Origin: Pseudochelatococcus lubricantis
GTDB taxonomy: Bacteria; Pseudomonadota; Alphaproteobacteria; Rhizobiales; Beijerinckiaceae
Direction of reading: 5' to 3'
Assembly (NCBI RefSeq): GCF_011762225.1
Contig: NZ_JAASQI010000002.1
Coordinates: forward strand, 248,001-312,000
Length of the DNA: 64,000 bases
Part shown: positions 1 through 64,000 of the stretch, one piece after another
Numbering within the stretch: position 1 is the stretch's first letter
How the letters are laid out: each line of letters begins with the position of its first letter
Program-made: the position numbers and the translations under genes
Notes under the pieces: model-generated
Told to the model about the DNA's origin: nothing
What the model saw: the letters and a program-made list of their open reading frames with translations, nothing else
Databases searched by the model: none

Positions 1-1
1 C

Positions 2-700
2 CATGCGGCGACGCTGCATCTCGCGCATGCGGCGCGGGGGCGCGTGGAACGGTTCGTATTCCTGTCCTCGATCCGCGCCCAGACGGGGCCGTCCAGTCCC
101 GCCGTCCAGCGCGAGACGGACGACCCGTATCCGACGGACGATTATGGCCGCTCGAAGCTCGCCGCCGAGCGTGGGCTTGCGGAAATCGACGATCTGTTCG
201 CCGTCTCCCTGCGGCCGGTGCTCGTCTACGGGCCGGGCGTGCGCGGCAACATGGGCGCGCTGATCGGCCTCGCGCGGCTACCCATCCCGCTGCCCTTCGG
301 CGCGCTGCGCGCCCGCCGTTCGCTGGTGGCGGTGGAGACGGTGGCGGAGGCCGTGGCCCACCTGCTGACCACCCGCGATGCAGCCGGCAAGCCGCCCGCC
401 GGGCCGTTCATCGTCGCGGACCGCGTGCCGGTCAATGTGGGCGAGATCATCGCCGCGCTGCGGGCGGGGCAAGGGCGCCGGCCCGGCTTGCTCAGCGTGC
501 CCGTGCCACTGCTGCGCGCCGGCCTGTCGCCGCTGGGGCGGGCCGCGTTGCTGGAGCGCCTCGACAGCCCGCTCGTCGTGGAAGGCCTGCGGCTGGCACA
601 GTCCGGCTTTACGCCGTCTGTCTCGTCCCGTGAGGGGCTTCGCCGGCTGGGGGCGCTGCTGGCGCGCCGGCGGACGGACGGCGAGCAAAATCGGGAATAG
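2..700 (+). CDS. NAD-dependent epimerase/dehydratase, C-terminal part (5' end off window)
   Basis: The frame is open from base 2, so the N-terminal NAD-binding Rossmann half lies outside the window. The visible 232 residues carry the short-chain dehydrogenase catalytic YxxxK as YGRSK, followed by RPVLVYGPG, the usual sequence just after the active site in extended sugar-nucleotide epimerases. Such enzymes (UDP-glucose 4-epimerase-like) interconvert nucleotide sugars in the cytoplasm for polysaccharide or LPS synthesis. The gene converges on, and overlaps by 92 bp, the CapD-type gene at 609-2612, which suggests a surface polysaccharide locus extending leftwards. The exact substrate cannot be told from this fragment. 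Confidence 0.85.
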   Translation, partial: HAATLHLAHAARGRVERFVFLSSIRAQTGPSSPAVQRETDDPYPTDDYGRSKLAAERGLAEIDDLFAVSLRPVLVYGPGVRGNMGALIGLARLPIPLPFGALRARRSLVAVETVAEAVAHLLTTRDAAGKPPAGPFIVADRVPVNVGEIIAALRAGQGRRPGLLSVPVPLLRAGLSPLGRAALLERLDSPLVVEGLRLAQSGFTPSVSSREGLRRLGALLARRRTDGEQNRE

Positions 701-2612
701 CCGCGTCGAGCACCGCCTCGGCGGCCGCCCGGTCATAGCGGGTGACGGCGTCGTCGAGCTGCGCCAGCCACGCATTGAGCTGCAGCCGGCTGGCGAACAC
801 GGCCCGCGCCGCCATCACACCGTCGATGCCCGTCTCCGTAATCGCTTCGTCGTGCGCGAAGAGGATTTCGTGCAGGCGTTCGCCGGGGCGGATGCCGGTG
901 ACGGCGATCTCGATATCGGCGCCGGGTTCGAAACCGGCGAGCCTGATCATGCGCTCGGCCATGTCGTAGATGCGCACGGGCTGGCCCATCTTCAGCACGT
1001 AGACGGACGGGCGCTCGGCGCCGGTCTCGGCCGCGCGCATGTCGCCGTCGGCGTGGGAGGCGGCGGTCAGCACGAGGTTGCACGCCTCCCGCACCGTCAT
1101 GAAGTAGCGCACCATGTCCCGGTGCGTCACCGTCACCGGGCCGCCGCGCGCGATCTGCGCCTTGAACTTCGGCACGACGGAACCGTTGGAGCCGAGCACG
1201 TTGCCGAAGCGCACCGCGATGAGGCGCGGGGCCTCCGGAGCGCTGGCGCCGGCACTGTCGAGCGCCTGTGCGTACATCTCCGCGAATCGCTTGGTGGCGC
1301 CAAGCATGGAGACGGGCTCGATGGCCTTGTCGGTGGAGATCATCACGAAGGCGTGCGCACCCGCCGCCAGCGCCGCATCGGCTGTGTTGACGGAGCCGAA
1401 CACGTTGGTGCGGATGCCCTCCGCCCAGTCCTGCTCCAGATAGGGCACATGCTTCAGCGCGGCGGCGTGGAACACGAAGTGGGGGCGATATTCGGCCAGC
1501 ACCTGGTGCAGGCGCGCCCGGTCGCGCACGTCGGCAATGGCGCCGTGGACGGCGGGCCCGTTGTCGAGGGCGCGCAGCTCCTCCGTGATCTGGTGCAGGG
1601 CGGGTTCCGAGTTCTCGATCACCAGAATGTCGGAGGCGCCGAAGGCAGCCGCCCGCATGCAGATTTCGCTGCCGATGGAGCCGCCGCCGCCCGTCACCGC
1701 CACGCGCTTGCCCTGGATGAAGCGGGCGAGCCGCTCGTGGTCGATCTCCACGGTGGGGCGCAGCAGCAGGTCCTCGATCTCGACGGGTGCGAGCGAGGCG
1801 ATGCCGCCCGTCAGCTCTCCCTTGCCGACATCGAGCCCCTGCAGGCGCGACAGTGGCAGGCCGAGCTTGCGCGCGCGTGCCAGCAAATGCTCACGCTCCG
1901 CCTCCTGCCCGAGGGCGCTCGGCGCCAGCACCAGCCGGCGGATGTTGTAGCCGCGCTCGGCGAAGTCGACCACCGCCTGTTCCAGATCGGCGAATTCGCC
2001 GACGACCGGCACGCCGCGGATGGACTGGCCGAGATCGCTGGCGCGCGGCGTCAGGATGCCCTTGGGCTGGATCTTGCGCAGCGCGCCCGATTCGACGGCC
2101 CGTAGCAACACTTCCGCGTCCGATCCCCGGCCCAGGATGAGGGCCGGCACGGCGCCCTCCCGCTCCAGCGTGTGGCGCGACTGCGCGTATTTCAGATAGC
2201 GGTACGCAAGGCGCGGCCCCCCGAGCAGGAAGAGCTGCAGCATCCAGTAGAGGACGATGGTGATCTTGCCGAAGAAGAAGAAGCCGTAGAACGTGCTCGA
2301 CGCCAGCACGTAGTCGACCACCAGCAGCGTCAGCGCCAATACCGTGACCGCGCGCAGGATGTTGGCGAGGTCGGGCAGGGAGGCGAAGCGCCAGCGTGAT
2401 TTGTAGAGCGCGAAAATCCAGTACACCACGCCCGCGTAGGCCACGAAGCCCGGCAGGATCATCGGCAGCGCATCGAGACGGGTGGCGAGCTGCGGCCCGT
2501 CGAACCGCATGACGAAGGCGAGCGCCACCGCCAGCCCCGTCATGAAGAGATCGTGGGCGATGATGAGCAGCTTTTTCAGGCCGGTCGATGAACGGGTGTG
2601 CGTCGTGGTCAT
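609..2612 (-). CDS. CapD/FlaA1/WbpM-family nucleotide-sugar 4,6-dehydratase, membrane-anchored
   Basis: 667 residues, the length of the long membrane-bound members of this family (WbpM-type UDP-N-acetylglucosamine 4,6-dehydratases). The N-terminal 140 residues hold about four hydrophobic segments. A first nucleotide-binding-like domain follows (residues 155-260), then the catalytic extended SDR domain with TGGGGSIG at 307-314, a STDKA block and SMLGATK near 430, where Met/Lys replace the usual Tyr/Lys as in WbpM. Long family members act at the inner membrane in O-antigen or capsule sugar synthesis; the precise sugar is inferred only at family level. Its 3' end overlaps the convergent epimerase gene. 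Confidence 0.9.
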   Translation of the reverse strand: MTTTHTRSSTGLKKLLIIAHDLFMTGLAVALAFVMRFDGPQLATRLDALPMILPGFVAYAGVVYWIFALYKSRWRFASLPDLANILRAVTVLALTLLVVDYVLASSTFYGFFFFGKITIVLYWMLQLFLLGGPRLAYRYLKYAQSRHTLEREGAVPALILGRGSDAEVLLRAVESGALRKIQPKGILTPRASDLGQSIRGVPVVGEFADLEQAVVDFAERGYNIRRLVLAPSALGQEAEREHLLARARKLGLPLSRLQGLDVGKGELTGGIASLAPVEIEDLLLRPTVEIDHERLARFIQGKRVAVTGGGGSIGSEICMRAAAFGASDILVIENSEPALHQITEELRALDNGPAVHGAIADVRDRARLHQVLAEYRPHFVFHAAALKHVPYLEQDWAEGIRTNVFGSVNTADAALAAGAHAFVMISTDKAIEPVSMLGATKRFAEMYAQALDSAGASAPEAPRLIAVRFGNVLGSNGSVVPKFKAQIARGGPVTVTHRDMVRYFMTVREACNLVLTAASHADGDMRAAETGAERPSVYVLKMGQPVRIYDMAERMIRLAGFEPGADIEIAVTGIRPGERLHEILFAHDEAITETGIDGVMAARAVFASRLQLNAWLAQLDDAVTRYDRAAAEAVLDAAIPDFARRPSAGAPAAPPAGEAPHGTRQTA

Positions 2613-2667
2613 GGCCGGCCGGGTATCTGCCGCGCGGCGCCCATTGTCAATGTCCGCCCTGTTTTCG

Positions 2668-3246
2668 TCAGCGCGGCGCGCGCTTGGCCAGGATGCGTTG
2701 CAGGGTGCGTCGGTGCATGTTCAGGCGCCGCGCCGTCTCCGACACATTGCGGCTGCATGCCTCGTAGATGCGCTGGATGTGCTCCCAGCGGACGCGGTCC
2801 GCCGACATCGGATTCTCCGGCACCGGCGCGCGGTCGCCGGGCCGCGACACGAGCGCGGCGTGGATTTCGTCGGCGTCGGCGGGCTTGGCCAGATAATCGA
2901 ATGCGCCGAGCTTCACGGCGGTGACGGCGGTGGCGATATTGCCGTATCCCGTCAGGATGATACCGCGCGCGTCCGGCCGCACCTCGTTGAGGCGGGTGAT
3001 GGCGTCGAGCCCGTTGCCATCGCTCAGGCGCATGTCGATGACGGCATAGGCCGGCGGGCGCTCCTCGATCAGCGCGATGCCGCCCGCGACGGTATCGGCC
3101 GTGCGCACCTCGTATCCCCGCTGCTCCATGGCGCGGGCAAGACGGGTCAGGAAGGCGTGGTCGTCATCGATGATGATGAGGCTGCGGTCGCCGTCGGGGC
3201 AGCCCGGATCGGCCGCGCCCGTTTCAGGACCGTTTGCATCCGCCAT
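2668..3246 (-). CDS. RegA/ActR/PrrA-type global redox response regulator
   Basis: 192 residues with a receiver domain (residues 22-135; IIIDDDH acidic pocket, phosphoacceptor Asp71 in VIDMRL, conserved Lys in the AKPA block) followed by a short linker and a Fis-type helix-turn-helix near the C-terminus (SETARRLNMHRRTLQRIL). This compact receiver-plus-Fis design without an ATPase domain is characteristic of RegA/PrrA/ActR, which control photosynthesis, respiration, nitrogen and carbon fixation or acid tolerance genes in response to redox state. It lies 111 bp downstream of the cognate kinase gene on the same strand, so the two are probably co-transcribed, the order seen for actS-actR in rhizobia. 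Confidence 0.92.
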   Translation of the reverse strand: MADANGPETGAADPGCPDGDRSLIIIDDDHAFLTRLARAMEQRGYEVRTADTVAGGIALIEERPPAYAVIDMRLSDGNGLDAITRLNEVRPDARGIILTGYGNIATAVTAVKLGAFDYLAKPADADEIHAALVSRPGDRAPVPENPMSADRVRWEHIQRIYEACSRNVSETARRLNMHRRTLQRILAKRAPR

Positions 3247-3357
3247 GGCGTTCCTCCTTTCGTTTGTCGGTACTTATGCACCATTTTCACCGCCCTGCAA
3301 TTCCGGACAGGCGGCGCGGCATGAAAAATCGGGGCGAAATCCTGCCCGTTAAACCTG

Positions 3358-4671
3358 TCATTCCGCCTCGAACACCTGCCGCGGCCATACCACCTGCACG
3401 AGCGCGCCTTCGCCCGGGGCGTTGGTCCAGGTGACTTCGGCGCCCGAACGTTCGATCAATGTCTTGGCGATGAACACACCGAGTCCGTGGCCGTCCGCGT
3501 TGTCGTCGTGGCTGCGGCGCACGATTCCACGCCGCTCCGCGCCGCGTGACGTGACGTAGGGCTCGCCGAGCCGCAGCAGGATGTCGGGTGTGAAGCCCGG
3601 CCCGTCGTCGCGAACGGCGAGCGTCACCGTATCCGCCGTCCAGTGCGCCTCGATCGTCACCTGCCTGCGGGCGAAGTCGACGGCGTTGTCGACGATGTTG
3701 CCCAGTCCGTACAGCAGGCCGGGGTTGCGCGCGGTCACGGGCTCCCGCCCTTCTCCCTTGCAGGTGATCGTGATCGGCACCTCGAAGCCGCGCTGTGGGC
3801 CTGCCACCTCCTCGATCAGGTGCGAGAGCGTCAGATGGCCGAGGGGGCCTGCGTCGTTGGTGCCGAGCGAGGTGAGCGTGGCGAGGATTTCCCGGCAACG
3901 GCCGACCTGCTCCCGCAGCAGGGCAAGGTCTTCCGCCATCGGATGGTCCGGGCCGGCGGCGCGGTCGAGTTCCCGCACCACGAGCGCGATGGTGGCGAGC
4001 GGTGTGCCGAGCTCATGCGCGGCGGCGGCGGCGAGGCCGTCGAGCTGCCAGAGATGCTGCTCGCGCTCCAGCACCAGTTCCGTCGCGGAAAGGGCATGCG
4101 CGAGCTGGCGCGCTTCGTCCGCCACCCGCCACGTGTAGACGCCCGTGAAACCAAGGCCGAGCTGGATCGCGAACCAGATGCCGATAATATAAGGCAGCGG
4201 CAGCGACAGCGTCTCGCCCGATACCCACGGCAGCGGCAGGTGGAAGAAGGCGAGGCCCGTCGTCAGCGCCAGCGCGAAGGCCCCCAGCAGCAGCGTGCGC
4301 CATGGCGGCAGCACCGTCGCCGAAATCATCACCGGCGCCAGCACCAGAAGGGAAAAGGGGTTCTGCAGTCCGCCGGTGAGGAACAGCAGCACCGAGAGCT
4401 GCAGGACGTCGTATCCCAGAATGAGCGAGGCGAGCCAAGGATCGAGTCGCGCGCTCGCCGGATAGCGGATGCGCAGGATGATGTTGAGCAGCGCGGAACA
4501 GGCGATCACTCCAAAACACGCGCCGAACGGCAGCGCATAATCCAGCCCGAACTGCACGCCGGCGACGGCCGCGCTCTGGCCGATGACCGCGAGCCAACGC
4601 AGGCGCACGAGCGTGTCGACCTTGAGCCGATGGGCATCGTGCTCCATGTCGATGCCTTCCGCCTTCGCCAT
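3358..4671 (-). CDS. RegB/ActS/PrrB-type membrane redox sensor histidine kinase
   Basis: 437 residues. Residues 25-185 contain about six hydrophobic segments. GGLQNPF (100-106) matches the GGxxNPF heptapeptide that senses the quinone pool in RegB. The H-box AAAHELGTPLATI has the phosphorylated His219, and Cys259 in the sequence GRCREIL sits where the redox-active dimer-interface cysteine of RegB is found. The catalytic ATPase domain ends the protein (N box near 330, DGPGF G1 box, GLGVF G2 box). It should autophosphorylate and pass phosphate to the adjacent RegA-type regulator when the electron transport chain is reduced or oxygen is low. The start shown gives the full N-terminus; an internal ATG at residue 9 is an alternative. 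Confidence 0.92.
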   Translation of the reverse strand: MAKAEGIDMEHDAHRLKVDTLVRLRWLAVIGQSAAVAGVQFGLDYALPFGACFGVIACSALLNIILRIRYPASARLDPWLASLILGYDVLQLSVLLFLTGGLQNPFSLLVLAPVMISATVLPPWRTLLLGAFALALTTGLAFFHLPLPWVSGETLSLPLPYIIGIWFAIQLGLGFTGVYTWRVADEARQLAHALSATELVLEREQHLWQLDGLAAAAAHELGTPLATIALVVRELDRAAGPDHPMAEDLALLREQVGRCREILATLTSLGTNDAGPLGHLTLSHLIEEVAGPQRGFEVPITITCKGEGREPVTARNPGLLYGLGNIVDNAVDFARRQVTIEAHWTADTVTLAVRDDGPGFTPDILLRLGEPYVTSRGAERRGIVRRSHDDNADGHGLGVFIAKTLIERSGAEVTWTNAPGEGALVQVVWPRQVFEAE

Positions 4672-5037
4672 GCCCCGCCTCCCGCGATCGTGACTGCCCG
4701 GCGCGGTCGCTCGCCCGGCCGGTTCGCTGCAAGGCTATAGAGCATCGGACCGGGAAACGGGTACCGTTTTCCGGAAAAATGCGGCTTGCGGTAAACGGAC
4801 GGGGCGGCGGATGCGCGCGGGAAGTCATGTCCGGAGAACATCGCTCGGCGGAATGCCGAATCACTTGCGCGCAGAGGTGACTGATTCGCGCGGTCTCTCT
4901 CCGCCGGAGCCCGTTTCCGGACGCCTCTGCAGCAAGCGGAGGCTCGCGGATGCGGGAAGATCGTCAAGAATCTGTTAATAGTTGCGCGAGAAACTTGTTG
5001 CGGGGCAGAAATGCTCTCTGATTCGCGTTAACCGAAT

Positions 5038-5066
5038 TTGAAAGTTTTAGATGGAACAGTTACCAT
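5038..5066 (+). promoter_or_regulatory. Candidate sigma-70 promoter in the 645-bp gap upstream of phaZ
   Basis: The interval 4672-5316 has no convincing gene. Its left half should hold the leftward promoter of the RegB-type gene. On the plus strand TTGAAA (5038-5043) and TACCAT (5061-5066) are separated by exactly 17 bases, which would give phaZ a GC-rich leader of about 245 bases. The leader contains several short GC hairpins but no riboswitch class that I recognise. This is pattern matching only. Confidence 0.3.
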
Positions 5067-5316
5067 CCGGCTAACGTTCACGAGGATCGTAAAGCGGTGA
5101 AGGCAAGCGTTCCGCGCATGCCCCGGCCGCCGAACCGGCCCCGGATCAGGAACCACGGAAGCCAAGAACCGGACAACCCGGCGTGGCGTTCCGGCCGGGG
5201 AGCAATCCCGGTGACGGCACAGACCGGTGGGGCCCCGCATGTCGCGATGCCCCTGGGAGGATTTGTGCGCCTGTGCGCGTCAGAGCGCGCGGCGCCATAA
5301 TGGGGAGGCCGAGAAC

Positions 5317-6621
5317 ATGAATCTCGCCTACTACTGGTATGAGGCGGCCTTTGCCTTTGCGCGGCCCGCCCGCACGGTGTCGAACGCCACCCGGTATGCG
5401 TTCAGCATTCCCGTTAACCCGTTGAGCTACACGGCTTACGGGCGCACCATCTCGGCCGCATGCGAACTCTTCGAGCGCAGCACGCGACAGTATGCCAAGC
5501 CGGAGTTCGGTTTCGGCGCCATCGAGGTCGACGGCCGCCGCATCACGATCCGCGAGCGTGCCGTATGGGAAGCGCCGTTCTGCCGGCTGATCCGCTTCGA
5601 GCGGCCGGGGCTGCGGCGCAGGCAGCCCAAGCTCCTCATCGTCGCGCCGATGTCCGGCCACTACGCCACGCTGCTGCGCGGCACGGTGGAGCGGTTCCTC
5701 GCGACGCATGACGTCTATATCACCGACTGGGTCGACGCCTCCGCCGTGCCGCTGTCGGCCGGGCGCTTCGATCTGGACGACTACATCGATTACGTCATCG
5801 CCATGCTGCGCTTCCTCGGGCCGGACGCGCACGTGATGGCCGTCTGCCAGCCGGCGGTGCCGGTGATCGCGGCCGTGGCGCGCATGGAGGCGATGGACGA
5901 TCCCGCGTCGCCGCGCTCGATGACGCTGATGGGCGGGCCGATCGACACGCGCGAGAGCCCGACGGAGGTCAACCGCCTGGCGCAGGAGCGTGGTATCGCA
6001 TGGTTCCGGCGCAACTGCATCACCAAGGTGCCGTTCACGCGCTCCGGCTTCATGCGTGAGGTTTATCCCGGTTTCCTGCAGCTTTCCGGCTTCATGGCGA
6101 TGAACCTCGACCGGCATCTCATCGCCCATCACGACATGTTCCAGCATCTCGTGAAGGGAGACGGCGATTCGGCCGAGAAGCATCGCGCCTTCTATGACGA
6201 GTATCTCGCCGTGATGGATCTGACGGCCGAATTCTACCTGCAGACGGTGGAACAGGTGTTCGTCGAGCAGTCGCTGCCGAAGGGCGGCCTCCTGCATCGC
6301 GGCGAGCGGGTCGACCTTTCCGCCATCCGCCGCACCGCGCTGATGACGGTGGAGGGCGAGCGCGACGATATCTCCGGCGTCGGGCAGACGCTGGCCGCTC
6401 ACCGGCTTTGCCCCCGCATTCCGGAAGAACTGCGCGACCACTACCTGCAGATGGGCGTCGGGCACTACGGCGTGTTCAACGGCAAGCGCTTCGTCAACGA
6501 GATAGCGCCGCGCATCGCCGCCTTCATCGACCGGGTCGACGCGATCCGCAACGGGGAGGGCGAGCAGCGTCCGGCGCCCGTTCGCGTCGGTGCCCGCCCG
6601 GCGCTGACGGTCGTTGCCTGA
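5317..6621 (+). CDS. phaZ: Intracellular polyhydroxyalkanoate (PHB) depolymerase
   Basis: 434 residues, the usual size of the intracellular PhaZ family. The lipase-like box has a cysteine nucleophile, Cys177 in AVCQPA, as in the Ralstonia PhaZa1 group, instead of the Ser of extracellular depolymerases. LIVAPMSGHYATLLRGTV and VYITDWVDA are the conserved oxyanion and substrate blocks, and VGHYGVFNGKRF near the C-terminus supplies the catalytic His. The enzyme attacks native PHB granules in the cytoplasm to release hydroxybutyrate units. The ATG at 5317 was chosen because GGGGAGG lies 10-14 bases upstream; the same frame is open further upstream but without a supported start. Confidence 0.93.
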   Translation: MNLAYYWYEAAFAFARPARTVSNATRYAFSIPVNPLSYTAYGRTISAACELFERSTRQYAKPEFGFGAIEVDGRRITIRERAVWEAPFCRLIRFERPGLRRRQPKLLIVAPMSGHYATLLRGTVERFLATHDVYITDWVDASAVPLSAGRFDLDDYIDYVIAMLRFLGPDAHVMAVCQPAVPVIAAVARMEAMDDPASPRSMTLMGGPIDTRESPTEVNRLAQERGIAWFRRNCITKVPFTRSGFMREVYPGFLQLSGFMAMNLDRHLIAHHDMFQHLVKGDGDSAEKHRAFYDEYLAVMDLTAEFYLQTVEQVFVEQSLPKGGLLHRGERVDLSAIRRTALMTVEGERDDISGVGQTLAAHRLCPRIPEELRDHYLQMGVGHYGVFNGKRFVNEIAPRIAAFIDRVDAIRNGEGEQRPAPVRVGARPALTVVA

Positions 6622-6748
6622 GCGGCCAACGAGCGGCCAGGGCATCGGTTGACAGCGACGGCGGAAGGGGCGCTGATAAGAAAGGGCGCCCGGCGGCCGG
6701 GCGGAATCATCCGGCCGGCGGACGCTGCCCCTTCCGTGGTCTTTCCTG

Positions 6749-7495
6749 ATGCTCTCTGGCCTGTTTCGCAGGCGCCAGCCTTCGGCGCCGGATCATATCG
6801 ATGTCGCGCACGCGGGGAGCGTCTTCCGCGTGCGCCTGCTCCCGCGCACGGGCGTGAAGCGTTTCACGCTGCGCGTGTCCATGGCGACCGGCGAGGCGGT
6901 GTTGACCATGCCGTCGCGGGGCGATGTCTCCGCCGCGCGCCGCTTTCTGGAGGCCCATGGCGGCTGGCTCGCGCAGCGCATGCAGAGCGTGCCGGAGCGT
7001 GTGCCCTTCGAGCCGGAGGCGGTGATTCCCCTGCGCGGCGTGCCGCATCGCATCGTGCACTGGAGCAGCATCCGGGGGCGGGCGTCGGCAACCGTCGATG
7101 CCTCGGGCGTGCCGATCATTTCGGTCACCGGCGAGGCGCCCCACGTCTCGCGGCGGGTGCTGGACTTCCTGCAGGCCGAGGCGCGGCGCGACCTGTCGTC
7201 GGCCGTGGCGCGGCATACGCAGGCACTCGGCGTTCCGGCCCGCAGCATTACCCTGCGCGACACCAGAAGCCGCTGGGGCTCGTGCTCGGCGCAGGGGCGG
7301 CTCAACTTTTCATGGCGGCTGATTCTCGCACCGCCCCTGGTGCTCGACTATCTGGCCGCACATGAGGTGGCGCATCTGCGCGAACTCAACCACTCCGACC
7401 GCTTCTGGGAGCTGACCCATCGCCTTTGTCCGGCCACGCCGCAGGCCGAAGCGTGGCTGAAGCGCCACGGCAGCAGCCTGCACCGCTACGGGTAG
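6749..7495 (+). CDS. YgjP/SprT-like zinc metallopeptidase (DUF45, M48-like)
   Basis: 248 residues. RDTRSRWGSCS (171-180) and the zinc-binding HEVAH (205-209), followed by LNHSDRFW supplying the third ligand region, are the signature of the DUF45/YgjP family. A predicted cytosolic metal-dependent peptidase of unclear substrate; related proteins are often next to housekeeping genes. The gene starts 127 bp after phaZ with no obvious terminator between, so read-through from phaZ is possible. An ATG at 6749 is followed directly by a coherent protein start; no closer alternative was better. Confidence 0.88.
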   Translation: MLSGLFRRRQPSAPDHIDVAHAGSVFRVRLLPRTGVKRFTLRVSMATGEAVLTMPSRGDVSAARRFLEAHGGWLAQRMQSVPERVPFEPEAVIPLRGVPHRIVHWSSIRGRASATVDASGVPIISVTGEAPHVSRRVLDFLQAEARRDLSSAVARHTQALGVPARSITLRDTRSRWGSCSAQGRLNFSWRLILAPPLVLDYLAAHEVAHLRELNHSDRFWELTHRLCPATPQAEAWLKRHGSSLHRYG

Positions 7496-7534
7496 CGGGC
7501 GCCCGCTCACGCGGCGTTTCCGCGGCGGCGGATT

Positions 7535-8008
7535 TCAGCGAACGAGATCCGCTGCCGTGGCCCCCAACGCGCGGATGAGATCGTCCGGCCGGATACGGAC
7601 CTGCAACCCTCTCTGCCCTCCGTTGAGATAGACTTCCTCTTCGAGCGTCGCCATTTCCTCGACGGCGGTCGGAACCTGCCGGCGCTGGCCGAAGGGGCTG
7701 ATGCCGCCGACCTTGTAGCCGGTCAGCCGCTCGGCGTCGGCCGGCTTCATCATATGTGCGGACTTGCCGCTGAAGGCTGCGGCGACCTTCTTCATATTGA
7801 CCTCCTGATCGGAGGGCACCACCACGCAGGCCGGCTTGCCGTCGACCTCAACCATCAGCGTCTTGAGCACGATGGAAGCCGGCACGCCGATTTCCTCGGC
7901 CGCCTGCAGGCCTATGCGCGCGGCTTCGGCGTCATAATCATAGGTGACGAGCGTAAAGGGTATGCCGGCGCTGGTCAGCGCGAGCGTGGCGGGAGTGGTC
8001 CTGGACAT
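7535..8008 (-). CDS. ybaK: Cys-tRNA(Pro)/Cys-tRNA(Cys) deacylase YbaK/EbsC
   Basis: 157 residues, the usual length of the YbaK trans-editing family. The conserved pieces are present in order: LKTLMVEVDGK, the catalytic-pocket lysine and VVVPSDQEVNMKKVA, the TGYKVGGISPFGQ loop and VYLNGGQRGLQV near the C-terminus. Family members hydrolyse Cys wrongly attached to tRNA-Pro in the cytoplasm. It is the last intact host gene before the prophage and is transcribed toward the metallopeptidase gene, ending 39 bp from it. Confidence 0.92.
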   Translation of the reverse strand: MSRTTPATLALTSAGIPFTLVTYDYDAEAARIGLQAAEEIGVPASIVLKTLMVEVDGKPACVVVPSDQEVNMKKVAAAFSGKSAHMMKPADAERLTGYKVGGISPFGQRRQVPTAVEEMATLEEEVYLNGGQRGLQVRIRPDDLIRALGATAADLVR

Positions 8009-8202
8009 TTCGTCCTTATAACAGCGCCGCCGTTTGCAAAAAAGCGGGATGTCGTGTCGCTGTCAGGGTCGCGACAATAGGCTGCACGGAGTTTGCACGG
8101 ATAGACGTATATATTCCGGAAGCATTCCGCGTGGTCATCCTGGCCCACACCAGATCCCGGCCGGCGCGTCCATTCCCAATAGACTGATTTTTCTGAAATC
8201 GC

Positions 8203-8252
8203 TGGTGCTGCTGGACAGGATTGAACTGTCGACCTCTCCCTTACCAAGGGAG
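8203..8252 (-). tRNA. tRNA-Thr(GGT) 3' half, broken at the prophage left end (attL core)
   Basis: Read on the minus strand the 50 bases form the anticodon stem-loop (CTCCC, loop TTGGTAA with anticodon GGT, GGGAG), variable loop, T-arm (GACAG, loop TTCAATC, CTGTC), the 3' acceptor strand CAGCAGC, discriminator A and encoded CCA. It aligns with the 3' half of tRNA-Thr(GGT). The expected D-arm and 5' acceptor strand (GCTGCTG) are absent: the sequence beyond 8252 is not tRNA-like. The integrase gene begins 104 bp further on. The natural reading is integration into tRNA-Thr, with the phage supplying a new 3' half to the functional gene at the far end, outside the window. Confidence 0.85.
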
Positions 8253-8298
8253 TGGTGGCGATAAAAACCGTTATAATTCAATTGGAATATGAGCGTTT

Positions 8299-8350
8299 CG
8301 GACAGTTATGTTTTTCATCTGTTCACGCTATTCTGTCCGGTATCTGTCCG
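8299..8350. repeat. Three CTGTCCG heptamers between att site and integrase
   Basis: CGGACAG at 8299-8305 and CTGTCCG at 8333-8339 and 8344-8350 are one inverted and two direct copies of the same 7-mer in a 100-bp AT-rich gap next to the attachment core. Position and repetition fit arm-type integrase or excisionase binding sites, but this is inference. Confidence 0.35.
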
Positions 8351-8355
8351 GGCAC

Positions 8356-9489
8356 CTATCTCTTTCGGCCAATCTTCTCGGCAAGCCCCCTCTGGAAATC
8401 CGGGTGATGGTGCCCATAGACCTGCCATAGCATGTCAGGGCTCATGCCGAGATAGCCGGCGGCCTCCCACAAGTCGGCCCCGCCCTGCATGAGCCATGTT
8501 GCACAGGTATGGCGTAGGACGTGCGGCACAACGTCTCGGCCAAGCCCGGCCTTTGCTCGCGTCCATTCCCACGCGCGCCGCTGCGATTCGAGCGGCCCCC
8601 CGGCCTGATGAATGATATGCGTGACGGTGGAGCGGCTGCCATTCGGCTGCTCAATGCCTTTTGCATCGATCGCATGCCATCGCCTCATATGGCCTATTAG
8701 GCGGACGGGGATGCGGAGAGGCGGGCGGCGTTTGTTCGTCTCACGGTCCTCTGTGCCGCGCCGGTGCATGACGCCCGCTTCAAGATCAACCCACCCACCC
8801 GCCGTGCTCGTCATCCACCGGAGAGAGCGCACAGCGCCAGAGCGCGTCCCTGTGTAGAGCGATGTCAGGATGAAGCGAATCAGTGCGGTTCTTGCCGGGC
8901 GCTCAGGGTGCGACCGGGCTGCCTTCAGTAGCCCCGCCACTTCCGCGCGTGTCAGCCACCGGTGCCGTGGCGGGGATGGCTCTGGAAGCGTGACGACCGG
9001 CACCGCGTCGAGAACATTTTCCGCATGATAGGCGTTTATCGCCGCGCGCAGCACTGTCAACTCGCGCCGGGCCGTCTCGGCGGATACCCTCTTTTTCAGC
9101 GCATCGCCGTGCTTAGCCTGAGGAATAGGCTGCGCTTTGCGGTGATCGACATATTCGGCACAGGTTGATCGCTTTACCTCTGAGAGCGGTTTTGCGCCCC
9201 ACCAATCGAGCAGGCGGTCGACTGAATATGCAGTTGTGGCCGCCGATTTGTGCGCCGGCGCGACTGTCGCCAAGTAAAACTTGAGAACGTCGGCTACGAG
9301 GATGCGATTGGGACGACTGTCGCAGACCGGCTCGTATTTTTCCGCGATGTAGGCCGCGAGGGACTCTTCAGCGCGTTGGCGCTCATTCTCGCGGCAGCCA
9401 GTGCGACGCTTGCGCGCTCCGTCGCGGATGACCCAGACATGTTCGACTGGGTCGAGGTAGAGACGGGGGCCTTTTGCTCGACGCGACAT
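8356..9489 (-). CDS. int: Prophage tyrosine integrase
   Basis: 377 residues. An N-terminal arm-binding region is followed by a core-binding SAM-like domain (about 65-170) and the catalytic domain. The catalytic residues are Arg216 (LYTGTRSGAV), the HxxR pair His323/Arg326 (VPHVLRHTCATW), the GH near 359-360 and the nucleophile Tyr358 in WQVYGHHHPDF. It recombines attP with the tRNA-Thr site found 104 bp downstream. The C-terminus points at the attachment site. The gene lies at the end of the long leftward early operon and its 5' end overlaps the putative excisionase gene by 196 bp, a layout that couples the two. Confidence 0.95.
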   Translation of the reverse strand: MSRRAKGPRLYLDPVEHVWVIRDGARKRRTGCRENERQRAEESLAAYIAEKYEPVCDSRPNRILVADVLKFYLATVAPAHKSAATTAYSVDRLLDWWGAKPLSEVKRSTCAEYVDHRKAQPIPQAKHGDALKKRVSAETARRELTVLRAAINAYHAENVLDAVPVVTLPEPSPPRHRWLTRAEVAGLLKAARSHPERPARTALIRFILTSLYTGTRSGAVRSLRWMTSTAGGWVDLEAGVMHRRGTEDRETNKRRPPLRIPVRLIGHMRRWHAIDAKGIEQPNGSRSTVTHIIHQAGGPLESQRRAWEWTRAKAGLGRDVVPHVLRHTCATWLMQGGADLWEAAGYLGMSPDMLWQVYGHHHPDFQRGLAEKIGRKR

Positions 9490-9665
9490 TTCTCTCTCAT
9501 CTCACGTATAGCTCGCGCGGTCACGAAGTCCCGCCGACCGATCCGCTCGATGACGAGGTTCCCGCGCCGCGACTCGGCCCTCAATGTAGCCGGTGTGATC
9601 ACCCCGCGAAAGATCGCTTCGCACGCCTCGTCAAGTGTGATTGGCGCGTCTTCGTCATGCATCAT
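9294..9665 (-). CDS. Putative excisionase / AlpA-type DNA-binding protein
   Basis: 123 residues. Residues 8-50 (LDEACEAIFRGVITPATLR, then RGNLVIERIGRRDFVTARAI) read as a winged helix-turn-helix of the MerR/Xis kind, in which a recognition helix is followed by a basic wing. The C-terminal 60 residues are low-complexity Ser/Thr/Arg and overlap the integrase start in another frame. Its place directly upstream of int, with a long overlap, is the standard place for the recombination directionality factor. Assignment rests on the domain look and position. Confidence 0.65.
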   Translation of the reverse strand: MMHDEDAPITLDEACEAIFRGVITPATLRAESRRGNLVIERIGRRDFVTARAIREMREKCRVEQKAPVSTSTQSNMSGSSATERASVALAAARMSANALKSPSRPTSRKNTSRSATVVPIASS

Positions 9666-9961
9666 CCGCCGCCCCCTTCCGATTGTACGGGAGGCGGGGG
9701 CGCATCATACACACCGTTCCCCCTATAGGTTCCTATCTTCGCCCATCTCGGCATGGAGGATGGCGCGCTTGCCCCCGTTGTTGCCGACTTGCCATCCTTC
9801 GGCGCTCCCTCAATCGGCCTCCACCTCTCCACCCAATACCCGGCAGCGCGGAGGGCCGCGATGGCGGCGGTGGCATGTCTCTCGGCGAGGTACTTGGGAT
9901 AAGCGAGCCCCATATCCTCCGCAAGCGCCTTCGCCATGATGGTGATGGCTTCATTCGGCAT
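9662..9961 (-). CDS. Small prophage protein, DUF551-like WRPIExAPKDG segment
   Basis: 99 residues from the ATG at 9961, which has GGAG eight bases upstream; the longer start at 9982 is less likely because it would place that GGAG inside the coding region. The middle contains RWRPIEGAPKDGK, a motif met in many small phage proteins of the DUF551 kind. The C-terminus is rich in Pro and Gly. It overlaps xis by 4 bp and the upstream gene by 11 bp. Function unknown. Confidence 0.6.
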   Translation of the reverse strand: MPNEAITIMAKALAEDMGLAYPKYLAERHATAAIAALRAAGYWVERWRPIEGAPKDGKSATTGASAPSSMPRWAKIGTYRGNGVYDAPPPPVQSEGGGG

Positions 9962-10253
9962 CCATATTCTCCACATATTCAATCAGCGCCGATAGAGATG
10001 ACGCATGGATCGCGATGAAACCGACCGGGGTGTTGGGGTACCACTGGAGTCGCCACACGCTGTTGGTGGCAATCGCCTTCTCTCGCTCGGCGTCTGACAC
10101 CCAATCTGTGTCTTTAAACTCGCCATACGGTTCCGCCTGAGCTGCTGATTTGTAATCAGCGCTGTGGTCGTTATAGGACAGCGTCAGGGATGAGTATTGT
10201 CCCCTCAATAGGGATCGGAGGGTCGTTTCGAGGCGGGTGGCTTCATCGGTCAT
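9951..10253 (-). CDS. Small prophage protein of unknown function
   Basis: 100 residues, acidic, with no motif I recognise. It reads as a genuine gene because it is tiled between its neighbours by short overlaps (11 bp downstream, 4 bp upstream as ATGA), as are nearly all genes of this leftward operon. Confidence 0.55.
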   Translation of the reverse strand: MTDEATRLETTLRSLLRGQYSSLTLSYNDHSADYKSAAQAEPYGEFKDTDWVSDAEREKAIATNSVWRLQWYPNTPVGFIAIHASSLSALIEYVENMDAE

Positions 10254-10642
10254 GATTTGTCCTCGTAAAGGTGCTGCTTACCGACCGGCCGGAGGTGGCG
10301 GTTTCTGACATCGTCACCGAACATGTGGTTTGGCCGCTTGATGCGGTACGCTAGGTTGCCGCCGAAATAGACAAGCGCCTCCCCTGATGGGCCTTGGACA
10401 ACGACGGTGTAGGCAGCCGTGAAGGCCTGCCCGCCGATGCCGCCGAAGCCAAGCGCCGTCGAACTCCACGTTTGTGGGAACATGATTACGTCCACCTCGG
10501 TCTCGCAAGGACGGCGGGCGCGGCACCCATCCTCAATGCGTTTGCCGTCCTCGCTCCGATACACCGTCTCGATCACTGGTTGCAGATCGACGCACAGCGC
10601 GGAATAGACAGCGCTCGTCAGGTGTTTGATGGGATCGGTCAT
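10250..10642 (-). CDS. Prophage protein of unknown function
   Basis: 130 residues starting at MTDPIKHLTS (ATG at 10642, GAGAG just upstream, 4-bp ATGA overlap with the upstream gene). The open frame continues upstream, but that extension is Arg/His-rich shadow sequence of the neighbouring gene. The middle is Gly-rich with alternating hydrophobic residues (YTVVVQGPSGEALVYFGG), suggesting a small beta-rich domain. No family recognised. Confidence 0.6.
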   Translation of the reverse strand: MTDPIKHLTSAVYSALCVDLQPVIETVYRSEDGKRIEDGCRARRPCETEVDVIMFPQTWSSTALGFGGIGGQAFTAAYTVVVQGPSGEALVYFGGNLAYRIKRPNHMFGDDVRNRHLRPVGKQHLYEDKS

Positions 10643-10872
10643 TCTCTCGCTGCCCCCTTGATGATGGCGTCCGCCCAGATACGGGCGTATTTTGCATGCG
10701 TGGCAAATATCGTGCTGATATCGGTGTCCATAAAGCCGTTTCGCCTCAGCGCGTTCACCGTGCCGTCGATATCCATCGGGAACTGCGCCATCAGCCACTC
10801 GCGCTTGGTGAGGCCGATGGCCTCGACGGTGTTGCCCCAAACAATGGGGTGTGCGGGATGGTTATCAGCCAT
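10639..10872 (-). CDS. Small prophage protein of unknown function
   Basis: 77 residues with a GLTKREWLMAQFPMDID segment often seen in small phage proteins of unknown role (usually '...RDWFAGQALA'-like). Overlaps both neighbours by 4-8 bp. Confidence 0.6.
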   Translation of the reverse strand: MADNHPAHPIVWGNTVEAIGLTKREWLMAQFPMDIDGTVNALRRNGFMDTDISTIFATHAKYARIWADAIIKGAARE

Positions 10873-11173
10873 CTGCGATCTCCAATGCGCTGGCGGCCAA
10901 CACTTCTCCGGCGAATGCGGCCATCGCCTCCTCGTCGCAGATGGGCTCGCCGCGGAACCATGAGACGTCTCGGGCGTACTGCAGCCACTGAGCCGCCCGC
11001 AGCACGAACTCAGGCGGAGGCGGCGGAAGTCTAGGGGCCTCGACGGACGCCTGCATCAGCAGGATATCGTACATCTCCGGCACGTCTGCCTTGGGCACGT
11101 TCCAGTGCGCCGCAAGCTGATCAACAGCCCGCCTCGAAGGCTTTACGGGGATCAATCGGTATTTATCGCCCAT
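10865..11173 (-). CDS. Small prophage protein of unknown function
   Basis: 102 residues from the ATG at 11173, which has GGAGGGAAAGG immediately upstream; this strong ribosome site decides the start against the longer open frame. Contains a poly-Pro stretch (RLPPPPPEF) between two helical segments. No family recognised. Confidence 0.6.
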   Translation of the reverse strand: MGDKYRLIPVKPSRRAVDQLAAHWNVPKADVPEMYDILLMQASVEAPRLPPPPPEFVLRAAQWLQYARDVSWFRGEPICDEEAMAAFAGEVLAASALEIADG

Positions 11174-11519
11174 CCTTTCCCTCCAGTACCTGCTTGGCGC
11201 GGCGAGCCTGTGCTGGCGTGATGACAGCAATGGGTAGACCGTGATCATATGCATCTGCCATGTTAGCAAGCGGCCTCAACGCCTCTTCCAGTGCGCGGAT
11301 GCGGGCTTGCATGCCTTGCGATGCGATGCGAGTCGACCAATTCGCCTTGGCCTCCGCCTCAGCACCCGCCTCCCATCTGCGGGCCTCAGCCTCCAGCTCC
11401 ACTATCCGTGCCTGCTGTGCCTCAAGGGCGTCGGCGGCGTCCTCCGGCAGGCTCGACGGCTCGCCGTGACCCTCGTACAGCGGGATTTTGCGCAACCGCT
11501 CTACCAGCTTGTCAGTCAT
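11163..11519 (-). CDS. Prophage coiled-coil protein (Ead/Ea22-like)
   Basis: 118 residues. Residues 25-85 form an Ala/Glu/Arg-rich heptad pattern beginning with EDAADALEAQQARIVELEAE, typical of the early Ead/Ea22-like phage proteins, whose role is unknown. Short overlaps with both neighbours. Confidence 0.6.
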   Translation of the reverse strand: MTDKLVERLRKIPLYEGHGEPSSLPEDAADALEAQQARIVELEAEARRWEAGAEAEAKANWSTRIASQGMQARIRALEEALRPLANMADAYDHGLPIAVITPAQARRAKQVLEGKDGR

Positions 11520-11772
11520 GGGTGTGACCTTTCATCATCGCTTCGCCGATCTCGCGAGCGTGGGGCAGCCACTCGCCTATCCTGCGGCTCTGCTCGGCCA
11601 CAATGTCGTCCATCGTCTGGCGCTTGCCAGCGGCGGCTCGGTCCTCCATGATCTTGTGCGTCAGATCGTGGACGGCCAGCACCTCATCGTGGGACATGGC
11701 GGCGATGCGCTCGCGCAGGTCGGCGGGGATGAGGCGCTGGCGTTGCGCCTTCGTCGGTCGCTCCTCAGTCAT
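11512..11772 (-). CDS. Small prophage protein of unknown function
   Basis: 86 residues from ATG 11772, preceded by GGAAAGGAGA. Highly charged, predicted largely helical. No motif recognised. Confidence 0.55.
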   Translation of the reverse strand: MTEERPTKAQRQRLIPADLRERIAAMSHDEVLAVHDLTHKIMEDRAAAGKRQTMDDIVAEQSRRIGEWLPHAREIGEAMMKGHTHD

Positions 11773-12349
11773 GGGTGTCTCCTTTCCGGGCGCGGATGGC
11801 GGCGGCGCGAATGAGGCTGATGGTATCGGCCTGATCGCGGGTCCATTCGTCGTGATCGGCGATGATGCCGTCGATTCTCGCCAGTGCCTTTTCGGCAGCT
11901 TCGGCGCGCACCTCGGCAATCAACGCTCGGGCGCTCCATTCTCGCGTCTGCTTCGCCGCATATTCTTCGGCGAAGGCGGCGAGGACTCGGAATGTGCCGG
12001 GCCAAGGGTTCCGCTCTCGCCCCCAGAATTCTCGCGCCCTCTCCACTAGTTCGCCCGGCGGCTCGGGTTTGTGTTGCATATTTCCCGATTTATGATCCAC
12101 AACCGAGCTTGTGGTAGTTTCGTGAGCCACAACGCTTCCCGGGAACCTGATAGAGCGGGCGATTGAGGTATTCGTCCTGCCGAGACCGGCTTCTACCAGA
12201 GCTGCGCACCTTTCCCGCTCGCGGGCGGTGGCGTAGGCCGTGGCGGCTTGCCAGGCGAGTTCGGCAGTCGCATCGTAGGACGGCGTGCGGATAAGTGACG
12301 GCTCGCTAGCCTGCCACTCTTCAAACGCCTTGCGGTCTTCAGTGGTCAT
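11765..12349 (-). CDS. Prophage protein of unknown function, possibly two fused small genes
   Basis: 194 residues. The N-terminal part (EDRKAFEEWQAS, then ELAWQAATAYATARERERCAALVE) matches a frequent small phage protein; after a Ser/Thr/Val-rich linker a new ATG (MQHKPEPPGELVERAREFW) begins a second unit of the same flavour (FAEEYAAKQTREWSARALIAEV). In related phages these often occur as separate genes, so this may be a fusion, or the second ATG may be used as well. Confidence 0.6.
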   Translation of the reverse strand: MTTEDRKAFEEWQASEPSLIRTPSYDATAELAWQAATAYATARERERCAALVEAGLGRTNTSIARSIRFPGSVVAHETTTSSVVDHKSGNMQHKPEPPGELVERAREFWGRERNPWPGTFRVLAAFAEEYAAKQTREWSARALIAEVRAEAAEKALARIDGIIADHDEWTRDQADTISLIRAAAIRARKGDTHD

Positions 12350-12596
12350 GGACGGCCTCATATGTCTTTTCGAAGATGTCGGGCTTGCAAGGATAAAGTT
12401 CGCCGTTCACGCCTCGAATGATCCAGTCGCCCGGCGAGGCGGACATGACGCCCTCAAGCGTCTTGATCAACACCGATCCATCCTCGGTGTACCGGACAAC
12501 GCCGTTTACGACTGCTTGCGACAGTTCATAGGGTTCCTCGCCCGGACGGAGCTGGACGGCCTCGATAACAACTGGCTTTTTGCGGAATTTAGGCAT
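12339..12596 (-). CDS. Conserved small phage protein with PGDWIIxGVxGELYPCKPDIFEKTYE signature
   Basis: 85 residues from ATG 12596 (AGGAGGAAAG upstream). PKFRKKPVVIEAVQL at the N-terminus and PGDWIIRGVNGELYP-CKPDIFEKTY at the C-terminus are the hallmark of a very widespread small phage protein of unknown function, found in many tailed phages and prophages. Confidence 0.8.
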   Translation of the reverse strand: MPKFRKKPVVIEAVQLRPGEEPYELSQAVVNGVVRYTEDGSVLIKTLEGVMSASPGDWIIRGVNGELYPCKPDIFEKTYEAVHDH

Positions 12597-12897
12597 TGTC
12601 TTTCCTCCTGTATGGAGAGGCGGCGACGGCAGCGCTGTAAATGCGCCGGGTCGTTTCGGAGATGAACATGGGATCGGTCTCCGCCGTCCAATCGTCGCTG
12701 TTGGCCTCGTCCGCCGCCTCAAGCATTTCAGGAGACAGCTTCACCGGCACCACAACCGCCGTACCATCCATCAGGGCTGATGCAGCAGAGGGGGTGAGAT
12801 GCAGGGCGGCTAGGACGGACTGAGCTACCCCCCCGGAGTTGGCCCAGAGAGTTGCGTTCTCTATCACTCTCGCTAATCTTTCTCGCGTGTCTGTCAT
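12589..12897 (-). CDS. Small prophage protein of unknown function
   Basis: 102 residues. Contains TAVVVPVKLSPEMLEAADEAN, which resembles the conserved segment of a common small phage protein of unknown role. Overlaps neighbours by 8 and 4 bp. Confidence 0.6.
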   Translation of the reverse strand: MTDTRERLARVIENATLWANSGGVAQSVLAALHLTPSAASALMDGTAVVVPVKLSPEMLEAADEANSDDWTAETDPMFISETTRRIYSAAVAASPYRRKDNA

Positions 12898-13115
12898 AGC
12901 TCTACTCCTGCTGCTTTAAGGGCGGCGCGCCCTGCGTCAGTGATCTTTCCTTCCCGACCGATTAGTCCACGTATGCTGAGCGACACGATGGTGCCGGATA
13001 ATCCGCCATATGCGGATCGGCCGGAGATGCCGTCACTGGCGGCTCGGTCTTGCGCCAAGTTTCTGAGAACGCGAATCTGCGCAGGCGATAGATGGTAAGT
13101 CTTCACGTCACCCAT
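12894..13115 (-). CDS. Small winged-helix-like prophage protein
   Basis: 73 residues. LSPAQIRVLRNLAQDR, a Gly/Ser linker, then SLSIRGLIGREGKITDAGRAALKAAG reads as helix-helix-wing, the pattern of a small winged helix in which the final segment is 'T.AGR.AL'. May be a DNA-binding regulator within the early operon; unproven. Confidence 0.55.
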   Translation of the reverse strand: MGDVKTYHLSPAQIRVLRNLAQDRAASDGISGRSAYGGLSGTIVSLSIRGLIGREGKITDAGRAALKAAGVEL

Positions 13116-13377
13116 CTTCGTTCTCCGGAATGAGGGAGCGGATAGCGTCTGTTACATCGCCTATGGCGTAATTATGCGCCTCGTCAGGGTCGCGCTCTGA
13201 ATACGGCCGCCGTTGTTCGCGGGCTATCTCAATTGCCGCTTCCAAGGCGATGCGGATGACATCGACAGCATCTTGGCGGAATGCATCGATGCGGTATCCC
13301 GGCACTCTACCTCGTCCGTCTACGCGCTGCGCCAGAGCCAACGCGACCTTATCGGTCAGCTCTTCTCGTGTAATCAT
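13108..13377 (-). CDS. Small prophage protein of unknown function
   Basis: 89 residues from ATG 13377 (GGGAGC upstream). Mostly helical and charged. A 73-bp gap separates it from the next upstream gene, the largest gap between tiled genes in this part of the operon; I saw no terminator there. Confidence 0.5.
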   Translation of the reverse strand: MITREELTDKVALALAQRVDGRGRVPGYRIDAFRQDAVDVIRIALEAAIEIAREQRRPYSERDPDEAHNYAIGDVTDAIRSLIPENEDG

Positions 13378-13450
13378 GGCTTGCTCCCGAAGATTGACAC
13401 AGCTGTTATGGCGAGCACCCAGACACTTAAGAAAAATGCAACAGGCTAGT

Positions 13451-13693
13451 TCATCCCTTCGCCCTTTCCTTGAGCATGGCGTCGGCATACTGGTATGATG
13501 TTACGGCGTAGTGCTCTAAGAGCGCCTCAAAGGTGACGAACCCTGATGGCGCATCAGCTGTGACAAGCCCCTGCAAAACCTTCGCGGCGAAGTAATCGCG
13601 GAGCGACAGGCCGGGGAATACAGTGTCCATGTCCACTTCTGCGTCATACATTTCCACCGGGAAAGCGGGGCCACCGTCATTCACCTTCGGCAT
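13451..13693 (-). CDS. Conserved small phage protein (GGPAFPxE...GLSLRDYFAAK)
   Basis: 80 residues from ATG 13693. DGGPAFPVE followed by GLSLRDYFAAKVLQG is a recurrent signature in tailed phages and prophages; the function is unknown. YQYADAMLKER ends the protein as in homologues. Confidence 0.75.
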   Translation of the reverse strand: MPKVNDGGPAFPVEMYDAEVDMDTVFPGLSLRDYFAAKVLQGLVTADAPSGFVTFEALLEHYAVTSYQYADAMLKERAKG

Positions 13694-14333
13694 GAGCTTC
13701 CTCCTTCGCTGTCTGCGCGCCATTTTCGCTCGCAAGGTGAGCAAGGCGCGCCTCTTCGGTCAGCCGGGACAGCGCCTCCGCGGCGCCGAATATTTCCGCA
13801 TTTCTGCGGGACCAACCCTCATCTGAGATTTTGGCCGCGTCATCAAATGACCCCGATCTGATGCGATATGCCTTGTATTCGAGCCGCCGGATTTCGGCTC
13901 TGCGAAACCCCTCTAAAAGGAGTCCGCAACTCTGTCCCGTCTCCAGCGCGAACAATGGCAACAGTGTCTCGTGATCGTTGGCATCCACCCCATATGCCCG
14001 CCGACGCGCGCGTGGCGACAGGTCACTCTCGTTGACGCCCATTGCCGCAGCGAGAGTTTTCCTCTGCACTTTTGTAAGACAGCGCAGAACCTCCAACCGT
14101 TCTGCCTCTAACTTGTCATCCTTGTCCGACCTGTAGTGTAGATAACTGTATATGCTGACCAGCGAGCCAATTACCTCTTGCTGTTGTTGAGGCTCATTGA
14201 AATCATCCCAGCGCGGGTACTCTCCCATGTCAGAGAAGGTATTTTTCCACTGTATGCCATAATACTTGGTCCGGGATTTAGCGGCAGCGATGGAAGCATC
14301 TTCAGATGATAAATCGTGTGGCTTCTTACCCAC
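13677..14333 (-). CDS. Prophage protein of unknown function
   Basis: 218 residues, helical and charged, without recognised motif. LTKVQRKTLAAAMGVNESDLS could be part of a helix-turn-helix. Codon third positions are less GC-rich than in its neighbours in the N-terminal half, hinting at a separate origin. Confidence 0.55.
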   Translation of the reverse strand: MGKKPHDLSSEDASIAAAKSRTKYYGIQWKNTFSDMGEYPRWDDFNEPQQQQEVIGSLVSIYSYLHYRSDKDDKLEAERLEVLRCLTKVQRKTLAAAMGVNESDLSPRARRRAYGVDANDHETLLPLFALETGQSCGLLLEGFRRAEIRRLEYKAYRIRSGSFDDAAKISDEGWSRRNAEIFGAAEALSRLTEEARLAHLASENGAQTAKEEAHAEGE

Positions 14334-14724
14334 GGCCTTCCTCCTTCGCTATCAGTGCCTTCAGGGGCGGGGTGGTTTCCGTGAGCTGGGTGCGGACTTC
14401 CGTCCTTGCCATTCGAGCAGTTTCCCACGTCCCGGTGGCCACAAGCGTGGTGCTCCCGGTCCGATGAAGCGATATGCTCCAGCTCCGCTCGGGCAACGCC
14501 CGATCGATCAGCGCCACGACGGCGTCAATGGAGGCGGTGTAGGGTTGCGCCACGGGTTTCTCGATGCGCATTCCATCAGCACCATATCCCCACCCGCCCC
14601 AATCGGCGGCATAGTCCCACGGCCGGCCGAACGAGATCGCAATATCTCTGTCCAGTTCCCTATCCGGCCCCTCCGCAGCCTCTACGCGGGCAAGCAGTGA
14701 GCGTAGCGCGGCAAGGTCAGACAT
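14326..14724 (-). CDS. Phage ABA-sandwich-domain protein
   Basis: 132 residues from ATG 14724. LRSLLARVEAAEGPDRELD, PYTASIDAVVALID and the alternating WSISLH...TTLVATGTWE strands match the pattern of the Phage_ABA_S family (small alpha-beta-alpha proteins of unknown role, frequent in alphaproteobacterial phages). Confidence 0.7.
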   Translation of the reverse strand: MSDLAALRSLLARVEAAEGPDRELDRDIAISFGRPWDYAADWGGWGYGADGMRIEKPVAQPYTASIDAVVALIDRALPERSWSISLHRTGSTTLVATGTWETARMARTEVRTQLTETTPPLKALIAKEEGRG

Positions 14725-15139
14725 CGCGGTCCCTCTCGAAATCCGTGAGATCAACGCGCCAGTCCGCAATCCTGCCGTCGCCATCAATGGTCATGATGAC
14801 GTAATCGCCGTATCCATTGCCTCCGGGGCACATGATGTCGGGGACGTAGCCGTCGATGCTGATTATCTTCTCCATGTTCGCATCGAGAAGTGTATACTTT
14901 CCATCGTCGCAAACCTTGTAATGAATGTCTGCGACTACACCCTTCGGCCAGTCAACAATTGTCCCGGTCTCGATTTCAATGACGATGATCCACGAGTCTT
15001 CGTGGCGGAACGGAATAAGCTTTCCATCTTCGTCGGTGACGCCGTTGACGGTCGCGTCCTCCCAATATCTGACGCCGCATTCGGCGCGCATATACTTCAC
15101 GTCATATTCGAAGGGTACTTTGATCGTTATCTTAGCCAT
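14717..15139 (-). CDS. Prophage protein of unknown function
   Basis: 140 residues from ATG 15139. It begins [16 protein letters not shown] and is rich in acidic residues; the tail (YGDYVIMTIDGDGRIADWRVDLTDFE) matches a small phage protein often seen beside DUF551 proteins. Role unknown. Confidence 0.65.
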   Translation of the reverse strand: MAKITIKVPFEYDVKYMRAECGVRYWEDATVNGVTDEDGKLIPFRHEDSWIIVIEIETGTIVDWPKGVVADIHYKVCDDGKYTLLDANMEKIISIDGYVPDIMCPGGNGYGDYVIMTIDGDGRIADWRVDLTDFERDRDV

Positions 15140-15488
15140 TAGCATCCTCATCAGGGTGTTCCGGGAGTGGCATCCACGCGATGGGGGTGTGTCGGACGGG
15201 GGCTCCGGTATCGCACCATTCCCATGCGTCGTCAGGTTCGGCTGGATTTGGTGCTGTTGCCCCCCCGACATGGCCGCCGGTCGTCGCGAGGATTGCAGCT
15301 TCACCAGCCGGTGCCGCGCTCATATCCCTGTTCCAGCTCGGGACGAGATCGGAGCGGATGTACTCCGTTGCCCTCTCATCCGGGCGGGCCTCAAAACTGC
15401 CGATGACGTAACTGCCGAGGCTGGGGAACGACTGCATGGCGCCGCGGACTTTCGCCCAGATACGCTCTGGGGCTGTGATCGCGTTCAT
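15132..15488 (-). CDS. DUF551-like small prophage protein
   Basis: 118 residues. The motifs [10 protein letters not shown] and [10 protein letters not shown] are widespread in phage proteins of unknown function, and the C-terminal [12 protein letters not shown] recalls the DUF551 end. Overlaps neighbours by 8 and 4 bp. Confidence 0.65.
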
Positions 15489-15853
15489 ACTGCGCCCTCT
15501 CTTTCCGGCAATCTGACCGCCACGACAATCCCGTACTCGTCTATGAGGTCGGACAGGTGATCACGGTCGACGCCGAGTTCGCCGGCGACGTGGCTCCAGA
15601 ACGCGGGCGTTCCGACCTGTTGGGTTGTCGCGGCCTCGCGGATTACGGTGATGATCGTGTCGCGGGCCGGCTTGCGCAGAGCAACGATCTTGCGAATCGC
15701 CTTGGCGTCGAAGCCGCGCCCCTTCAGCTCGGCGTAGACTTCCTTGATGTCGTCGGAGATGGCGGCCTTCTCTTCTTCGAGGCGCTCGATCCGTTCCACA
15801 AATGCTTTCAGCTCGTCGGTTGCAACGCCGGTATCTGCGATATCAACGGTCAT
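15485..15853 (-). CDS. GapR-family (DUF2312) DNA-binding protein with extra C-terminal domain
   Basis: 122 residues from MTVDIADTG. Residues 15-62 ([39 protein letters not shown]) are the GapR core: a long coiled-coil helix followed by the DNA-clamping helices. Chromosomal GapR of Caulobacter binds overtwisted AT-rich DNA ahead of replication and transcription forks and stimulates topoisomerases. Canonical GapR is about 89 residues; here roughly 55 residues follow the core, reading as a small helical domain ([20 protein letters not shown]). The phage copy may act on phage replication, host chromatin, or both. Confidence 0.75.
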
Positions 15854-16265
15854 GTCTAAATCCTCCAATCGGCTCGCCCGTTGCGCGGTCAACGACCTGC
15901 CCGCTGAGCTTGCGCTTGATCTTGCTGTTCTTGCTGCCGGGCATGCGGCTCGGCTCGCGGATGCCCAGATGGGCTTTCTTGAGGCGGGCAGTCTTCGCCT
16001 TGATCTTCACGTCCTCGGCGGTTTTGGCCTTGTGTGCATCATCGAGGATCGGGGCGAGATTGCTTTCTCGGTTTTCGCCTCCGTTGATGATCGCGACGAT
16101 GTGGTCGACCTGCCATTTGTCGCCGGCCCTTATCTTCCTGCCGGTGCGGTAGCAGATGCCCCCGTGCCGCTCGAAGACCCTTACTCGGACCCTTGCCGGG
16201 ATAGCTGCATCCGGTGACGCTCCGATCCATTCCGGCACGCTTCTGCTGGTGGGGGAGCCGGTCAT
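15843..16265 (-). CDS. HNH endonuclease
   Basis: 140 residues from ATG 16265. [19 protein letters not shown] is followed by [32 protein letters not shown], which gives the HNH fold (DH, N, H), but the first CxxC zinc knuckle is reduced to a single Cys followed by Thr. C-terminus is Lys/Arg-rich. A free-standing nuclease in the early operon, 10 bp overlap with the GapR-like gene. It could act in packaging or as a homing-type nuclease; packaging is less likely since it is far from the terminase. Confidence 0.75.
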
Positions 16266-16555
16266 GGCCCCCTCGCGAAAATCAAGCATGGGTCTTTGTC
16301 GACTGGTAAAAACCCCTTAGCTTCCAAAATCGAGCGCATCTGATATAAAGGGCAGGGCACAATGACAGTTCGACCGGATGCCCAAATCTCCTTCATCAGA
16401 CGCGATAGCGCACCTGTTCCGGGCCGAGCCGCGATCATAAGGGCCAGCCAGGCCTCGCGCTTTCCGTCGTAAATGTAGCTGTCCGCGTCCCAATCTTCGG
16501 CGGGGAACCACTCTCGTTCTCCGGGCGAGATGGGGCCGGTAAGTGCGTCCGTCAT
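16262..16555 (-). CDS. Small prophage protein of unknown function
   Basis: 97 residues from ATG 16555, 4-bp overlaps on both sides. No motif recognised; a central helical region followed by GFLPVDKDPCLIF. Confidence 0.55.
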   Translation of the reverse strand: MTDALTGPISPGEREWFPAEDWDADSYIYDGKREAWLALMIAARPGTGALSRLMKEIWASGRTVIVPCPLYQMRSILEAKGFLPVDKDPCLIFARGP

Positions 16556-17022
16556 GCCGCCCTCACGCTGTCTCGCGACCCCGGCGGTGCACGCGGCGCG
16601 GTCATCTCCGCGATTTCGGCGAGCAGTTCCAGATGCTCGACGCCGATAGCCTGTGCGAGCGCCACCGTGGCGCGGGCGAACCACTCGCCGAAACGAGTCT
16701 GATCCATCGCGGCAAAGCTAATGCTGGCCGGCACAGCATAGGGCTTGCCGGTGAGAAGGTTGACGCGCACCTCGGCGAGACCAGTGGCGAGCTTTAGCTC
16801 GTCAAGAAGCACATCCTCGCTCGGCCAGCGATCCGTGTTGTCGACGACCTTGCGCAGGGCGGCAAATAGCAGCCGGTGGTGCTTCGGGTTCCGCGCACGA
16901 CGCAGGGTGACGAGAACATCTCGGCCGTCCTTGATCTGCGCCATCAGCTCGTCGGACATCACATCGCTCGGCACTAGGGAGTTGCCGCGCTTCGTGAAAC
17001 ACCTAGCGTCTAGATCGCCCAT
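16552..17022 (-). CDS. DUF1367-like phage protein
   Basis: 156 residues from ATG 17022. LRRARNPKHHRLLFAALRKV, NTDRWPSEDVLLDELKLATG and ISFAAMDQTRFGEWFARA follow the order of the DUF1367 family, which is common among early genes of phages beside recombination functions. It directly follows the Sak4-like gene. The name is a family-level match by eye. Confidence 0.7.
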   Translation of the reverse strand: MGDLDARCFTKRGNSLVPSDVMSDELMAQIKDGRDVLVTLRRARNPKHHRLLFAALRKVVDNTDRWPSEDVLLDELKLATGLAEVRVNLLTGKPYAVPASISFAAMDQTRFGEWFARATVALAQAIGVEHLELLAEIAEMTAPRAPPGSRDSVRAA

Positions 17023-18185
17023 CACGCTGCCTCCTGATGCCCTTGCGCGGAGGCGCAAAGGGCGTTCCTGCGTGCAGACCATGCCTTGCGTACATCCTCA
17101 ATATCGACAGGCTCAAGCTCATCAAGTTCCGCCTGCGTCTTGCTGTCCTTGTACCAATCGTTCAGATCGTCTTCCGTCACCGCGAGGCCGATGGCGAACA
17201 GCAGCATAGCCTTGATGCCCTTCTCCCCGGGCTCCGGATCGCGAGGCTCCGCCGTCCGCTCCGTGCCCTGCGGCTTCTCATCTGGTTTTTCGGCCTTCGG
17301 AACGATGTACTCGCCGCCGTCCTTGTTGAAGGTCATCCCCAGCGTCTTCGCGCGCTCGGCAACGAGCTTGGCGACATCACGCCCAGCTGCCTTCGCTCGC
17401 GCGAGAACGCCGTTAATCTGCTCGGCAGATACAAGCTTTGGCAGGTTCTCCGCGAACCATTCCGTCTCTGCCTTGTGCGCCGCCTGCGCCTCCGAAAGAG
17501 CGTTCAACCGGCCCTTGATCCGGGCGATGATGCCGGCGATGAATGCCGAATATTCAGGAGACCCCGTGTCTGGAATAGTGGCCTCGCCAATCTCGGCAGG
17601 ATCTTTCCCAAACGCCGTCTCCGTGGGCGAAAACACGAGATACCGCTGCCTGCCGATTATTGAGACGCGAGCGATAACGTCGCTATCGGTTAGGATCAAA
17701 TCTTTTGATCCGCCAGGGATTTTCAGACGCTCCTTGGTGACGTCACCGTCTTTTTGCTCATCCATATGGGCGATGAGGATAACGTCCTTGCCGAACCCGC
17801 GTAGCAGCTTGAGGAATGCGGAGAACCGGACGCCCAACTGCCCCCAGCCCTGCTGACTGAGCGCCCCGCCGTGCGACAGACGGGAGTTACTGCGGATGAT
17901 GTCCTGCGCCAGCGTGTCGATCGCCTTGCCAACCGTGTCGATGACAATAGTGTCGTAACTGGCGACGTCAGATGCCGTGATGCCCGCTACATCGGACCAT
18001 TGCGAGACTTGCACCGTATCTTTGCGATCCACGGCCCGGTGCGCGCCCTTGTCGAAGTCGAGCAGCAACGGCCGCGGCGCCGTAAAGGCAAGGCTGGTCT
18101 TGCCCAAGCCGGGCTGCGCGTACACTGTGAAGCACAGGGTATCGACCTTGATGACGTCGGTGGCAGTGGTGACCTTCAGGGCCAT
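17022..18185 (-). CDS. Sak4-like RecA-fold ATPase (phage single-strand annealing/recombination)
   Basis: 387 residues. A Walker A motif lies at 25-31 (QPGLGKTS), Walker B-like VASYDTIVIDTV near 80, and DVILIAHMDEQ supplies the sensor strand, as in the AAA_24/Sak4 group of phage ATP-binding proteins. Sak4 proteins are trimmed RecA relatives that anneal single strands in concert with SSB; an SSB gene lies in the rightward arm at 34062. The C-terminal third is a charged extension beyond the usual core (about 240 residues) and may be a separate domain. The gene sits among DUF1367-like and coiled-coil genes as in other recombination cassettes. Confidence 0.75.
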   Translation of the reverse strand: MALKVTTATDVIKVDTLCFTVYAQPGLGKTSLAFTAPRPLLLDFDKGAHRAVDRKDTVQVSQWSDVAGITASDVASYDTIVIDTVGKAIDTLAQDIIRSNSRLSHGGALSQQGWGQLGVRFSAFLKLLRGFGKDVILIAHMDEQKDGDVTKERLKIPGGSKDLILTDSDVIARVSIIGRQRYLVFSPTETAFGKDPAEIGEATIPDTGSPEYSAFIAGIIARIKGRLNALSEAQAAHKAETEWFAENLPKLVSAEQINGVLARAKAAGRDVAKLVAERAKTLGMTFNKDGGEYIVPKAEKPDEKPQGTERTAEPRDPEPGEKGIKAMLLFAIGLAVTEDDLNDWYKDSKTQAELDELEPVDIEDVRKAWSARRNALCASAQGHQEAA

Positions 18186-18187
18186 GG

Positions 18188-18940
18188 CTACACCCTCCGA
18201 TCTTCGGTAGCGGTCACGCCTGCCGGCGGTTTTCCGTGTTCTTTGTGGTAAATGCGAGCGGCACTGATGATCGCGTCCCGTATTGCATCCGTGAGAGGCA
18301 GGTCGATCATAGCCGCTACAGGATCGGTAACCTCGAAAACAAGCACGGTGCGGAGCGAGAGCGCACGTGCATTGCCAGACTTCATGCGGACATGCGCACC
18401 CCGCTCCGCGATGTTCGCGGCACGCTCGGCGCGCGCCGCGTCACGGGCGGCAGCGTCGGCGTCCAGAACCGCCGCCCCGATATCCACACCGATCTCGCCT
18501 TGAGCCGCATTGTCGCGGGCTTCTATCTCGGCAAGCTCTGCCTCGCGGGCCTTGCGAGCGGCTTCCTCTGCGGCGAGCCGGGCCTGTTCGGCCTCTTTGC
18601 GCCGCCTATCTTCCTCGGCTCGTGCATAGGCCGTGGCGCGGGATTTCAGATCGTCCTTGAGACCATTGAGCGGGCTACTTGCCGCCTTGTACGATGCGTT
18701 TATCGCCTTCACCTCAGCGTTTAGAGGCCGAACGCGCTCGGTCCGATCATCTTCAAGGTCGGCAAGGTGTTTATTCACCGTGTCAATCAGGGCGGCAGCT
18801 TTCGATGCCGATACCTGATCCTCGATGACAGGATGCTCCGCAAGCCACGCCGAGATGCCGGCCACGATAGGCTTGATCATCTCGATAGGTTCGGGAGGGT
18901 TGTTGTGCGTTCGCGGCGGCAACGTTTCAGCGGCGGACAT
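18188..18940 (-). CDS. Phage coiled-coil protein of the recombination cassette
   Basis: 250 residues from MSAAETL. RTHNNPPEPIEM at the N-terminus and a long Ala/Glu/Arg heptad stretch (residues 105-190, beginning RAEEDRRRKEAEQARLAAEE) define it, followed by a conserved globular end (SLRTVLVFEVTDPVAAMIDL). Such proteins usually sit immediately upstream of Sak4/Erf-type ATPases in alphaproteobacterial phages. Function unknown. Confidence 0.7.
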   Translation of the reverse strand: MSAAETLPPRTHNNPPEPIEMIKPIVAGISAWLAEHPVIEDQVSASKAAALIDTVNKHLADLEDDRTERVRPLNAEVKAINASYKAASSPLNGLKDDLKSRATAYARAEEDRRRKEAEQARLAAEEAARKAREAELAEIEARDNAAQGEIGVDIGAAVLDADAAARDAARAERAANIAERGAHVRMKSGNARALSLRTVLVFEVTDPVAAMIDLPLTDAIRDAIISAARIYHKEHGKPPAGVTATEDRRV

Positions 18941-18952
18941 GGCTATCTCCAT

Positions 18953-19048
18953 TCAGCGTGGCGCATTGCGCGCTGCGAAAAACAGGCAAATCGAGGTAGG
19001 GCCGAAATAAACAATGGCTTGGGTGATCGCGAATATTGCCTCGGCCAT
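18953..19048 (-). CDS. 31-residue hydrophobic peptide
   Basis: The ATG at 19048 follows the upstream stop codon by one base (TGACATGG). The product MAEAIFAITQAIVYFGPTSI... is one hydrophobic segment with a basic end (RNAPR). Too short to be sure; the tight spacing and the similar peptide at 20058 support it. Confidence 0.35.
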   Translation of the reverse strand: MAEAIFAITQAIVYFGPTSICLFFAARNAPR

Positions 19049-19049
19049 G

Positions 19050-19517
19050 TCATGCGTCCGCGAGAGCATCGGCCAGATGCGGCAGATCGGGCAGCCGATC
19101 CGCGAGCGCGCCGCCTGTGCGCAGCTCAGCCGTAGTGACGACATACGGCGGAGCCGGGGGCGGGGGCGGGGGCGGGGGCGTTTCGATAAGCGTCGGGGTG
19201 GCAGCGACTGCAGCGTCATCTTCTTCAGTTGCGCGGCGGAGGCTCCAGGCCCTCCACGTGTCGAAGACACCGGCGGTCGATTTGACCCACACTTTGTCCC
19301 CCGCGACACCGAGCACGACGCCGACAATATCGCCAGACCTGTCGTAGACGGATTCCCCAATCTCAAACCGGGGCACAATCACGGTCACGCTGGACTCCGG
19401 CACGCGGACAGTGCGCCCTCCGATATCCAAAACGATTTCGTCATAGCCGGTGATTTCCCGGCCGTATTTTACGGGACCTTCAAGGCGAACGATGTCGCCA
19501 GCGCGGATGATGGTCAT
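19050..19517 (-). CDS. Prophage protein with SH3-like repeats and poly-proline linker
   Basis: 155 residues from MTIIRAGDIV. The first 100 residues consist of two short beta-rich units (IIRAGDIVRLEGP..., FEIGESVYDRSGDIVGVV...DKVWVK), which look like SH3/KOW-type barrels. A run of eight prolines follows near residue 115. It may be a small adaptor protein; no function is known. Confidence 0.55.
   Translation of the reverse strand: MTIIRAGDIVRLEGPVKYGREITGYDEIVLDIGGRTVRVPESSVTVIVPRFEIGESVYDRSGDIVGVVLGVAGDKVWVKSTAGVFDTWRAWSLRRATEEDDAAVAATPTLIETPPPPPPPPAPPYVVTTAELRTGGALADRLPDLPHLADALADA
19156..19178 (+). repeat. Four G5 tracts separated by single C (G-quadruplex motif)
   Basis: GGGGG occurs at 19156-19160, 19162-19166, 19168-19172 and 19174-19178, each separated by one C. 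This is a textbook intramolecular G-quadruplex sequence with one-base loops. It lies on the template strand of the gene at 19050-19517, where it encodes the poly-Pro run. A hexamer repeat is also prone to length change. Confidence 0.75.
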
Positions 19518-19741
19518 GCGGCTAACTCCACTGTCCATTCGCCACGGAGTTCTTCCGCGCGAGAGATGATCTTTTCATAGAGCCAGATGACATCAGACGA
19601 GATACCAATTGGCCCAAGGTTCATGGCGTATAGGTGGACAATGCACGCAGCATCATCAGAAAGGTCGATGTCCATTTCGACCAGAGACTGCGCGCGTATC
19701 TCGATATGAGCCGCGAGCGTGGCGGGGGATGGGGAGGCCAT
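19514..19741 (-). CDS. Small prophage protein of unknown function
   Basis: 75 residues, 4-bp overlap with the downstream gene. Helical, acidic. No motif recognised. Confidence 0.5.
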   Translation of the reverse strand: MASPSPATLAAHIEIRAQSLVEMDIDLSDDAACIVHLYAMNLGPIGISSDVIWLYEKIISRAEELRGEWTVELAA

Positions 19742-19971
19742 TACGCAGCCTCCATATCAGCGGCGATCACCGCGTTGCGGGCGATATCCGATCCGTCATC
19801 GTGGTCCGCCATGTAGCGGCCAGCGAGGATTTCGGCGGATCGCTCGACACGTGCGAGGGCAAGGCGAAGGTGCATCTCGACATCGATTGCCTCTAGGCGC
19901 GCATCACTGTCGGTGGACTTGCGGGCAACGCCGCCTATCAGGCTGACGGCGCGCTCCAGTGGGTGACGCAT
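19741..19971 (-). CDS. Small prophage protein of unknown function
   Basis: 76 residues if it starts at MRHPLERAVS (19971). Longer in-frame extension to 20169 is possible but overlaps the 32-residue membrane peptide gene and has poor codon choice. Helical; shares its stop region with the next gene start. Confidence 0.45.
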   Translation of the reverse strand: MRHPLERAVSLIGGVARKSTDSDARLEAIDVEMHLRLALARVERSAEILAGRYMADHDDGSDIARNAVIAADMEAA

Positions 19972-20057
19972 GGCCTCGAAAGCAAGATGCGTGTCGGGGC
20001 CGCTGATTGGCGCGGAGCCATCGTGTACATCAGCAAGACTTGCGAAAAGGGGGCGGG

Positions 20058-20156
20058 TCAAAGGATATACTCCCGGATGAGCCAGAGCGCAGCGAGAAGC
20101 GGCGCGAGCATGGCGTATAAGAAAGTGAAACGTTGTGATGTGGGTGTGCTGGACAT
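20058..20156 (-). CDS. 32-residue single-span membrane peptide
   Basis: ATG at 20156, nine bases after the stop codon of the repeat gene, with GTGAGGGCGG upstream as a ribosome site. The product starts MSSTPTSQRF and contains one clear membrane span (FLYAMLAPLLAALWLI) ending in REYIL. Small membrane peptides of this sort occur in early phage operons; role unknown. Confidence 0.45.
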   Translation of the reverse strand: MSSTPTSQRFTFLYAMLAPLLAALWLIREYIL

Positions 20157-20165
20157 GGGCCGCCC

Positions 20166-21548
20166 TCACGCCTCGACTTCGACAGGCTTGCCATCGCGAA
20201 GCGTGTACCAGGCATCCGCTTTGATGCCGTCGCGCCCGACGATGCCGGCCCAGACGGCGATAATCTCGTAGTCGTCGTTGCGCTCGACCAGGAAAAGGGC
20301 GTTTCCGGTTTTGCCGAGCACGCGGCCTTGGTATCCAGATGCAAGCGCTGCACCCCGCACGCCGGTGGCCGACGCTGCACCCTGCCAGCCGGTGGCCGAC
20401 GCTGCACCCTGATCGCCGGTGGCCGACGCTGCACCCTGCACGCCGGTGGCCGACGCTGCACCCCGCACGCCGGTGGCCGACGCTGCACCCCGCACGCCGG
20501 TGGCCGACGCTGCACCCTGCCAGCCGGTGGCCGACGCTGCACCCCGCACGCCGGTGGCCGACGCTGCACCCTGCCAGCCGGTGGCCGACGCTGCACCCTG
20601 ATCGCCGGTGGCCGACGCTGCACCCTGCCAGCCGGTGGCCGACGCTGCACCCTGATCGCCGGTGGCCGACGCTGCACCCTGATCGCCGGTGGCCGACGCT
20701 GCACCCTGATCGCCGGTGGCCGACGCTGCACCCTGATCGCCGGTGGCCTGAGACCCCTCTTCCGGTTTTGACCTGTCAAAAACCCATTTGACTGCGCGCC
20801 CAACTAGCCCGGCAATAGGCGATTCAGCGTTTACGGTGACCGATGCGGAGGCGATCCAGCCGTCTTCGCGAATGGTTGCACCACCTTGGATAACAACCGC
20901 GTACCGGGCACCAGCAGGCGCAACGCGGTCGAATACGGTCAGGGGGTGCTCATCGGCGGGCACGGCGTCAAATCCGTCGTCGAACTCAGTCAGCTCGCCG
21001 TCGATCGTCTCGGTTTTGCCGATCTCAAAGGTTCGGCCGTTGGCACTGAAATCGGCGTCGAAGCCCTTGATCGCTTCCGCCACATCGGCGGAGGCTTCAT
21101 CGGGTTGCGTGGAAATCGTTTCGGACATGGATATCTCCCGCGCGGATTGCGCTGTGGTGCCGATCAGGCGGCGGCCTTGTGGGATTGGGGGAATTTCGCG
21201 GTAATCGCCGTAAGCCTCAGCGATCCACTCGACAAAGCCTTCCAGCTCATCGGTGGTCGCGTATCTGCTGATGACAGGCTCATCGAGAAGGTAGAGCGAG
21301 CCGTCTTTGCCGACCTCAGCCGTCTCGACGCCGAACTCATCGCGCGCCCATTGCTCGACGGTGGAACGGCCATGGAACCTGACCATCTCCGCCATGCGCC
21401 AGCGGGCGTTGCCTGTACGAACCCGTTCAGCATCCGCGCTGACAGCGGCCATGAGCGCCTCAACCGCCGCGTCACCAGCCTCGACGCGCGCAAGGATGTC
21501 GTTCGTCCTGGCTTCGGCGAAATCGGCGTTGCTTGTGAGGGCGTTCAT
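20166..21548 (-). CDS. Early phage protein with fifteen 9-residue SATGxxGAA repeats
   Basis: 460 residues, first gene of the leftward operon (AGGGAGACACC before ATG 21548; leader about 45 bases from the promoter). The N-terminal 135 residues resemble one small protein and [10 protein letters not shown] near 141 begins another, so it may be a fusion. Residues about 270-405 are tandem nonapeptides ATGxxGAAS in which the two x positions vary only among DQ, WQ, VR and VQ. The C-terminal 60 residues ([27 protein letters not shown]) form a compact conserved domain. Similar GAASATG repeats occur in other phages, probably as a right-handed beta-solenoid. Binding partner unknown. Confidence 0.7.
20347..20748. 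repeat. 27-bp tandem repeat, 14 full units plus a partial
   Basis: The unit is GCTGCACCC-NNNNNN-GCCGGTGGCCGAC with minor changes; unit starts are exactly 27 bases apart from 20347 to 20725. Only the six central bases vary, in four versions. As 27 is a multiple of three, all six frames stay open, which explains the many spurious open frames here. It is not a CRISPR array: there are no unique spacers. Confidence 0.95.
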
Positions 21549-21597
21549 CGGTGTCTCCCTGCCGGTGCGCGGTGCGCTGTCGTTCGGCTATGAGGAG

Positions 21598-21641
21598 ATA
21601 GTGCCCGATATGGGCACTTATGTAAAGCCCTATTTGGGCAC
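21598..21641 (-). promoter_or_regulatory. Leftward early promoter (pL-like) with two repressor operators
   Basis: On the minus strand: -35 TTTACA (21626-21621), 17-bp spacer, -10 CACTAT (21603-21598). Operator 1 is a perfect palindrome GTGCCC-N5-GGGCAC at 21601-21617 lying between -35 and -10; operator 2 at 21625-21641 is the same motif with one degenerate arm (AAGCCC) and overlaps the -35. The same motif in the same position relative to -35/-10 is found at the Cro promoter near 25050. Confidence 0.7.
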
Positions 21642-21785
21642 TTTTAGAATTTTTTCATCGCCCCTCCCTCCCTCATGGGGTATAAGAGTGTGAGGGCGGG
21701 TCTCGCACGGCCTCAAACAAGAAGCCTTCCGGGTGCTAGCAGCCGCAGGAGGGGCTTCCGGCGTCAGAACAGGAAGGGGAGCAGA

Positions 21786-21809
21786 GCGGGTCGGCGGCAA
21801 CCGACCCGC
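21786..21809. other. Perfect 9-bp GC stem-loop in the 327-bp gap between divergent genes
   Basis: GCGGGTCGG (21786-21794), loop CGGCAA, CCGACCCGC (21801-21809). No T-run follows on either strand, so not a canonical terminator. The rest of the gap 21549-21874 holds the early promoter at its left side and a second inverted pair (GAAGCC ... GGCTTC near 21720-21760); no gene is apparent. Confidence 0.5.
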
Positions 21810-21874
21810 CTGCTGGCCCCCATTAAGGCAAGCAATGACTCCACAAGCTAAAGCGCGTCGGGCAAGATCGATGT

Positions 21875-23050
21875 ATGACGAATCGCTTTCTGTCTCGACT
21901 GCCCCGGCCTGTGCGATGGCTCCTCGCCGTCAGCGCATTAGCGGCTGCCTTCATGAACACGACGCCGGGGACGTGGTTTCTGGAAGCGCTTGGCTTGGAC
22001 GGGTGGTTTAAGAGGATGGTGGCATCTGCTTCATCCTCCCTCCCTTGGCCGCTGATTGGCGGGACGGCGATTGAGGTCGCTGTTTTTGCACTGGTTCTTT
22101 ATGCCGGGTACAGGCTGGGGAGAGCGCTTGCAGAACCCCCGACGCCGAACGAGGCCACATCGCCACCGCCCGTTGTCGCGGCAGATGCGCCGTTAATTCC
22201 ATCTCTAAATGACCTTAAAATGGATTCGAACCGGGCACTCGTCTTCGCCGCTGACGCAAAGATGGTTAACCGCAGCCGATCTCGCGACAGCGTTAATCGC
22301 GGCTCGCCAGAGGCTCTGCGACTATCAAGCCATCTCCTGAATCTCAAACGATATGGCATACCCGTCCCCCTAGAGGATGGCGGCGGCAGTCTGTCCATTG
22401 ATTACCAGCGAGCGCTTGGCTTCCTAGAGAGCGTTGCGATACTCGGGAAGGCCGGCCATCTACAGGAAGCGAAGGCGACTGCCGAAAGGCTTCTTCGAGG
22501 CAATACTGACCTCACTCCAGCTCCATGGGGGAGTGTGTCACTGTCCCTGTTTGGCTTTGTGAGCGAAAGCCCATCAATCGGCGACGGAACGAGAGTGCTT
22601 CGCGCAACCGTTAAGGTCACAAAGGCCGTCCACATTCAGCGGATAGAGGTGCTTTGGCAGCGGAAGGGGCAAAATGGAAACTTCGCATTGCAGATTTTCG
22701 AATCTGAGGAAGTGCTCGCGTCCGGCGTCGAGCGCCCATTCATCGTATTGCACACGCGCCCCCATATCGGGGCGTTCTGGGGGGAGCCTACTGCTGATAC
22801 GAAATTACAGGCTCTAGACGACTTGGACCAGGCCGGGCGAGACCGTTATGTCAAACGACTAATCGGCCGCAATAAGCAAATTTCATGCAGGATCGTGATT
22901 GTCGCCGAAGGCCACAACGAAATCAGCCATGACTTCACGATCTGCACCGGTGGCGTTGACGATGTTCCGCAGATTGTCGATCCCGACTGGTGCATACCAT
23001 ATGCCGCTGCTGAGTCGCCAACAAAAGCCCGCCGAAGCGGGCTGGGTTAG
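21875..23050 (+). CDS. Lone membrane protein of unknown function, candidate lysogenic cargo gene
   Basis: 391 residues. Two membrane spans lie near the N-terminus (residues 14-32 and about 56-80), then a Pro-rich linker and a soluble domain of about 270 residues facing one side. It stands alone on the plus strand between the leftward early operon and the lysogenic operon, the usual place for a gene expressed from the prophage. SLSIDYQRALGFLESVAILG and the following beta-rich end (LRATVKVTKAVHIQRIEVLW) match no family I know. Superinfection exclusion or defence is a reasonable guess only. The ribosome site is weak. Its 3' end overlaps the convergent gene and contains that operon's terminator. 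Confidence 0.65.
   Translation: MTNRFLSRLPRPVRWLLAVSALAAAFMNTTPGTWFLEALGLDGWFKRMVASASSSLPWPLIGGTAIEVAVFALVLYAGYRLGRALAEPPTPNEATSPPPVVAADAPLIPSLNDLKMDSNRALVFAADAKMVNRSRSRDSVNRGSPEALRLSSHLLNLKRYGIPVPLEDGGGSLSIDYQRALGFLESVAILGKAGHLQEAKATAERLLRGNTDLTPAPWGSVSLSLFGFVSESPSIGDGTRVLRATVKVTKAVHIQRIEVLWQRKGQNGNFALQIFESEEVLASGVERPFIVLHTRPHIGAFWGEPTADTKLQALDDLDQAGRDRYVKRLIGRNKQISCRIVIVAEGHNEISHDFTICTGGVDDVPQIVDPDWCIPYAAAESPTKARRSGLG
23018..23043 (-). terminator. Rho-independent terminator of the lysogenic (cI) operon
   Basis: Read on the minus strand: AGCCCGC, loop TTCG, GCGGGCT, followed by TTTGTT. It begins four bases after the stop codon of the gene at 23047-23532 and lies entirely inside the coding end of the convergent membrane-protein gene. 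Confidence 0.8.
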
Positions 23051-23532
23051 GGGGTGTTGGTGGGCGATACCGGCAATGAAGGCAGGCGCTGTAGAATTTG
23101 CTTGATGGTTTCGTCACGCTCTCTGTCGCGCTCGGCCTGCTCGATCCTGATTGCTGAAAGGCCGATGCCACCTTCAAATCTATCGCCGGCGAAAGCGAGA
23201 ACAGCAAAGACAATTGCAATCATTGCAAGCCCGGTCGTGACAATAGCGAACACCATCGCGCCGGTGCTGGGCATGCTGGAAATCTTGCCCTCAATATGCG
23301 CTACACGCTCTGGCAGCGACCGCAGACCCTCAAGGTCGCGGCTGATCGCGTCGAGCTTCACGTCTACGCGCTCGAATTTCGCCTCCAGTGATGCAACCCG
23401 CGCTTCCATTGGGTCCGACGTTCCGCCTCCATCGCCTCCGGTGCCGCCCGGACCGCGACCTTTATTATATAGCACTTCAGTCGAATCATTGCTATGGGCC
23501 AACCGCAGGTGGCCCCCGCCCAGATTAGCCAT
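23047..23532 (-). CDS. Coiled-coil protein with one membrane span, lysogenic operon
   Basis: 161 residues: Gly-rich N-terminal 40 residues, a coiled coil (residues 43-85, EARVASLEAKFERVDVKLDA), a membrane span (about 94-115, MVFAIVTTGLAMIAIVFAVLAF) and a charged cytoplasmic tail. The coiled coil-plus-anchor layout recalls holin-associated XhlA-like proteins, but the placement in the repressor operon far from the late genes argues against a lysis role. Overlaps the upstream zinc-ribbon gene by 8 bp. Confidence 0.65.
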   Translation of the reverse strand: MANLGGGHLRLAHSNDSTEVLYNKGRGPGGTGGDGGGTSDPMEARVASLEAKFERVDVKLDAISRDLEGLRSLPERVAHIEGKISSMPSTGAMVFAIVTTGLAMIAIVFAVLAFAGDRFEGGIGLSAIRIEQAERDRERDETIKQILQRLPSLPVSPTNTP

Positions 23533-23806
23533 TGGCCTTCTCCGACTTCCACCTAGCTATCGTCGGGCGAGACAGCAGCCGTATGTTGCCGCAATGCTTG
23601 CACGAGAGCGCGACGACAGGCAACATGGCTGCGCCGAACAGGCTTAACGCAGCAGGGTCGATGCTGGCAATGATCGGCATGTGCCCCTTATCGCCAAAAC
23701 TAAGCGAAACGATCCAGTCTTGTGTGCCGCAAGCTTCGCATGGATTCGCGCCGCCGCGATCAGCGATGAACGCTTGCACATCCTCGAATGTCAGATCGTC
23801 GTTCAT
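23525..23806 (-). CDS. Small zinc-ribbon protein, lysogenic operon
   Basis: 93 residues from ATG 23806 (GAGGGGGGC upstream). CEAC near residue 19 and CKHC near residue 71 form a four-cysteine zinc ribbon around a hydrophobic middle. The pair zinc ribbon plus coiled-coil membrane protein recurs in alphaproteobacterial prophages, with unknown function. Confidence 0.65.
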   Translation of the reverse strand: MNDDLTFEDVQAFIADRGGANPCEACGTQDWIVSLSFGDKGHMPIIASIDPAALSLFGAAMLPVVALSCKHCGNIRLLSRPTIARWKSEKANG

Positions 23807-23849
23807 GCTGCCCCCCTCAAAACACAGTAAACCGAAACCGATAGCGCCA

Positions 23850-23876
23850 GCGCGCGGCGACCTTACCGCCGCGCGC
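23850..23876. other. 9-bp GC-rich stem-loop between lipoprotein and zinc-ribbon genes
   Basis: GCGCGCGGC (23850-23858), nine-base loop, GCCGCGCGC (23868-23876). No T-run on the minus strand after it, so it may be an attenuator or mRNA-stability element instead of a full terminator. Confidence 0.4.
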
Positions 23877-23897
23877 GACAGCTGCCAGATGATGCTA

Positions 23898-24272
23898 TCA
23901 CGTCGCCGGCGGGGCTTTCTGGAACTTGATGTTGCAGTTTTTCCGAATTGACGCTTGCTCGATAGCGTCAAGCTCGCCTTTGAGGCGTCCAAGCTCCGCC
24001 GCTGTCTGCTTATCGCCCTTGAGAGCAAATAGGGCCGGCCAGAAAATTACGACAGCAACCGCCGTCATCGCCGCATCGTTCGACCGTGCAGAATCCTGGG
24101 TGCCGGCAACCTCTGATGCGCGCGCGGAGACGCGGGACGCTTCTTCGGCGAGCTGCTGGCAAGTATAGGATTGATACTGGATCGGTGAAACATAGCTTGC
24201 GCGAATGTCTGACGATTTTGACGCACAAGCAGTTAACGCTCCGCAGAGCGCGATAGTGACGAATTTACGCAT
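23898..24272 (-). CDS. Small lipoprotein, lysogenic operon
   Basis: 124 residues. The signal peptide MRKFVTIALCGALTAC ends in a lipobox (LTAC, lipidated Cys16). SPIQYQSYTCQQLAEEASRV and VVIFWPALFALKGDKQTAAELGRLKGEL match a lipoprotein found in many alphaproteobacterial prophages. Expressed from the repressor operon, it would coat the lysogen envelope, where phage lipoproteins often block superinfection; that role is inferred. Confidence 0.75.
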   Translation of the reverse strand: MRKFVTIALCGALTACASKSSDIRASYVSPIQYQSYTCQQLAEEASRVSARASEVAGTQDSARSNDAAMTAVAVVIFWPALFALKGDKQTAAELGRLKGELDAIEQASIRKNCNIKFQKAPPAT

Positions 24273-24397
24273 GATGCCCCCATAGCGATAGTCCGCTAAT
24301 AGGCTAACTACCGCCGGGGAAATCTGCTATAGCTTAGCTGCAACACTGGCGATGGATTCGCTCTACATCCGTGACGTGCGGGCGGCGACGCGATCAA

Positions 24398-24976
24398 TCA
24401 TCTCCGTCGCCCCCTGCCGAAATTGATCACCTTTGCCGCCCAAGCGACCTCTGAATCAAGGATCGGCTCGCCAAACTGGCCTAGTAGATGATAGCGCCCG
24501 CGTGTTGATGCCGCTTGGATTTTCTTGACGAGGATTTTCCCGTCTGGAAGGCCGACTACGCATATTTCGCCTATCAGGTCGGGCGTCACCTCGGAGCGAA
24601 CGTCATCGTAGAAGACGTACCAACCATCAAAGAATGGGCCGAGGCTGTCGCCCCTGATTTCGACCGCCACAGTCAGCGGGCTTGACCCTTCCGGTGCTTC
24701 GACAACATCGAGCGGGCCCTGCGTCGTATCGTAGAAATGCGCACCGGTCCCCGCGCCGACGTACCCGACAACCGGAGCCTCGATCGGCCCTTCACCAATT
24801 ATTGCCTCTGGTGGCTCACCAAGGGCTTCGGCAGCTCTCTCAATCCATTGCTGATCAAGCCGCCTGTCGCCCTTCTCCAGTTTGATAAGCTGGTTCTTAG
24901 TCGTGCCCATCCGCCCCGCGAGTTCCGGTTGGGTAAGGCCGTGCTTTTTCCTCAATGACTTCAGATTGTTCGCCAT
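24398..24976 (-). CDS. C2/LexA-type CI repressor with S24 autoprotease domain
   Basis: 192 residues from MANNLKSLRK. N-terminal XRE helix-turn-helix (residues 4-55, LTQPELAGRMGTTKNQLIKLE), then a hinge with the cleavage dipeptide Ala75-Gly76 (GYVGAGTGAHFY), and an S24 domain with nucleophile Ser111 (RGDSLGP) and general-base Lys151 (ILVKKI). RecA-stimulated self-cleavage should inactivate it after DNA damage. The ATG at 24976 has GGGGG upstream; longer in-frame starts run through the operators. It presumably binds GTGCCC-N5-GGGCAC at both early promoters and its own. Confidence 0.92.
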   Translation of the reverse strand: MANNLKSLRKKHGLTQPELAGRMGTTKNQLIKLEKGDRRLDQQWIERAAEALGEPPEAIIGEGPIEAPVVGYVGAGTGAHFYDTTQGPLDVVEAPEGSSPLTVAVEIRGDSLGPFFDGWYVFYDDVRSEVTPDLIGEICVVGLPDGKILVKKIQAASTRGRYHLLGQFGEPILDSEVAWAAKVINFGRGRRR

Positions 24977-24985
24977 GCCCCCAAT

Positions 24986-25061
24986 ACGCCCAATTTGGGC
25001 ACAATTGATAGTGAACCAGATGGGCACCTTTCCAGTTGACGTTAGTGCCCATTTGGGGCAC
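24986..25061. promoter_or_regulatory. oR-like control region: three repressor operators and Cro promoter
   Basis: Copies of the 17-bp palindrome: 24986-25002 (ACGCCC arm, GGGCAC arm), 25011-25027 (GTGAAC, GGGCAC) and 25045-25061 (GTGCCC and GGGCAC, perfect). Rightward -35 TTGACG is at 25036-25041 and -10 CACTGT at 25059-25064, 17 bp apart, so the perfect operator covers the spacer and -10 exactly as at the leftward promoter. The cI promoter should read leftwards across the first two operators. Confidence 0.75.
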
Positions 25062-25071
25062 TGTACGTCCC

Positions 25072-25293
25072 ATGAGATTATCAACGTACCTCAAATCACG
25101 CGGCCTCACGTATGAGGCGTTCGCCACGGCGATAGGCGTCTCGGCGTTCGCTGTTGGCAAGTGGGCGCGTGGAGCGCGAGTCCCTCGCCCTGATCACCTA
25201 CGGCGCATCCGTACCGCAACGGACGGTGCAGTGACGTTCGATGATTTCTCCCCTTCCCCCGAGCGGACCCCTTCATCCGGAGCTGAGCCATGA
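25072..25293 (+). CDS. Cro-like XRE repressor
   Basis: 73 residues from ATG 25072. MRLSTYLKSRGLTYEAFATA followed by IGVSAFAVGKWARGARVPR is a compact helix-turn-helix, and the rest is a short tail, as in Cro/YdaS-type proteins. It is divergent from cI. The start codon is only eight bases after the -10 (25059-25064), so the transcript would begin at or next to the ATG and the mRNA would be leaderless; no ribosome site exists. As in lambda, it likely represses cI and early transcription during lytic growth. Confidence 0.8.
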   Translation: MRLSTYLKSRGLTYEAFATAIGVSAFAVGKWARGARVPRPDHLRRIRTATDGAVTFDDFSPSPERTPSSGAEP

Positions 25294-25310
25294 CCCGGAT
25301 GGAGCCCGCT

Positions 25311-25520
25311 TCACCTGCCGCGCCTTGGCTTGATTGGATCGAGGGGACTGCGTTCCTCTCGTATCTCGATCCGGCGGGGCGCGGCTCTTTCTTCTCGGGC
25401 GCGCGCTCGTTTGCGTTGGTTAAGCCTGATGTAGGCGAGGGCGACGCTCTCGCGGGCGATGTCTCCCAGAAAGATGATGTTGTCATCGTCGGCGATGTCG
25501 TCCCGGTCCTGTCCGTTCAT
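25311..25520 (-). CDS. Uncertain 69-residue gene antisense to the early right operon
   Basis: The minus-strand frame MNGQDRDDIADDDNIIFLGD... has markedly GC-rich third codon positions and a charged, plausible sequence (ESVALAYIRLNQRKRARARE). The overlapping plus-strand frame 25290-25622 (110 residues, ATGA overlap with cro) has poorer codon choice and odd composition. The minus reading is favoured, but a leftward gene at this point would oppose the Cro transcript. Confidence 0.4.
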   Translation of the reverse strand: MNGQDRDDIADDDNIIFLGDIARESVALAYIRLNQRKRARAREERAAPRRIEIREERSPLDPIKPRRGR

Positions 25521-25581
25521 CCTGAAACTTCCCTCAGCAATTCGTCTTCGCAAGACCAGAGTTGCATAGGAGCGTTCCAGT

Positions 25582-26064
25582 ATGCCGGAAATTACGTCCA
25601 CCAAATTGGAAAGGAAGTTTGAAGTGTCCGCGTCTGCGTTGGCGGTCGAGATGAAAAACGCTGTTATCGAGCTTGGCGAGCAGCAGCCCGGCGAGAAGAA
25701 CAAGCGGTTTCTGGAACGGGCTGCGCGCGCGGCAGGCATTTCATTTCGATCCGCGAAGTCCCTTTTCTATTGCGAGGCGCAAAATCCCGGGTCGCTTATC
25801 GTCGATAGCGTCCGGGCAGCGCGCGACGAGCGTCGTCGCACGGCGACCGCCAAAGCGGTTGTGGCAGCTGCGGCGCGTGACAAACAGCTTGAGGACCAAG
25901 CCCGTGCCAAATTCCAGCGGTCTACCGCCGCCCTTTCCGCCACACTCGCGACCGCCGTTGTTTCGGACACGGACGAGATTCGCGGGCTACTTGTTGAGCT
26001 TATCGTACGCCTTGACAGGCTTTGCGGCGTGGATAGCGCCGTGGATCGTCGGGAGGCCGCCTGA
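25582..26064 (+). CDS. Early prophage protein, possible DNA-binding
   Basis: 160 residues. Residues 40-62 (RFLERAARAAGISFRSAKSL) look like a helix-turn-helix with aromatic follow-up FYCEAQNP; the middle is Arg/Ala-rich and the end helical (RGLLVELIVRLDRL). Similar proteins open the replication operon in other rhizobial phages. Function unknown. Confidence 0.6.
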   Translation: MPEITSTKLERKFEVSASALAVEMKNAVIELGEQQPGEKNKRFLERAARAAGISFRSAKSLFYCEAQNPGSLIVDSVRAARDERRRTATAKAVVAAAARDKQLEDQARAKFQRSTAALSATLATAVVSDTDEIRGLLVELIVRLDRLCGVDSAVDRREAA

Positions 26065-26489
26065 TGGCCACTAAGCGGCCCCTAGACTGGAGCGCCGAGG
26101 TGTTGGAGGCCATCGCGGCTGCACGATACGCGGGCATTACCGTCCGCGAGGTCGCTGCTGCACTCGGCATCTGCATCGGCCGCGTCGAAATCAAACTGAG
26201 CGAGGCCGGCATCCGGACGGGGGCAAGAAACCAAGCATCAACGCGCAGCCCGGACGCAGACATTCATATCGCGGTGCTGGCGCGTATCGCTGCAAATAAC
26301 ACTCAGACCGCAGCGCGGTCGGCGCGACAGAAGGCCGTGCCGCCACCGAAGCCAGTGGCGCCGGTTGCGCGTCCGTGCGCCACCGCGCCGTCTCTAGCTG
26401 CGGAGCTAGGCATCCGCGTGCACACCAACCGTAACGGCGTGTCATTGCCGTACCTCTCATCTCTCTACGGAGGCGCCCGCCATGGATGA
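26064..26489 (+). CDS. Early prophage helix-turn-helix protein
   Basis: 141 residues. WSAEVLEAIAAARYAGITVRE and VAAALGICIGRVEIKLSEAG form a helix-turn-helix (recruits 'GxxxxxVexxL' recognition). A Pro/Ala linker and a short C-terminal block follow. Its start overlaps the preceding stop, and it overlaps the next gene by 8 bp. Confidence 0.6.
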   Translation: MATKRPLDWSAEVLEAIAAARYAGITVREVAAALGICIGRVEIKLSEAGIRTGARNQASTRSPDADIHIAVLARIAANNTQTAARSARQKAVPPPKPVAPVARPCATAPSLAAELGIRVHTNRNGVSLPYLSSLYGGARHG

Positions 26490-26985
26490 TAGGAGCGGCG
26501 AGCTTGCGCGCCTGTCCCCGGCGTGCAGCGAAGCAGCGATTGCTGCCTATCGCGATGGTGTCCCCGTCAGCGTCATCGCGCCTGCACTGCACGTTTCCGC
26601 GTACACCATTGACTGCGTCGTCAGAAAAGCCCGGATCGAAATGCTCCGCGAGCGGACGGCTATCGTCAAGCACCACGCCGAAATGCTCGACCGCGCTTTC
26701 GAGGCCGAGCATCAGTCTAACATTTGGACGGCACCGCCGCGCGCGAAGGAGATTGTCCGCGAGGTATCCGTCAAGTTCCGCGTGCCGCTCTCATCCATCC
26801 TGCGCAAACACCGGCACGGTAACGTTGCCCGCGCCGCGCAAATGGCGATGTACCGGCTCGCGCAAGAGGGCCGATGGTCCAACCCCCAGATAGGCAGCTT
26901 CTTGGGCGGGCGAGACCCGTCCACGGTCTTCTACGGGGTCCGCCGCATCAAGTCACTGATTGAAAAAGGAGAGGTGGCGGTATGA
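26482..26985 (+). CDS. Replication protein with DnaA domain-IV-like DNA-binding end
   Basis: 167 residues. The N-terminal half is a helix-turn-helix-like region (VPVSVIAPALHVSAYTIDCV). The C-terminal half (residues 88-165: EIVREVSVKFRVPLSSIL, ARAAQMAMYRLAQEGRWSN, IGSFLGGRDPSTVFYGVRRI) has the layout of DnaA domain IV, in which GGRDxxTV-H/Y contacts the DnaA box. No AAA+ domain is present. It may bind the phage origin or DnaA boxes. An origin was not located. Confidence 0.75.
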   Translation: MDDRSGELARLSPACSEAAIAAYRDGVPVSVIAPALHVSAYTIDCVVRKARIEMLRERTAIVKHHAEMLDRAFEAEHQSNIWTAPPRAKEIVREVSVKFRVPLSSILRKHRHGNVARAAQMAMYRLAQEGRWSNPQIGSFLGGRDPSTVFYGVRRIKSLIEKGEVAV

Positions 26986-27338
26986 GCCTCACCGTCACAT
27001 TGCCATGGCCGCCGCCCGCCCTATCGCCAAACTCGCGCCCCCATTGGAGCGAGAAAGCCCGCGCCGCGAGGCAGGCGCGGCACGACGCCCATCTCGCGTG
27101 CATCGCCGCCGGTGTCCGCAAGCTGCCCTGGGATAGGATGCACGTCAACATCGTGTTCCACGCGCCGAACTGGCGCCCCTACGATAGTGACAACGCTCTC
27201 AGTCGCGCAAAATCAAGCTTAGACGGCATCGCTGATGCTACCGGCATAGACGACAGCAAGTGGACCTACAGCATATCGCGCGGCGAGCCCGTCACGCACG
27301 GGGCTGTCGTTGTCACGGTATCGGAGGACGCGGCATGA
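26982..27338 (+). CDS. RusA-like Holliday junction resolvase
   Basis: 118 residues, the RusA size. LPWPPPALSPNSRPHW at the N-terminus and the acidic cluster DSDN...LDGIADATGIDDSKW carry the catalytic aspartates of the family. It cuts Holliday junctions during phage recombination and replication. 4-bp ATGA overlaps on both sides. Confidence 0.9.
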   Translation: MSLTVTLPWPPPALSPNSRPHWSEKARAARQARHDAHLACIAAGVRKLPWDRMHVNIVFHAPNWRPYDSDNALSRAKSSLDGIADATGIDDSKWTYSISRGEPVTHGAVVVTVSEDAA

Positions 27339-27448
27339 CCGAGCGCATTCCCGTCCGCGAAGACCCCGCGCGCCTGTCAGTTCCAGCCTCCAGAGCACTG
27401 GGCCTGATAACAGGGGGGGGGCTTCATCATGATCGAGTTCGTCGATGA
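27335..27448 (+). CDS. 37-residue frame broken at a G9 tract
   Basis: Starts MTERIPVREDPARLSVPASR with ATGA overlap on rusA, then passes through nine consecutive G (27413-27421) and stops after a poor-looking end (GGGLHHDRVRR). With eight G the frame would continue into the following 57-residue gene. Either a genuine short peptide or the front half of a broken or slippage-controlled gene. Confidence 0.4.
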   Translation: MTERIPVREDPARLSVPASRALGLITGGGLHHDRVRR

Positions 27449-27602
27449 CGAAAGGGCCGTGAACGGCCGCCGCATCACCGCGCTCCCATCTGGCCGGCGG
27501 GTCGCCGACATCGATTTTGCTGAGTTGGTGGTGAAGGGTCGCATCCTGGCGCAGGAAGACGGCCTGATCCCCGGCGCGTCGCAATCGTGGGTGCCAGCAT
27601 GA
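27429..27602 (+). CDS. 57-residue prophage protein
   Basis: MIEFVDDERAVNGRRITALP..., good codon usage, acidic start. The G9 tract eight bases upstream may serve as its ribosome site. Its stop overlaps the next ATG (ATGA). Could be the second half of a protein starting at 27335. Confidence 0.55.
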   Translation: MIEFVDDERAVNGRRITALPSGRRVADIDFAELVVKGRILAQEDGLIPGASQSWVPA

Positions 27603-28267
27603 GCGCCATTGACGCAGGAAACGCAGTCACGGAACGTGCCCGCCCGAAGGCCGCCAGCAAGCGCGCGAAAGACCTTAGCTCTAGCGCATTTGGCAGACTG
27701 AAGCCCATAAGCATTGTCGGCCGCACGCCCGCTGGAAAAGCCCAATGGATTTGCAAATGCGAATGCGGGAATACAAAGGTTGTGACGTCCGGTAATCTTA
27801 CTTCTGGGCAAATACAGTCATGTGGGTGTTTGAAGCGCGAGATCGCCGCGAAGATGGCTGTTGATCGATCCTTTAAGCATGGCCATGCTGTTCGACGCGC
27901 CCATTCTGGCGAGTACCGATCTTACCGGGCAATGCTCAGCCGGTGCAATAACCCGAACGCGACCAGCTACCACCTCTACGGCGGCCGTGGCATTTCCGTG
28001 TGTGAGCGGTGGCTCCGGGGAGACGGCGAAAACGCGGGATTCGATTGCTTTCTAGCCGACATGGGTCCGAGGCCGTCAGCAAGTCACTCTATCGATAGGT
28101 GGCCAGACGGGGACGGGGGCTACCGCCCCGGAAACTGCCGTTGGGCAACGCCGAAGCAGCAGGGCGGAAATGGCGTCAGAAAACGGGATGAGCTGGGCGA
28201 GGCGATAGACCTCCAGTCGCCGCGCGCCGGAACGGCGTTCCACTGGCTGATGAGGGCCGCGTCATGA
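27599..28267 (+). CDS. Zinc-ribbon / HNH-like phage protein (CECGN...GRGISVCERWL family)
   Basis: 222 residues. A zinc knuckle (CKCECGN near 50 and SCGCLKRE near 76) is followed by a domain with YRSYRAMLSRCNNPNA, GGRGISVCERWL and RWPDGDGGYRPGNCRWAT. This pattern is common in phage proteins that resemble homing nucleases or AP2/HNH-like DNA binders. Whether it still cuts DNA is unclear. ATGA overlaps with both neighbours. Confidence 0.7.
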   Translation: MSAIDAGNAVTERARPKAASKRAKDLSSSAFGRLKPISIVGRTPAGKAQWICKCECGNTKVVTSGNLTSGQIQSCGCLKREIAAKMAVDRSFKHGHAVRRAHSGEYRSYRAMLSRCNNPNATSYHLYGGRGISVCERWLRGDGENAGFDCFLADMGPRPSASHSIDRWPDGDGGYRPGNCRWATPKQQGGNGVRKRDELGEAIDLQSPRAGTAFHWLMRAAS

Positions 28268-29562
28268 CCCTCCGCTACGCCAGCACATACAGCGGGGTAG
28301 AGGCGGCAAGGCCGATGCGCATCCTAGACCTGTTTTCGGCGGCCGCCGGCGGCTGGTCGCTCGGCATGCACCGCGCAGGCTTCATCACCGTCGCGGCCTG
28401 CGAGGTAGTTGAGTGGCGGCGCATCCTCTACGCGGAGAATAACCCCGGTGTCCATCTCTACGACGACATCCGAACACTTACAGCAGATCGAATTGTTTCC
28501 GATCTCGGATACCTGCCCGATGTCATCGTCGGCAGCCCGCCCTGCCAGGACATTTCCAGCGCCAACACCAAGGGCAAAGGGATCGAGGGCGAGCGCTCCG
28601 GCCTCTACCTCGAAGCCGTCCGTCTTGTCGGAGAATGCCGCCCTCGTTGGTTCGCTTTTGAGAACAGCGCTAATCTCCGAACTCGGGGCGCAGACGTAGT
28701 CCTCGCTGAGCTGGAAGCACTCGGCTACGCCTGCTGGCCGTTCGTGGTACGTGCTTCAGACGTCGGCGCCAACCACGAGCGCGCACGGTCTTGGCTTATC
28801 GGACGCGACACAGAGCAGGTTGGCAACCCCGCGCAAGACGGATGCGGATCGCGGGTTCCGAGGCGACGTGCTGAGCCAGATCAAGGGCTATGCCAGCCGG
28901 CATGCGGGGGTGCTCCATACCCCCACGGAAACCGGGAACCTGCATCATCCGTCAATGGCGAAATGGCCGACAGCGGGGCCATGGCAGGTGATTGCCAACC
29001 CAGAAGTGCTGTCAACTCCGACCAAGCTCCCCACCCCGGTAAAGAACGACCGCAAAATGGAACCTTGGTCAGAAGCCTACGCCCGTCGTCGATCTCCGAA
29101 GCTCGACGCCCTGTTGGACGGAGCGTCGAAATTCGAGACGCTGCCGACGCCGACAAAGCGGGACAGCCGCATGGATCGCTGGTCTCCGGCCTACGACAAG
29201 CGGAAGTCTCCGACGATGGATGCCGTTCTGGACGGTGCAATGACGGATCGTGCCCCGGACAAATGGGCGTATGCCCGCCAGATAGCGAGCCTGTTGGCGG
29301 GCGCTGGCCTCAGTGGTCCATCGAAAACCTTGCCCATCACCTACGGCTGGATGATGGGCTTTCCACCTGGGTGGCTGACACGCGCATTGCGACGGGCAGT
29401 GGCAAGCGGACGTCTGCCGCGAGCTTGATCGTAGAGGCGTTTGGCGACGCTGTAGTCCCGCAAATCCCCGAGGCCATTGGCAGGGCCATTCTCCGCGTCG
29501 AGGCGGCTCTATCCGCCGTCTCCGCATCACACGATAGCAGACATAGAGAGGGTGCGCGATGA
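28264..29562 (+). CDS. DNA cytosine-5 methyltransferase with frame conflict in the middle
   Basis: 432 codons in one frame. N-terminal motif I DLFSAAAGG (22-30) and catalytic PCQ (93-95) in GSPPCQD, then the ENV-like FENSANL and NHERARSWLIG; the C-terminal AFGDAVVPQIPEAIGRAIL is the usual motif X end. Between about 28800 and 29400, however, the +1 frame (28751-29428) has better codon choice and recognisable methyltransferase text (LPTPTKRDSRMDRWSP, WMMGFPPGWL). So the gene appears to need two compensating frame changes, or carries them. It would protect phage DNA from host restriction or alter expression. The first 17 residues (RYASTYSGVEAA) resemble the start of a different Dcm family. Confidence 0.75.
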   Translation: MTLRYASTYSGVEAARPMRILDLFSAAAGGWSLGMHRAGFITVAACEVVEWRRILYAENNPGVHLYDDIRTLTADRIVSDLGYLPDVIVGSPPCQDISSANTKGKGIEGERSGLYLEAVRLVGECRPRWFAFENSANLRTRGADVVLAELEALGYACWPFVVRASDVGANHERARSWLIGRDTEQVGNPAQDGCGSRVPRRRAEPDQGLCQPACGGAPYPHGNREPASSVNGEMADSGAMAGDCQPRSAVNSDQAPHPGKERPQNGTLVRSLRPSSISEARRPVGRSVEIRDAADADKAGQPHGSLVSGLRQAEVSDDGCRSGRCNDGSCPGQMGVCPPDSEPVGGRWPQWSIENLAHHLRLDDGLSTWVADTRIATGSGKRTSAASLIVEAFGDAVVPQIPEAIGRAILRVEAALSAVSASHDSRHREGAR

Positions 29563-30551
29563 GCACGATCGACATCAGCCGTCTTCGCGTCAACGGCGGG
29601 ACGCAATCGCGCGCCGAAATAAATCGCGATGTCGTTTCAGATTATGCGGAGCTGGTGAGCGCAGGAATCGTGTTCCCGCCCGTCATCGTCTTCTTCGACG
29701 GGTCTGAATATTGGTTGGCGGACGGCTTCCATCGATACGAGGCATATGCCAAGGCCGGTGTCTATGAAATTCCCGCAGATGTCCGGCAGGGCGGTCAGCG
29801 TGACGCCATCTTGTTCAGCGTGGGGGCGAATGCCGCGCACGGGCTGCGCCGGACGAATGATGACAAGAAGCGCGCTGTCATGGTGTTGCTGAATGACCCG
29901 GAATGGTCGAGGTGGTCAGATCGGGAGATCGCGCGGCAGTGCGGTGTCAGCCCTGACACTGTCGGCAGGTATCGCAAGATGCCATCCAATGTAACTGTCC
30001 GATCGGACAGTGAGCCGCGCACCTACACGACGAGGCACGGCACCACTGCAACGATGAACACCGCCAATATCGGCGGTGGATCAAAGCCCGATCAAATCCC
30101 TCAGCCGCCCGCACCTAAGCCGCAACCTGCTGATGACGAGCCGATTTCGCCGCAGCCCGAGCCGGGGCCGGACGCCGATCCGGTCCACGAGTCAAAGCCC
30201 GATCAAAAGCCGGACGCCGCCGCCGACATCGCGAAGGTCAAAAAGCAGCTCGCGAAGCTGACCGACGACGCGCTTTTCGACGAAATCATCGGCCTGCGGG
30301 CAGACAACGATGACCTGCGCAAGCAGATCACGGCGGTCGAGGCCGAGCGGGATGAGTTGAAGGCAGCCGTGCGCGATCTTTCCGAAAGCAATCAAGGCGC
30401 GGTTATCAGCCGAATGAAGCGGGAGCTTGTCTCTGTGAAGTTCGCGCGCGACGAGGCTTTGGCTGCGGCGAAGCGCGAGGAATACAAGCGGAAACAGGCC
30501 GAGGCCCGCGTTAACGAGCTGCAATCTGCCGGTTTCGAGATCGCCGTATGA
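29559..30551 (+). CDS. ParB/sulfiredoxin-domain protein with coiled-coil tail
   Basis: 330 residues. N-terminal ParB-like nuclease domain (residues 5-100) with the box ADGFHRYEAYAKAG in place of GERRxRA, followed by a helix-turn-helix (SDREIARQCGVSPDTVGRYR) near 125-145. A Pro-rich linker with a repeated ESKPDQ/GSKPDQ element leads into a coiled coil (225-325). Phage ParB-like proteins are used in methylation-linked, partition or antirepression roles; its position right after the methyltransferase is a common pairing. 4-bp overlap. Confidence 0.8.
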   Translation: MSTIDISRLRVNGGTQSRAEINRDVVSDYAELVSAGIVFPPVIVFFDGSEYWLADGFHRYEAYAKAGVYEIPADVRQGGQRDAILFSVGANAAHGLRRTNDDKKRAVMVLLNDPEWSRWSDREIARQCGVSPDTVGRYRKMPSNVTVRSDSEPRTYTTRHGTTATMNTANIGGGSKPDQIPQPPAPKPQPADDEPISPQPEPGPDADPVHESKPDQKPDAAADIAKVKKQLAKLTDDALFDEIIGLRADNDDLRKQITAVEAERDELKAAVRDLSESNQGAVISRMKRELVSVKFARDEALAAAKREEYKRKQAEARVNELQSAGFEIAV

Positions 30552-30823
30552 GCATTCTCGGACGCATCCGAGCCAATGGCGGCGATATCGTCCGCGATGA
30601 ATGGCGCTTTTCGCTTAAGCCGGGGCGGCTCAAGCCTGACGCGATCGCGTGGATCAAACGCAATTGGACGGATGCATGCAGTGAGGCGTGGCCAGAGTTC
30701 GATCGCTGGATCGAGCGCGCCGCGATCATGGAATTTGAGGCTGGCATGGCCCGCCGTGAAGCGGAAGCCGCCGCATATGAAGACATTATGAGGCACAGCA
30801 ATGCTTACATTGACGCCGCATAG
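30548..30823 (+). CDS. Small prophage protein of unknown function
   Basis: 91 residues, Trp/Arg-rich, helical. ATGA overlap with the ParB-like gene; its end overlaps the helicase start by 23 bp. Confidence 0.55.
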   Translation: MSILGRIRANGGDIVRDEWRFSLKPGRLKPDAIAWIKRNWTDACSEAWPEFDRWIERAAIMEFEAGMARREAEAAAYEDIMRHSNAYIDAA

Positions 30824-32363
30824 GGAAATATCTCTCCGTCCATATCAGGCCGATGCCGTTGACGCGCTGCGTGACGGAATCCGCGCAGGTCGGAAGCGGC
30901 AAATATTGGTGGCTCCAACCGGGGCCGGCAAAACCATCGTGGCCACACACCTGCTCAAGCAAGCAAGCGACAAGGGCAGTTATGCCGTCTTTCTCGTGGA
31001 TCGCGTGGCGCTCGTCAATCAGACGAGCCAAACCCTCGATGACTACGGCATCCGGCACGGGATAGTACAGGGCAACAGTGAGAGATGGTCGCCGCACGAA
31101 AACGTGCAGGTATGCTCTATCCAATCTCTGGCTCGCCGGTTTTTGCCGCGCCGCCCATCTTTGATCGTATATGATGAGGCGCACGCTCAGTATAAGTCGT
31201 CGATCAAGTTCATCGAGGACCACCCGGAGGCCGTGGCCATCGGCCTCACGGCGACACCGTTCACGCCGGGAATGGGCAAGTTCTGGGATGACGCCGTAAA
31301 TGTCACCACGACGCGGGCGCTCGTTGATGATGGTTTTCTTATTCAGCCGAAAATCTACGTGGCCAAATCCCCTGACGACAAAGAGCTTGGGCTAAATTCA
31401 TTCGGAGAGTTTTCCGATGAAAGCGCCGGCGCGGCAGGCATCCGAATTGTCGGTGATGTCGTCTCCGAATGGATCGGCAAAACTCATGAGCATTTCGGGG
31501 GGGCGGCAAAGAGCATCGTATTCTCGCCAACCGTCGAGCACGGGCGCGTGATATGCGCGGCGTTCGCGGCTGCCGGCTACAACTTCCAACAGATCAGCTA
31601 TCTGGACAGGTCAGATGACGAGCGAGCTGCGAAGATCGGGGAATTCAGACGCCCCGACAGCATGATCCACGGGCTAGTATCGTGCGGCGTGCTGACCAAG
31701 GGTTTCGACGTACCTGATGTGCTAATCGGCGTGTCTTGCAAGCCGTACCGCAAGAGCCTGTCCAGCCACATGCAGGAGATCGGGCGTGTCATGCGCTCTC
31801 ATCCTGACAAGACAAGGGCGCTATGGCTTGACCACTCTGGGAATATTGAACGGTTCGCTTTGGATATGTTCGATGTTTGGGACAACGGCGCCGGGCTGCT
31901 ATCTACAGCCGAAAAGCGCGACAGCGAAACTCGAAAGCGTGATGAGCAGACGCGCGAGAAAGTGGTCTGCCCCGAATGCTCCGGTGCTTTGCGCGGCAAC
32001 ACTTGCGCAGCCTGCGGATGGGAGAGGCCCGCTCGATCTGGCATTCACGCAGTCGCAGGCTCATTGCACGAATTCAACCCTGAGGCACTGGGACTGACGA
32101 CGCGCCCGGGTTTGCGCGCCGAATGCCTGAAAGACCCGCGAAAAGTCTGGCACGCCGCCCTGCATTATTGCTTCGCGCACTCTCGTGATGGGGATAAGGC
32201 GCGCAAGTGGGCATATGGCGTGTTCAGGGGGATTTTCCCCGGCGCGAAGCTGCCATTTGGTTGGTATGACGCTGCCCCCGGCGACCTAGATCAGGGCGCT
32301 TATGATCTGATCGGTCGAGAGATCAAGAGATTCCGCAAGAACAACAAGCGGGTGGCTGCATGA
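30801..32363 (+). CDS. SF2 DEAD/DEAH-box helicase with zinc ribbon
   Basis: 520 residues. RPYQADAV Q-motif-like start, Walker A PTGAGKT (40-45), DEAH (125-128), TATP motif III (about 150), and the helicase C domain with CGVLTKGFDVPDV and IGRVMRSHPDK (motifs V and VI). After the helicase core, CPEC...CAACGWE (about 385-405) is a zinc ribbon and the remaining 110 residues are a helical extension. It probably unwinds the phage origin together with the primase that follows; the two overlap by 4 bp. Only one step away from the ParB-like module. Confidence 0.9.
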   Translation: MLTLTPHREISLRPYQADAVDALRDGIRAGRKRQILVAPTGAGKTIVATHLLKQASDKGSYAVFLVDRVALVNQTSQTLDDYGIRHGIVQGNSERWSPHENVQVCSIQSLARRFLPRRPSLIVYDEAHAQYKSSIKFIEDHPEAVAIGLTATPFTPGMGKFWDDAVNVTTTRALVDDGFLIQPKIYVAKSPDDKELGLNSFGEFSDESAGAAGIRIVGDVVSEWIGKTHEHFGGAAKSIVFSPTVEHGRVICAAFAAAGYNFQQISYLDRSDDERAAKIGEFRRPDSMIHGLVSCGVLTKGFDVPDVLIGVSCKPYRKSLSSHMQEIGRVMRSHPDKTRALWLDHSGNIERFALDMFDVWDNGAGLLSTAEKRDSETRKRDEQTREKVVCPECSGALRGNTCAACGWERPARSGIHAVAGSLHEFNPEALGLTTRPGLRAECLKDPRKVWHAALHYCFAHSRDGDKARKWAYGVFRGIFPGAKLPFGWYDAAPGDLDQGAYDLIGREIKRFRKNNKRVAA

Positions 32364-33307
32364 GAGCGCAATCACTTGATGACGCCATCCGCTCCGCCTG
32401 CCACGATGTTGGCATCGCTGTTCCGCGCCATGTATCTCCCGGAAAGTGGGCGCAATCTGCTGTAGACGGCAAGGCCAGAAGCAATAAATCCGGGCGCGTC
32501 CTGATCTTCGACGATGAGCAGGGCGGGATAGCGTGGAATTGGACCACCGGGCAGCAACAGGCATTTAGCTTGCGTGGCGATCCATCCGCAGCAGTCGTCA
32601 TCCGCCCCCGTCAGCGCGATCCTGATCGGGATAGACGCGAGAGGGATCGGCGCGAGGCGGTGGCGCGTATATGCCACGATATCGTTCACTCATGCCGAGA
32701 TGACGTGCATCCATATCTGGCGTCAAAGGGCTTCCCTGACGAAAGAGCGAAGGTGCATGACGATCCGCGCTGCCTGCTCCCAAGAAATGAGCTGGGAGAC
32801 CTGCTTGCCGGCGCAATGCCGACAAGTGATCAGCCGATGCTGATTGTTCCGGGATGGATCGGAGACAGGGTATCGACAGTCCAATTTATTACGGCAAGCG
32901 GTGAAAAAAAGAACATCCTCTCGGGGGCAATGAGCGGGGCATCGTATAGAATCGCCACGTCTCCCCGCAATGCACAGAATAGTAAAGAAATCGTATGCGA
33001 AGGCTTCGCTACGGCCTTGTCTGTTCGCGCGGCAATCCGTATATTAAATATACCAGCAACAATCAGATCAGCATTCTCAGCATCGAACGCTGCAAAGGTA
33101 GCATGTGCCATCCCGGGTGCATGGATCGCGGCGGATCATGATAGGCCGATTGAACATCTCGATGGTCTCGGCACAGGCGAGTTCTACGCAAGGAAATCCG
33201 GGTGCAAGTGGACAATGCCTGCCAGCCTCGGTGACTTTAATGATTTTCACATGGAGTGCGGCCTGAGATCAGTGGCCCTCCATTTTCGTGAGGTTTTTAT
33301 CTCGTGA
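32360..33307 (+). CDS. Toprim-domain primase/helicase-loader-like protein
   Basis: 315 residues. N-terminal 100 residues recall the zinc/N-terminal region of plasmid-type primases (GRVLIFDDEQGGIAWNWTTG). A Toprim_3 domain spans about 195-300: VCEGFATALSVRAA gives the catalytic Glu, AADHDRP the DxD, and MPASLGDFNDFH closes the fold. It should synthesise primers for phage replication. AT content rises toward its 3' end. 4-bp overlaps on both sides. Confidence 0.82.
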   Translation: MRAQSLDDAIRSACHDVGIAVPRHVSPGKWAQSAVDGKARSNKSGRVLIFDDEQGGIAWNWTTGQQQAFSLRGDPSAAVVIRPRQRDPDRDRRERDRREAVARICHDIVHSCRDDVHPYLASKGFPDERAKVHDDPRCLLPRNELGDLLAGAMPTSDQPMLIVPGWIGDRVSTVQFITASGEKKNILSGAMSGASYRIATSPRNAQNSKEIVCEGFATALSVRAAIRILNIPATIRSAFSASNAAKVACAIPGAWIAADHDRPIEHLDGLGTGEFYARKSGCKWTMPASLGDFNDFHMECGLRSVALHFREVFIS

Positions 33308-33705
33308 GCAAACATTTAAGAGGCAAAGACAGAAGGTCGTCGTCCCGCGCGAGACGGATTCGGGAATTTAAGGATAAGCTGTCAGAGCTTGGATACTCAA
33401 GTTACAGTGAGTATTTGAAAAGCTCGCATTGGCAAGATGTGAAGCGTCGTTTTTGGGCCAGCAAGCTGTCAAAAAACAAGTGTTGCAGCGGATGCGGGTC
33501 AAAGGGAAAGCTGTCTCTTCACCACAAAACTTACAAGAGAATTGGCGCCGAGTGGCTTGGCGATCTTGTTCAGGTATGTGACTCTTGTCATGATAAAATA
33601 CATACATTTGAAGAAGAGACATCATTTCACATCTTTGGCGCCACAAAGGGTGTCCTGAGAAAAGTAAGGCGCGAAAATGGTCTAACGTTCGAAGACGTTA
33701 GATAA
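33304..33705 (+). CDS. HNH endonuclease, relatively AT-rich
   Basis: 133 residues. CSGCGSKGKLSLHHKTYKRI followed by GAEWLGDLVQVCDSCHDKIH gives two CxxC zinc knuckles around an HH...N...H core. The N-terminus is very basic. Its codon use and base composition are clearly lower in GC than the surrounding phage, suggesting recent acquisition, as expected for a homing-type HNH gene. Shares a 4-bp overlap with the primase gene. Confidence 0.8.
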   Translation: MSKHLRGKDRRSSSRARRIREFKDKLSELGYSSYSEYLKSSHWQDVKRRFWASKLSKNKCCSGCGSKGKLSLHHKTYKRIGAEWLGDLVQVCDSCHDKIHTFEEETSFHIFGATKGVLRKVRRENGLTFEDVR

Positions 33706-33809
33706 GCAATACGGTGACCGCGCGGCCACTAAGCGCGCGGCCGATTTAGCTGACGGTCGAAGACGGTGGGGCTAAATACTGGACCATTTACCACGGGGCG
33801 GGGGCACAA

Positions 33810-33980
33810 ATGGAAGCGCAGTCCGAAAGAGCGAAGCGCGCCCCCCGGTGTAGTGACAATGACATCGCAAGTAGCGCTCAACGATTTGGGGAATGTCACG
33901 CCATCAAATCGGCCCAAGGCGGCGGCACGGCTCCGGCCAGCAAGATCGCGAAGGGTATAGGGACCACTCTGGCTTTTTAG
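33810..33980 (+). CDS. Possible 56-residue gene in the 356-bp gap before ssb
   Basis: Starts MEAQSERAKRAPRCSDNDIA with GGGGCGGGGG upstream and acceptable codons. No homologous motif. The gap 33706-34061 also holds a direct repeat CGCGCGGCC (two copies around 33720-33741) and an AT-rich stretch 34022-34061 (TAGATAGATAGTATATAGG) that could be the ssb promoter or an unwinding element. Low confidence. Confidence 0.3.
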   Translation: MEAQSERAKRAPRCSDNDIASSAQRFGECHAIKSAQGGGTAPASKIAKGIGTTLAF

Positions 33981-34061
33981 CCGGGGCTGGTCGTCCTATG
34001 CCCGACAACAACACTCTCCTACCAGCAATATCTTAGATAGATAGTATATAGGATAGAATAG

Positions 34062-34553
34062 ATGAGCATGAATCGCGTAATTCTAGTGGGCCGTGTTGGC
34101 AAAGACCCTGAAGTCCGTAGCTTCAATAACGGCGGCCGGGTTGCGAATTTCAGCCTCGCTACGTCCGAACGATGGAAAGACAAGGCCACGGGCGAACGCA
34201 AGGAAAAAACCGAATGGACGAACATCGTCGTGACCGGCGATGGGCTCGTCGGGGTTGTCGAGCGCTTTGTGCGCAAGGGCAGCCAGATCGGCATTGAAGG
34301 TAAGTTGCAGACCCGCAAATACCAGGATCGCGATGGCAACGAGCGGTCTGTAACAGAGGTCGTCGTGGGTGGCTTTGGTGGGAACGTCACGCTGCTCGAC
34401 AGCAAGCGCAGCGACGACGACAGCAGCTCATCGCGCCCTGCTGACACTGGGCGCTCCTATGGGGCTGCCAAGGCCGGGGACAGCTACGGCGGCGGCGGGG
34501 CGTATTCGAGCGATCTGGACGACGACATACCTTTCGCCTGCGAGTGGCGCTGA
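34062..34553 (+). CDS. ssb: Single-stranded DNA-binding protein
   Basis: 163 residues. OB-fold landmarks in order: MNRVILVGRVGKDPEVR, GGRVANFSLATSERWKDK, TEWTNIVV, and KYQDRDGNERSVTEVVV. A Ser/Gly-rich linker ends in the acidic tip DDDIPF that recruits partner proteins, but the tip is followed by ACEWR, whereas in most SSBs it is the very C-terminus. Coats single strands in phage replication and should cooperate with the Sak4-like ATPase at 17022. Confidence 0.95.
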   Translation: MSMNRVILVGRVGKDPEVRSFNNGGRVANFSLATSERWKDKATGERKEKTEWTNIVVTGDGLVGVVERFVRKGSQIGIEGKLQTRKYQDRDGNERSVTEVVVGGFGGNVTLLDSKRSDDDSSSSRPADTGRSYGAAKAGDSYGGGGAYSSDLDDDIPFACEWR

Positions 34554-35008
34554 TGATCCTCTCCGCACAGACCATCCGCAGGCTTGGCCTTGTATCCCCG
34601 CTACATGAGCGGGGAGTGGCCCATGGGATGACCTTTGGGCTATCGGCTTGCGGTGTGGACCTGACGCTTGGCGAAAGCGTGATCCTGCCTCCCAAGACAC
34701 AGGTCAATAGCTTCGTGCGGGAGCGGATCGCTCTCCCGGCGAATATACGCGGAAAGATCGAGAATAAATCCACGCTGGCACGCATGGGCATTGACGCCAG
34801 TGCCACGACTAATGCGGAGCCAGGCTGGGAAGGATACCTGACCGTCGAGATTTACAATCGAGGCTGGTGGATCAAGCGGCTGCGAAAGGGCACGCCAATC
34901 ATCCAGATCGTCTTTGAATATCTCGACGAGCCTACAGAGCGTCCCTATGCGGGCAAATATCAGGGACAGCCGGCACGGGCGATTGGTGCAATACTGGAGG
35001 GCAATTGA
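34553..35008 (+). CDS. dcd: dCTP deaminase / dUTPase-family protein
   Basis: 151 residues from the ATG that overlaps the ssb stop (TGATG). GMTFGLSACGVDLTLGES, IENKSTLARMGIDASATTNAEPGWEGYLTVEIYN split around the catalytic region, and TPIIQIVFEYLD match dCTP deaminases. It makes dUTP (or dUMP if bifunctional) for thymidylate supply during phage DNA synthesis. Confidence 0.88.
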   Translation: MILSAQTIRRLGLVSPLHERGVAHGMTFGLSACGVDLTLGESVILPPKTQVNSFVRERIALPANIRGKIENKSTLARMGIDASATTNAEPGWEGYLTVEIYNRGWWIKRLRKGTPIIQIVFEYLDEPTERPYAGKYQGQPARAIGAILEGN

Positions 35009-35638
35009 GTGGGCAGGAAGACTCGTAGAAGGCAGGCGAAGCGCACGCCATCCGGCGCCATCTCGCGCGCCGGTATCAACCAAGACCAGCGCGCCACAGT
35101 GCTCGCGCAGCCGCATCGTCGCTGGCTTCCGGAGACCGCTCGCAAAGACCAGAGAGCGGAGAGTGCGCTGGGGCGGCTCTATCTTGCAGGGTATCTCACG
35201 GAGGGGCAGGTCGTGGCCGGTGAGCGCTGGCGCCGGTTGATGGCAGACTATGCGCGAGTGATAGACGCACCGCGGCCAACGTCTGGCGTGCTGGCGCGGA
35301 TGATCGAGGAGGCGGCAGGCCCTGACACAGAGCCGCCGCCTGATGATGAGGCGGGTCAGGGCGGGGCAGTGTCGGATGAGGAGTTTCGCGATTTTGTCCT
35401 TGAAGCGTTCCGTTCAGCGCGCAATGAGATTGCTGCTCGGGACGCCTCGGGCGCGGTGGCGATGTCCATTACGCAGGTCGTTATCGATGACATGGACGTG
35501 CGGGATATCACGCACCTGATCGTAGGCCTCCATTCGCTCGCCACGTTCTGGCGGACGTTCGACGATGGATATCGCCCGATCCGTGCAATTCGAGCGGCTA
35601 AGGACGAAAATCCACAGATTCACGACGCGGCCCCTTGA
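35009..35638 (+). CDS. Phage protein of unknown function at end of early operon (possible regulator)
   Basis: 209 residues with a GTG start abutting the dcd stop. ALGRLYLAGYLTEGQVVAGERW-RRLMADYARVIDAPRPTSG is a block conserved in alphaproteobacterial phages at this position, followed by an acidic linker and a helical end. A late-gene regulator is possible because the gene is last before the terminator and the late genes; unproven. Confidence 0.65.
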   Translation: MGRKTRRRQAKRTPSGAISRAGINQDQRATVLAQPHRRWLPETARKDQRAESALGRLYLAGYLTEGQVVAGERWRRLMADYARVIDAPRPTSGVLARMIEEAAGPDTEPPPDDEAGQGGAVSDEEFRDFVLEAFRSARNEIAARDASGAVAMSITQVVIDDMDVRDITHLIVGLHSLATFWRTFDDGYRPIRAIRAAKDENPQIHDAAP

Positions 35639-35691
35639 CGTTCGTGATTCGTTGTGCGATGTTTAGCGCACGATAGGTAGTGTGGACGAAT

Positions 35692-35720
35692 AACGCTCGG
35701 GCTGTGGCTCGGGCGTTTTT
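35692..35720 (+). terminator. Strong Rho-independent terminator closing the early right operon
   Basis: AACGCTCGGGC (35692-35702), loop TGTG, GCTCGGGCGTT (35707-35717): 11 pairs including two G-U, followed by TTT. It lies 54 bp after the preceding stop codon, so late genes need antitermination or a new promoter. Confidence 0.85.
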
Positions 35721-35749
35721 GCGTTCATGGCCCCACTCGCGAGGCCGCC

Positions 35750-35854
35750 ATGTCCCGAAACATTCTGATCGAACTTGCCGCGCCATATGCCATGGCGGCG
35801 CAGGTTGCGTTCTGTCCGGCGCTATTCTGGTGCTGGCTGTTCCCCTCCCGTTGA
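35750..35854 (+). CDS. Possible 34-residue hydrophobic peptide
   Basis: MSRNILIELAAPYAMAAQVA... ending FWCWLFPSR. One hydrophobic stretch. No good ribosome site. Low confidence. Confidence 0.3.
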   Translation: MSRNILIELAAPYAMAAQVAFCPALFWCWLFPSR

Positions 35855-35869
35855 AACACGGAGTCTATG

Positions 35870-36173
35870 ATGTCTGAAGGTGCATTTGCCGGTAGCATCA
35901 CATTCACCACCGACGATGAAGGCAATCGGCGGGTGGCATTCACGCTCAGCCAGCCCGCCTCGTTCAGCGCCACTGAGGTGCTGGAGAGCGAGGACGGTCG
36001 CAGCGAGGTCAGCATCGACATCGTGCCCCCCGGATGTCACGGAGCCGCATTTCATCGAGTGCGATGACGGCGATGAGGGCGAGGAGCTGGAATTCTGCGA
36101 GGGCGTCGAGCCCGGCGCCGGTGACGATCTCCCGCTTGCGGCGGAGGGGCGTATCCATGTCGTGCAGCACTGA
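35870..36173 (+). pseudogene. Acidic small phage gene split by a C6 tract
   Basis: The first frame (MSEGAFAGSITFTTDDEGNR...) runs to a stop at 36067, but after the run of six C at 36026-36031 good codon use moves to the other frame, reading PPDVTEPHFIECDDGDEGEE and on to a stop at 36173. With five C the gene would be a single 100-residue acidic protein. The following gene's start overlaps 36173, fitting the longer product. Mutation, sequence error or recoding cannot be told apart here. Confidence 0.55.
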
Positions 36174-36339
36174 GGCACTTGCCAACAAAGCCGAGCGCCG
36201 CCGTGTCGAGGCGCTCATGGCCGCTGTAGAGGTGGCCGGCTGGCAGCGCTCCGTCAGCGAGCCTGAGGAGATCATCGACATTGCTCGGGAGTTCGTGGGG
36301 TTCCTCCGCGGTGACGATGAGGACGCCCACGATGAATGA
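36157..36339 (+). CDS. Small helical prophage protein
   Basis: 60 residues, MSCSTEALANKAERRRVEAL, acidic C-terminus. GGAGGGGC upstream. Overlaps the end of the split gene by 17 bp and the next start by 8 bp. Confidence 0.5.
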   Translation: MSCSTEALANKAERRRVEALMAAVEVAGWQRSVSEPEEIIDIAREFVGFLRGDDEDAHDE

Positions 36340-36466
36340 CGTGCTGGCTTTCCTCAACAGCCTGTTCTCGGTGGTGGCCGGCCTGTCGCTGGTTTTGTTC
36401 GGTCTCTCATGGCTGACGCTGCTGCCGAGCCTCGGCTTGGCATGGGCGATGGGCTGGATCCAATGA
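36332..36466 (+). CDS. 44-residue membrane peptide
   Basis: MNDVLAFLNSLFSVVAGLSL then a hydrophobic end (WLTLLPSLGLAWAMGWIQ): one or two membrane spans. Overlaps the preceding gene by 8 bp. Could be a small holin-like protein but far from any endolysin; function unknown. Confidence 0.5.
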   Translation: MNDVLAFLNSLFSVVAGLSLVLFGLSWLTLLPSLGLAWAMGWIQ

Positions 36467-36573
36467 TGTTGGCGGGCCGGCTGTCTACCGGTGCCGCCTT
36501 GAAATCCTGCCAATAGCAGGCGGCTGCATGATCGGCGGTCGGCGAGCGGGCCTCGGTTACGCTCGCAGTCAAT

Positions 36574-36771
36574 TCATCGCGCCTTGTACGGCTCCATCAG
36601 ATGGACCAGTGCTCGGCATGCAAGGGCAGTGCGACGGTCGGCGCCGCGTTGTTTCATTGCCGCAATCGAGTTCGGGTGCATGCCCAATAGCCGGGCGCAT
36701 TCGGCGTCTATAGCGGCAATGCGCTTCGCCTTCATGTCGGCGACCCATGCGGACACGTCTGCGGGCGTCAT
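36574..36771 (-). CDS. Small leftward helix-turn-helix regulator
   Basis: 65 residues from ATG 36771 (a TTG nine codons earlier with AGGA upstream is an alternative). ECARLLGMHPNSIAAMKQRG is a helix-turn-helix; RRTALACRALVHLMEPY closes a Cro-like fold. It lies against the rightward late genes. The shared upstream region has repeated ATCACAGT/CACAGT elements (36810-36860) that could be its operators, and may time late transcription. Confidence 0.6.
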   Translation of the reverse strand: MTPADVSAWVADMKAKRIAAIDAECARLLGMHPNSIAAMKQRGADRRTALACRALVHLMEPYKAR

Positions 36772-36915
36772 CGTGGGGGTGGCATCGGGCGCGGTCAAAT
36801 CACAGTTCCTGTGGCTCCGTTGACTATAGAGGCACAGTATCACAGTCGCTGGTGGTGACCGCCGTTTTTTGCTGCTCGGCGCGCGCTGGGCGGCTTTTCT
36901 GTATGAGGATATGAG

Positions 36916-37293
36916 ATGACTGATCGTCGCTATCAGGCGCTGGAACTGGCCATCAGGGCGGGAAGCCCGGAGCGCGCTGATGAGTTTTATCGCTGGCTGG
37001 AAACTGGTCGGTGGGGCGATGAGGCCCCGGCTGCCGTACTCTTCGCCGGTGTGGTGACAGATGGGAAGGTGCTGGTCGCCTATCAGGCGCTGCCTTGGGG
37101 GCACGCTTGGCCAGAGTATCTAGTTAATACGGATGGCGACCGCGTCTCGTTTGTCGTCGATCGAGACGGCGATTGGCCTTATGCCAGGGTTGATGAGGGC
37201 GTCACCGGGCCGCTGTGGGGCGTGTACCTGCGCAAGGTGCAGTATGACCCGGTTACGGTCGAGGATATCGCTTCGGATGCCACGGCATCCTGA
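36916..37293 (+). CDS. Prophage protein of unknown function preceding the terminase
   Basis: 125 residues, GAGGATATGAG upstream. Acidic with several Trp/Tyr; two beta-rich parts (APAAVLFAGVVTDGKVLVAY, VSFVVDRDGDWPYARV). No family recognised. First gene of the probable late transcript. Confidence 0.55.
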   Translation: MTDRRYQALELAIRAGSPERADEFYRWLETGRWGDEAPAAVLFAGVVTDGKVLVAYQALPWGHAWPEYLVNTDGDRVSFVVDRDGDWPYARVDEGVTGPLWGVYLRKVQYDPVTVEDIASDATAS

Positions 37294-37341
37294 CCGCTGT
37301 TGGCGCCAAACTGATGCCAGTGGCGATGGAGGGTTAAAGAG

Positions 37342-37908
37342 ATGGCGCTGACACCAAGGCAGGGCCGTTTCGTCGACGAATACATGAAAAGCCTGAATGC
37401 GACGCAGGCTGCGATCAGGGCGGGCTACAGCGCGAAGACGGCAGACGTCCAAGGGCCGCAGTTGCTTCGGAAAACTTCGGTTGCGAATGAGTTGGCGAAA
37501 CGTCAGGGCCGGCTTGCTGCGAAGACGGAAATCACCAAGGACCGAATTGTCGCTGAACTTGCGAAGCTAGCATTTTACGATGTCCGCAAGGCAGTGAAGT
37601 GGGGGCCGGGCGAGTACGAAAAGGCGCTCGATGACGGCACGGTAGCGCGGTCATCTGGCGTGCTGCTGATCGACAGCGATGACCTGGATGCCGAGACGGC
37701 GGCGGCGATTTCCGAGGTCGGGAACACCCGAGACGGCGTGAAGATCAAGTTCCACGACAAGCGCGGTGCTCTGGTCGATCTGGCGAAGATGCTCGGGATG
37801 TACGACGGCGGGAAGGACGACGATGACGACCCTCCGCCGTTGCACATCAAGATCGACGTGCGGGACGCGGTGAGCGATGTCCGCGTTACCAAGCCTGAGC
37901 CTGAGTAA
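37342..37908 (+). CDS. terS: Terminase small subunit
   Basis: 188 residues. TPRQGRFVDEYMKSLNATQA-AIRAGYSAKTADVQG is the Terminase_2 helix-turn-helix that recognises the packaging site, followed by an oligomerisation coil and an acidic end. Its stop lies 32 bp inside the large-subunit gene, the usual coupling. Confidence 0.93.
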   Translation: MALTPRQGRFVDEYMKSLNATQAAIRAGYSAKTADVQGPQLLRKTSVANELAKRQGRLAAKTEITKDRIVAELAKLAFYDVRKAVKWGPGEYEKALDDGTVARSSGVLLIDSDDLDAETAAAISEVGNTRDGVKIKFHDKRGALVDLAKMLGMYDGGKDDDDDPPPLHIKIDVRDAVSDVRVTKPEPE

Positions 37909-39157
37909 GCCGCAAGCGATCTTTCTGAAGGGGCTCGATACCAAGTTCAGGGCGTATGTCGGCGGGTTCGGGTCCGGCAAGACAATGGTCGGCTGCATCG
38001 ACCTGTTGCTGTTCGCCGGAGAACACCCCGGAACGGTGCAGGGATATTTCGCCCCGACATATCGAGACATCCGGGACACGTTCTGGCCGACTCTGGAAGA
38101 GGCCGCAGAGATGATCGGCTTCCGGCTGTCCGTCCGGAAGGCCGACAAGGAGGTCCATCTCTACCGAGGTCGGGTATATTACGGCCTAATCATCTGCCGG
38201 TCGATGGATGAGCCGGGCAGTATCGTCGGGTTCAAGATCGCCCGCGCTCTCGTCGATGAGATCGATGTGATGCCGACCGACAAGGCGCTGACTGCGTGGC
38301 GTAAGATCATCGCTCGCATGCGGCTCGTCATTCCGGGTGTTGTGAATGGCATCGGCGTGACGACGACGCCGGAGGGGTTCAAGTTCGTCTATCAGACGTT
38401 TGCGTCCGGTAGTCGGCGCGACTATTCGATGGTGCAGGCGAGCACCTACGAGAATGCGCGGTTTCTGCCGCCCGACTATATCCAGTCGCTGAGGGATAGT
38501 TACACCGAGGAATTGATTTCCGCCTATCTGATGGGCGGGTTCGTCAACCTCACCAGCGGGACGGTCTATCGGAACTACAACCGGGTGTTGCGCCGGTCGA
38601 CGGAAACGATACGAGACGGCGAGGACCTCCATATCGGGCAGGACTTCAACGTCGGCAATATGGCATCGGTCGTTTATGTAGAGAGGCCGGTCGGCGAAAG
38701 GCCTGGCTGGCATGCTGTGGGCGAACTGACAGGGGTTCTGGATACGCCCGATCTGATTGCGGCGATCAACGCGAAGTGGCAGGGGCACAAGATTCACATC
38801 TACCCAGACGCCACTGGCAAGAGCCGTAAGACGGTTGATGCTTCGCTATCGGACATCGCGCTGCTGAGGCAGGCGAGGTACGTGGTCCATGCACGAGACA
38901 GCAACCCGGCAGTTAAAGACAGGATCAACGCAGTCAACACTGGCTACGCGAAAGGCCGGCTGTGGCTGAACGACAAGGCTTGCCCTCGATATGCGGAGGC
39001 GCAGGAGCAGCAAGCCTATGACAAGAACGGAATGCCGGACAAGACAACGGGCCACGATCACCTGAATGATGCAGGTGGGTATGTGGTGAATTGGGTTATG
39101 CCGGTAGTGAAACCCGGTGTTGTGCCCGTGGTCGGCAGCTACTCAATCAGGCGGTGA
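37877..39157 (+). CDS. terL: Terminase large subunit
   Basis: 426 residues. Walker A GGFGSGKT (29-36), Walker B RALVDEID (about 116-123), motif TTTPEG (coupling), and an RNase H-like nuclease with HIGQDFNVG, IYPDATGK and HDHLNDAGGY bearing the acidic residues. It pumps and cuts phage DNA at the portal. Domain order is typical of the Terminase_6 family. Confidence 0.95.
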   Translation: MSALPSLSLSKPQAIFLKGLDTKFRAYVGGFGSGKTMVGCIDLLLFAGEHPGTVQGYFAPTYRDIRDTFWPTLEEAAEMIGFRLSVRKADKEVHLYRGRVYYGLIICRSMDEPGSIVGFKIARALVDEIDVMPTDKALTAWRKIIARMRLVIPGVVNGIGVTTTPEGFKFVYQTFASGSRRDYSMVQASTYENARFLPPDYIQSLRDSYTEELISAYLMGGFVNLTSGTVYRNYNRVLRRSTETIRDGEDLHIGQDFNVGNMASVVYVERPVGERPGWHAVGELTGVLDTPDLIAAINAKWQGHKIHIYPDATGKSRKTVDASLSDIALLRQARYVVHARDSNPAVKDRINAVNTGYAKGRLWLNDKACPRYAEAQEQQAYDKNGMPDKTTGHDHLNDAGGYVVNWVMPVVKPGVVPVVGSYSIRR

Positions 39158-39161
39158 GACG

Positions 39162-40610
39162 ATGGCAGTCAACACGGATAACCCGGCGGCGCCGTCCTCG
39201 GCCTATGAGGCCATGCGTCCCGCGTGGGAGCTGGTCGACGATATCCGCGCCGGAATCGATCGGGTCCGCGCGGCGGGGAAGCGCCATCTGCCGCAGTACG
39301 AGGAAGAGGACGAGGCGGAGTATCGCCGCCGGTTGAGCACGGCACCGTGGCGGCCGGAGTTCAACGACGCGCTACGATCGCTCGTGTCCAAGCCGTTCAG
39401 CAAGGATGTCGCGCTTCAGGGTAGCATCTCGCAGCGGATCGCAGACATCGCCGAGGACGTCGATACGCGCGGCAACAGCCTGACGGTGTTCGCACGGTCA
39501 CTGTTTGAGGGTGGGATTGCTGACGGAATGGGCGCCATCCTCGTCGATTATCCGCAGGTCGGTGACGGTATCACGCTGGCGCAGGAGAGGGCATCTGGCG
39601 CACGGCCCTATTGGGTGAGCATCCCTGCTCGCAGCCTGATTGCGGTCTATACTGACATCATCGATGGCAAGGAGACGGTGACGCATGCGCGCATTCGCGA
39701 GCGATCCGTCGAGCGTGAAGGCTTCGGCGAGAAGACGATTGACCGCGTCCGCGTGCTGGAGCCGGGCCGGTGGGAGCTGTGGCAGGCCGAGACAACGGGC
39801 GCTGCGGGACCGGGATACACGTCCGCACTGACCAAGGTGGCGGAAGGCCGGTCGTCGCTTGGGTATGTCCCGCTGGTGCTCTACTACGTCGGCGAGCGGG
39901 ATGGTGCGCAGATTGTGCGCCCCCCGCTGATCGATCTGGCACACATGCAGATCGAGTTGTATCAGGCCATGTCCCGCAAGGACGAGGTGCTGACGTTCGC
40001 GGCGTCTCCGATGCTTTGCGGATCAGGGTTCGTGCTGGAGGGCGATCAGAGGATCCCTGTCGGGCCGAAACGGGTGCTTTATGCCCCGCCGGACGCTGGG
40101 GGATCACCCACTTCGTGGAGCTACATCAGCCCCGACGCGGCGAACATCGGCCAAATTCGCGAGGACATCCGCGACCTGATTGCCGACATGCGCCGGTTGG
40201 GCATGCAGCCGCTTACGCAACAGGCAGGCGGCATCACGGCGACGGCGACCAGCGTGGAGTCGGCAAAGGCGCATAGCGCATTGCAGACGTGGGCCGTGGG
40301 GCTGAAGGACGCGCTCGAACAGGCGCTAGCGATCACGGCGGACTGGCTGGGCGAGAAGATTGAGGCCGAGGTGTTCGTCGATACCGATTTCGTGGTCGGG
40401 TCGGGCGACAGCCAGGAGTTGACGACGCTGCAATCGGCTCGCACCTCGCGCGACATCTCGCGTGATACGTATTGGGATGAGCTGCGCCGTCGAGGCATCC
40501 TCGGGCCGCAGTTCGACAAGGCGGTCGAGGCCGATCGATTGGCTAAGGACGATGAGCGAGTGGAACTAACCGGCGATCCGTTAGAGCTTGAGGGCGCCAA
40601 GAATGGCTGA
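39162..40610 (+). CDS. Phage portal protein (DUF4055 family)
   Basis: 482 residues from MAVNTDNPAA, four bases after terL. GIADGMGAILVDYPQ, ARPYWVSIPARSLIAV and QTWAVGLKDALEQALAITAD fit the DUF4055 portal group. The ring it forms is the entrance for DNA. Its end overlaps the MuF gene by 8 bp. Confidence 0.88.
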   Translation: MAVNTDNPAAPSSAYEAMRPAWELVDDIRAGIDRVRAAGKRHLPQYEEEDEAEYRRRLSTAPWRPEFNDALRSLVSKPFSKDVALQGSISQRIADIAEDVDTRGNSLTVFARSLFEGGIADGMGAILVDYPQVGDGITLAQERASGARPYWVSIPARSLIAVYTDIIDGKETVTHARIRERSVEREGFGEKTIDRVRVLEPGRWELWQAETTGAAGPGYTSALTKVAEGRSSLGYVPLVLYYVGERDGAQIVRPPLIDLAHMQIELYQAMSRKDEVLTFAASPMLCGSGFVLEGDQRIPVGPKRVLYAPPDAGGSPTSWSYISPDAANIGQIREDIRDLIADMRRLGMQPLTQQAGGITATATSVESAKAHSALQTWAVGLKDALEQALAITADWLGEKIEAEVFVDTDFVVGSGDSQELTTLQSARTSRDISRDTYWDELRRRGILGPQFDKAVEADRLAKDDERVELTGDPLELEGAKNG

Positions 40611-41703
40611 ATCGGTCAGCGCCAACGAGCAGTTGTTCGACATCTTCACGGCCCACGCCATTGACCTGTTGAGGCTGGAGGCGCACGAGCGCAAGAAGGT
40701 GCTGGCGTTCCTGAATGAGTTGGAAGGCGAGATCGTCGCACAACTGGCGAAGATCGACCCGACTGGCGTGGCTCGCGCCCGGTACCAGCAAGAGCGGCTG
40801 GAGAAGCTGCTGGAGCAGGTACAGGAGACGGTGCGAACGGCCTACCGGGACGTCAACAAGTACATGGTCGGCGAGTTGATAGACCTTGCCGATTATGAGG
40901 CCGCGTTCGTCGCGTCGTCCATGAACACGGTGATCGGCGTCGAGATGGCGACGGCCGCCTTCACCAATGCCCAACTGCGCGGCATCGTCAACGGCGTGCT
41001 GATCGAAGGCGCGCCCATCACGGAATGGTGGTCACGGCAGGCTGGCGACACCTATCAGCGGTTCATGGACACCATGCGGCAGGGCATGGCGCTGGGCGAG
41101 ACGAATGCCGATCTGGTGCGCCGGGTGAGGGGCGGCACGAAGAGCGGCGAGCCGGTCAAGGGCTTCATGGACATCTCGCGCCGGAACGCCGAGACGCTGG
41201 TGATATCGAGCGTCAACAGCGTGGCGAACTCGGCGCGCGAAGAGATGTACAGCGACAACAGCGACCTGATCAAAGGGAAGGTCTGGCGAAGCACCCTCGA
41301 TCATCGCACCACGACGTTGTGCAAGGCGAGGGATAAACTTCAGTACACGCTCGACAATAAGCCGATAGGACATAACATCCCATGGCTTCAGGGGCCGGGT
41401 AAAATTCACATGCGCTGCCGAAGTACTTCTACGCCTCTGCTTAGAGCGTGGCGCGAGCTAGGTGTGGACATGGACGAGGTGCCGGAAAGTACGCGCTCGT
41501 CGATGGATGGGCAGGTGCCTGCTGGCATGAATTACGAGGAATGGCTGAAGACGAAGCCCGCCGCGTTTCAGGACGAAACGCTCGGTCGCGGCAAAGCTCG
41601 CCTGTGGCGCGCCGGCAAGATCAACTTTCACGACCTGATCGACCAGACGGGCAGGGAGCGTTCGTTGGGCGAGCTTCGAGAGATTTCGAGGGGTCAAAAG
41701 TAG
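40603..41703 (+). CDS. MuF-like minor head protein
   Basis: 366 residues from MAESVSANEQ. The C-terminal half has the Phage_Mu_F signature WRSTLDHRTTTLCKARD and KIHMRCRSTSTPL; an N-terminal helical part binds portal. A TLDHRTT zinc-like His/Cys cluster is complete. Minor head protein injected or needed for head assembly. Followed two bases later by the glycosyltransferase gene. Confidence 0.88.
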   Translation: MAESVSANEQLFDIFTAHAIDLLRLEAHERKKVLAFLNELEGEIVAQLAKIDPTGVARARYQQERLEKLLEQVQETVRTAYRDVNKYMVGELIDLADYEAAFVASSMNTVIGVEMATAAFTNAQLRGIVNGVLIEGAPITEWWSRQAGDTYQRFMDTMRQGMALGETNADLVRRVRGGTKSGEPVKGFMDISRRNAETLVISSVNSVANSAREEMYSDNSDLIKGKVWRSTLDHRTTTLCKARDKLQYTLDNKPIGHNIPWLQGPGKIHMRCRSTSTPLLRAWRELGVDMDEVPESTRSSMDGQVPAGMNYEEWLKTKPAAFQDETLGRGKARLWRAGKINFHDLIDQTGRERSLGELREISRGQK

Positions 41704-41704
41704 C

Positions 41705-42670
41705 ATGGCGCTCAAGATCGCATTTGTCGCGCACGGCGTTTGGCCGTTTTTGAAAGCCGGTAGCGAGACGATGATGCACGGGCTCGCGCGGTCGCTGCAT
41801 GATGGAGGGCACAATGTTGTCACGCTAGGTGTCCGAGACACGCCCGGTTCGGTTGTGTTGGATGGGGTTACTGTTCTCAGTGGGGGCGAGGCGCGCAGGC
41901 GGTGGAGGCTAGGCAGGTTCGACGTTGTGATCACGCATCATTCCGAGAGCCTCCGCGTTATTCCGGCCGCGCGATCGCGTGGGATTAAGTCGACGCTCCT
42001 GGTCCACAGTGACGAAGACCATATCAGCCGCCAGATTGAGGCGTCACCCGACCTTGTCGTCTACAACACGAAGTGGGTGCGTGAGGCATTCGGCGTTCCG
42101 GGAATGGTCGTTCATCCGCCGGTGCGCCCAGAGGACCACGCCACAACGCCGGGCGATGCAGTCACGCTGGTGAATCTCAATCGGGACAAGGGCGCGGAAG
42201 TGTTCTACGAGCTGGCGCGTCGCCTGCCAGACGTGCAATTCATCGGTGTGCGCGGCGGGCACGGCGCGCAGATTACCCGGCCGGGGCCGAATGTCACGAT
42301 CCTTGACGGCACAGCGGACATGAAGCGCAACGTCTGGTCGCGGACGTCGATCTTGCTCATGCCATCGCTGCATGAGAGCTATGGACTGGCCGGCATGGAG
42401 GCGATGGCGTCTGGCATCCCGGTCATCGCCAACCCAACGGCAGGGCTCTGCGAGGCCCTTGGCGATGCAGGCGTCTTCATCGACCGCGAGGACGTCGACG
42501 GTTATGAAGCGCAGCTGCGTCTGCTGCTGGCAAATCCGGATCGCATGAAACTGGCGCGAGATGCCGCGAAGGCTCGCGTGGGAAGGTTGAGCACCGGGCA
42601 CGAGCTAGCGGCATTCGTGGACGCCATCGAGCGCCTCGCTGCTGGAGAGAAACAGGCCGCCGCAGCCTGA
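41705..42670 (+). CDS. GT4-type glycosyltransferase inside the head gene cluster
   Basis: 321 residues. N-terminal Rossmann half (KIAFVAHGVWPFLKAGSETM) and C-terminal half with MPSLHESYGLAGMEAMASGI-PVIAN, the conserved donor-binding ExxGxxxxEAMxxG motif of retaining GT4 enzymes. Size is short for the family (usually 350-400) but both halves are present. It lies between MuF and the scaffold gene and is followed by its own terminator, so it looks like a cargo cassette. It may glycosylate capsid, tail or host surface sugars; the target is not visible. Confidence 0.88.
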   Translation: MALKIAFVAHGVWPFLKAGSETMMHGLARSLHDGGHNVVTLGVRDTPGSVVLDGVTVLSGGEARRRWRLGRFDVVITHHSESLRVIPAARSRGIKSTLLVHSDEDHISRQIEASPDLVVYNTKWVREAFGVPGMVVHPPVRPEDHATTPGDAVTLVNLNRDKGAEVFYELARRLPDVQFIGVRGGHGAQITRPGPNVTILDGTADMKRNVWSRTSILLMPSLHESYGLAGMEAMASGIPVIANPTAGLCEALGDAGVFIDREDVDGYEAQLRLLLANPDRMKLARDAAKARVGRLSTGHELAAFVDAIERLAAGEKQAAAA

Positions 42671-42710
42671 GCGATCGGCAGGGCTGCCGAGCATCAAACG
42701 CGGATTAACC

Positions 42711-42735
42711 GGCTCGCTTTCGCGGGCCTTTTTTA
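42711..42735 (+). terminator. Terminator after the glycosyltransferase gene
   Basis: GGCTCGC, loop TTTC, GCGGGCC (7 pairs, one G-U) followed by TTTTTTA. Near-identical to the terminator at 47794. Situated in the 104-bp gap before the scaffold gene. Confidence 0.85.
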
Positions 42736-42774
42736 TTGCGTCGGGACGGCGCGTAATCCGGGATGGATATAGAA

Positions 42775-43557
42775 ATGGCTTTGAAAGCGATCGTCGATAA
42801 CCTCGATGGCGTGCCGGAAGGTGCGCGCGATTTTTACACGGCGGGCGAGGACGGGAAGTTCACGCTGGCTGTTGAACCTGTTGGCGGCTGGGCGCTCGAA
42901 GACGTCGAGGGGCTGAAAAGCGCCCTCGGCAAAGAGCGCGGCGAAAACGACAGGCTGAAGAAGCAGATCACAAAGTTCGGCGATATCGACGTTGACAGAG
43001 CGCGGGAGGCGCTGAGCCACTACGAGCAGTTCAAGGATATCGACCCGAAGAAGGAGGCCGACAAGATCGCGCAGGCGAAGGTCGAGGCGTTGCAAAAGCA
43101 GCTGCTCGACAAGCACGCACAGGAAGTCGCGGGCAAGGATGAGCGGATTGGCAACCTCTACAAGCAGGTCGAATATCTGCTCGTGGATCAGGTTGCTACC
43201 GCCGCCATCGCCGAGGCCAAGGGCTCCGTGGAACTGCTTCTGCCGCATGTCCGCCAGTTCACCCGCGTGAAGGAGGCGGAAGGCAAGTTTTCTGTCGAGA
43301 TCGTCGACCGCGAGGGCAACCCACGCATCTCGAATGCTAAGGGTGATCCGCTGGATATCAAGGGTTTCGTCGCCGAGCTTCGCTCGTCCGACGTTTTCGG
43401 CCGGGCCTTCGATGGCACCGGAATTACTGGCGGTGGGACACCGCCGAATCTGAACGGAGGGGGAGCCTCCCTGAACCGCAGCAAGATGACCGCGCAGCAG
43501 AAGTCAGAGTACATCGCGAAACACGGTCAGTCTGCATTCTTGAAATTGCCGAAGTAA
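42775..43557 (+). CDS. Capsid scaffold-like protein (DUF6651 type)
   Basis: 260 residues from MALKAIVDNL; MDIE four codons earlier is an alternative. 'LDGVPEGARDFYTAGEDGKFTL' style N-terminus, a coiled coil (55-130), a conserved central domain and a Gly-rich end. This pattern is that of scaffold proteins directly upstream of the major capsid gene, which it is here (12 bp). Confidence 0.75.
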   Translation: MALKAIVDNLDGVPEGARDFYTAGEDGKFTLAVEPVGGWALEDVEGLKSALGKERGENDRLKKQITKFGDIDVDRAREALSHYEQFKDIDPKKEADKIAQAKVEALQKQLLDKHAQEVAGKDERIGNLYKQVEYLLVDQVATAAIAEAKGSVELLLPHVRQFTRVKEAEGKFSVEIVDREGNPRISNAKGDPLDIKGFVAELRSSDVFGRAFDGTGITGGGTPPNLNGGGASLNRSKMTAQQKSEYIAKHGQSAFLKLPK

Positions 43558-43569
43558 GGGAGCTTCCCA

Positions 43570-44547
43570 ATGGCAACCACTGTGAATAGCGACCTGATCA
43601 TTTACAACGATCTGGCGCAGACCGCCTATCTTGAGCGTATGCAGGACGTGCTCCAGGTCTTCAACGAGGCCTCTCGCGGCGCGTTCGTCCTGACCAACGA
43701 GAGCATCGAGGGTGATTTCAAGCGCCGCAGCCTCTACGAGATTGCGGGCGGGCTGGAGCACCGCAATGTCAACAGCACCGCCGGGGTCGGCCAGAAGAAC
43801 ATCGGCGCCGGCGAGGCCATCGGTGTGAAGGTGCCGTGGAAGTACGGCCCTTACAGCACGACTGAGGAAGCATTCAAGCGCCGCGTGCGCTCTCTGGATG
43901 AGTTTTCGGAGGTCGTAGGGCAACACGCCGCTGACGAGACGTTGGCGTACTACATCAAGGCCGCTACGGCCGCGCTGGAAGCGGCCATCAGCACCAACCC
44001 GAACCTTGTGGTCTCTGGGAGCTTCTTCAATGAAGGGAAGAAGGTGCTGACCAAGGGACTGCGCAAGTTCGGTGACCGCTTCGGCCGCGTCGCCATTTTC
44101 GCGATGGACGCGAACACCTACTTTGACCTGGTGGACGATTCCATCGACGCGAAGGTGTTCAACGAGGCCGACGTGGTCATCTACGGCGGCCAGCCGGGCA
44201 CGCTCGGCAAGCCAGTTCTGGTGTCCGACCAGCTCCCGCCTGACGCGATTTTCGGCCTTCAGGCCGGGGCCGTGTCCATCATCGAGTCACAGCCTCCCGG
44301 GTTCCGGTCCTTCGAGATCAACGACCTGGAGAACCTCGCGTACGGCTACCGTGCTGAAGGCGTCTTCAACCTCGAAGTGCTGGGCTACTCGTGGAACGCG
44401 GACGGCGCTGGCGGTTCCGCGCCGGCCCCGGCTAACCCGAACCTGACCCAGATCGGGACGTCGGCGAACTGGGTGCAGTACGCCAATTCCGACAAGGTGA
44501 CGGCCGGCGTTCTGATCGAGATCACCGGTTCAGCGCCGAACACCTGA
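43570..44547 (+). CDS. Major capsid protein
   Basis: 325 residues, HK97-fold size. SDLIIYNDLAQTAYLERMQD at the N-terminus and FGLQAGAVSIIESQPPGFRS near the C-terminus match the capsid proteins of related alphaproteobacterial siphophages. It follows the scaffold gene with a short gap (GGGAGC ribosome site). The C-terminal 45 residues after SWNADG form an extra Ala/Pro-rich extension. Confidence 0.85.
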   Translation: MATTVNSDLIIYNDLAQTAYLERMQDVLQVFNEASRGAFVLTNESIEGDFKRRSLYEIAGGLEHRNVNSTAGVGQKNIGAGEAIGVKVPWKYGPYSTTEEAFKRRVRSLDEFSEVVGQHAADETLAYYIKAATAALEAAISTNPNLVVSGSFFNEGKKVLTKGLRKFGDRFGRVAIFAMDANTYFDLVDDSIDAKVFNEADVVIYGGQPGTLGKPVLVSDQLPPDAIFGLQAGAVSIIESQPPGFRSFEINDLENLAYGYRAEGVFNLEVLGYSWNADGAGGSAPAPANPNLTQIGTSANWVQYANSDKVTAGVLIEITGSAPNT

Positions 44548-44607
44548 TCTCGTCTCACAACACTGGTGGCGGCCTACGGGCCGCTGCTGCTCCAATGAGG
44601 GCACGAT

Positions 44608-44862
44608 ATGCGCATCACGTACACGACGCAAAAGTCTGGGTTTGTCGCCGGCGAGAACTACGCCAATCCCAGGTTTTTCTCGTCGGTCAATCCTGCGGCG
44701 ACTGAGGTTGTCGTGGTGGGTGACTGGCCGGCTGTGGTGGCGGCATATGAGGCCGCTGACGTGCCGGTAACGGCCGCCGGTGCTGCCGCCTTGACTGTCC
44801 CGTCTCCGGCCCCACGCGCGCCCCGGCGGCGCTCCACGAAGAAAGTGAACGCGGATGGCTGA
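44608..44862 (+). CDS. Small structural-region protein
   Basis: 84 residues, ends in a basic, Pro/Ala-rich tail (PAPRAPRRRSTKKVNADG). The 60-bp gap before it has a GC hairpin around 44570-44583. Function unknown; possibly a head decoration-associated protein. Confidence 0.55.
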   Translation: MRITYTTQKSGFVAGENYANPRFFSSVNPAATEVVVVGDWPAVVAAYEAADVPVTAAGAAALTVPSPAPRAPRRRSTKKVNADG

Positions 44863-45064
44863 GACGGTCAACGTCATCGCCCTGAATCGCGGTGAGCGGC
44901 TGGCGATAACGAACGCCGACATCATCGGCGGCATCGAGGTGTGGCTGGACGATGAGGGCGACGAAACGGACGACGCGGCCGCCGCTGTTGTGGCGATCGT
45001 GCGCTGGCCTGACGGCAGTTGGTCGCCGGTCGATGTGCGGGATTTCGACGGAGGCGAGCACTGA
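44855..45064 (+). CDS. Small acidic structural-region protein
   Basis: 69 residues, highly acidic; overlaps the preceding gene by 8 bp. Contains TNADIIGGIEVWLDDEGDET. No function known. Confidence 0.55.
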   Translation: MAETVNVIALNRGERLAITNADIIGGIEVWLDDEGDETDDAAAAVVAIVRWPDGSWSPVDVRDFDGGEH

Positions 45065-45065
45065 T

Positions 45066-45290
45066 ATGGGCGAGGTCCACAAGTTTGAGCCCGTCGAGGT
45101 TGGGGAGGGCTTCCGTTTCGATGCCGATGAGATCCTTGAAGACGCCAAAGGGCAGGGCTTCACGAAGATCGCCATTCTCGCTGAGAGACCGGACGGCACA
45201 ATATGGGTCACTGGTTCGGCGAATGCTGGCGAAACGCTGGTGCTCATGGAGCTTGCCAAGCATCAAATCATCTTCGGCGGGGAGGGATGA
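45066..45290 (+). CDS. Conserved small phage protein (DUF-type, EDA-KGQGFT...GSANAGETL)
   Basis: 74 residues. ADEILEDAKGQGFTKIAILA and ITGSANAGETLVLMELAKH-like block are found in a small protein shared by many tailed phages near the head-tail connector genes. Start at 45066, one base after the preceding stop. Confidence 0.65.
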   Translation: MGEVHKFEPVEVGEGFRFDADEILEDAKGQGFTKIAILAERPDGTIWVTGSANAGETLVLMELAKHQIIFGGEG

Positions 45291-45293
45291 CGC

Positions 45294-45794
45294 ATGGCTG
45301 ACTTCTACGGCTCACTGCCCGACGCGCTCGTCTATCACGCGGATCGCGGAAATGCCGCATGGTCCGCCACGGGCGTCACGGACACGCAGCGCAGCGCCGC
45401 GCTCGTTCGGGCCTCCGTCTACATCGACGGTCGATATGGTCGCCGGTATCCGGGGCAGAAGACCGGAGGCAGAGCGCAGGCGCTGGGATGGCCGCGCGAA
45501 GGCGCGAAGGACTGCGCAGGCTTCAATATCGCCGATGACGTGGTTCCGGTCGAGATCGAGCACGCGGTTTACGAGGCTGCACTGGTCGAGTTGACGGCGG
45601 CCGGCAGTCTGTCGCCGACCGTCACGCCGGGCCGTGTCGTCACCAAGGAAAAGGTCGACGTCATCGAGGTCGAGTACGGCGATCACGTCGTGTCAGCCGA
45701 TGCCATGCGGCCGGTTCATACCATCATCGACGACATTCTGGCGCCCCTGCTTTGCAGCGGCGTGCGGTATTTCGGCAAGGTCGCGAGGGCGTAG
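45294..45794 (+). CDS. Head-tail connector protein (DnaT-like family)
   Basis: 166 residues. DALVYHADRGNAAWSATGVT, ALVRASVYIDGRYGRRYPGQ and IEHAVYEAALVELT match the 'putative DnaT-like' family that sits at the connector position in many siphophage clusters; the ssDNA-binding name is historical and a connector role is inferred from place. Confidence 0.75.
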   Translation: MADFYGSLPDALVYHADRGNAAWSATGVTDTQRSAALVRASVYIDGRYGRRYPGQKTGGRAQALGWPREGAKDCAGFNIADDVVPVEIEHAVYEAALVELTAAGSLSPTVTPGRVVTKEKVDVIEVEYGDHVVSADAMRPVHTIIDDILAPLLCSGVRYFGKVARA

Positions 45795-45795
45795 C

Positions 45796-46161
45796 ATGAC
45801 TGATTTTTACGGGCGCATGCGCGACACCGCGACCGGCCTTCTCGGGCGCTTTGCTCAAGGCGCTGTCGCCATCGTCCGCACCGAGGAAGGCTTGCCTGAC
45901 CCGATGAAGCCGTGGGAGCCGCCGCCGAGCATCGAGCGCAAATACAGCGTCAATGCCGCCGTGCGCGGTGTGTCACAGAAGTTCGTCGACGGCACGTTGA
46001 TCCTCGCCAGCGATTATCAGGCGACCGTTGAGGCCGGTGTGATTATGCCGGTCGCATCCGACAAGATCGAGGTTGACGGCGTGCGCTACGCAATCAAGGC
46101 CGTTCGGCCGATCCCGGCGGCGGGCATTGTGTCGGCGTTCATCGTCATTTTCGCGAGGTGA
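45796..46161 (+). CDS. Head-tail joining protein
   Basis: 121 residues, beginning one base after the preceding stop. KYSVNAAVRGVSQKFVDGTL and DYQATVEAGVIMP fit the small beta-barrel stopper/joining protein expected between connector and tail-completion genes. Confidence 0.65.
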   Translation: MTDFYGRMRDTATGLLGRFAQGAVAIVRTEEGLPDPMKPWEPPPSIERKYSVNAAVRGVSQKFVDGTLILASDYQATVEAGVIMPVASDKIEVDGVRYAIKAVRPIPAAGIVSAFIVIFAR

Positions 46162-46163
46162 TC

Positions 46164-46586
46164 ATGGCGAAATCGACGAGCGGCAAGAAGTGGGCGCTTG
46201 ATATCAGCAAATGGGCCAAGCAGACGCGGGTCGACCTTGACACGATCGTCCGCAAGGTGTCGCTCGATATGTTCACGCGCATCATCCTGAAAAGCCCCGT
46301 TGATACCGGGCGTTTCCGTGGCAACTGGCAAGTGTCCATCGGCAGCGTTGCGAACGGCACGATTGCAGTGGATGACAAGGACGGATCGGCCACCATTTCA
46401 GCGGCTCAGGCCGCAACGATGGGCGTGAAGGCTGGCGACACGATCTATCTCACGAACAACTTGCCGTATGCCGAGCGTCTGGAAGACGGATGGTCGAAGC
46501 AGGCCCCCGCCGGCATGGTGGCAACGACCGTGCGCGAGTTCGCCGGCGTCGTCGATAAGGCCGCCTCCGAAGTGTTCAAGGACTGA
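46164..46586 (+). CDS. HK97 gp10-like tail-completion protein
   Basis: 140 residues from MAKSTSGKKW. ILKSPVDTGRFRGNWQVSIG and NNLPYAERLEDGWSKQAPAG are the typical gp10/neck motif pair. It completes the tail end for joining to the head. Confidence 0.82.
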   Translation: MAKSTSGKKWALDISKWAKQTRVDLDTIVRKVSLDMFTRIILKSPVDTGRFRGNWQVSIGSVANGTIAVDDKDGSATISAAQAATMGVKAGDTIYLTNNLPYAERLEDGWSKQAPAGMVATTVREFAGVVDKAASEVFKD

Positions 46587-46591
46587 CCGTC

Positions 46592-46999
46592 ATGGCCGCC
46601 GAGACCGCCATCGCCGAGGCGCTTATGGGCCGTCTCGGAGCTTTCACGCTCGCGCCCGCCGGCCCTGATCTGCCGATTGCATGGCCGGGGAGGGTGTACA
46701 AGCCCGTCGAGGACAAGGGATACCTCCGCGCGACGATCCTGCGCGCCACGCCGCGGCGGTTGACGGCGGGCATCTCGCTAGTCGAGCACAAGGGTCTTTT
46801 CCAGATCGACATGTTCTGGCCGATCAACAAGGGAGAGACGGAGCCGTTGAAGGTCGCCGACAAGCTCGCCTACCACTTCCGCACCGGCTGGGCAGACTGT
46901 CTCGTGAAGCTCGACGACCCGCCCCAGATCATGACCGCGTGGACTGACGGGGCATGGTTCGTCGTCCCTGTCCGCATCCCGTATCGAGCGATTATCTGA
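46592..46999 (+). CDS. Tail terminator protein (DUF4128-like)
   Basis: 135 residues. PYLRATILRATPRRLTAG-like block (GYLRATILRA), SLVEHKGLFQIDMFWPINKG and VADKLAYHFR match DUF4128 tail terminators. Position after the gp10-like gene and before the tail tube agrees. Confidence 0.75.
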   Translation: MAAETAIAEALMGRLGAFTLAPAGPDLPIAWPGRVYKPVEDKGYLRATILRATPRRLTAGISLVEHKGLFQIDMFWPINKGETEPLKVADKLAYHFRTGWADCLVKLDDPPQIMTAWTDGAWFVVPVRIPYRAII

Positions 47000-47000
47000 C

Positions 47001-47759
47001 ATGGCCTGTGAACGATGCCGCCGTGCCCGCGTAAACGTCGCTGGGGCGGTTCGGTCCGTTTTGGCTGGCGATGTAGCCGGAGCGGTTGAACGGGCCTCCT
47101 TGGCCGCCTCTGACGCTGCGGCGAAGGTGTCCGGCAACCGGATTGCGTCCCGCTGGCATGTCCCGCGTGAGTGGGGCGGCGAGCTGGCCTTCATCCTCGG
47201 TGGCGGCTCGTCGCTCAACGACATTGACGTAGACAGTATCCGGGGCAGGGGGCGCGTCATCGCGGTCAACAACGCCTACCTCAAGGCGCCATGGGCTGAC
47301 GTGCTGTTCTGGTCCGACCTGCGTTGGTGGGAGTGGAACTGGCGCGACCTGCATCGCTTCGAGGGCCGGTATCGCGTCACGCGCAACCCGCCGCCGGATA
47401 CGATGGGGCTGGATGTCCTGTGGCTCCGCGGCGCTGGGGGGGGGACGTTCTCGACCGTGCCGCGCAAGCTTGGGGGGCATTGCAGTGGAGCGGCTGCGAT
47501 CAACATGGCGTACCTGTTCGGTGCCCGCGCCGTCGTTCTTCTTGGTTTCGACATGCGCGGCGGAAATTGGCACGACCTGCACCAGGTGCAATCGCCTGCC
47601 GGCCATCACGAACGCAAGATCATCCCGGCGATGAATACCATCGCGAGGCAGGTCAGCGACATCGGCTTTCCCGTCCTGAACGCGACGCCCGGCACGGCAC
47701 TGGAGTGCTTCCCGGTGGTGAAGCTGGACGATATCCTTTCCGGAGTTGTCGGCATCTGA
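47001..47759 (+). CDS. DUF115/sialyltransferase-like glycan enzyme inside the tail gene cluster
   Basis: 252 residues. FILGGGSSLNDIDVDSIRG, RVIAVNNAYLKAPWADVLFW-SD and GHCSGAAAINMAYLFGARAV-VLLGFDMR are the signature of the MptE/DUF115 and CST-II-like sialyltransferase fold: nucleotide-sugar pocket GGGxSL and Ser/Gly loop. The N-terminal 45 residues are an Ala/Val-rich segment. Located between tail terminator and tail tube and followed by a terminator almost identical to that after the GT4 gene. It probably works with, or parallel to, that enzyme; the acceptor is unknown. Confidence 0.7.
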   Translation: MACERCRRARVNVAGAVRSVLAGDVAGAVERASLAASDAAAKVSGNRIASRWHVPREWGGELAFILGGGSSLNDIDVDSIRGRGRVIAVNNAYLKAPWADVLFWSDLRWWEWNWRDLHRFEGRYRVTRNPPPDTMGLDVLWLRGAGGGTFSTVPRKLGGHCSGAAAINMAYLFGARAVVLLGFDMRGGNWHDLHQVQSPAGHHERKIIPAMNTIARQVSDIGFPVLNATPGTALECFPVVKLDDILSGVVGI

Positions 47760-47793
47760 CGGCCCCGCAAACCGCCCGCAAGGGTATCTCAAC

Positions 47794-47818
47794 GGCTCGC
47801 TTCTGCGGGCCTTTTTTT
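47794..47818 (+). terminator. Terminator after the DUF115-like gene
   Basis: GGCTCGC, loop TTCT, GCGGGCC followed by TTTTTTTA. Same stem as the terminator at 42711, differing only in the loop. Confidence 0.85.
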
Positions 47819-47837
47819 ATGTCAAAAGGAGGCCAAA

Positions 47838-48305
47838 ATGGCAGAAGGTTTTTCCGGCGATGACGCCAAGATCTACATTGGAGGGCAGGGCGACCTTGCC
47901 ACCGAAAGTAACTGGCAGGAGGTCGGCGGGATCGAGGAAATCGGCGAGTTCGGCATCACCTACGCCAGCAACAGCTACCAGACCAAGGGCGACAAGAACA
48001 CCGCAGTCGTGAAGGGCGCGAAGGAGGCGACGACGCTCGACCTCACTCTGATCCGCGATACCCTTGACCCCGGCCAGGCTGACCTTCAGGACGCGCTGGA
48101 CGACAGCTGCGACTACAACTTCAAGATCGAGCTGAACGACGTGAACTGCGCTGGCGGCTCGGGCGCCACCGGCGGCAACATCAAGTTCAAGGCCAAGGTT
48201 ATGTCCTACACCGTCAATCCGGCGGACATCCTGCGCTCGTCCACGTCACTCGGCATCAACACCAAGTACTGGATCGAGACTCCGCGCACGAATGGCGCCA
48301 CCTGA
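47838..48305 (+). CDS. Major tail tube protein
   Basis: 155 residues, AGGAGG ribosome site. GDDAKIYIGGQGDLATESNW, TYASNSYQTKGDKNTAVVKG and TLDLTLIRDTLDPGQADLQD follow the pattern of siphophage tail tube proteins (beta-sandwich with long loops). Followed by a terminator and then the tail chaperone pair, as expected. Confidence 0.8.
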   Translation: MAEGFSGDDAKIYIGGQGDLATESNWQEVGGIEEIGEFGITYASNSYQTKGDKNTAVVKGAKEATTLDLTLIRDTLDPGQADLQDALDDSCDYNFKIELNDVNCAGGSGATGGNIKFKAKVMSYTVNPADILRSSTSLGINTKYWIETPRTNGAT

Positions 48306-48334
48306 TCCGGCAATCACGCCAAACCATCTGATCA

Positions 48335-48359
48335 GCCCGCCATCGAGCGGGCCTTTTCC
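48335..48359 (+). terminator. Terminator between tail tube and chaperone genes
   Basis: GCCCGC (48335-48340), loop CATCGA, GCGGGC (48347-48352), then CTTTTCCTTTT. Would reduce transcription after the abundant tube protein, as is common in siphophages. Confidence 0.7.
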
Positions 48360-48376
48360 TTTTCTGGAGCATCTGC

Positions 48377-48769
48377 ATGTCTTTTGACCTTTCGAGCATC
48401 GACGCCCTGACCGCCACGCAGGAAGATGGCGTCGAAGTCCATATCGTGCACCCCGCGACCGGCGAGGACACGGGCATCGTGATCCGTGTGGCCGGTCCTG
48501 ACAGCCAACGCCGTCGCGTCGTGCAGAAGCGCGTCACCGACCAGCGCTTGAAGCGTCGCCGCAACAAGCCGCTGACCTCCGACGAGCTGGAGGACGAAGC
48601 CCTGCGCGTCGCCGCCGGCGCGACCATCTCGTGGGCCGGCGTCCGCGACAATGGCGTCGATCTGGAGTTCTCGACCGACGCCGCCATCGCGCTCTATCGC
48701 AAGCACCGTTGGGTCTACGAGCAGGTAGAAGCGGATGGTAATGATCGCGCGGCTTTTTTGAAGAGCTGA
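48377..48769 (+). CDS. Tail assembly chaperone, short form (lambda G equivalent)
   Basis: 130 residues, MSFDLSSIDALTATQEDGVE; acidic-basic mix with VVQKRVTDQRLKRRRNKPLT. Placed between tail tube and tape measure as for gpG. The last codons before the stop contain TTTTTTG in the zero frame register T-TTT-TTG, a canonical -1 slip site, so a fraction of ribosomes should continue into the next frame. Confidence 0.75.
   Translation: MSFDLSSIDALTATQEDGVEVHIVHPATGEDTGIVIRVAGPDSQRRRVVQKRVTDQRLKRRRNKPLTSDELEDEALRVAAGATISWAGVRDNGVDLEFSTDAAIALYRKHRWVYEQVEADGNDRAAFLKS
48754..48760 (+). promoter_or_regulatory. Programmed -1 ribosomal frameshift site TTTTTTG
   Basis: X-XXY-YYZ heptamer T-TTT-TTG lies three codons before the stop of the short chaperone. 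After slipping, the frame reads FEELSEHLCAAVASITRLGK without interruption into the frame of the next gene. Such sites between the two chaperone frames are conserved across siphophages. Confidence 0.8.
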
Positions 48770-48789
48770 GCGAGCATCTTTGCGCGGCA

Positions 48790-49230
48790 GTGGCGTCCAT
48801 CACGCGGCTTGGAAAGGCCGACAAGAAGGGCGTCACGCTGCGTCAGCGGCTTGAGCGGCACGAGGAGCGGTCGGGCATTACGCCTGACGATCTCCTGCCG
48901 CCTGACGTACCGCCGGCAGGTGAGCATCTCTGGCAGTGGTTCTGGGAGCTGGAGAAGGGCCGCACCGGCAACGGGTACGGCCCCAGCCCATTCTCATGGT
49001 CCGACATCGACGCATGGGCTAGGCTCCATGGTGAGCGCCCCCGTCCGTGGGAACTCGCCATTCTACGGGCGATGGATGCTGAACGGCTCCGCGTGTCATC
49101 GGACAGCACCGGTAAATCGAAGTCAGGCCAAGCCATGCAGCCAGCGAAATACAGCAACATCGTTTCCGGCTTCCGGATGCTGATGGGGAAGCAACCGAAG
49201 AATGTAGAGGCAGGGAGCGCATCCGGATGA
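48790..49230 (+). CDS. Tail assembly chaperone, frameshift-extension domain (lambda T equivalent)
   Basis: 146 residues if read alone from GTG 48790, but no ribosome site precedes it and the frame is open back to the slip site at 48754, in exactly the -1 frame. So its real product is probably a fusion of about 128 residues of the short form plus about 156 of this frame. HLWQWFWELEKGRTGNGYGP-SPFSWSDIDAW is typical of the extension domain in related phages, which binds the tail tube and tape measure. Confidence 0.8.
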   Translation: MASITRLGKADKKGVTLRQRLERHEERSGITPDDLLPPDVPPAGEHLWQWFWELEKGRTGNGYGPSPFSWSDIDAWARLHGERPRPWELAILRAMDAERLRVSSDSTGKSKSGQAMQPAKYSNIVSGFRMLMGKQPKNVEAGSASG

Positions 49231-49237
49231 AGCTGCA

Positions 49238-49357
49238 ATGTTCCGTGCCCGCATTCGGGCGATGGGCTCGGCTTACCTGAAGGCCGTCAAGGGCGAGCCG
49301 GATGTGCCGGAGAGCAGTAATTCAGCAAGGGATGTGTTCCGGGCGGCGATGCGGTGA
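49238..49357 (+). CDS. 39-residue tail-region protein
   Basis: MFRARIRAMGSAYLKAVKGE...RDVFRAAMR. Basic, helical; a similar short peptide follows the chaperone in related alphaproteobacterial phages, as I recall. Ribosome site weak. Last gene of the contiguous tail block before the accessory island. Confidence 0.45.
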   Translation: MFRARIRAMGSAYLKAVKGEPDVPESSNSARDVFRAAMR

Positions 49358-49406
49358 TCGGCGTTCCCGCGCGCCGCGTCGTCTATCAATCACTCCGCGA
49401 GGTATA

Positions 49407-50114
49407 ATGGCGAGACGCCAGGATTCAACGAGCAAACCCGTCCGGAAGCCAAAACAGGAGAAGCCACCGACAGTACCACAGGGGCGGCAGGAGCCGGTGG
49501 CACCGCGCACGCAGGCGCAGAGCAGGTATAGGGCTGCCATAGCGGCGTCGGACATCACGTTCGGCATCGGGCCGGCCGGCACCGGCAAGAGCTACGTGGC
49601 TGTTTCTGACGCCGCCGATGCCCTCAAGCGGGGCGATATCGAGCGCATCGTCATCACGCGGCCGATTACGACTGTTGGCAATTCATTGGGCTATTTCCCG
49701 GGCGGGGTCGACGAGAAAATCGCGCCGTACATCGCGCCGATCCGGGAGATACTCGACGAGTCCTTTGGGGTCTCGTTCGTCACGAGCCTGATCAAGTCAG
49801 GGAAGATCGTCGCGGCTCCCGTTGAGCTGATGCGTGGCGCAACGTTTCGGAACGCTTGGGTGATCGTCGACGAGGCGCAAAACCTGACATTTCACCAGCT
49901 CAAAACCATCCTGACGAGAGCGGGCGAGGGGGCGAAGACCATCATCGATGGCGATCCGGGGCAGATCGATGTCCCTGCGTGGAAATCCGGCTTGATGGAG
50001 GCCGTCGACCGCTTGATGGGCGTCGACGGCGTTCGTATTGTCCATTTCGACCGATCCGACATCGTGCGCAGCAGCCTCGTCAGGCGGGTTTTGGCCGCGC
50101 TGGATGGGCCGTGA
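49407..50114 (+). CDS. PhoH-like ATPase
   Basis: 235 residues from MARRQDSTSK. A basic N-terminal tail, then Walker A GPAGTGKS (55-62), RITRP-like IVITRPITTVG, Walker B WVIVDEAQN and GDPGQIDVP (sensor). This is the PhoH fold, related to SF1 helicases; the role of phage PhoH is unsettled (RNA metabolism has been suggested). Placement between tail genes is unusual. First gene of the accessory island. Confidence 0.9.
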   Translation: MARRQDSTSKPVRKPKQEKPPTVPQGRQEPVAPRTQAQSRYRAAIAASDITFGIGPAGTGKSYVAVSDAADALKRGDIERIVITRPITTVGNSLGYFPGGVDEKIAPYIAPIREILDESFGVSFVTSLIKSGKIVAAPVELMRGATFRNAWVIVDEAQNLTFHQLKTILTRAGEGAKTIIDGDPGQIDVPAWKSGLMEAVDRLMGVDGVRIVHFDRSDIVRSSLVRRVLAALDGP

Positions 50115-50117
50115 GGA

Positions 50118-50408
50118 TCAGTGCTTGAGCCCCATCGCCTTGCGCAGCTCGGCGTTCATCTTCGCCTGCCAGCGCGGGCCGGTTGCCTTCAACGCCGTCA
50201 ACAGGTCGGCGTCGAGACGCACGGAAACCTGCTGCTTGGGACTCGCAACCCTTGGCCTTCCTCTTGGCCGAGTGAGCGTGCCATTCGCCTCCCGTATCAC
50301 CTTGCCGTCAACGGCCAGTTCAGCGCGGGCAAGCTGATCCTCGGTCCACTCTGGGGCATCATCCAGGTCAATCAAGGTAGGGTCTGACTTTACGTGCTTC
50401 GCGTTCAT
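50118..50408 (-). CDS. BrnA-family antitoxin-like DNA-binding protein
   Basis: 96 residues from MNAKHVKSDP. PRVASPKQQVSVRLDADLLTALKATGPRWQ split around the basic ribbon and ending AELRKAMG match BrnA antitoxins, which are ribbon-helix-helix proteins. No BrnT toxin (small RelE-fold) is next to it. It is the third gene of a leftward trio with the winged-helix gene and DUF6516 gene, 37 bp from the middle gene, and converges on phoH. Confidence 0.7.
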   Translation of the reverse strand: MNAKHVKSDPTLIDLDDAPEWTEDQLARAELAVDGKVIREANGTLTRPRGRPRVASPKQQVSVRLDADLLTALKATGPRWQAKMNAELRKAMGLKH

Positions 50409-50445
50409 GCCGCTGCCTTCGCTACCATGTCGGGACGCCGCCTGA

Positions 50446-50805
50446 TCACGCAGCAACGCCCAGGTCGTAATCGAAGTGGATGCGGTCATAGGGGAACTCG
50501 ACCCCGCTTTCCGTCCGGTCAACGATGCCCGCATTCACGAGCGTGGTCACATCGCGATGGACGGCTTGTACGTCGCGGTCGACGCGGCGTGCAACCTCTC
50601 GGATTGACAGTGCTCCTTGGCCGGCCAGCGCCCGGACGATGGTGATGCGCAGCGGCGCGAGCACGCGGTGCATCTCGTCATAGGACAGGAAGTTGACAGA
50701 CGGTGCCGCCTCCGTGGCCTTGCCAGCGAGTGCGCGCCTCCCGGCCTCCACGAAGCGCGCCTTTGCGTCATCCATGGTGCTAAGTCGTACAGTCAGCGTG
50801 GTCAT
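50446..50805 (-). CDS. Winged-helix antitoxin (HVO_A0114-like) of the DUF6516 toxin
   Basis: 119 residues. LAPLRITIVRALAGQGALSI, REVARRVDRDVQAVHRDVTT and LVNAGIVDRTESG form a MarR/ArsR-like winged helix. The pair of this protein family with an adjacent DUF6516 gene is a predicted toxin-antitoxin system. Its ATG overlaps the toxin stop (ATGA), and it probably binds the inverted repeats in the promoter upstream of the toxin. Confidence 0.72.
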   Translation of the reverse strand: MTTLTVRLSTMDDAKARFVEAGRRALAGKATEAAPSVNFLSYDEMHRVLAPLRITIVRALAGQGALSIREVARRVDRDVQAVHRDVTTLVNAGIVDRTESGVEFPYDRIHFDYDLGVAA

Positions 50806-51083
50806 GTGATGATCCTTTCCATGTCGGCCTGAAAGGCGTCGAACAGGTCTTCGAGCGAGGTAAAGGCGACGGCGTCTTCACGGCCTTCGATATGCCGGTG
50901 ATCGCCCTTGCCGCGCTCGTTGTCATAACGCAGGACGCATTCGCCGTTCACGACAAGCGCCAGCCTGTACTTGAACGGGTGGGCGCTGCCCGGAACGGGA
51001 TTGGGCAGGTGCCACAACACGACCTCGAAGAATGTCGTGTCGTTGATGACCGTCCGTGATTTCTCGATCAGTCTGGCTTTCAT
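50802..51083 (-). CDS. DUF6516-family toxin
   Basis: 93 residues from ATG 51083 (MKARLIEKSR). FFEVVLWHLPNPVPGSAHPF-KYRLALVVNG and VLRYDNERGKGDHRH are the DUF6516 pattern. The gene is first in the trio, toxin before antitoxin. A start at 51095 would sit inside the -10 hexamer, so 51083 is chosen; the mRNA would be leaderless. The biochemical activity is not known to me. Confidence 0.72.
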   Translation of the reverse strand: MKARLIEKSRTVINDTTFFEVVLWHLPNPVPGSAHPFKYRLALVVNGECVLRYDNERGKGDHRHIEGREDAVAFTSLEDLFDAFQADMERIIT

Positions 51084-51085
51084 GT

Positions 51086-51130
51086 TGTTATTCATAACAT
51101 CATCATCGGGCGTTGTCAATGATAACAACG
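51086..51130 (-). promoter_or_regulatory. Promoter and inverted repeats of the toxin-antitoxin trio
   Basis: Minus strand: -35 TTGACA (51119-51114), 17 bp, -10 TATGAA (51096-51091). One inverted repeat, TGTTAT-TC-ATAACA (51086-51099), overlaps the -10; a second with CGTTGT/ACAACG arms (51111-51130) overlaps the -35. Layout expected for autoregulation by the antitoxin. Confidence 0.7.
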
Positions 51131-51152
51131 GCGGTGAAGGGGATTAAGTGGC

Positions 51153-51428
51153 ATGCGCATCACGACCGACAAGCAGGACAAGCTGGCATGGACATCGTTC
51201 GACCTTGCCGACATCGAGATGCGCGTTGATGGCGAGGTGGTGCATCACGTCGTAACGGCGGACGACGCTGAGGGATACGCCATCGTGCTCAATCGCGAGT
51301 TGGCCGTGCCGGAAGTCTTGACTGGCAAGGTCGAGTTCATGCCGAAAAACGAGCGCGGCGAAAAGCTGCTCGCCGCCCTCCGCAAGCGCTGGGAGATACT
51401 GGCGCCGCAGTGGGGTTCGCTATGCTGA
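51153..51428 (+). CDS. Small prophage protein of unknown function
   Basis: 91 residues, MRITTDKQDKLAWTSFDLAD. Mixed beta pattern with IEMRVDGEVVHHVVTADDAE-GYAIVLN, similar to small phage proteins of unknown function. Overlaps the next gene by 7 bp. Confidence 0.6.
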   Translation: MRITTDKQDKLAWTSFDLADIEMRVDGEVVHHVVTADDAEGYAIVLNRELAVPEVLTGKVEFMPKNERGEKLLAALRKRWEILAPQWGSLC

Positions 51429-51601
51429 GAAGCATCTTCGGGACCGGCAGATGGGTCGCTGGCAACGTTGCTCTGGCCGCGCTGCTTATCATCTCCATTT
51501 TCATCTGCGTTGCGCTTCTCGCCGGCCGGGGCGATGTTCTGCTGCCGCTGTTGGGTGTCTATGCCTTTGTTGCGGGCTTCCTGCTCGGCCGCGAGGGGTA
51601 G
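51422..51601 (+). CDS. 59-residue two-span membrane protein
   Basis: From MLRSIFGTGR: spans at about 14-34 (NVALAALLIISIFICVALLA) and 38-56 (LLPLLGVYAFVAGFLLG). Overlaps the preceding gene. Function unknown. Confidence 0.55.
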   Translation: MLRSIFGTGRWVAGNVALAALLIISIFICVALLAGRGDVLLPLLGVYAFVAGFLLGREG

Positions 51602-51661
51602 CCGGGCGATTGACAGAATCGCTGTAGTCCCGCCATGATTCCGCTGTCTGGCGGGGGCGGA

Positions 51662-52120
51662 ATGTTCGAGCAGGCCGATAGCGTTGATGAGTGGCTACGG
51701 ATTGCCCGTTCGAATCGGGATGCCGCGTACGCCCTTGTGTACGTTCCGTCAACTCGGAATATCGCGTGGGAACGCGCCGGGTTCGCCGCCGAATGTGTGC
51801 TAAAAGCGTCGATAATGGCAAAAGAGCGTTTGAACAGGTTCCCGCCAAGAGCTTTGCGTCGCGATCTATATGATCACGATCTGGGGAGGCTCTCTCGCAC
51901 CCTCGGAATGGAAGTCATGGCTGATGACGATCTGGCGCCGTATTGGCAGGTTGTGCTACAGTGGCGTCGAGAGCACACATATGTGGCCGGAGAAATGCCG
52001 CTGACAGTTGTTCGTGAGTTGCTTGATGCTGTGTTCTCAGATGATGGAGTGGTGCCGTGGGTGTGCCGGAGTTACCTCGGGAGCTACATGACGCCGGAGC
52101 AGAATATCTGGCGCAGATGA
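51662..52120 (+). CDS. HEPN-like domain protein
   Basis: 152 residues from [10 protein letters not shown] (GGCGGGGGCGGA upstream). [20 protein letters not shown] is the first long helix typical of HEPN domains ('aGyaaEcaLKa'), followed by [13 protein letters not shown]. The canonical RxxxxH RNase motif is not clearly present: RREH at 102-105 is the nearest. HEPN proteins often act as RNases in toxin and abortive-infection systems. The partner gene overlaps by 64 bp if it starts at 52057. Confidence 0.65.
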
Positions 52121-52548
52121 GAGGGCTTGGCCTTCACCCGGAAGCGTGCCTTTGGATGCTTCGGGGGCACGACAAGCAATTCGTGCTTGTTATCATCTGG
52201 TCAGGGGTTGATAAGCACGGCCCCCTGTCGCTCTCGAAGCTTCTCTTCATGGCATATCGATCGTCTCTGCTTACAAGAGAAATCGACCCGTTCTTTATAG
52301 AGGCGCGCAGCCCGAAAGAGGACCTGGCGAATTTCGTGCTACATGCGGTGCCGGACAAGTCACAGCCAGTCGGCATGGAGTGGAAGCAGACGAGAATGCC
52401 CGTTGCCTTGGCTGACAATAGCGACGATGCAACCTATACGTGGCAACATGAGTGGGTGTATCACGTTCAGCAAAAAACCCGTTCAGTCCACCAGGTTCGT
52501 CAGGACTGGAAACGCTTCCGTCAGAACGTGGAGCGGTTGGCGGCGTGA
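52057..52548 (+). CDS. Partner protein of the HEPN-like gene, unknown family
   Basis: 163 residues from GTG 52057; an ATG at 52117 forms the usual ATGA overlap and gives 143 residues. Contains [31 protein letters not shown]-like [20 protein letters not shown] and an Arg/Gln-rich helical end ([17 protein letters not shown]). It looks cytoplasmic. The tight coupling to a HEPN-like gene, and a terminator right after, suggest a two-gene unit. Function not recognised. Confidence 0.55.
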
Positions 52549-52570
52549 TAATCCGCGCCGTAGCCGTCAC

Positions 52571-52594
52571 AGCCTCGCTTCGGCGGGGCTTTTT
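52571..52594. terminator. Bidirectional terminator between HEPN unit and arc-like gene
   Basis: AGCCTCGC, tetraloop TTCG, GCGGGGCT followed by TTTTG on the plus strand. The leftward arc-like gene ends 5 bp beyond, so the stem could serve both, although the minus strand lacks a long T-run. Confidence 0.75.
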
Positions 52595-52598
52595 GTTG

Positions 52599-52925
52599 TC
52601 AGTCTTCGGGCTTTTCGGGCGGCGTCTGGCGCTTACCGAGGTGTATAGCCCGTTTGACGGCCGTTAACCGTTTTTGCGTGGCGATTAGACGCGCCGCCGT
52701 CTCCATCCGCCTTGCGGCGGCTTCCATGCGCCTCAGGTGCGCGCCGTTGACCGAGTCGGCAGGCTTGGCGGTTGCGTCGAATGACGCTTCGAGGCGGGCG
52801 ACAATCTCGGCATTCAGAGAGCGGTTGTTCTTCGCGGCCTCAGCCTTCAGCCGGTCGCGCATCCCGTCAGGGAAGCGGACAATGTATCGGTCAGCAGTTT
52901 CGCTCGGGTAGGGGTCTTTGGCCAT
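52599..52925 (-). CDS. Arc-family ribbon-helix-helix repressor (leftward)
   Basis: 108 residues. SETADRYIVRFPDGMRDRLKAEAAKNNRSL broken over the beta strand and two helices, then NAEIVARLEASF: the Arc DNA-binding fold. The C-terminal 60 residues are helical and basic. It reads away from the 49-bp palindrome and its homologue on the other side, like arc and mnt of P22 immI. Confidence 0.82.
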   Translation of the reverse strand: MAKDPYPSETADRYIVRFPDGMRDRLKAEAAKNNRSLNAEIVARLEASFDATAKPADSVNGAHLRRMEAAARRMETAARLIATQKRLTAVKRAIHLGKRQTPPEKPED

Positions 52926-52948
52926 GGCGGGGATTCATACACGCTTTT

Positions 52949-53038
52949 ATGCCGAGTTGGAATTATGCCGACTTGACATAAAATGCGTGCGCACCCTCCT
53001 TTCAATATGCCGACTCGGCATATTGAAAGGAGGGTGCG
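52949..53038. promoter_or_regulatory. Divergent control region with 49-bp perfect palindrome and ATGCCGA operators
   Basis: Bases 52990-53038 are a perfect palindrome (24-bp arms, one central C). Its centre 53007-53021 is ATGCCGACTCGGCAT. Two imperfect copies of that 15-mer lie at 52949-52963 and 52965-52979. The right arm contains AAAGGAGG, the ribosome site of the rightward arc-like gene, so the mRNA could fold to hide it. A TTGACA at 52973-52978 and TTGAAA in both palindrome arms are candidate -35 elements. Confidence 0.75.
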
Positions 53039-53043
53039 GGCAT

Positions 53044-53292
53044 ATGAGCCATACATACCCCAGCCAAGTTATGGATAGGGTCAATATTCGGCTGCCGGAT
53101 GGCGTGCGAGAGAAAGTGAAGGCTATCGCCGCACATAACCGCCGGAGCATGAATGCAGAGATAGTTTTTGCGATTGAGCGCCATCTCGGCGCGCTCGACA
53201 GCGACGGGGCTTATGAGTTTGGCCACCACGGCCCCGTCGCTGCCACCAGAACCGACGCCTTGCAGGGCGTTGACCCCACCACTCAAGGCTAA
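53044..53292 (+). CDS. Arc-family ribbon-helix-helix repressor (rightward, Mnt-like position)
   Basis: 82 residues from MSHTYPSQVM, with AAAGGAGG upstream. DRVNIRLPDGVREKVKAIAA-HNRRSMNAEIVFAIERHL is the Arc fold; short C-terminal tail. It is 13 bp upstream of the KilA-N gene and probably represses or co-transcribes with it. The frame is open further upstream through the palindrome, but without a supported start. Confidence 0.82.
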   Translation: MSHTYPSQVMDRVNIRLPDGVREKVKAIAAHNRRSMNAEIVFAIERHLGALDSDGAYEFGHHGPVAATRTDALQGVDPTTQG

Positions 53293-53305
53293 GAAGGAGC
53301 CTCGA

Positions 53306-54124
53306 ATGAGTACCGGTACATATAGCACGAGCGCGCTGGTCTACAACGGCGAAGTCATCAATGCGCGCGACGAGATGCTGTCGCTGACGGATATGTGGAA
53401 GGCCGCAGGCGGAGACAAGGCGAAGCAGCCGGCGAACTGGCTTGCTTCCGCTGAGGCGCAGCGATTTATCCAGTTTCTTGATGATGTCCTCAATCCCAGA
53501 AATTCTGGGATTGAACTGGTCAAGGCGGTTAGGGGTGGTAAGAGCCCCGGAACCTGGGCGCATTGGCAAATCGGCCTTGCCTATGCCAAGTACCTGTCGC
53601 CGGAGTTCCATGCCAAGTGCAACGTGATTGTCCGCGAGCGGATGGAAGGCAAGTCGATCTCTGTGGCATCCCTGCCTCCGGAGGTTCTGGAGATGATCCG
53701 CCGCGACGATGGCATCTCCAGAATGCTCGCGCACAAGGTGACCGGCATCGAAAGGACTGTCGAGGCGCTCACGAGCGTCATTGCGGCAATCGCGCAGGTC
53801 GTCCAGCCGTCAACGCCTGTGCTAATCCGACAGGGAAGAACTGCGGGGCAGATTCTCAAGTCGGCAGGGTATCCGCCAATGAGAGGGCTGGCGCCGTGGT
53901 TCGGCGGCCTTCTCACAAAGGTCGGGTGCCGCGTCCCGGATAATGCACGCGCTGAAATAGGAACAGCGCGCGCCCGACTGTTCGACCCCGACAAGGCTGA
54001 AGCGTACCTCGAAAACGGGGGCCGGGTTGCGGTCGACGCGAAGATTGCCGAAAGGCGCGGGCAGATGTCGCTGCATCTCGTGCGTGGCGGCCGCACCGAC
54101 GAGGACCGACCGTCAATCCAGTGA
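53306..54124 (+). CDS. KilA-N domain protein, candidate antirepressor
   Basis: 272 residues from MSTGTYSTSA (AAGGAGC upstream). Residues 8-120 are a KilA-N domain: LVYNGEVINARDEMLSLTDM, KQPANWLASAEAQRFIQFLD and GTWAHWQIGLAYAKYLSPEF. The C-terminal part (about 170-255) is a helical domain of the ORF11CD3/antirepressor kind. Position next to Arc-type repressors matches the Ant gene of P22 immI, so antirepression of CI is a fair inference. Confidence 0.78.
   Translation: MSTGTYSTSALVYNGEVINARDEMLSLTDMWKAAGGDKAKQPANWLASAEAQRFIQFLDDVLNPRNSGIELVKAVRGGKSPGTWAHWQIGLAYAKYLSPEFHAKCNVIVRERMEGKSISVASLPPEVLEMIRRDDGISRMLAHKVTGIERTVEALTSVIAAIAQVVQPSTPVLIRQGRTAGQILKSAGYPPMRGLAPWFGGLLTKVGCRVPDNARAEIGTARARLFDPDKAEAYLENGGRVAVDAKIAERRGQMSLHLVRGGRTDEDRPSIQ
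53491..53513. repeat. 23-bp perfect palindrome inside the KilA-N gene
   Basis: CAATCCCAGAA, central A, TTCTGGGATTG. It codes for residues around NPRNSGIE. Could be an operator or mRNA hairpin; P22 has an antisense RNA over ant. Confidence 0.7.
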
Positions 54125-54204
54125 CCCCTGAAACAATCGGGCCGGTGCAGCGCCACCAACACCGCATCGGCCCTCACCGAAAACGATCAACGAAGGTGAT
54201 CGAA

Positions 54205-54501
54205 ATGGCTAACACTCACCATACCACAAGCAGCTTCATCGATACAGACGGGCTCATCCCCGAGCCGGAGCTTGACACCATCGACAAGGTGATCAGCGAG
54301 ACGTTCGATCTGTACTTCCTGCTGGAAGTGATCAGCGATGAGATGACCGAGCTGGATTTCAGCCGCCCTGACGGGAGCCGGAACATCAGGCTGGATCGCA
54401 TCTCGGCGTTGATTGAGGTCGCTCGGCGGCAGACGCGCACCCTGCACAATGACATGGCAGGGAAGGTGACAGCCTCGGCAAGCCGGAGGGCGGCAGCATG
54501 A
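54205..54501 (+). CDS. Small helical prophage protein
   Basis: 98 residues from MANTHHTTSS. Mostly helical (LYFLLEVISDEMTELDFSRP, ISALIEVARRQTRTLHNDMA), resembles small phage proteins with unknown roles. ATGA overlap with the next gene. Follows the KilA-N gene by 80 bp. Confidence 0.6.
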   Translation: MANTHHTTSSFIDTDGLIPEPELDTIDKVISETFDLYFLLEVISDEMTELDFSRPDGSRNIRLDRISALIEVARRQTRTLHNDMAGKVTASASRRAAA

Positions 54502-54713
54502 CTGGCTTCGATATCGAAACGGAACTGATCGACCTTCATGGGCTTGCTGCGACCGTAGCCGCAGCGGTGGCTGGCATTCGCACAGACGACCCCCGGATCG
54601 CGCTCGGCATCGTACGGACGGCTGAGAGTTTGGCGGACCGCCTATGGGAACTTCATGGCCGTCTGACAAAGGCGGAGATCGACGCCATCAATGAGACGGC
54701 ACAGGCTGCTTGA
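54498..54713 (+). CDS. Small helical prophage protein
   Basis: 71 residues, Ala-rich helices. Coupled to the preceding gene and closed by a strong terminator. Unknown function. Confidence 0.55.
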   Translation: MTGFDIETELIDLHGLAATVAAAVAGIRTDDPRIALGIVRTAESLADRLWELHGRLTKAEIDAINETAQAA

Positions 54714-54721
54714 CAGCTGCG

Positions 54722-54750
54722 GGGCGGGTGCATGGTGCGCCCGCCCTTTT
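54722..54750 (+). terminator. Rho-independent terminator after the KilA-N operon
   Basis: GGGCGGGTGC (54722-54731), loop ATGGT, GCGCCCGCCC (54737-54746): ten pairs, then TTTTAATT. Confidence 0.9.
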
Positions 54751-54770
54751 AATTAGAAAGGACACATGAA

Positions 54771-55013
54771 ATGAACAATGAGCAGAAGCTTGAAATCCTT
54801 CGCCGTGTGAGCGAGGGCGTGGACGATCTGGTGATCGAGGTGCGCCGTGTGGATGGCACTGCGTTCGGTGACCGGGAATGGTTCGCCGCGGCGATCCGGC
54901 ACTTCGAGGAGGCGCTGATAGCGTTCGATCGTGCGCTGCTCGGGCGCAGCGAGCGGCTACCGCCTGCGAAGCCCTACCATCCGTATACGCACGTTCTGCG
55001 AAAATCAGCGTGA
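54771..55013 (+). CDS. Small prophage protein of unknown function
   Basis: 80 residues, AGAAAGGA ribosome site. Contains FAAAIRHFEEALIAFDRAL and a Pro/Tyr-rich end. Stands alone between two hairpins. Confidence 0.55.
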   Translation: MNNEQKLEILRRVSEGVDDLVIEVRRVDGTAFGDREWFAAAIRHFEEALIAFDRALLGRSERLPPAKPYHPYTHVLRKSA

Positions 55014-55020
55014 AATGTAC

Positions 55021-55049
55021 CGGCCGGCAGGCTAGTCGTCCGCCGGCCG
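55021..55049. other. 8-bp stem-loop between convergent genes
   Basis: CGGCCGGC (55021-55028) and GCCGGCCG (55042-55049) with a 13-base loop. No T-run. Probably a transcription-end structure for the convergent pair. Confidence 0.45.
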
Positions 55050-55060
55050 CTTCCGTCCCG

Positions 55061-55273
55061 TCAGCCTTCGCCGAGATACACCCGGCGAAGGGCCTTGCCG
55101 ACCTCGCGGTCGATGCTCACAACTGCCGGCTGCGGCGTGCTAGTGTTGTCGAGAGCGTCAGCAATTGTTCTGACGATCTCGACGGCCTTTTCGCTGCTCG
55201 CGTAGGTGTCGCGTGCCACGCGAACTGCGTGCAGTCCATCAATGGCCCTTTGAAGTGCTCTTTCTTCGCTCAT
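55061..55273 (-). CDS. Small helical prophage protein
   Basis: 70 residues, MSEERALQRAIDGLHAVRVA, helical; C-terminus DREVGKALRRVYLGEG. Function unknown. The 180 bp upstream (55274-55453) hold no gene and only an imperfect GGTGGGTG/CACCCACC pair; its promoter is not obvious. Confidence 0.5.
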   Translation of the reverse strand: MSEERALQRAIDGLHAVRVARDTYASSEKAVEIVRTIADALDNTSTPQPAVVSIDREVGKALRRVYLGEG

Positions 55274-55453
55274 GTCCCAACCCCTTTTCAGTTAAAGGCA
55301 GGACGATGAGACGATGTCACTGATCGTGAGTCGATTCAGCTCATAGTGCAATTTACAGTTGCATAGAAAATGGTCAGTATCATCAGATGTGAGGTGGGTG
55401 CGTTCCCCCTTCGTACTTGACACCCACCGCCCGTTACAGGTAAATAGGTAGGC

Positions 55454-56857
55454 TCAACTTTTTGCGTCTAGGTTCCCCTGCAGTCGCGCAATCGTCTTCG
55501 GCCCCAGCCCCTTGATGACTTTGAAGCGCTCCAGCGGTGCGGCTCTGACCTCATCGGCGGACGTGAACCCGGCACCGAACAGACGGTCTGCAATCGCCGG
55601 ACCACATCCGTCAAGAGTCTGAAGCTCATCAATAACGAAGTAGCGGGCTATGTCGCCGCCGAAGTGCCTGACGACGTCTGGTGAGGCGGCGTTCAGTTGC
55701 CGAAGGCATGCCAGGACTTCAGCACGGGGCGAATCGCTTTCGATGATGCGGCGGTACGATATCAGGAACGGGAGAAAATCGCCGCCATCTCCTGGGATTG
55801 GGCCGATATCGCTCGCAATCGTTGATGGCGGCAATTCATCGATGTCGATCCCGAGTTCTCTCCACGGCTTGAGCCGAGTGACCCATATAGCATGCTGCAT
55901 CGGGGCGATCTCGCGCGGGTAGTCGTGCCCGTCGTGAATCTCCCCGAAACGAAGAAGCCATTTAAGCGGCGTTCTTGTGCTCATGGTTACGTGGAGCCGC
56001 CAACCGCTAATGAGGTCGCTGTTTTGCTCGGCCATAACCTGCATAACTGACGCGCGCTCTATCTCATTTTCAAGGATCGACCTCGGAGGTTTCGGCGGCG
56101 GGAGGGTGTCTGGAAGATACTTGCGATCGTCCGCATGTGGCGGTGCAGGTGCCTTTTGGACTGGGGTAGAAGCAAGGCGCTCATCAAGTGAGTCTATCCG
56201 CTCCTTGGCGCGCATGAACAGGTCATCCTGCCTGTCGTCTGGCGTGTTGTCATCAATCAGCGCCGCAACGGCGGTTTCATATGCAGTCCTCGCTTGAGCA
56301 AGCTCCCCGGCTTCCTCAAGCGCAACTGCCTTCTCGAATAGGGTCTCAAACCGGATGCTGTTCCGCTCATAGGTCAAGATCGCGCCGGCCATCTCAAGAT
56401 GCGTTACGTCCTGCACCTCATTCATTAGGCGGTCGAGGGCCTTGAGCGCATCGTCGTACCCGGCCAATTTCTCGCGCAGCGTGGTCGCGGTTCGCGCTCG
56501 GTCTCGCGCCGTATCGGCCTGTTCGGCGATGAACTCTTGGATAACCTTCCGTCTCATGCCGGTGGCGTGTGCAATCAACTCATCGGGCGGAAGTGACCCT
56601 CCAGATGTCCATGCAATAGTTGGTATGCCCTTCTCGTAGTACGGCCGGAGCCGTTCGGCGTTCGTTTCCGTTACCCATATGCGGGAAAGGCGGGTTGATG
56701 CACTCTTGCTATTATGGATCAGGCCCATCGATTCGGTGATAATCCTGCCAATATTCTCGATAATGGGGACATGGATGTCATGACACGGTTCGCACAAGCC
56801 GTTGGTATCCAACTCAACATGCGGTCCAGTCCGCCCGCACCATTTGCATGTTGCCAT
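55454..56857 (-). CDS. Zinc-ribbon plus helix-hairpin-helix protein of unknown function
   Basis: 467 residues from MATCKWCGRT. Domains: a four-Cys ribbon at 4-25 (CKWCGRTG, then GLCEPCHD); a linker and helical, repeat-like region (110-230) containing QARTAYETAVAALID; a Pro-rich linker; a mixed domain (260-400); and a C-terminal tandem helix-hairpin-helix (about 412-462: LQTLDGCGPAIADRLFGAGF, ERFKVIKGLGPKTIARLQ). The ends suggest nucleic-acid binding; the central domains are unknown to me. The gene stands alone on the minus strand in the accessory island, as a cargo gene expressed from the prophage would. Defence or nuclease-linked role is possible but unproven. Confidence 0.7.
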   Translation of the reverse strand: MATCKWCGRTGPHVELDTNGLCEPCHDIHVPIIENIGRIITESMGLIHNSKSASTRLSRIWVTETNAERLRPYYEKGIPTIAWTSGGSLPPDELIAHATGMRRKVIQEFIAEQADTARDRARTATTLREKLAGYDDALKALDRLMNEVQDVTHLEMAGAILTYERNSIRFETLFEKAVALEEAGELAQARTAYETAVAALIDDNTPDDRQDDLFMRAKERIDSLDERLASTPVQKAPAPPHADDRKYLPDTLPPPKPPRSILENEIERASVMQVMAEQNSDLISGWRLHVTMSTRTPLKWLLRFGEIHDGHDYPREIAPMQHAIWVTRLKPWRELGIDIDELPPSTIASDIGPIPGDGGDFLPFLISYRRIIESDSPRAEVLACLRQLNAASPDVVRHFGGDIARYFVIDELQTLDGCGPAIADRLFGAGFTSADEVRAAPLERFKVIKGLGPKTIARLQGNLDAKS

Positions 56858-56877
56858 GTCAGCCCCCTGGTTCACGC

Positions 56878-56917
56878 CCGCCCGTCACCAAAAGAGAACC
56901 ACAGGCGTGACGGGCGG
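56878..56917. repeat. Inverted repeat with 11-bp arms between the two leftward cargo genes
   Basis: CCGCCCGTCAC (56878-56888) and GTGACGGGCGG (56907-56917), 18-base loop. It lies about 70 bp after the stop of the secreted-protein gene and 21 bp before the start of the zinc-ribbon gene, so terminator or operator are both possible. No T-run. Confidence 0.6.
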
Positions 56918-56987
56918 TCGACTCCGCATTTCGTAGCTTAGTTATGGGGATGGATCGACCCTGTACCAGCCGCAGCCGTTGAGTGGT

Positions 56988-57497
56988 TTAGTGCAACTCG
57001 ATGCAGTCGTTAAGAACCGAAGAGACTTCATCAATGTTCTTAGACACGGAAAACTCTGCCTCAGCAGCATCAAAACGAGAATGGACCCTTATATACAAGG
57101 TGTCTGATCGTAACGCCTCAGAGACAAAATCCTTGATGTCATCTCTGTATTTTAGTTTAGCGTAGTAAATATTTCCATTCAACGGTTCGTAATCGACTGA
57201 TTTTGACGGATTTTTATCGAATCTGTATTCAATTTTCTTATCAGAGTCGAAGGCGATTCTATCTCCGAAGTATATAAGGATTCCGTACGTTTGTTGAGAA
57301 CATGTGACCGCAATTCCGGCGGATGACTTGCGGCCTGATCCGATGATTTTCCCGTAACTCGTTGTAAGAGCTGCGGAGATTGTTTCTATATCGGTTAGCC
57401 TGTCCTTGTTCTGAATGAAGGTCCACCCTTCAGGGTCTGCGGCTGTCGCTGGGGTGAAGAACAGTACCGAGATACACGCCGCTATTAAATTTTTCAT
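56988..57497 (-). CDS. Secreted VasI/TagO-like protein, AT-rich cargo gene
   Basis: 169 residues. Signal peptide MKNLIAACISVLFFTPATAA with cleavage after Ala-Ala. The mature part follows the VasI/TagO layout: W at the start, DIETISAALTT, a first Cys (VTCSQQ), RFDKNP-containing middle, and Cys near the end (VLNDCIELH), giving a probable disulphide. VasI-type proteins are periplasmic and occur outside T6SS loci too. Base composition is far lower in GC than the surroundings, a sign of recent transfer. Expression in the lysogen could alter the envelope. Confidence 0.7.
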   Translation of the reverse strand: MKNLIAACISVLFFTPATAADPEGWTFIQNKDRLTDIETISAALTTSYGKIIGSGRKSSAGIAVTCSQQTYGILIYFGDRIAFDSDKKIEYRFDKNPSKSVDYEPLNGNIYYAKLKYRDDIKDFVSEALRSDTLYIRVHSRFDAAEAEFSVSKNIDEVSSVLNDCIELH

Positions 57498-57560
57498 GAG
57501 CCGATCCCCGCCTACCTGAGTTTAGCGCCCACTGGGCGCATTTTCATTGGAGCCCCTACC

Positions 57561-60500
57561 ATGGCAACCACGCACAGCGTCAACCTTGAGGTTAACACTG
57601 CTGGCGTCAAAAAGGCGTCCGTCGATCTCGCTGACATTGAAAAATCCATCAACGAAGCCGGGAAGGCAATCGATACGTTTGGCGATAAGTCGAACGATGC
57701 GGGGAAGTCCGTCGAAAAAACCGGCGAGAAGACACGCAAGGTTATCACCAATTTCGAGCGAGTGGAAAAGGCCATCCGCGACGCCGAGAAAGCCATGCAG
57801 CAGATGGCGCGTGCGACATCCCATATGGGGTCATCCATAGACCGGATGGAAGCTGAGCTACGACAGGCGACGGCGGCGATGAGAGCTTCTGCGGAGGCGA
57901 CGCGGGCTATGCAGGCAAGCATCGCCCAGATGGGGTCGTCGTTTGATCGCGCTGTAGCGGGGATGCGGAGCGCGGGGAGTGAGGCAAGAGCTGGCGCGTC
58001 GAGCGTCAGCCTGCTGTCCACGGCATACAGCCATCTAGCGGGGCTGATCGCCGGCTTGGGTGTCTACCAGCTAGGCCGCACGTTTATCGAGATGGCCGAT
58101 ACCTCGAAGATGCTGGAAGGGCGCTTGAAGTTGGTCACGTCAAGTTCCGACGAGCTCGTCGCCGTTCAGGGGCGGCTTTATGCGGTTGCGCAAGGTTCGG
58201 GCTCGGCACTTGAAAGCACGGTGGAGCTTTACGCGCGTCTCGCTCGCTCAACGAGAAGCCTTGGCGTCGAAAGTGACACGCTTCTGACGGTCACAAACAC
58301 GCTGCAACAGGCGTTTGCAGTCTCCGGGGCGAGCACGCAGGAAGCGACGAATGCGATCATTCAGATGTCGCAGGGCCTCGCCGCAGGCGCGCTCCGGGGC
58401 GAGGAATTCAATAGCGTCGCTGAGCAGGGTTCGCGTATCACGGAGCTGCTAGCGGATAGCCTCGGCATGACAATTGGAGAGCTGCGCGCGTTCGCGGCGG
58501 AGGGGGGCATTACGACGCAGGTCATCATCGATGCCACCGTGAAGGGCGCGCAGAAGATCGCCGAAGAATACGCCAAGCTGCCGCCGACCGTCGAGCGCGA
58601 AATGACGTTGATGCGCAATGCTGTGCTTCAGGGCATTGGCGATATCGACAAGGAACTTGCGATCACCGAAACGATTGCCCGCCATATGAAGGAGATGCGG
58701 CAGGCCATTGAGGCGGCGGATATCGGCGCAATCATCGATAAATGGGTGCCATCGTTTGGGGCTGTCGCGGCGGCAGTCACCCTTGTTTCCGGCGCTATGG
58801 CCAGTCGTCTCGTCCCGAGCCTTGCCCTGACGGCCGGGCAGATGGCGGCACCCATTGCCTTGGCGTGGCAGATCAGTGCGTCAGCTACAGCAGCAGCAGC
58901 GGCAACGAGTATTCTTTCCGGGGCTCTCAGCGCGCTCAATGCTGTCATGCGAGCCTTTGGTGGGCCTATAGGTCTAGTGATTAGCGGCGTCGCTGCCGGA
59001 ATTGCATATTGGGCAACAAGCACCGATGACGCGACGGCGTCGCTGCGGGTGTACGAGAGCGTCCTTAATAGCATCATCAAAAAATATCGAGAGTCCGCTG
59101 GTGACGTAGAGAAGTTCGCCAAGGCGCTTGATGAGATGTCCCGCACGGAGTTGGAGGCATCCCTGCAAAAGGCGCGGAAGGAGTTTGAGAGCATCAAGCA
59201 GACGATGGGTGAGATCGCCGGCGGTGGGTTGCTCACGACATTCAAGCAGGCGTTTGGCGTCGAGATGAGCGAGGGGGCTCGTCGACTTGCGGATGCCACC
59301 GACCGCCTGTTCAAGAGCGGTGATCTTACCGGGTTCAGGCAAACGCTTGATGCTATCTCTGCCGCAACCCCTGAGGTGGCCCAGCAGGCCGATGAGCTAA
59401 TGAAGCTGGCCTCGAAATATGAAGATGCTGGGAGGAATGCCGGGATATTTTCCAATGCGGTTGCTGCGTCGGAAGGAGACATGAACGGGGCCGGCCGTAC
59501 TGCGGATCTTCTCGCTGGTAAAGTGACCGGAATGGGCAACGCGGCGGCCGGCGCGACGCCGCAGGTTTATGGCCTGTCCAGCGCCATGAAGGAAATCATC
59601 GCCCTCGCACCCCAGATGAATGCGGCGATGCAGGCGCAGATGAAGCTGGCGACATTGCAGTCCAACTACCAGAAGGAGATGGCTGCGGCCGAAGAAGCAT
59701 TCCAGCAGAGCAATGACGCGGCTGCGTATGTCGTCCAACTTGAAAAGCTCAACGCCGCGATGGGTGAGGCAACGGGCAACGTCACTGGTTACACCGCCGC
59801 TCAGGAAACCGTGATAGCGCAGAGCGAGAAAATTGCCCGCGATGCCCTTCCTCGCGAGGAACGCGCACGAGCTGAATTGAACGCTCGATACGATGAAGCG
59901 GCAGAGAAAATCAGGAAAACGCTCGAAACCGGCGCCGAGTACAACAAGGTGCAGGAGCTGATTGCCCAGAACGAGAAGAACCGGTCTGGCGATATGGCGA
60001 ACCTGAACCGCGATCTTGAAGCTCAGGCGGCGAAGCACAGCAAGGCCGGAAAGGCTGCGCGCGACCATGCCAAGGCCACGCAGCAGCTCGAAAACGCCGT
60101 CGAACAGCTCATCCACCGGAACGACGAGCAGATCAAGCTGTTGGAGCTGGAGGCCGCCGGATACGGCAAGTCTGCCGAGGAAGTCCTGTACCTGAAGTAC
60201 GCACACGATGCCGAAACCGCCGCGCTGCGCGCCAAGGTGCCGTTGACCGAACAGCACCTTGCCCGGCTGCGAGAGCAGGCGCAGCAGGTGTCGGCGCTGA
60301 CTGCGGCCCTCGACGCGCAGCGGAAGGCTCAGGAGGCGCTAAACCAGGTCCAAGACCTCGTTTCCGCCACCTGGGTCCGTGCCCTTGAAGACATGACCCT
60401 GAACGCCGAAACGCTGACGGACGCGATCAAGGGCATCGGCGACGCATGGTCGAAAGCCTCTCTCGACGCTCTCCTGACGGGCAAGGGGCCGTTGGCGCAG

Positions 60501-63500
60501 TTCACCGGCCTCGCCTCGAACGACCCGAGCAACCCGAATGCGGTTGGCGGCATCTTTGGTGTGCTGATGGGCAATACCAATAAGCTGATTAGCAGCATCC
60601 CAAAGCAGGTTGAGAAGGGTGCGGAAAAGGGCACCGCCAGCGGCGCGGAGACGGGCATTGCGACGTCATTTTCGAGCGGCGGGAGCGCTGGTACGTTCCT
60701 TGAACAGAATGGAAAGGCCATTATGGGGGCGATGGCCGGCGTCACCTCGCTCGTCGGCGCGTATGGCGTAGGCATGTCTGGTGGCTCCATGGGCATGGCG
60801 GGCGTTGGCGGGGCGATATCCGGCGCGACAGGCGGCATGGCGCTTGGTGGCATTAGCCTTGCGGGAGGCGGCACGCTTGGCGCGGCCCTTGGCCTGTCGT
60901 CGGCGGCTCTCGGCGGTATTGGCGCTGTCATCGGCGCCGGCATCTCCGTCTACGCTAACCAGGAGGCCAAGAAACAAGCGAAACAGGCGCGGTACGAAGA
61001 AGCCCAAGCGAATTACCAGTCTGCCCTGCCGGCGATGAAGGAGCTGTCTGCCGCCCTCGCAGGCGATGTCACGGGCACGCTTCAGCAGGCCGTTGATCAG
61101 GCGCGCTCGAAGACGCATGAGCTGTTGGTCATCGCGACGAACGCTTTCCGCATGGACGAGGTTGACCGGCTCTACAAGGAATTCGATGCCTTCGAGGCCC
61201 GGATCGGGAAAGAGTTCCGCGACGTTTTCGAGGGCACGCTTGACCAGCTCTCTGCTGGTGGCGCTCTGTCCGGGGCGTTCACGTCGGCAAAATCGGAGAT
61301 GCAGAGCTTCGGGGATGAGTTGCTGACGTGGGTGGAGGACGTCAAGAAGGCCTTCAACGTGTGGTCAGGCGGCGAGGCGGAGCAGGCCACGCAGGCCGCG
61401 CGGGATGCCGCTCTTGCGATGCTGGAGCCGGCGGAATCCATCTCTGCTGTCCAGCAGGCTATCCAGCAGGTCAACGGGCGTGCCAGCGCGCTACAGGGCA
61501 TCCTTGAGGACCTGTACATGTCGAGTGGCGACGCGGCTCGGGCGATTGACGAGGGTGTGCTGCGGGCGATGGATGCGCTCCGCACGAGTTTCAGTGATGA
61601 CCTGACGAGCAAGCTCTATGACGCGCAGGACAAGGGATACATGAACGATGTTCGCGACACGCTCGCGGAGGTCGAGCAGATGTATTCCGACGCCGCAGCG
61701 CTTGGCATTGATGAAAGCAGCCGGATTGCGGAATACCTCAAGCTGTCCGCGCAGGGTATTGTGGACGGTGCGGAGCTGACCGGCGGTGCCTTCGACGAGA
61801 TGCTGATGAAATTCCCCGAGCTGTCCGGCGTGGTGCACCAGTTTGTCGCGACGATGGATGAAGCCATCCAGACGGCGGGGCAGTTCAACGAGTCGATGAT
61901 TGACAAGGTGCTTGGCGCTCAGGGTAAATCGTATATCGTCGACATGCGGAATCTGCTCACGGAGCGGGATTCGTTGACGCAGACGGCCCAGCAGCTTGGG
62001 GCTGATGTTGGTTTGGTCAATCAGTATTTTGGCCTCGCCGCGCAGAACATCGTCACGAATGCCCAGCTCACCGGCGATGCGTTCAACGACCTTCTGGCAT
62101 GGTTCCCGCAGCTCTCCGGGCAGCTGACGGCGTTCTCGGCGGCCGCACAGCAGGTCGGCGATACGTTCTGGGATGTCCAGAACAACGTCATCGACAAAAT
62201 TCTTGGCGCGCAGGGCAAAAGCTACATCAGCGATATGCGCGCGCTGATCACAGAGCGTGATGAGCTGACGGCTACGGCTCAGAGCGTCGGTGTGGACGTG
62301 GGGCTGGTGAACCAGTATTTCAGCCTCGCCGCGCAGAACATCGTCGACAACGCGGGGCTGACGGGCGATGCGTTTGCGGACCTGATCTCGTGGTTCCCGG
62401 ACCTGTCGTCCTCGCTCAAGGAGGCCGGCAAAGCGGTGGAGCAGACGGCGGACCAGATCGCCGCCGCAGCCGAGCGCATCAGGGGCTTTGAAGACAGGTT
62501 CTTTGCGGCCACGAACGACAACGGCACGCTCGACGGCGCGCTGCGAGAGTTCGACAGGACGGCGGCACGGGGCCGCGCGGCAGAGCTGGCCGCAGGCGGG
62601 CAGGGGCTCGTCGCCCTTGAGCGCGCTATCGCGGCCGAGCGCCTCAACGTGCAGGCACAGTTTGCTGCCGATGCGGTGAGCGCTGCGCAGTCCGCCGTCG
62701 ACACCGCCCGCCAGAACCTGCAATCTGCGGCGCAAGCGGCCATCGACGCCGCGCAGGCACAGGTGGATGCGGCACAGACGGCAGCTCAGGCTGCCGCGCA
62801 AGCCGTCAGCGATGCGCAGTCCCGCGTCGACGCCGCCCAGCAGGCACTGGAGCGCGCGCAGGACGCCGTGCGGCAGGGTTATGAGGATCAGGCCAGCACG
62901 CTGCGGGATACCGTCAGCAGGCTCCAGTCGTTCATCAAGGGCATCAAGGAGTTCAAGGCGTCGCTGGTGCTCGACGACAGCCTGTCGCCCTACAGCCCGG
63001 CCCAGCGCCTCGCCGAGGCCCAGCGTCAGTATCAGGAGATCGCTGCCAAGGCGCTCGCCGGCGATACCGGCGCCATGGATCAGCTGGAGAGCGTATCCCG
63101 CAGCTATCTGGAGGAGGCGCGGGGCTACTACGCATCGTCGGAGGCTTACTACCAGGCATTTAACGATGTCCAGTCGGTCCTCGACCGGGTATCGGCGTCG
63201 GCGCAGGATCAGCTGTCGGAGGCCGAGCGCCAACTGGCCGCCCTCGATGCGCAGATCGCAGCGCTCACCCGGATCGACGACACGGTGTTGTCCATTGAGC
63301 AGGCGCAGGCCGATCTACTCGCGGCACAGCAGGAGCTGGTGACGGCCCAGCAGCAGCAGTCGCAGGCCGATTCCGCGCTGTCGGTGGCGCAGGCCAATCT
63401 CGACGCCGTGCAGTCGCAGATGGATGCGCTGCTCGGCATCGACAAATCGGTCATGTCGGTCTATCAGGCAATTCAGGAGCTGACGGCAGCGGAATCGGCC

Positions 63501-64000
63501 TTGGCTAAGGCCCAGCAGACGCAGGCCGACATCCTCGCCCAGCAGCAGGCGTTGGCGGCGAAAAACCCCAACGAGCTATTTGTCCAGCAGGCGTATCGCG
63601 ATGTCTTCGGGCGCGAGGCGGACACGGGCGGCCTGTCCTACTGGACTAACCAGATGGATGTCGGGGCATCGACCGCCGCGCAAGTGATGGAGCGCCTGAA
63701 CTGGGAAAAGGCGCACGGCGCCATGCGCTTCGGCGGGATCGTCGGCAGCTACGCCACGGGTGGCATGGTCGGCAACGGGATGTGGGACGTGGATAGCGTG
63801 CTGGCCCGGTATGCCGGAGGCGGCAACATTGCACTGGCAGGCGGGGAGTTCGTGACCCGCGCGCCGTCCGTCAATCGCGATACCTTGCCAACGCTCGCGG
63901 CGATCAACGCCACTGGCCGGCTGCCGTCAGCCAACGATGACAGCGCGAAAGCCGAGATCAGGGCGTTACGGCAGGAGGTGGCCGAGCTGAAGCAGGCTCT
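57561..64000 (+). CDS. Tail tape measure protein, 3' end off window
   Basis: At least 2146 residues, open to the edge. Start ATG 57561. It begins MATTHSVNLEVNTAGVKKAS, followed by coiled coils (45-130), the conserved tape-measure domain (about 150-360, LEGRLKLVTSSSDELVAVQG, EFNSVAEQGSRITELLADSL), a membrane-like segment near 395-485, long coiled coils, a Gly/Ala-rich hydrophobic stretch (about 1055-1125), three degenerate 97-residue repeats (about 1350-1640), an Ala/Gln-rich coiled coil (1690-1780) and a DUF4214 domain (near 2010-2045, FVQQAYRDVFGREADTGGLS). Its length sets tail length: at about 1.5 angstrom per residue the tail would exceed 300 nm. Confidence 0.93.
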   Translation, partial: MATTHSVNLEVNTAGVKKASVDLADIEKSINEAGKAIDTFGDKSNDAGKSVEKTGEKTRKVITNFERVEKAIRDAEKAMQQMARATSHMGSSIDRMEAELRQATAAMRASAEATRAMQASIAQMGSSFDRAVAGMRSAGSEARAGASSVSLLSTAYSHLAGLIAGLGVYQLGRTFIEMADTSKMLEGRLKLVTSSSDELVAVQGRLYAVAQGSGSALESTVELYARLARSTRSLGVESDTLLTVTNTLQQAFAVSGASTQEATNAIIQMSQGLAAGALRGEEFNSVAEQGSRITELLADSLGMTIGELRAFAAEGGITTQVIIDATVKGAQKIAEEYAKLPPTVEREMTLMRNAVLQGIGDIDKELAITETIARHMKEMRQAIEAADIGAIIDKWVPSFGAVAAAVTLVSGAMASRLVPSLALTAGQMAAPIALAWQISASATAAAAATSILSGALSALNAVMRAFGGPIGLVISGVAAGIAYWATSTDDATASLRVYESVLNSIIKKYRESAGDVEKFAKALDEMSRTELEASLQKARKEFESIKQTMGEIAGGGLLTTFKQAFGVEMSEGARRLADATDRLFKSGDLTGFRQTLDAISAATPEVAQQADELMKLASKYEDAGRNAGIFSNAVAASEGDMNGAGRTADLLAGKVTGMGNAAAGATPQVYGLSSAMKEIIALAPQMNAAMQAQMKLATLQSNYQKEMAAAEEAFQQSNDAAAYVVQLEKLNAAMGEATGNVTGYTAAQETVIAQSEKIARDALPREERARAELNARYDEAAEKIRKTLETGAEYNKVQELIAQNEKNRSGDMANLNRDLEAQAAKHSKAGKAARDHAKATQQLENAVEQLIHRNDEQIKLLELEAAGYGKSAEEVLYLKYAHDAETAALRAKVPLTEQHLARLREQAQQVSALTAALDAQRKAQEALNQVQDLVSATWVRALEDMTLNAETLTDAIKGIGDAWSKASLDALLTGKGPLAQFTGLASNDPSNPNAVGGIFGVLMGNTNKLISSIPKQVEKGAEKGTASGAETGIATSFSSGGSAGTFLEQNGKAIMGAMAGVTSLVGAYGVGMSGGSMGMAGVGGAISGATGGMALGGISLAGGGTLGAALGLSSAALGGIGAVIGAGISVYANQEAKKQAKQARYEEAQANYQSALPAMKELSAALAGDVTGTLQQAVDQARSKTHELLVIATNAFRMDEVDRLYKEFDAFEARIGKEFRDVFEGTLDQLSAGGALSGAFTSAKSEMQSFGDELLTWVEDVKKAFNVWSGGEAEQATQAARDAALAMLEPAESISAVQQAIQQVNGRASALQGILEDLYMSSGDAARAIDEGVLRAMDALRTSFSDDLTSKLYDAQDKGYMNDVRDTLAEVEQMYSDAAALGIDESSRIAEYLKLSAQGIVDGAELTGGAFDEMLMKFPELSGVVHQFVATMDEAIQTAGQFNESMIDKVLGAQGKSYIVDMRNLLTERDSLTQTAQQLGADVGLVNQYFGLAAQNIVTNAQLTGDAFNDLLAWFPQLSGQLTAFSAAAQQVGDTFWDVQNNVIDKILGAQGKSYISDMRALITERDELTATAQSVGVDVGLVNQYFSLAAQNIVDNAGLTGDAFADLISWFPDLSSSLKEAGKAVEQTADQIAAAAERIRGFEDRFFAATNDNGTLDGALREFDRTAARGRAAELAAGGQGLVALERAIAAERLNVQAQFAADAVSAAQSAVDTARQNLQSAAQAAIDAAQAQVDAAQTAAQAAAQAVSDAQSRVDAAQQALERAQDAVRQGYEDQASTLRDTVSRLQSFIKGIKEFKASLVLDDSLSPYSPAQRLAEAQRQYQEIAAKALAGDTGAMDQLESVSRSYLEEARGYYASSEAYYQAFNDVQSVLDRVSASAQDQLSEAERQLAALDAQIAALTRIDDTVLSIEQAQADLLAAQQELVTAQQQQSQADSALSVAQANLDAVQSQMDALLGIDKSVMSVYQAIQELTAAESALAKAQQTQADILAQQQALAAKNPNELFVQQAYRDVFGREADTGGLSYWTNQMDVGASTAAQVMERLNWEKAHGAMRFGGIVGSYATGGMVGNGMWDVDSVLARYAGGGNIALAGGEFVTRAPSVNRDTLPTLAAINATGRLPSANDDSAKAEIRALRQEVAELKQA
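61609..62480 (+). repeat. Three degenerate 291-bp tandem repeats within the tape measure gene
   Basis: Units begin at about 61609, 61900 and 62191. Units 2 and 3 share IDK(V/I)LGAQGKSYI and DVGLVNQYF-LAAQNIV; unit 1 is more diverged (KLYDAQDKGYMNDV, YLKLSAQGIV). Each encodes 97 residues. Duplication of such units would lengthen the tail stepwise. Confidence 0.75.

Follow-up and report, generated by a model that had tools for sequence, protein, structure and literature searches.

The KilA-N subfamily described here fairly likely encodes an operator within the codons of its own DNA-binding domain, as a mobile and self-contained specificity cassette. Such a cassette would, by the same probable reading, consist of a 25-bp palindrome in codon phase, placed 15 to 20 codons after the helix-turn-helix (HTH) residues that read it. 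Our computations demonstrate the palindrome, its codon phase, its constraint at the level of DNA and its coevolution with the HTH residues. One member of the subfamily is encoded in the 64,000-nucleotide stretch analyzed as a whole (the window), in an interval that is quite likely to be a phage switch working like P22 immI, with a KilA-N operator added inside the KilA-N gene itself.

The module comprises a divergent pair of small genes, ArcL and ArcR, both above the Pfam Arc cut-off in a profile search, and a co-directional KilA-N gene that starts 13 nt after the arcR stop and has KilA-N as its sole Pfam match (matches up to E 1) (Table 1). An integrase, recombination genes and a CI-like HTH repressor (24401–25084) lie to the left of the module, followed toward it by terminase, portal, scaffold, head and tail genes, all on the left side; a 2146-aa open frame starting at 57561, to the right, is taken for the tape measure. 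The sequence-only reading of this DNA had described the divergent Arc-family repressors, the KilA-N gene after ArcR and a CI region separate from an Arc module near tail genes, and the profile searches and gene order bear out each of these points. The segment just ahead of the Arc module (49302–52548) encodes a PhoH-like ATPase, a BrnA-type antitoxin, an HTH protein and two small unknown genes.

Table 1. Features of the Arc/KilA-N module, in window coordinates.
Feature	Position	Strand	Remarks
ArcL, Arc-family ribbon-helix-helix repressor, mnt-position gene, 108 aa	52599..52925	-	Pfam Arc 46.7 bits (curated cut-off 20.4 bits); ORF
Operator-like copy 1, ATGCCGAGTTGGAAT	52949..52963	.	3 mismatches, 2 if read on the other strand
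Sigma-70-like match, TTGGAA-N16-TAAAAT	52957..52984	+	Weak: 1 found versus 0.5 in shuffles
Operator-like copy 2, ATGCCGACTTGACAT	52965..52979	.	2 mismatches, 3 if read on the other strand
TTGACA, inside operator copy 2	52973-52978		-35 aligned with TTGACG of relatives
Perfect 49-bp palindrome, comprising operator copy 3, the ribosome site of arcR and the mirrored copy of both	52990..53038	.	
Operator-like copy 3, ATGCCGACTCGGCAT	53007..53021	.	Center of the 49-bp palindrome
GGAGGG, arcR ribosome site	53029..53034	+	In the right arm of the 49-bp palindrome
ArcR, Arc-family repressor, 82 aa	53044..53292	+	Pfam Arc 43.5 bits (curated cut-off 20.4 bits)
KilA-N protein, 272 aa, antirepressor candidate	53306..54124	+	Pfam KilA-N (PF04383) 61.9 bits (curated cut-off 23.8 bits); domain model pLDDT 85.5
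Helix-turn-helix residues N W L A S, codons 44-48	53435..53449	+	Counterparts coevolve with the internal palindrome
25-bp perfect palindrome in KilA-N, codons 63-69 (NPRNSGI), proposed self-operator	53490..53514	.	

The palindrome inside KilA-N, which was absent from the sequence-only reading, is the longest perfect inverted repeat in the window after the 49-bp palindrome discussed below, and we consider it more informative than the features that reading had named. We compared 176 KilA-N loci, reduced to 118 distinct sequences by removing duplicates and fragments shorter than 200 nt. A palindrome stands at one alignment column, where the mean is 7.79 of 12 pairs, compared with 3.23 (sd 0.42) at the other columns and 4.75 at the highest of them, and 97 of the 118 sequences, the window included (its own record being L024 and L154), have at least 8 pairs at the homologous place. 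A first set of 77 distinct sequences behaved alike (mean 7.93 of 12 pairs versus 3.24, sd 0.48, over columns), with at least 8 pairs within 6 codons in 63 of 77 sequences versus 80 of 1327 control places. Codon shuffling lowered the score from 9.16 to 6.72 in the 77 sequences and from 9.04 to 6.79 in the 118, with p <0.05 in 73 of the latter.

Of the 97 sequences, 60 derive from viral contigs, 33 from genome contigs and 4 from annotated records, with hosts named in the titles that range over Pseudomonadota, Desulfovibrio relatives, Cyanobacteria, Chloroflexi and Bacillota. Their palindromes keep the place and mostly change the letters, giving 88 distinct 21-mers; in the near relatives L190 and L197, the right flank is 0.90 identical and the palindrome 0.30, both copies still being palindromic. 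At pairs 5, 6 and 10, 98% of the 97 are complementary, compared with 45% at pair 1; beyond pair 12 the signal falls off. Codon phase is fixed as well: 84 of 91 dyads with at least 9 pairs center on the middle base of a codon.

The palindrome is independent of the Arc module, occurring in 24 of 26 sequences with an Arc pair and 73 of 92 without one. A palindrome of at least 8 pairs is missing from 21 of the 118 sequences. Seventeen annotated KilA-N records, some near and some more distant, include four with an in-phase palindrome at the homologous place (9 pairs in Paracoccus phage vB_PkoS_Pkon1 and Planktothrix, 10 in phiAX1 and Azospirillum) and 13 without one (4–7 pairs), among them P1, HK620, HK97 and SfII; HK97 and phiEt88 have a 9-pair dyad at the homologous place, out of phase. 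The palindrome is thus a trait of the subfamily. An exact search of viral contigs for the window's internal palindrome returned only the identical record IMGVR_UViG_2828467665, and we rejected this palindrome as an Arc operator because the letters differ. The KilA-N gene of Methylobacterium sp. NEAU 140 is spread over two scaffolds and broken at the palindrome in an insertion-like manner (L089:1235-1269, L091:4140-4190).

The internal palindrome is under constraint at the level of DNA, as computed from synonymous positions. With centers set from second codon positions only and the expectation drawn from each gene's own usage, 258 of 360 fourfold third bases complement the first base of the mirrored codon, versus 104.0 expected (z 18.7); centers taken from the alignment column alone give 228 of 344 versus 97.8 (z 16.2), both z values being inflated by the relatedness of the sequences. 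These versions replace one in which centers came from the total palindrome score (256 of 302 versus 87.5), which was biased. Eight shifted controls ranged from z -1.6 to 4.6, with three, all downstream, at 3.0 or more.

The letters of the palindrome follow the residues expected to read them. Our scan was anchored on the PxXW motif, found in 91 of the 97 palindrome-bearing sequences (the broken L089 gene is among the 97 and outside the 91), and W+2 denotes the residue two after the conserved HTH Trp. G stands at base -5 in 45 of the 47 sequences with Arg at W+2 and in 2 of the 44 without it, the other 42 having another base, so that 87 of 91 are concordant; the window fits, with Ala at W+2 and C at -5. 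One of the four exceptions, L069, is centered differently from its near relative L070. On a tree from which the recognition and palindrome positions had been left out, there are 20 changes of the Arg state and 22 of the G state; 16 branches carry a change in both, versus 2.46 expected, as counted by parsimony on one FastTree tree. In a subset of 19 representatives below 55% identity, the Arg/G pair comes first of 592 residue–base pairs and holds in 18 of them. Further links join Lys at W+3 to C at -4 and -3 (11/11) and Asp before the Trp to C at -6 (16/20); W+3 and base -4 are only weakly linked on the tree (P 0.007), and base -7 shows little association with residues around the Trp (z at most 3.0).

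The same dependence extends to synonymous codons. Where codon 2 of the palindrome specifies Val, it is GTG in 21 of 21 sequences with Arg and GTC or GTA in 16 of 17 without; where it specifies Leu, it is CTG in 9 of 9 with Arg and CTC in 4 of 4 without, so that the third base follows Arg in 50 of 51 sequences for the two residues together. Coevolution and this synonymous-codon link make self-binding the leading reading, and the simplest reading of the pattern is that the KilA-N subfamily would bind an operator in its own gene.

Three other accounts of the internal palindrome have to be set against this one. If the amino acids that it encodes contacted the HTH within the protein, the palindrome would be a by-product, and the codon-6 residue does change together with residues beside the Trp; protein contacts, however, cannot choose synonymous bases, whereas the third base of codon 2 follows Arg and the fourfold third bases follow the mirror, and we therefore hold this account to be very improbable. 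An mRNA hairpin serving translation pausing, RNase III cleavage or binding of the RNA by a protein is also improbable, if less extremely so. Perfect palindromes necessarily fold in RNA and the position in the message is fixed, but an RNA hairpin should favor G-U pairs, and A-C and G-T mismatches are about equally common (25 and 26 in the set of 118, 25 and 23 in the set of 77), which points to DNA rather than RNA; complementarity moreover reaches pairs 2 and 3 near the center (66 and 76%), and the Arg/G link fits an HTH reading DNA.

The palindrome might instead be the target of another protein, such as a recombinase, a mobile element or a regulator, or be kept perfect by template-switch mutation. 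Its fast turnover between some near relatives and the insertion-like break in Methylobacterium sp. NEAU 140 speak for such an origin, which we rate as unlikely, though the least so of these three accounts, given that its place is constant and in codon phase across hosts from several phyla and that base identity tracks the KilA-N recognition residues.

The predicted fold is compatible with self-binding. In the domain model (93 rows, pLDDT 85.5), helices span residues 42-46 and 49-62 and wing strands 72-75 and 82-86, and the palindrome encodes residues 63-69, between helix and wing; a full-length AlphaFold model from 8 rows (pLDDT 51.3) was set aside. The predicted fold may be of the winged-HTH type known from Mbp1/APSES proteins; the best solved folds were Mbp1 (1bm8, Z 7.6) and the PCG2–DNA complex (4ux5, Z 7.0), values that are only suggestive below a Z of 8. 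Foldseek returned no match under E 0.001 for the domain model, and a profile search of solved-structure sequences with KilA-N returned none. The article on PCG2 places helix B in the major groove, with the wing in the minor groove (PMC4333399). PCG2 differs from the present proposal in reading CGCG mostly through its wing, and the abstract and examined passages of the same article mention no self-encoded site (PMC4333399).

We propose that KilA-N binds the palindrome at codons 63-69 as a symmetric pair of winged-HTH domains, in which residues 44-48 around the conserved Trp, just before helix 49-62, would read the half-sites. Once bound, the protein would stop RNA polymerase ~200 bp inside its gene and thereby hold down its own production, which suggests how a putative antirepressor may restrain its expression. 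With the recognition codons and the operator lying within ~80 bp, the two can be moved together by a single recombination tract, and the cognate pair would thereby survive changes of specificity. The lacO2 site in lacZ is an intragenic operator and, like the KilA-N site, lies inside coding sequence; the KilA-N site differs in being in the gene of its presumed binder, in codon phase, and in changing with the recognition residues.

Searches for further targets lead back to the KilA-N gene. No second palindrome site scored above shuffled-half controls in the window plus 20 kb, in Pkon1 or in phiAX1. At up to 3 mismatches in 16, loci of at least 3 kb among the 97 (622 kb) yielded 8 rows at 6 places against 8 control rows, and six virus records of the ATG/CAT class, which may be fragments, each have exactly one site at up to 2 mismatches. 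With no second site above controls, the main target would be the gene itself, which points to autoregulation, and KilA-N probably represses itself through the embedded operator. A second copy of the L092 palindrome with a perfect core is found in another ORF 1.6 kb downstream (L092:5714-5734).

If self-binding is true, the DNA target of each palindrome-bearing member could be read from its own gene, a protein–DNA recognition code (Arg for G and so on) could be learned from ~100 natural pairs by sequence alone, and the joint change of specificity in operator and protein, an old question, would become directly testable. A literature search, judged by titles and the starts of abstracts and covering few subscription journals, returned no paper on what the KilA-N subfamily binds.

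The comparison with P22 immI, drawn in the sequence-only reading, stands for the layout and fails for the antirepressor family. Shared with P22 are the divergent repressor genes, an Arc gene upstream of a gene for a known or, in the window, putative antirepressor, and the place among late genes; in P22, O_arc is located within Pant and O_mnt immediately ahead of arc, and the window has operator-like copies in its intergenic region. The two differ in that the window has three copies of one operator motif and a perfect palindrome over a ribosome site, and a KilA-N protein in place of Ant. P22 Ant belongs to Pfam families other than KilA-N, and the window's KilA-N protein matches no other Pfam family, so that this candidate antirepressor would be at best a functional analog of Ant. 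The arcR/kilA-N gap, where P22 has the sar antisense RNA between arc and ant, is 13 nt, and an Rfam search gave no match at the gathering score, in a database that may have no sar family.

That reading had also called the arrangement unusual, which P22 itself and several other phages contradict. A divergent Arc-like pair lies within 2.5 kb of KilA-N in 21 of 84 loci (40 viral contigs and 44 genomes), a count that includes the window's own record and the duplicates L066 and L028; a second viral set gave 19 of 80, many being the same contigs. Pkon1 has Arc-like, Arc-family and KilA-N genes (p51-p53), ordered as in the window and preceding the tape measure, together with CI/Cro and the in-phase palindrome inside KilA-N, with other operator and palindrome letters, and the phiAX1 record likewise annotates an Arc pair and KilA-N. 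These loci and annotations mark the arrangement as recurrent; the Arc pair and KilA-N layout is known, and no genome other than this one showed the 49-bp palindrome. The phiAX1 record also annotates a second KilA-N protein close to the first (L235:40358-42142).

At the DNA level, blastn of the region against phage records gave no match, and a search of 298 genomes of the family gave one long match (G047). KilA-N at E 1e-30 hit only its own genome among 397 genomes of the order. KilA-N proteins are found in numerous phages: one member has matches in 100 of 50,697 phage records. A single genome of the class has five KilA-N matches of equal score and span (L125, L131-L134) and a sixth (L135).

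The intergenic operators are better defined by their grouping than by their number. At up to 3 mismatches, the operator 15-mer occurs in 9 rows in 64 kb versus 3.8 expected, so that copy number alone is not significant; the pattern ATGCCGANNNGNNAT occurs in 5 rows versus 0.32 expected, and 4 of the 5 come from three operator places within 73 bp. The two weaker copies that had been reported to the left of the central operator were located, at 2 or 3 mismatches each. By eye, many relatives have ArcL, an operator copy, TTGAC, a second copy and another just before the ArcR ribosome site, with operator letters that differ between phages sharing this layout. The ArcL strand HFRLR may be linked to particular boxes, a relation that is suggestive only: loci L030, L040, the near-identical L044 and L052 have this strand and common GCCACAC boxes, and L049, also HFRLR, has TGACGCA instead. 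We propose that the two divergent Arc-type repressors would bind the repeated operators around the promoter of the arcR–kilA-N operon.

The window's rightward promoter is poor under either of two readings. The only sigma-70 match in the region, TTGGAA-N16-TAAAAT, has an estimated start at ~52991, the left end of the 49-bp palindrome. By the geometry of the relatives, TTGACA would be the -35, with the -10 inside the left arm and an estimated start at ~53008; the hexamer at that -10 place is TCCTTT (2 of 6 matches), whereas 16 of 18 TTGAC promoters of relatives have at least 3 matches, L040 and L049 being as weak as the window. The operator copies are present and the layout of the relatives fits, while the promoter match itself is no better than chance.

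The 49-bp palindrome has 24-bp perfect arms, one central base and a chance expectation of ~2e-10, and no perfect inverted repeat of the window (loop up to 10) exceeds it in length. It contains ATGCCGACTCGGCAT and, at 53026-53034, AAAGGAGGG ahead of the arcR ATG at 53044, in full agreement with the earlier description of its arms, central operator and ribosome site. Within 1.3 kb upstream of KilA-N in 40 viral loci, it was found only in the window's own record; lesser repeats are those of L030 (17-bp arms, 2 mismatches) and L039 (14-bp arms, 1 mismatch), both spanning two operator copies but not the ribosome site, and of L060 (11-bp). An exact search of viral contigs for the core of operator and ribosome site again returned only the identical IMGVR_UViG_2828467665. 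Because L003, which is identical to the window, may be the same strain, an assembly error could also account for the palindrome.

A dual role for the 49-bp palindrome, as operator and as an RNA fold-back hiding the arcR ribosome site, is favored only narrowly over an accident. A message from ~52991 folds at -47.1 kcal/mol (z -9.4) with the ribosome site hidden; one from ~53008 is without the long hairpin and only weakly structured (z -0.63). The fold-back would hide the site in any message whose 5' end lies at the left arm or farther upstream, which makes a lock against late-gene read-through possible; fold-back protection of this kind is known for the IS10 transposase. About as likely, with a chance somewhat short of even, the palindrome is a functionless product of a template switch in which operator and ribosome site were copied leftward, overwriting the promoter -10. 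Its restriction to this genome among the relatives scanned, the 2 of 6 matches left at the -10 place and the order of operator then ribosome site in the right arm, which matches relatives such as L030, agree with such an event, but L040 and L049 have an equally weak -10, and the sole promoter match would put the 5' end of the message at the left edge of the palindrome. Two-way use of the ribosome site was rejected, because the only frame behind the left copy is 10 codons long and stops short of ArcL. A separate 12-bp inverted repeat with a 20-nt loop lies near the arcR 3' end (53199-53242), and both of its arms are identical in L005, a locus of the same genus in which the intergenic operator region is not conserved.
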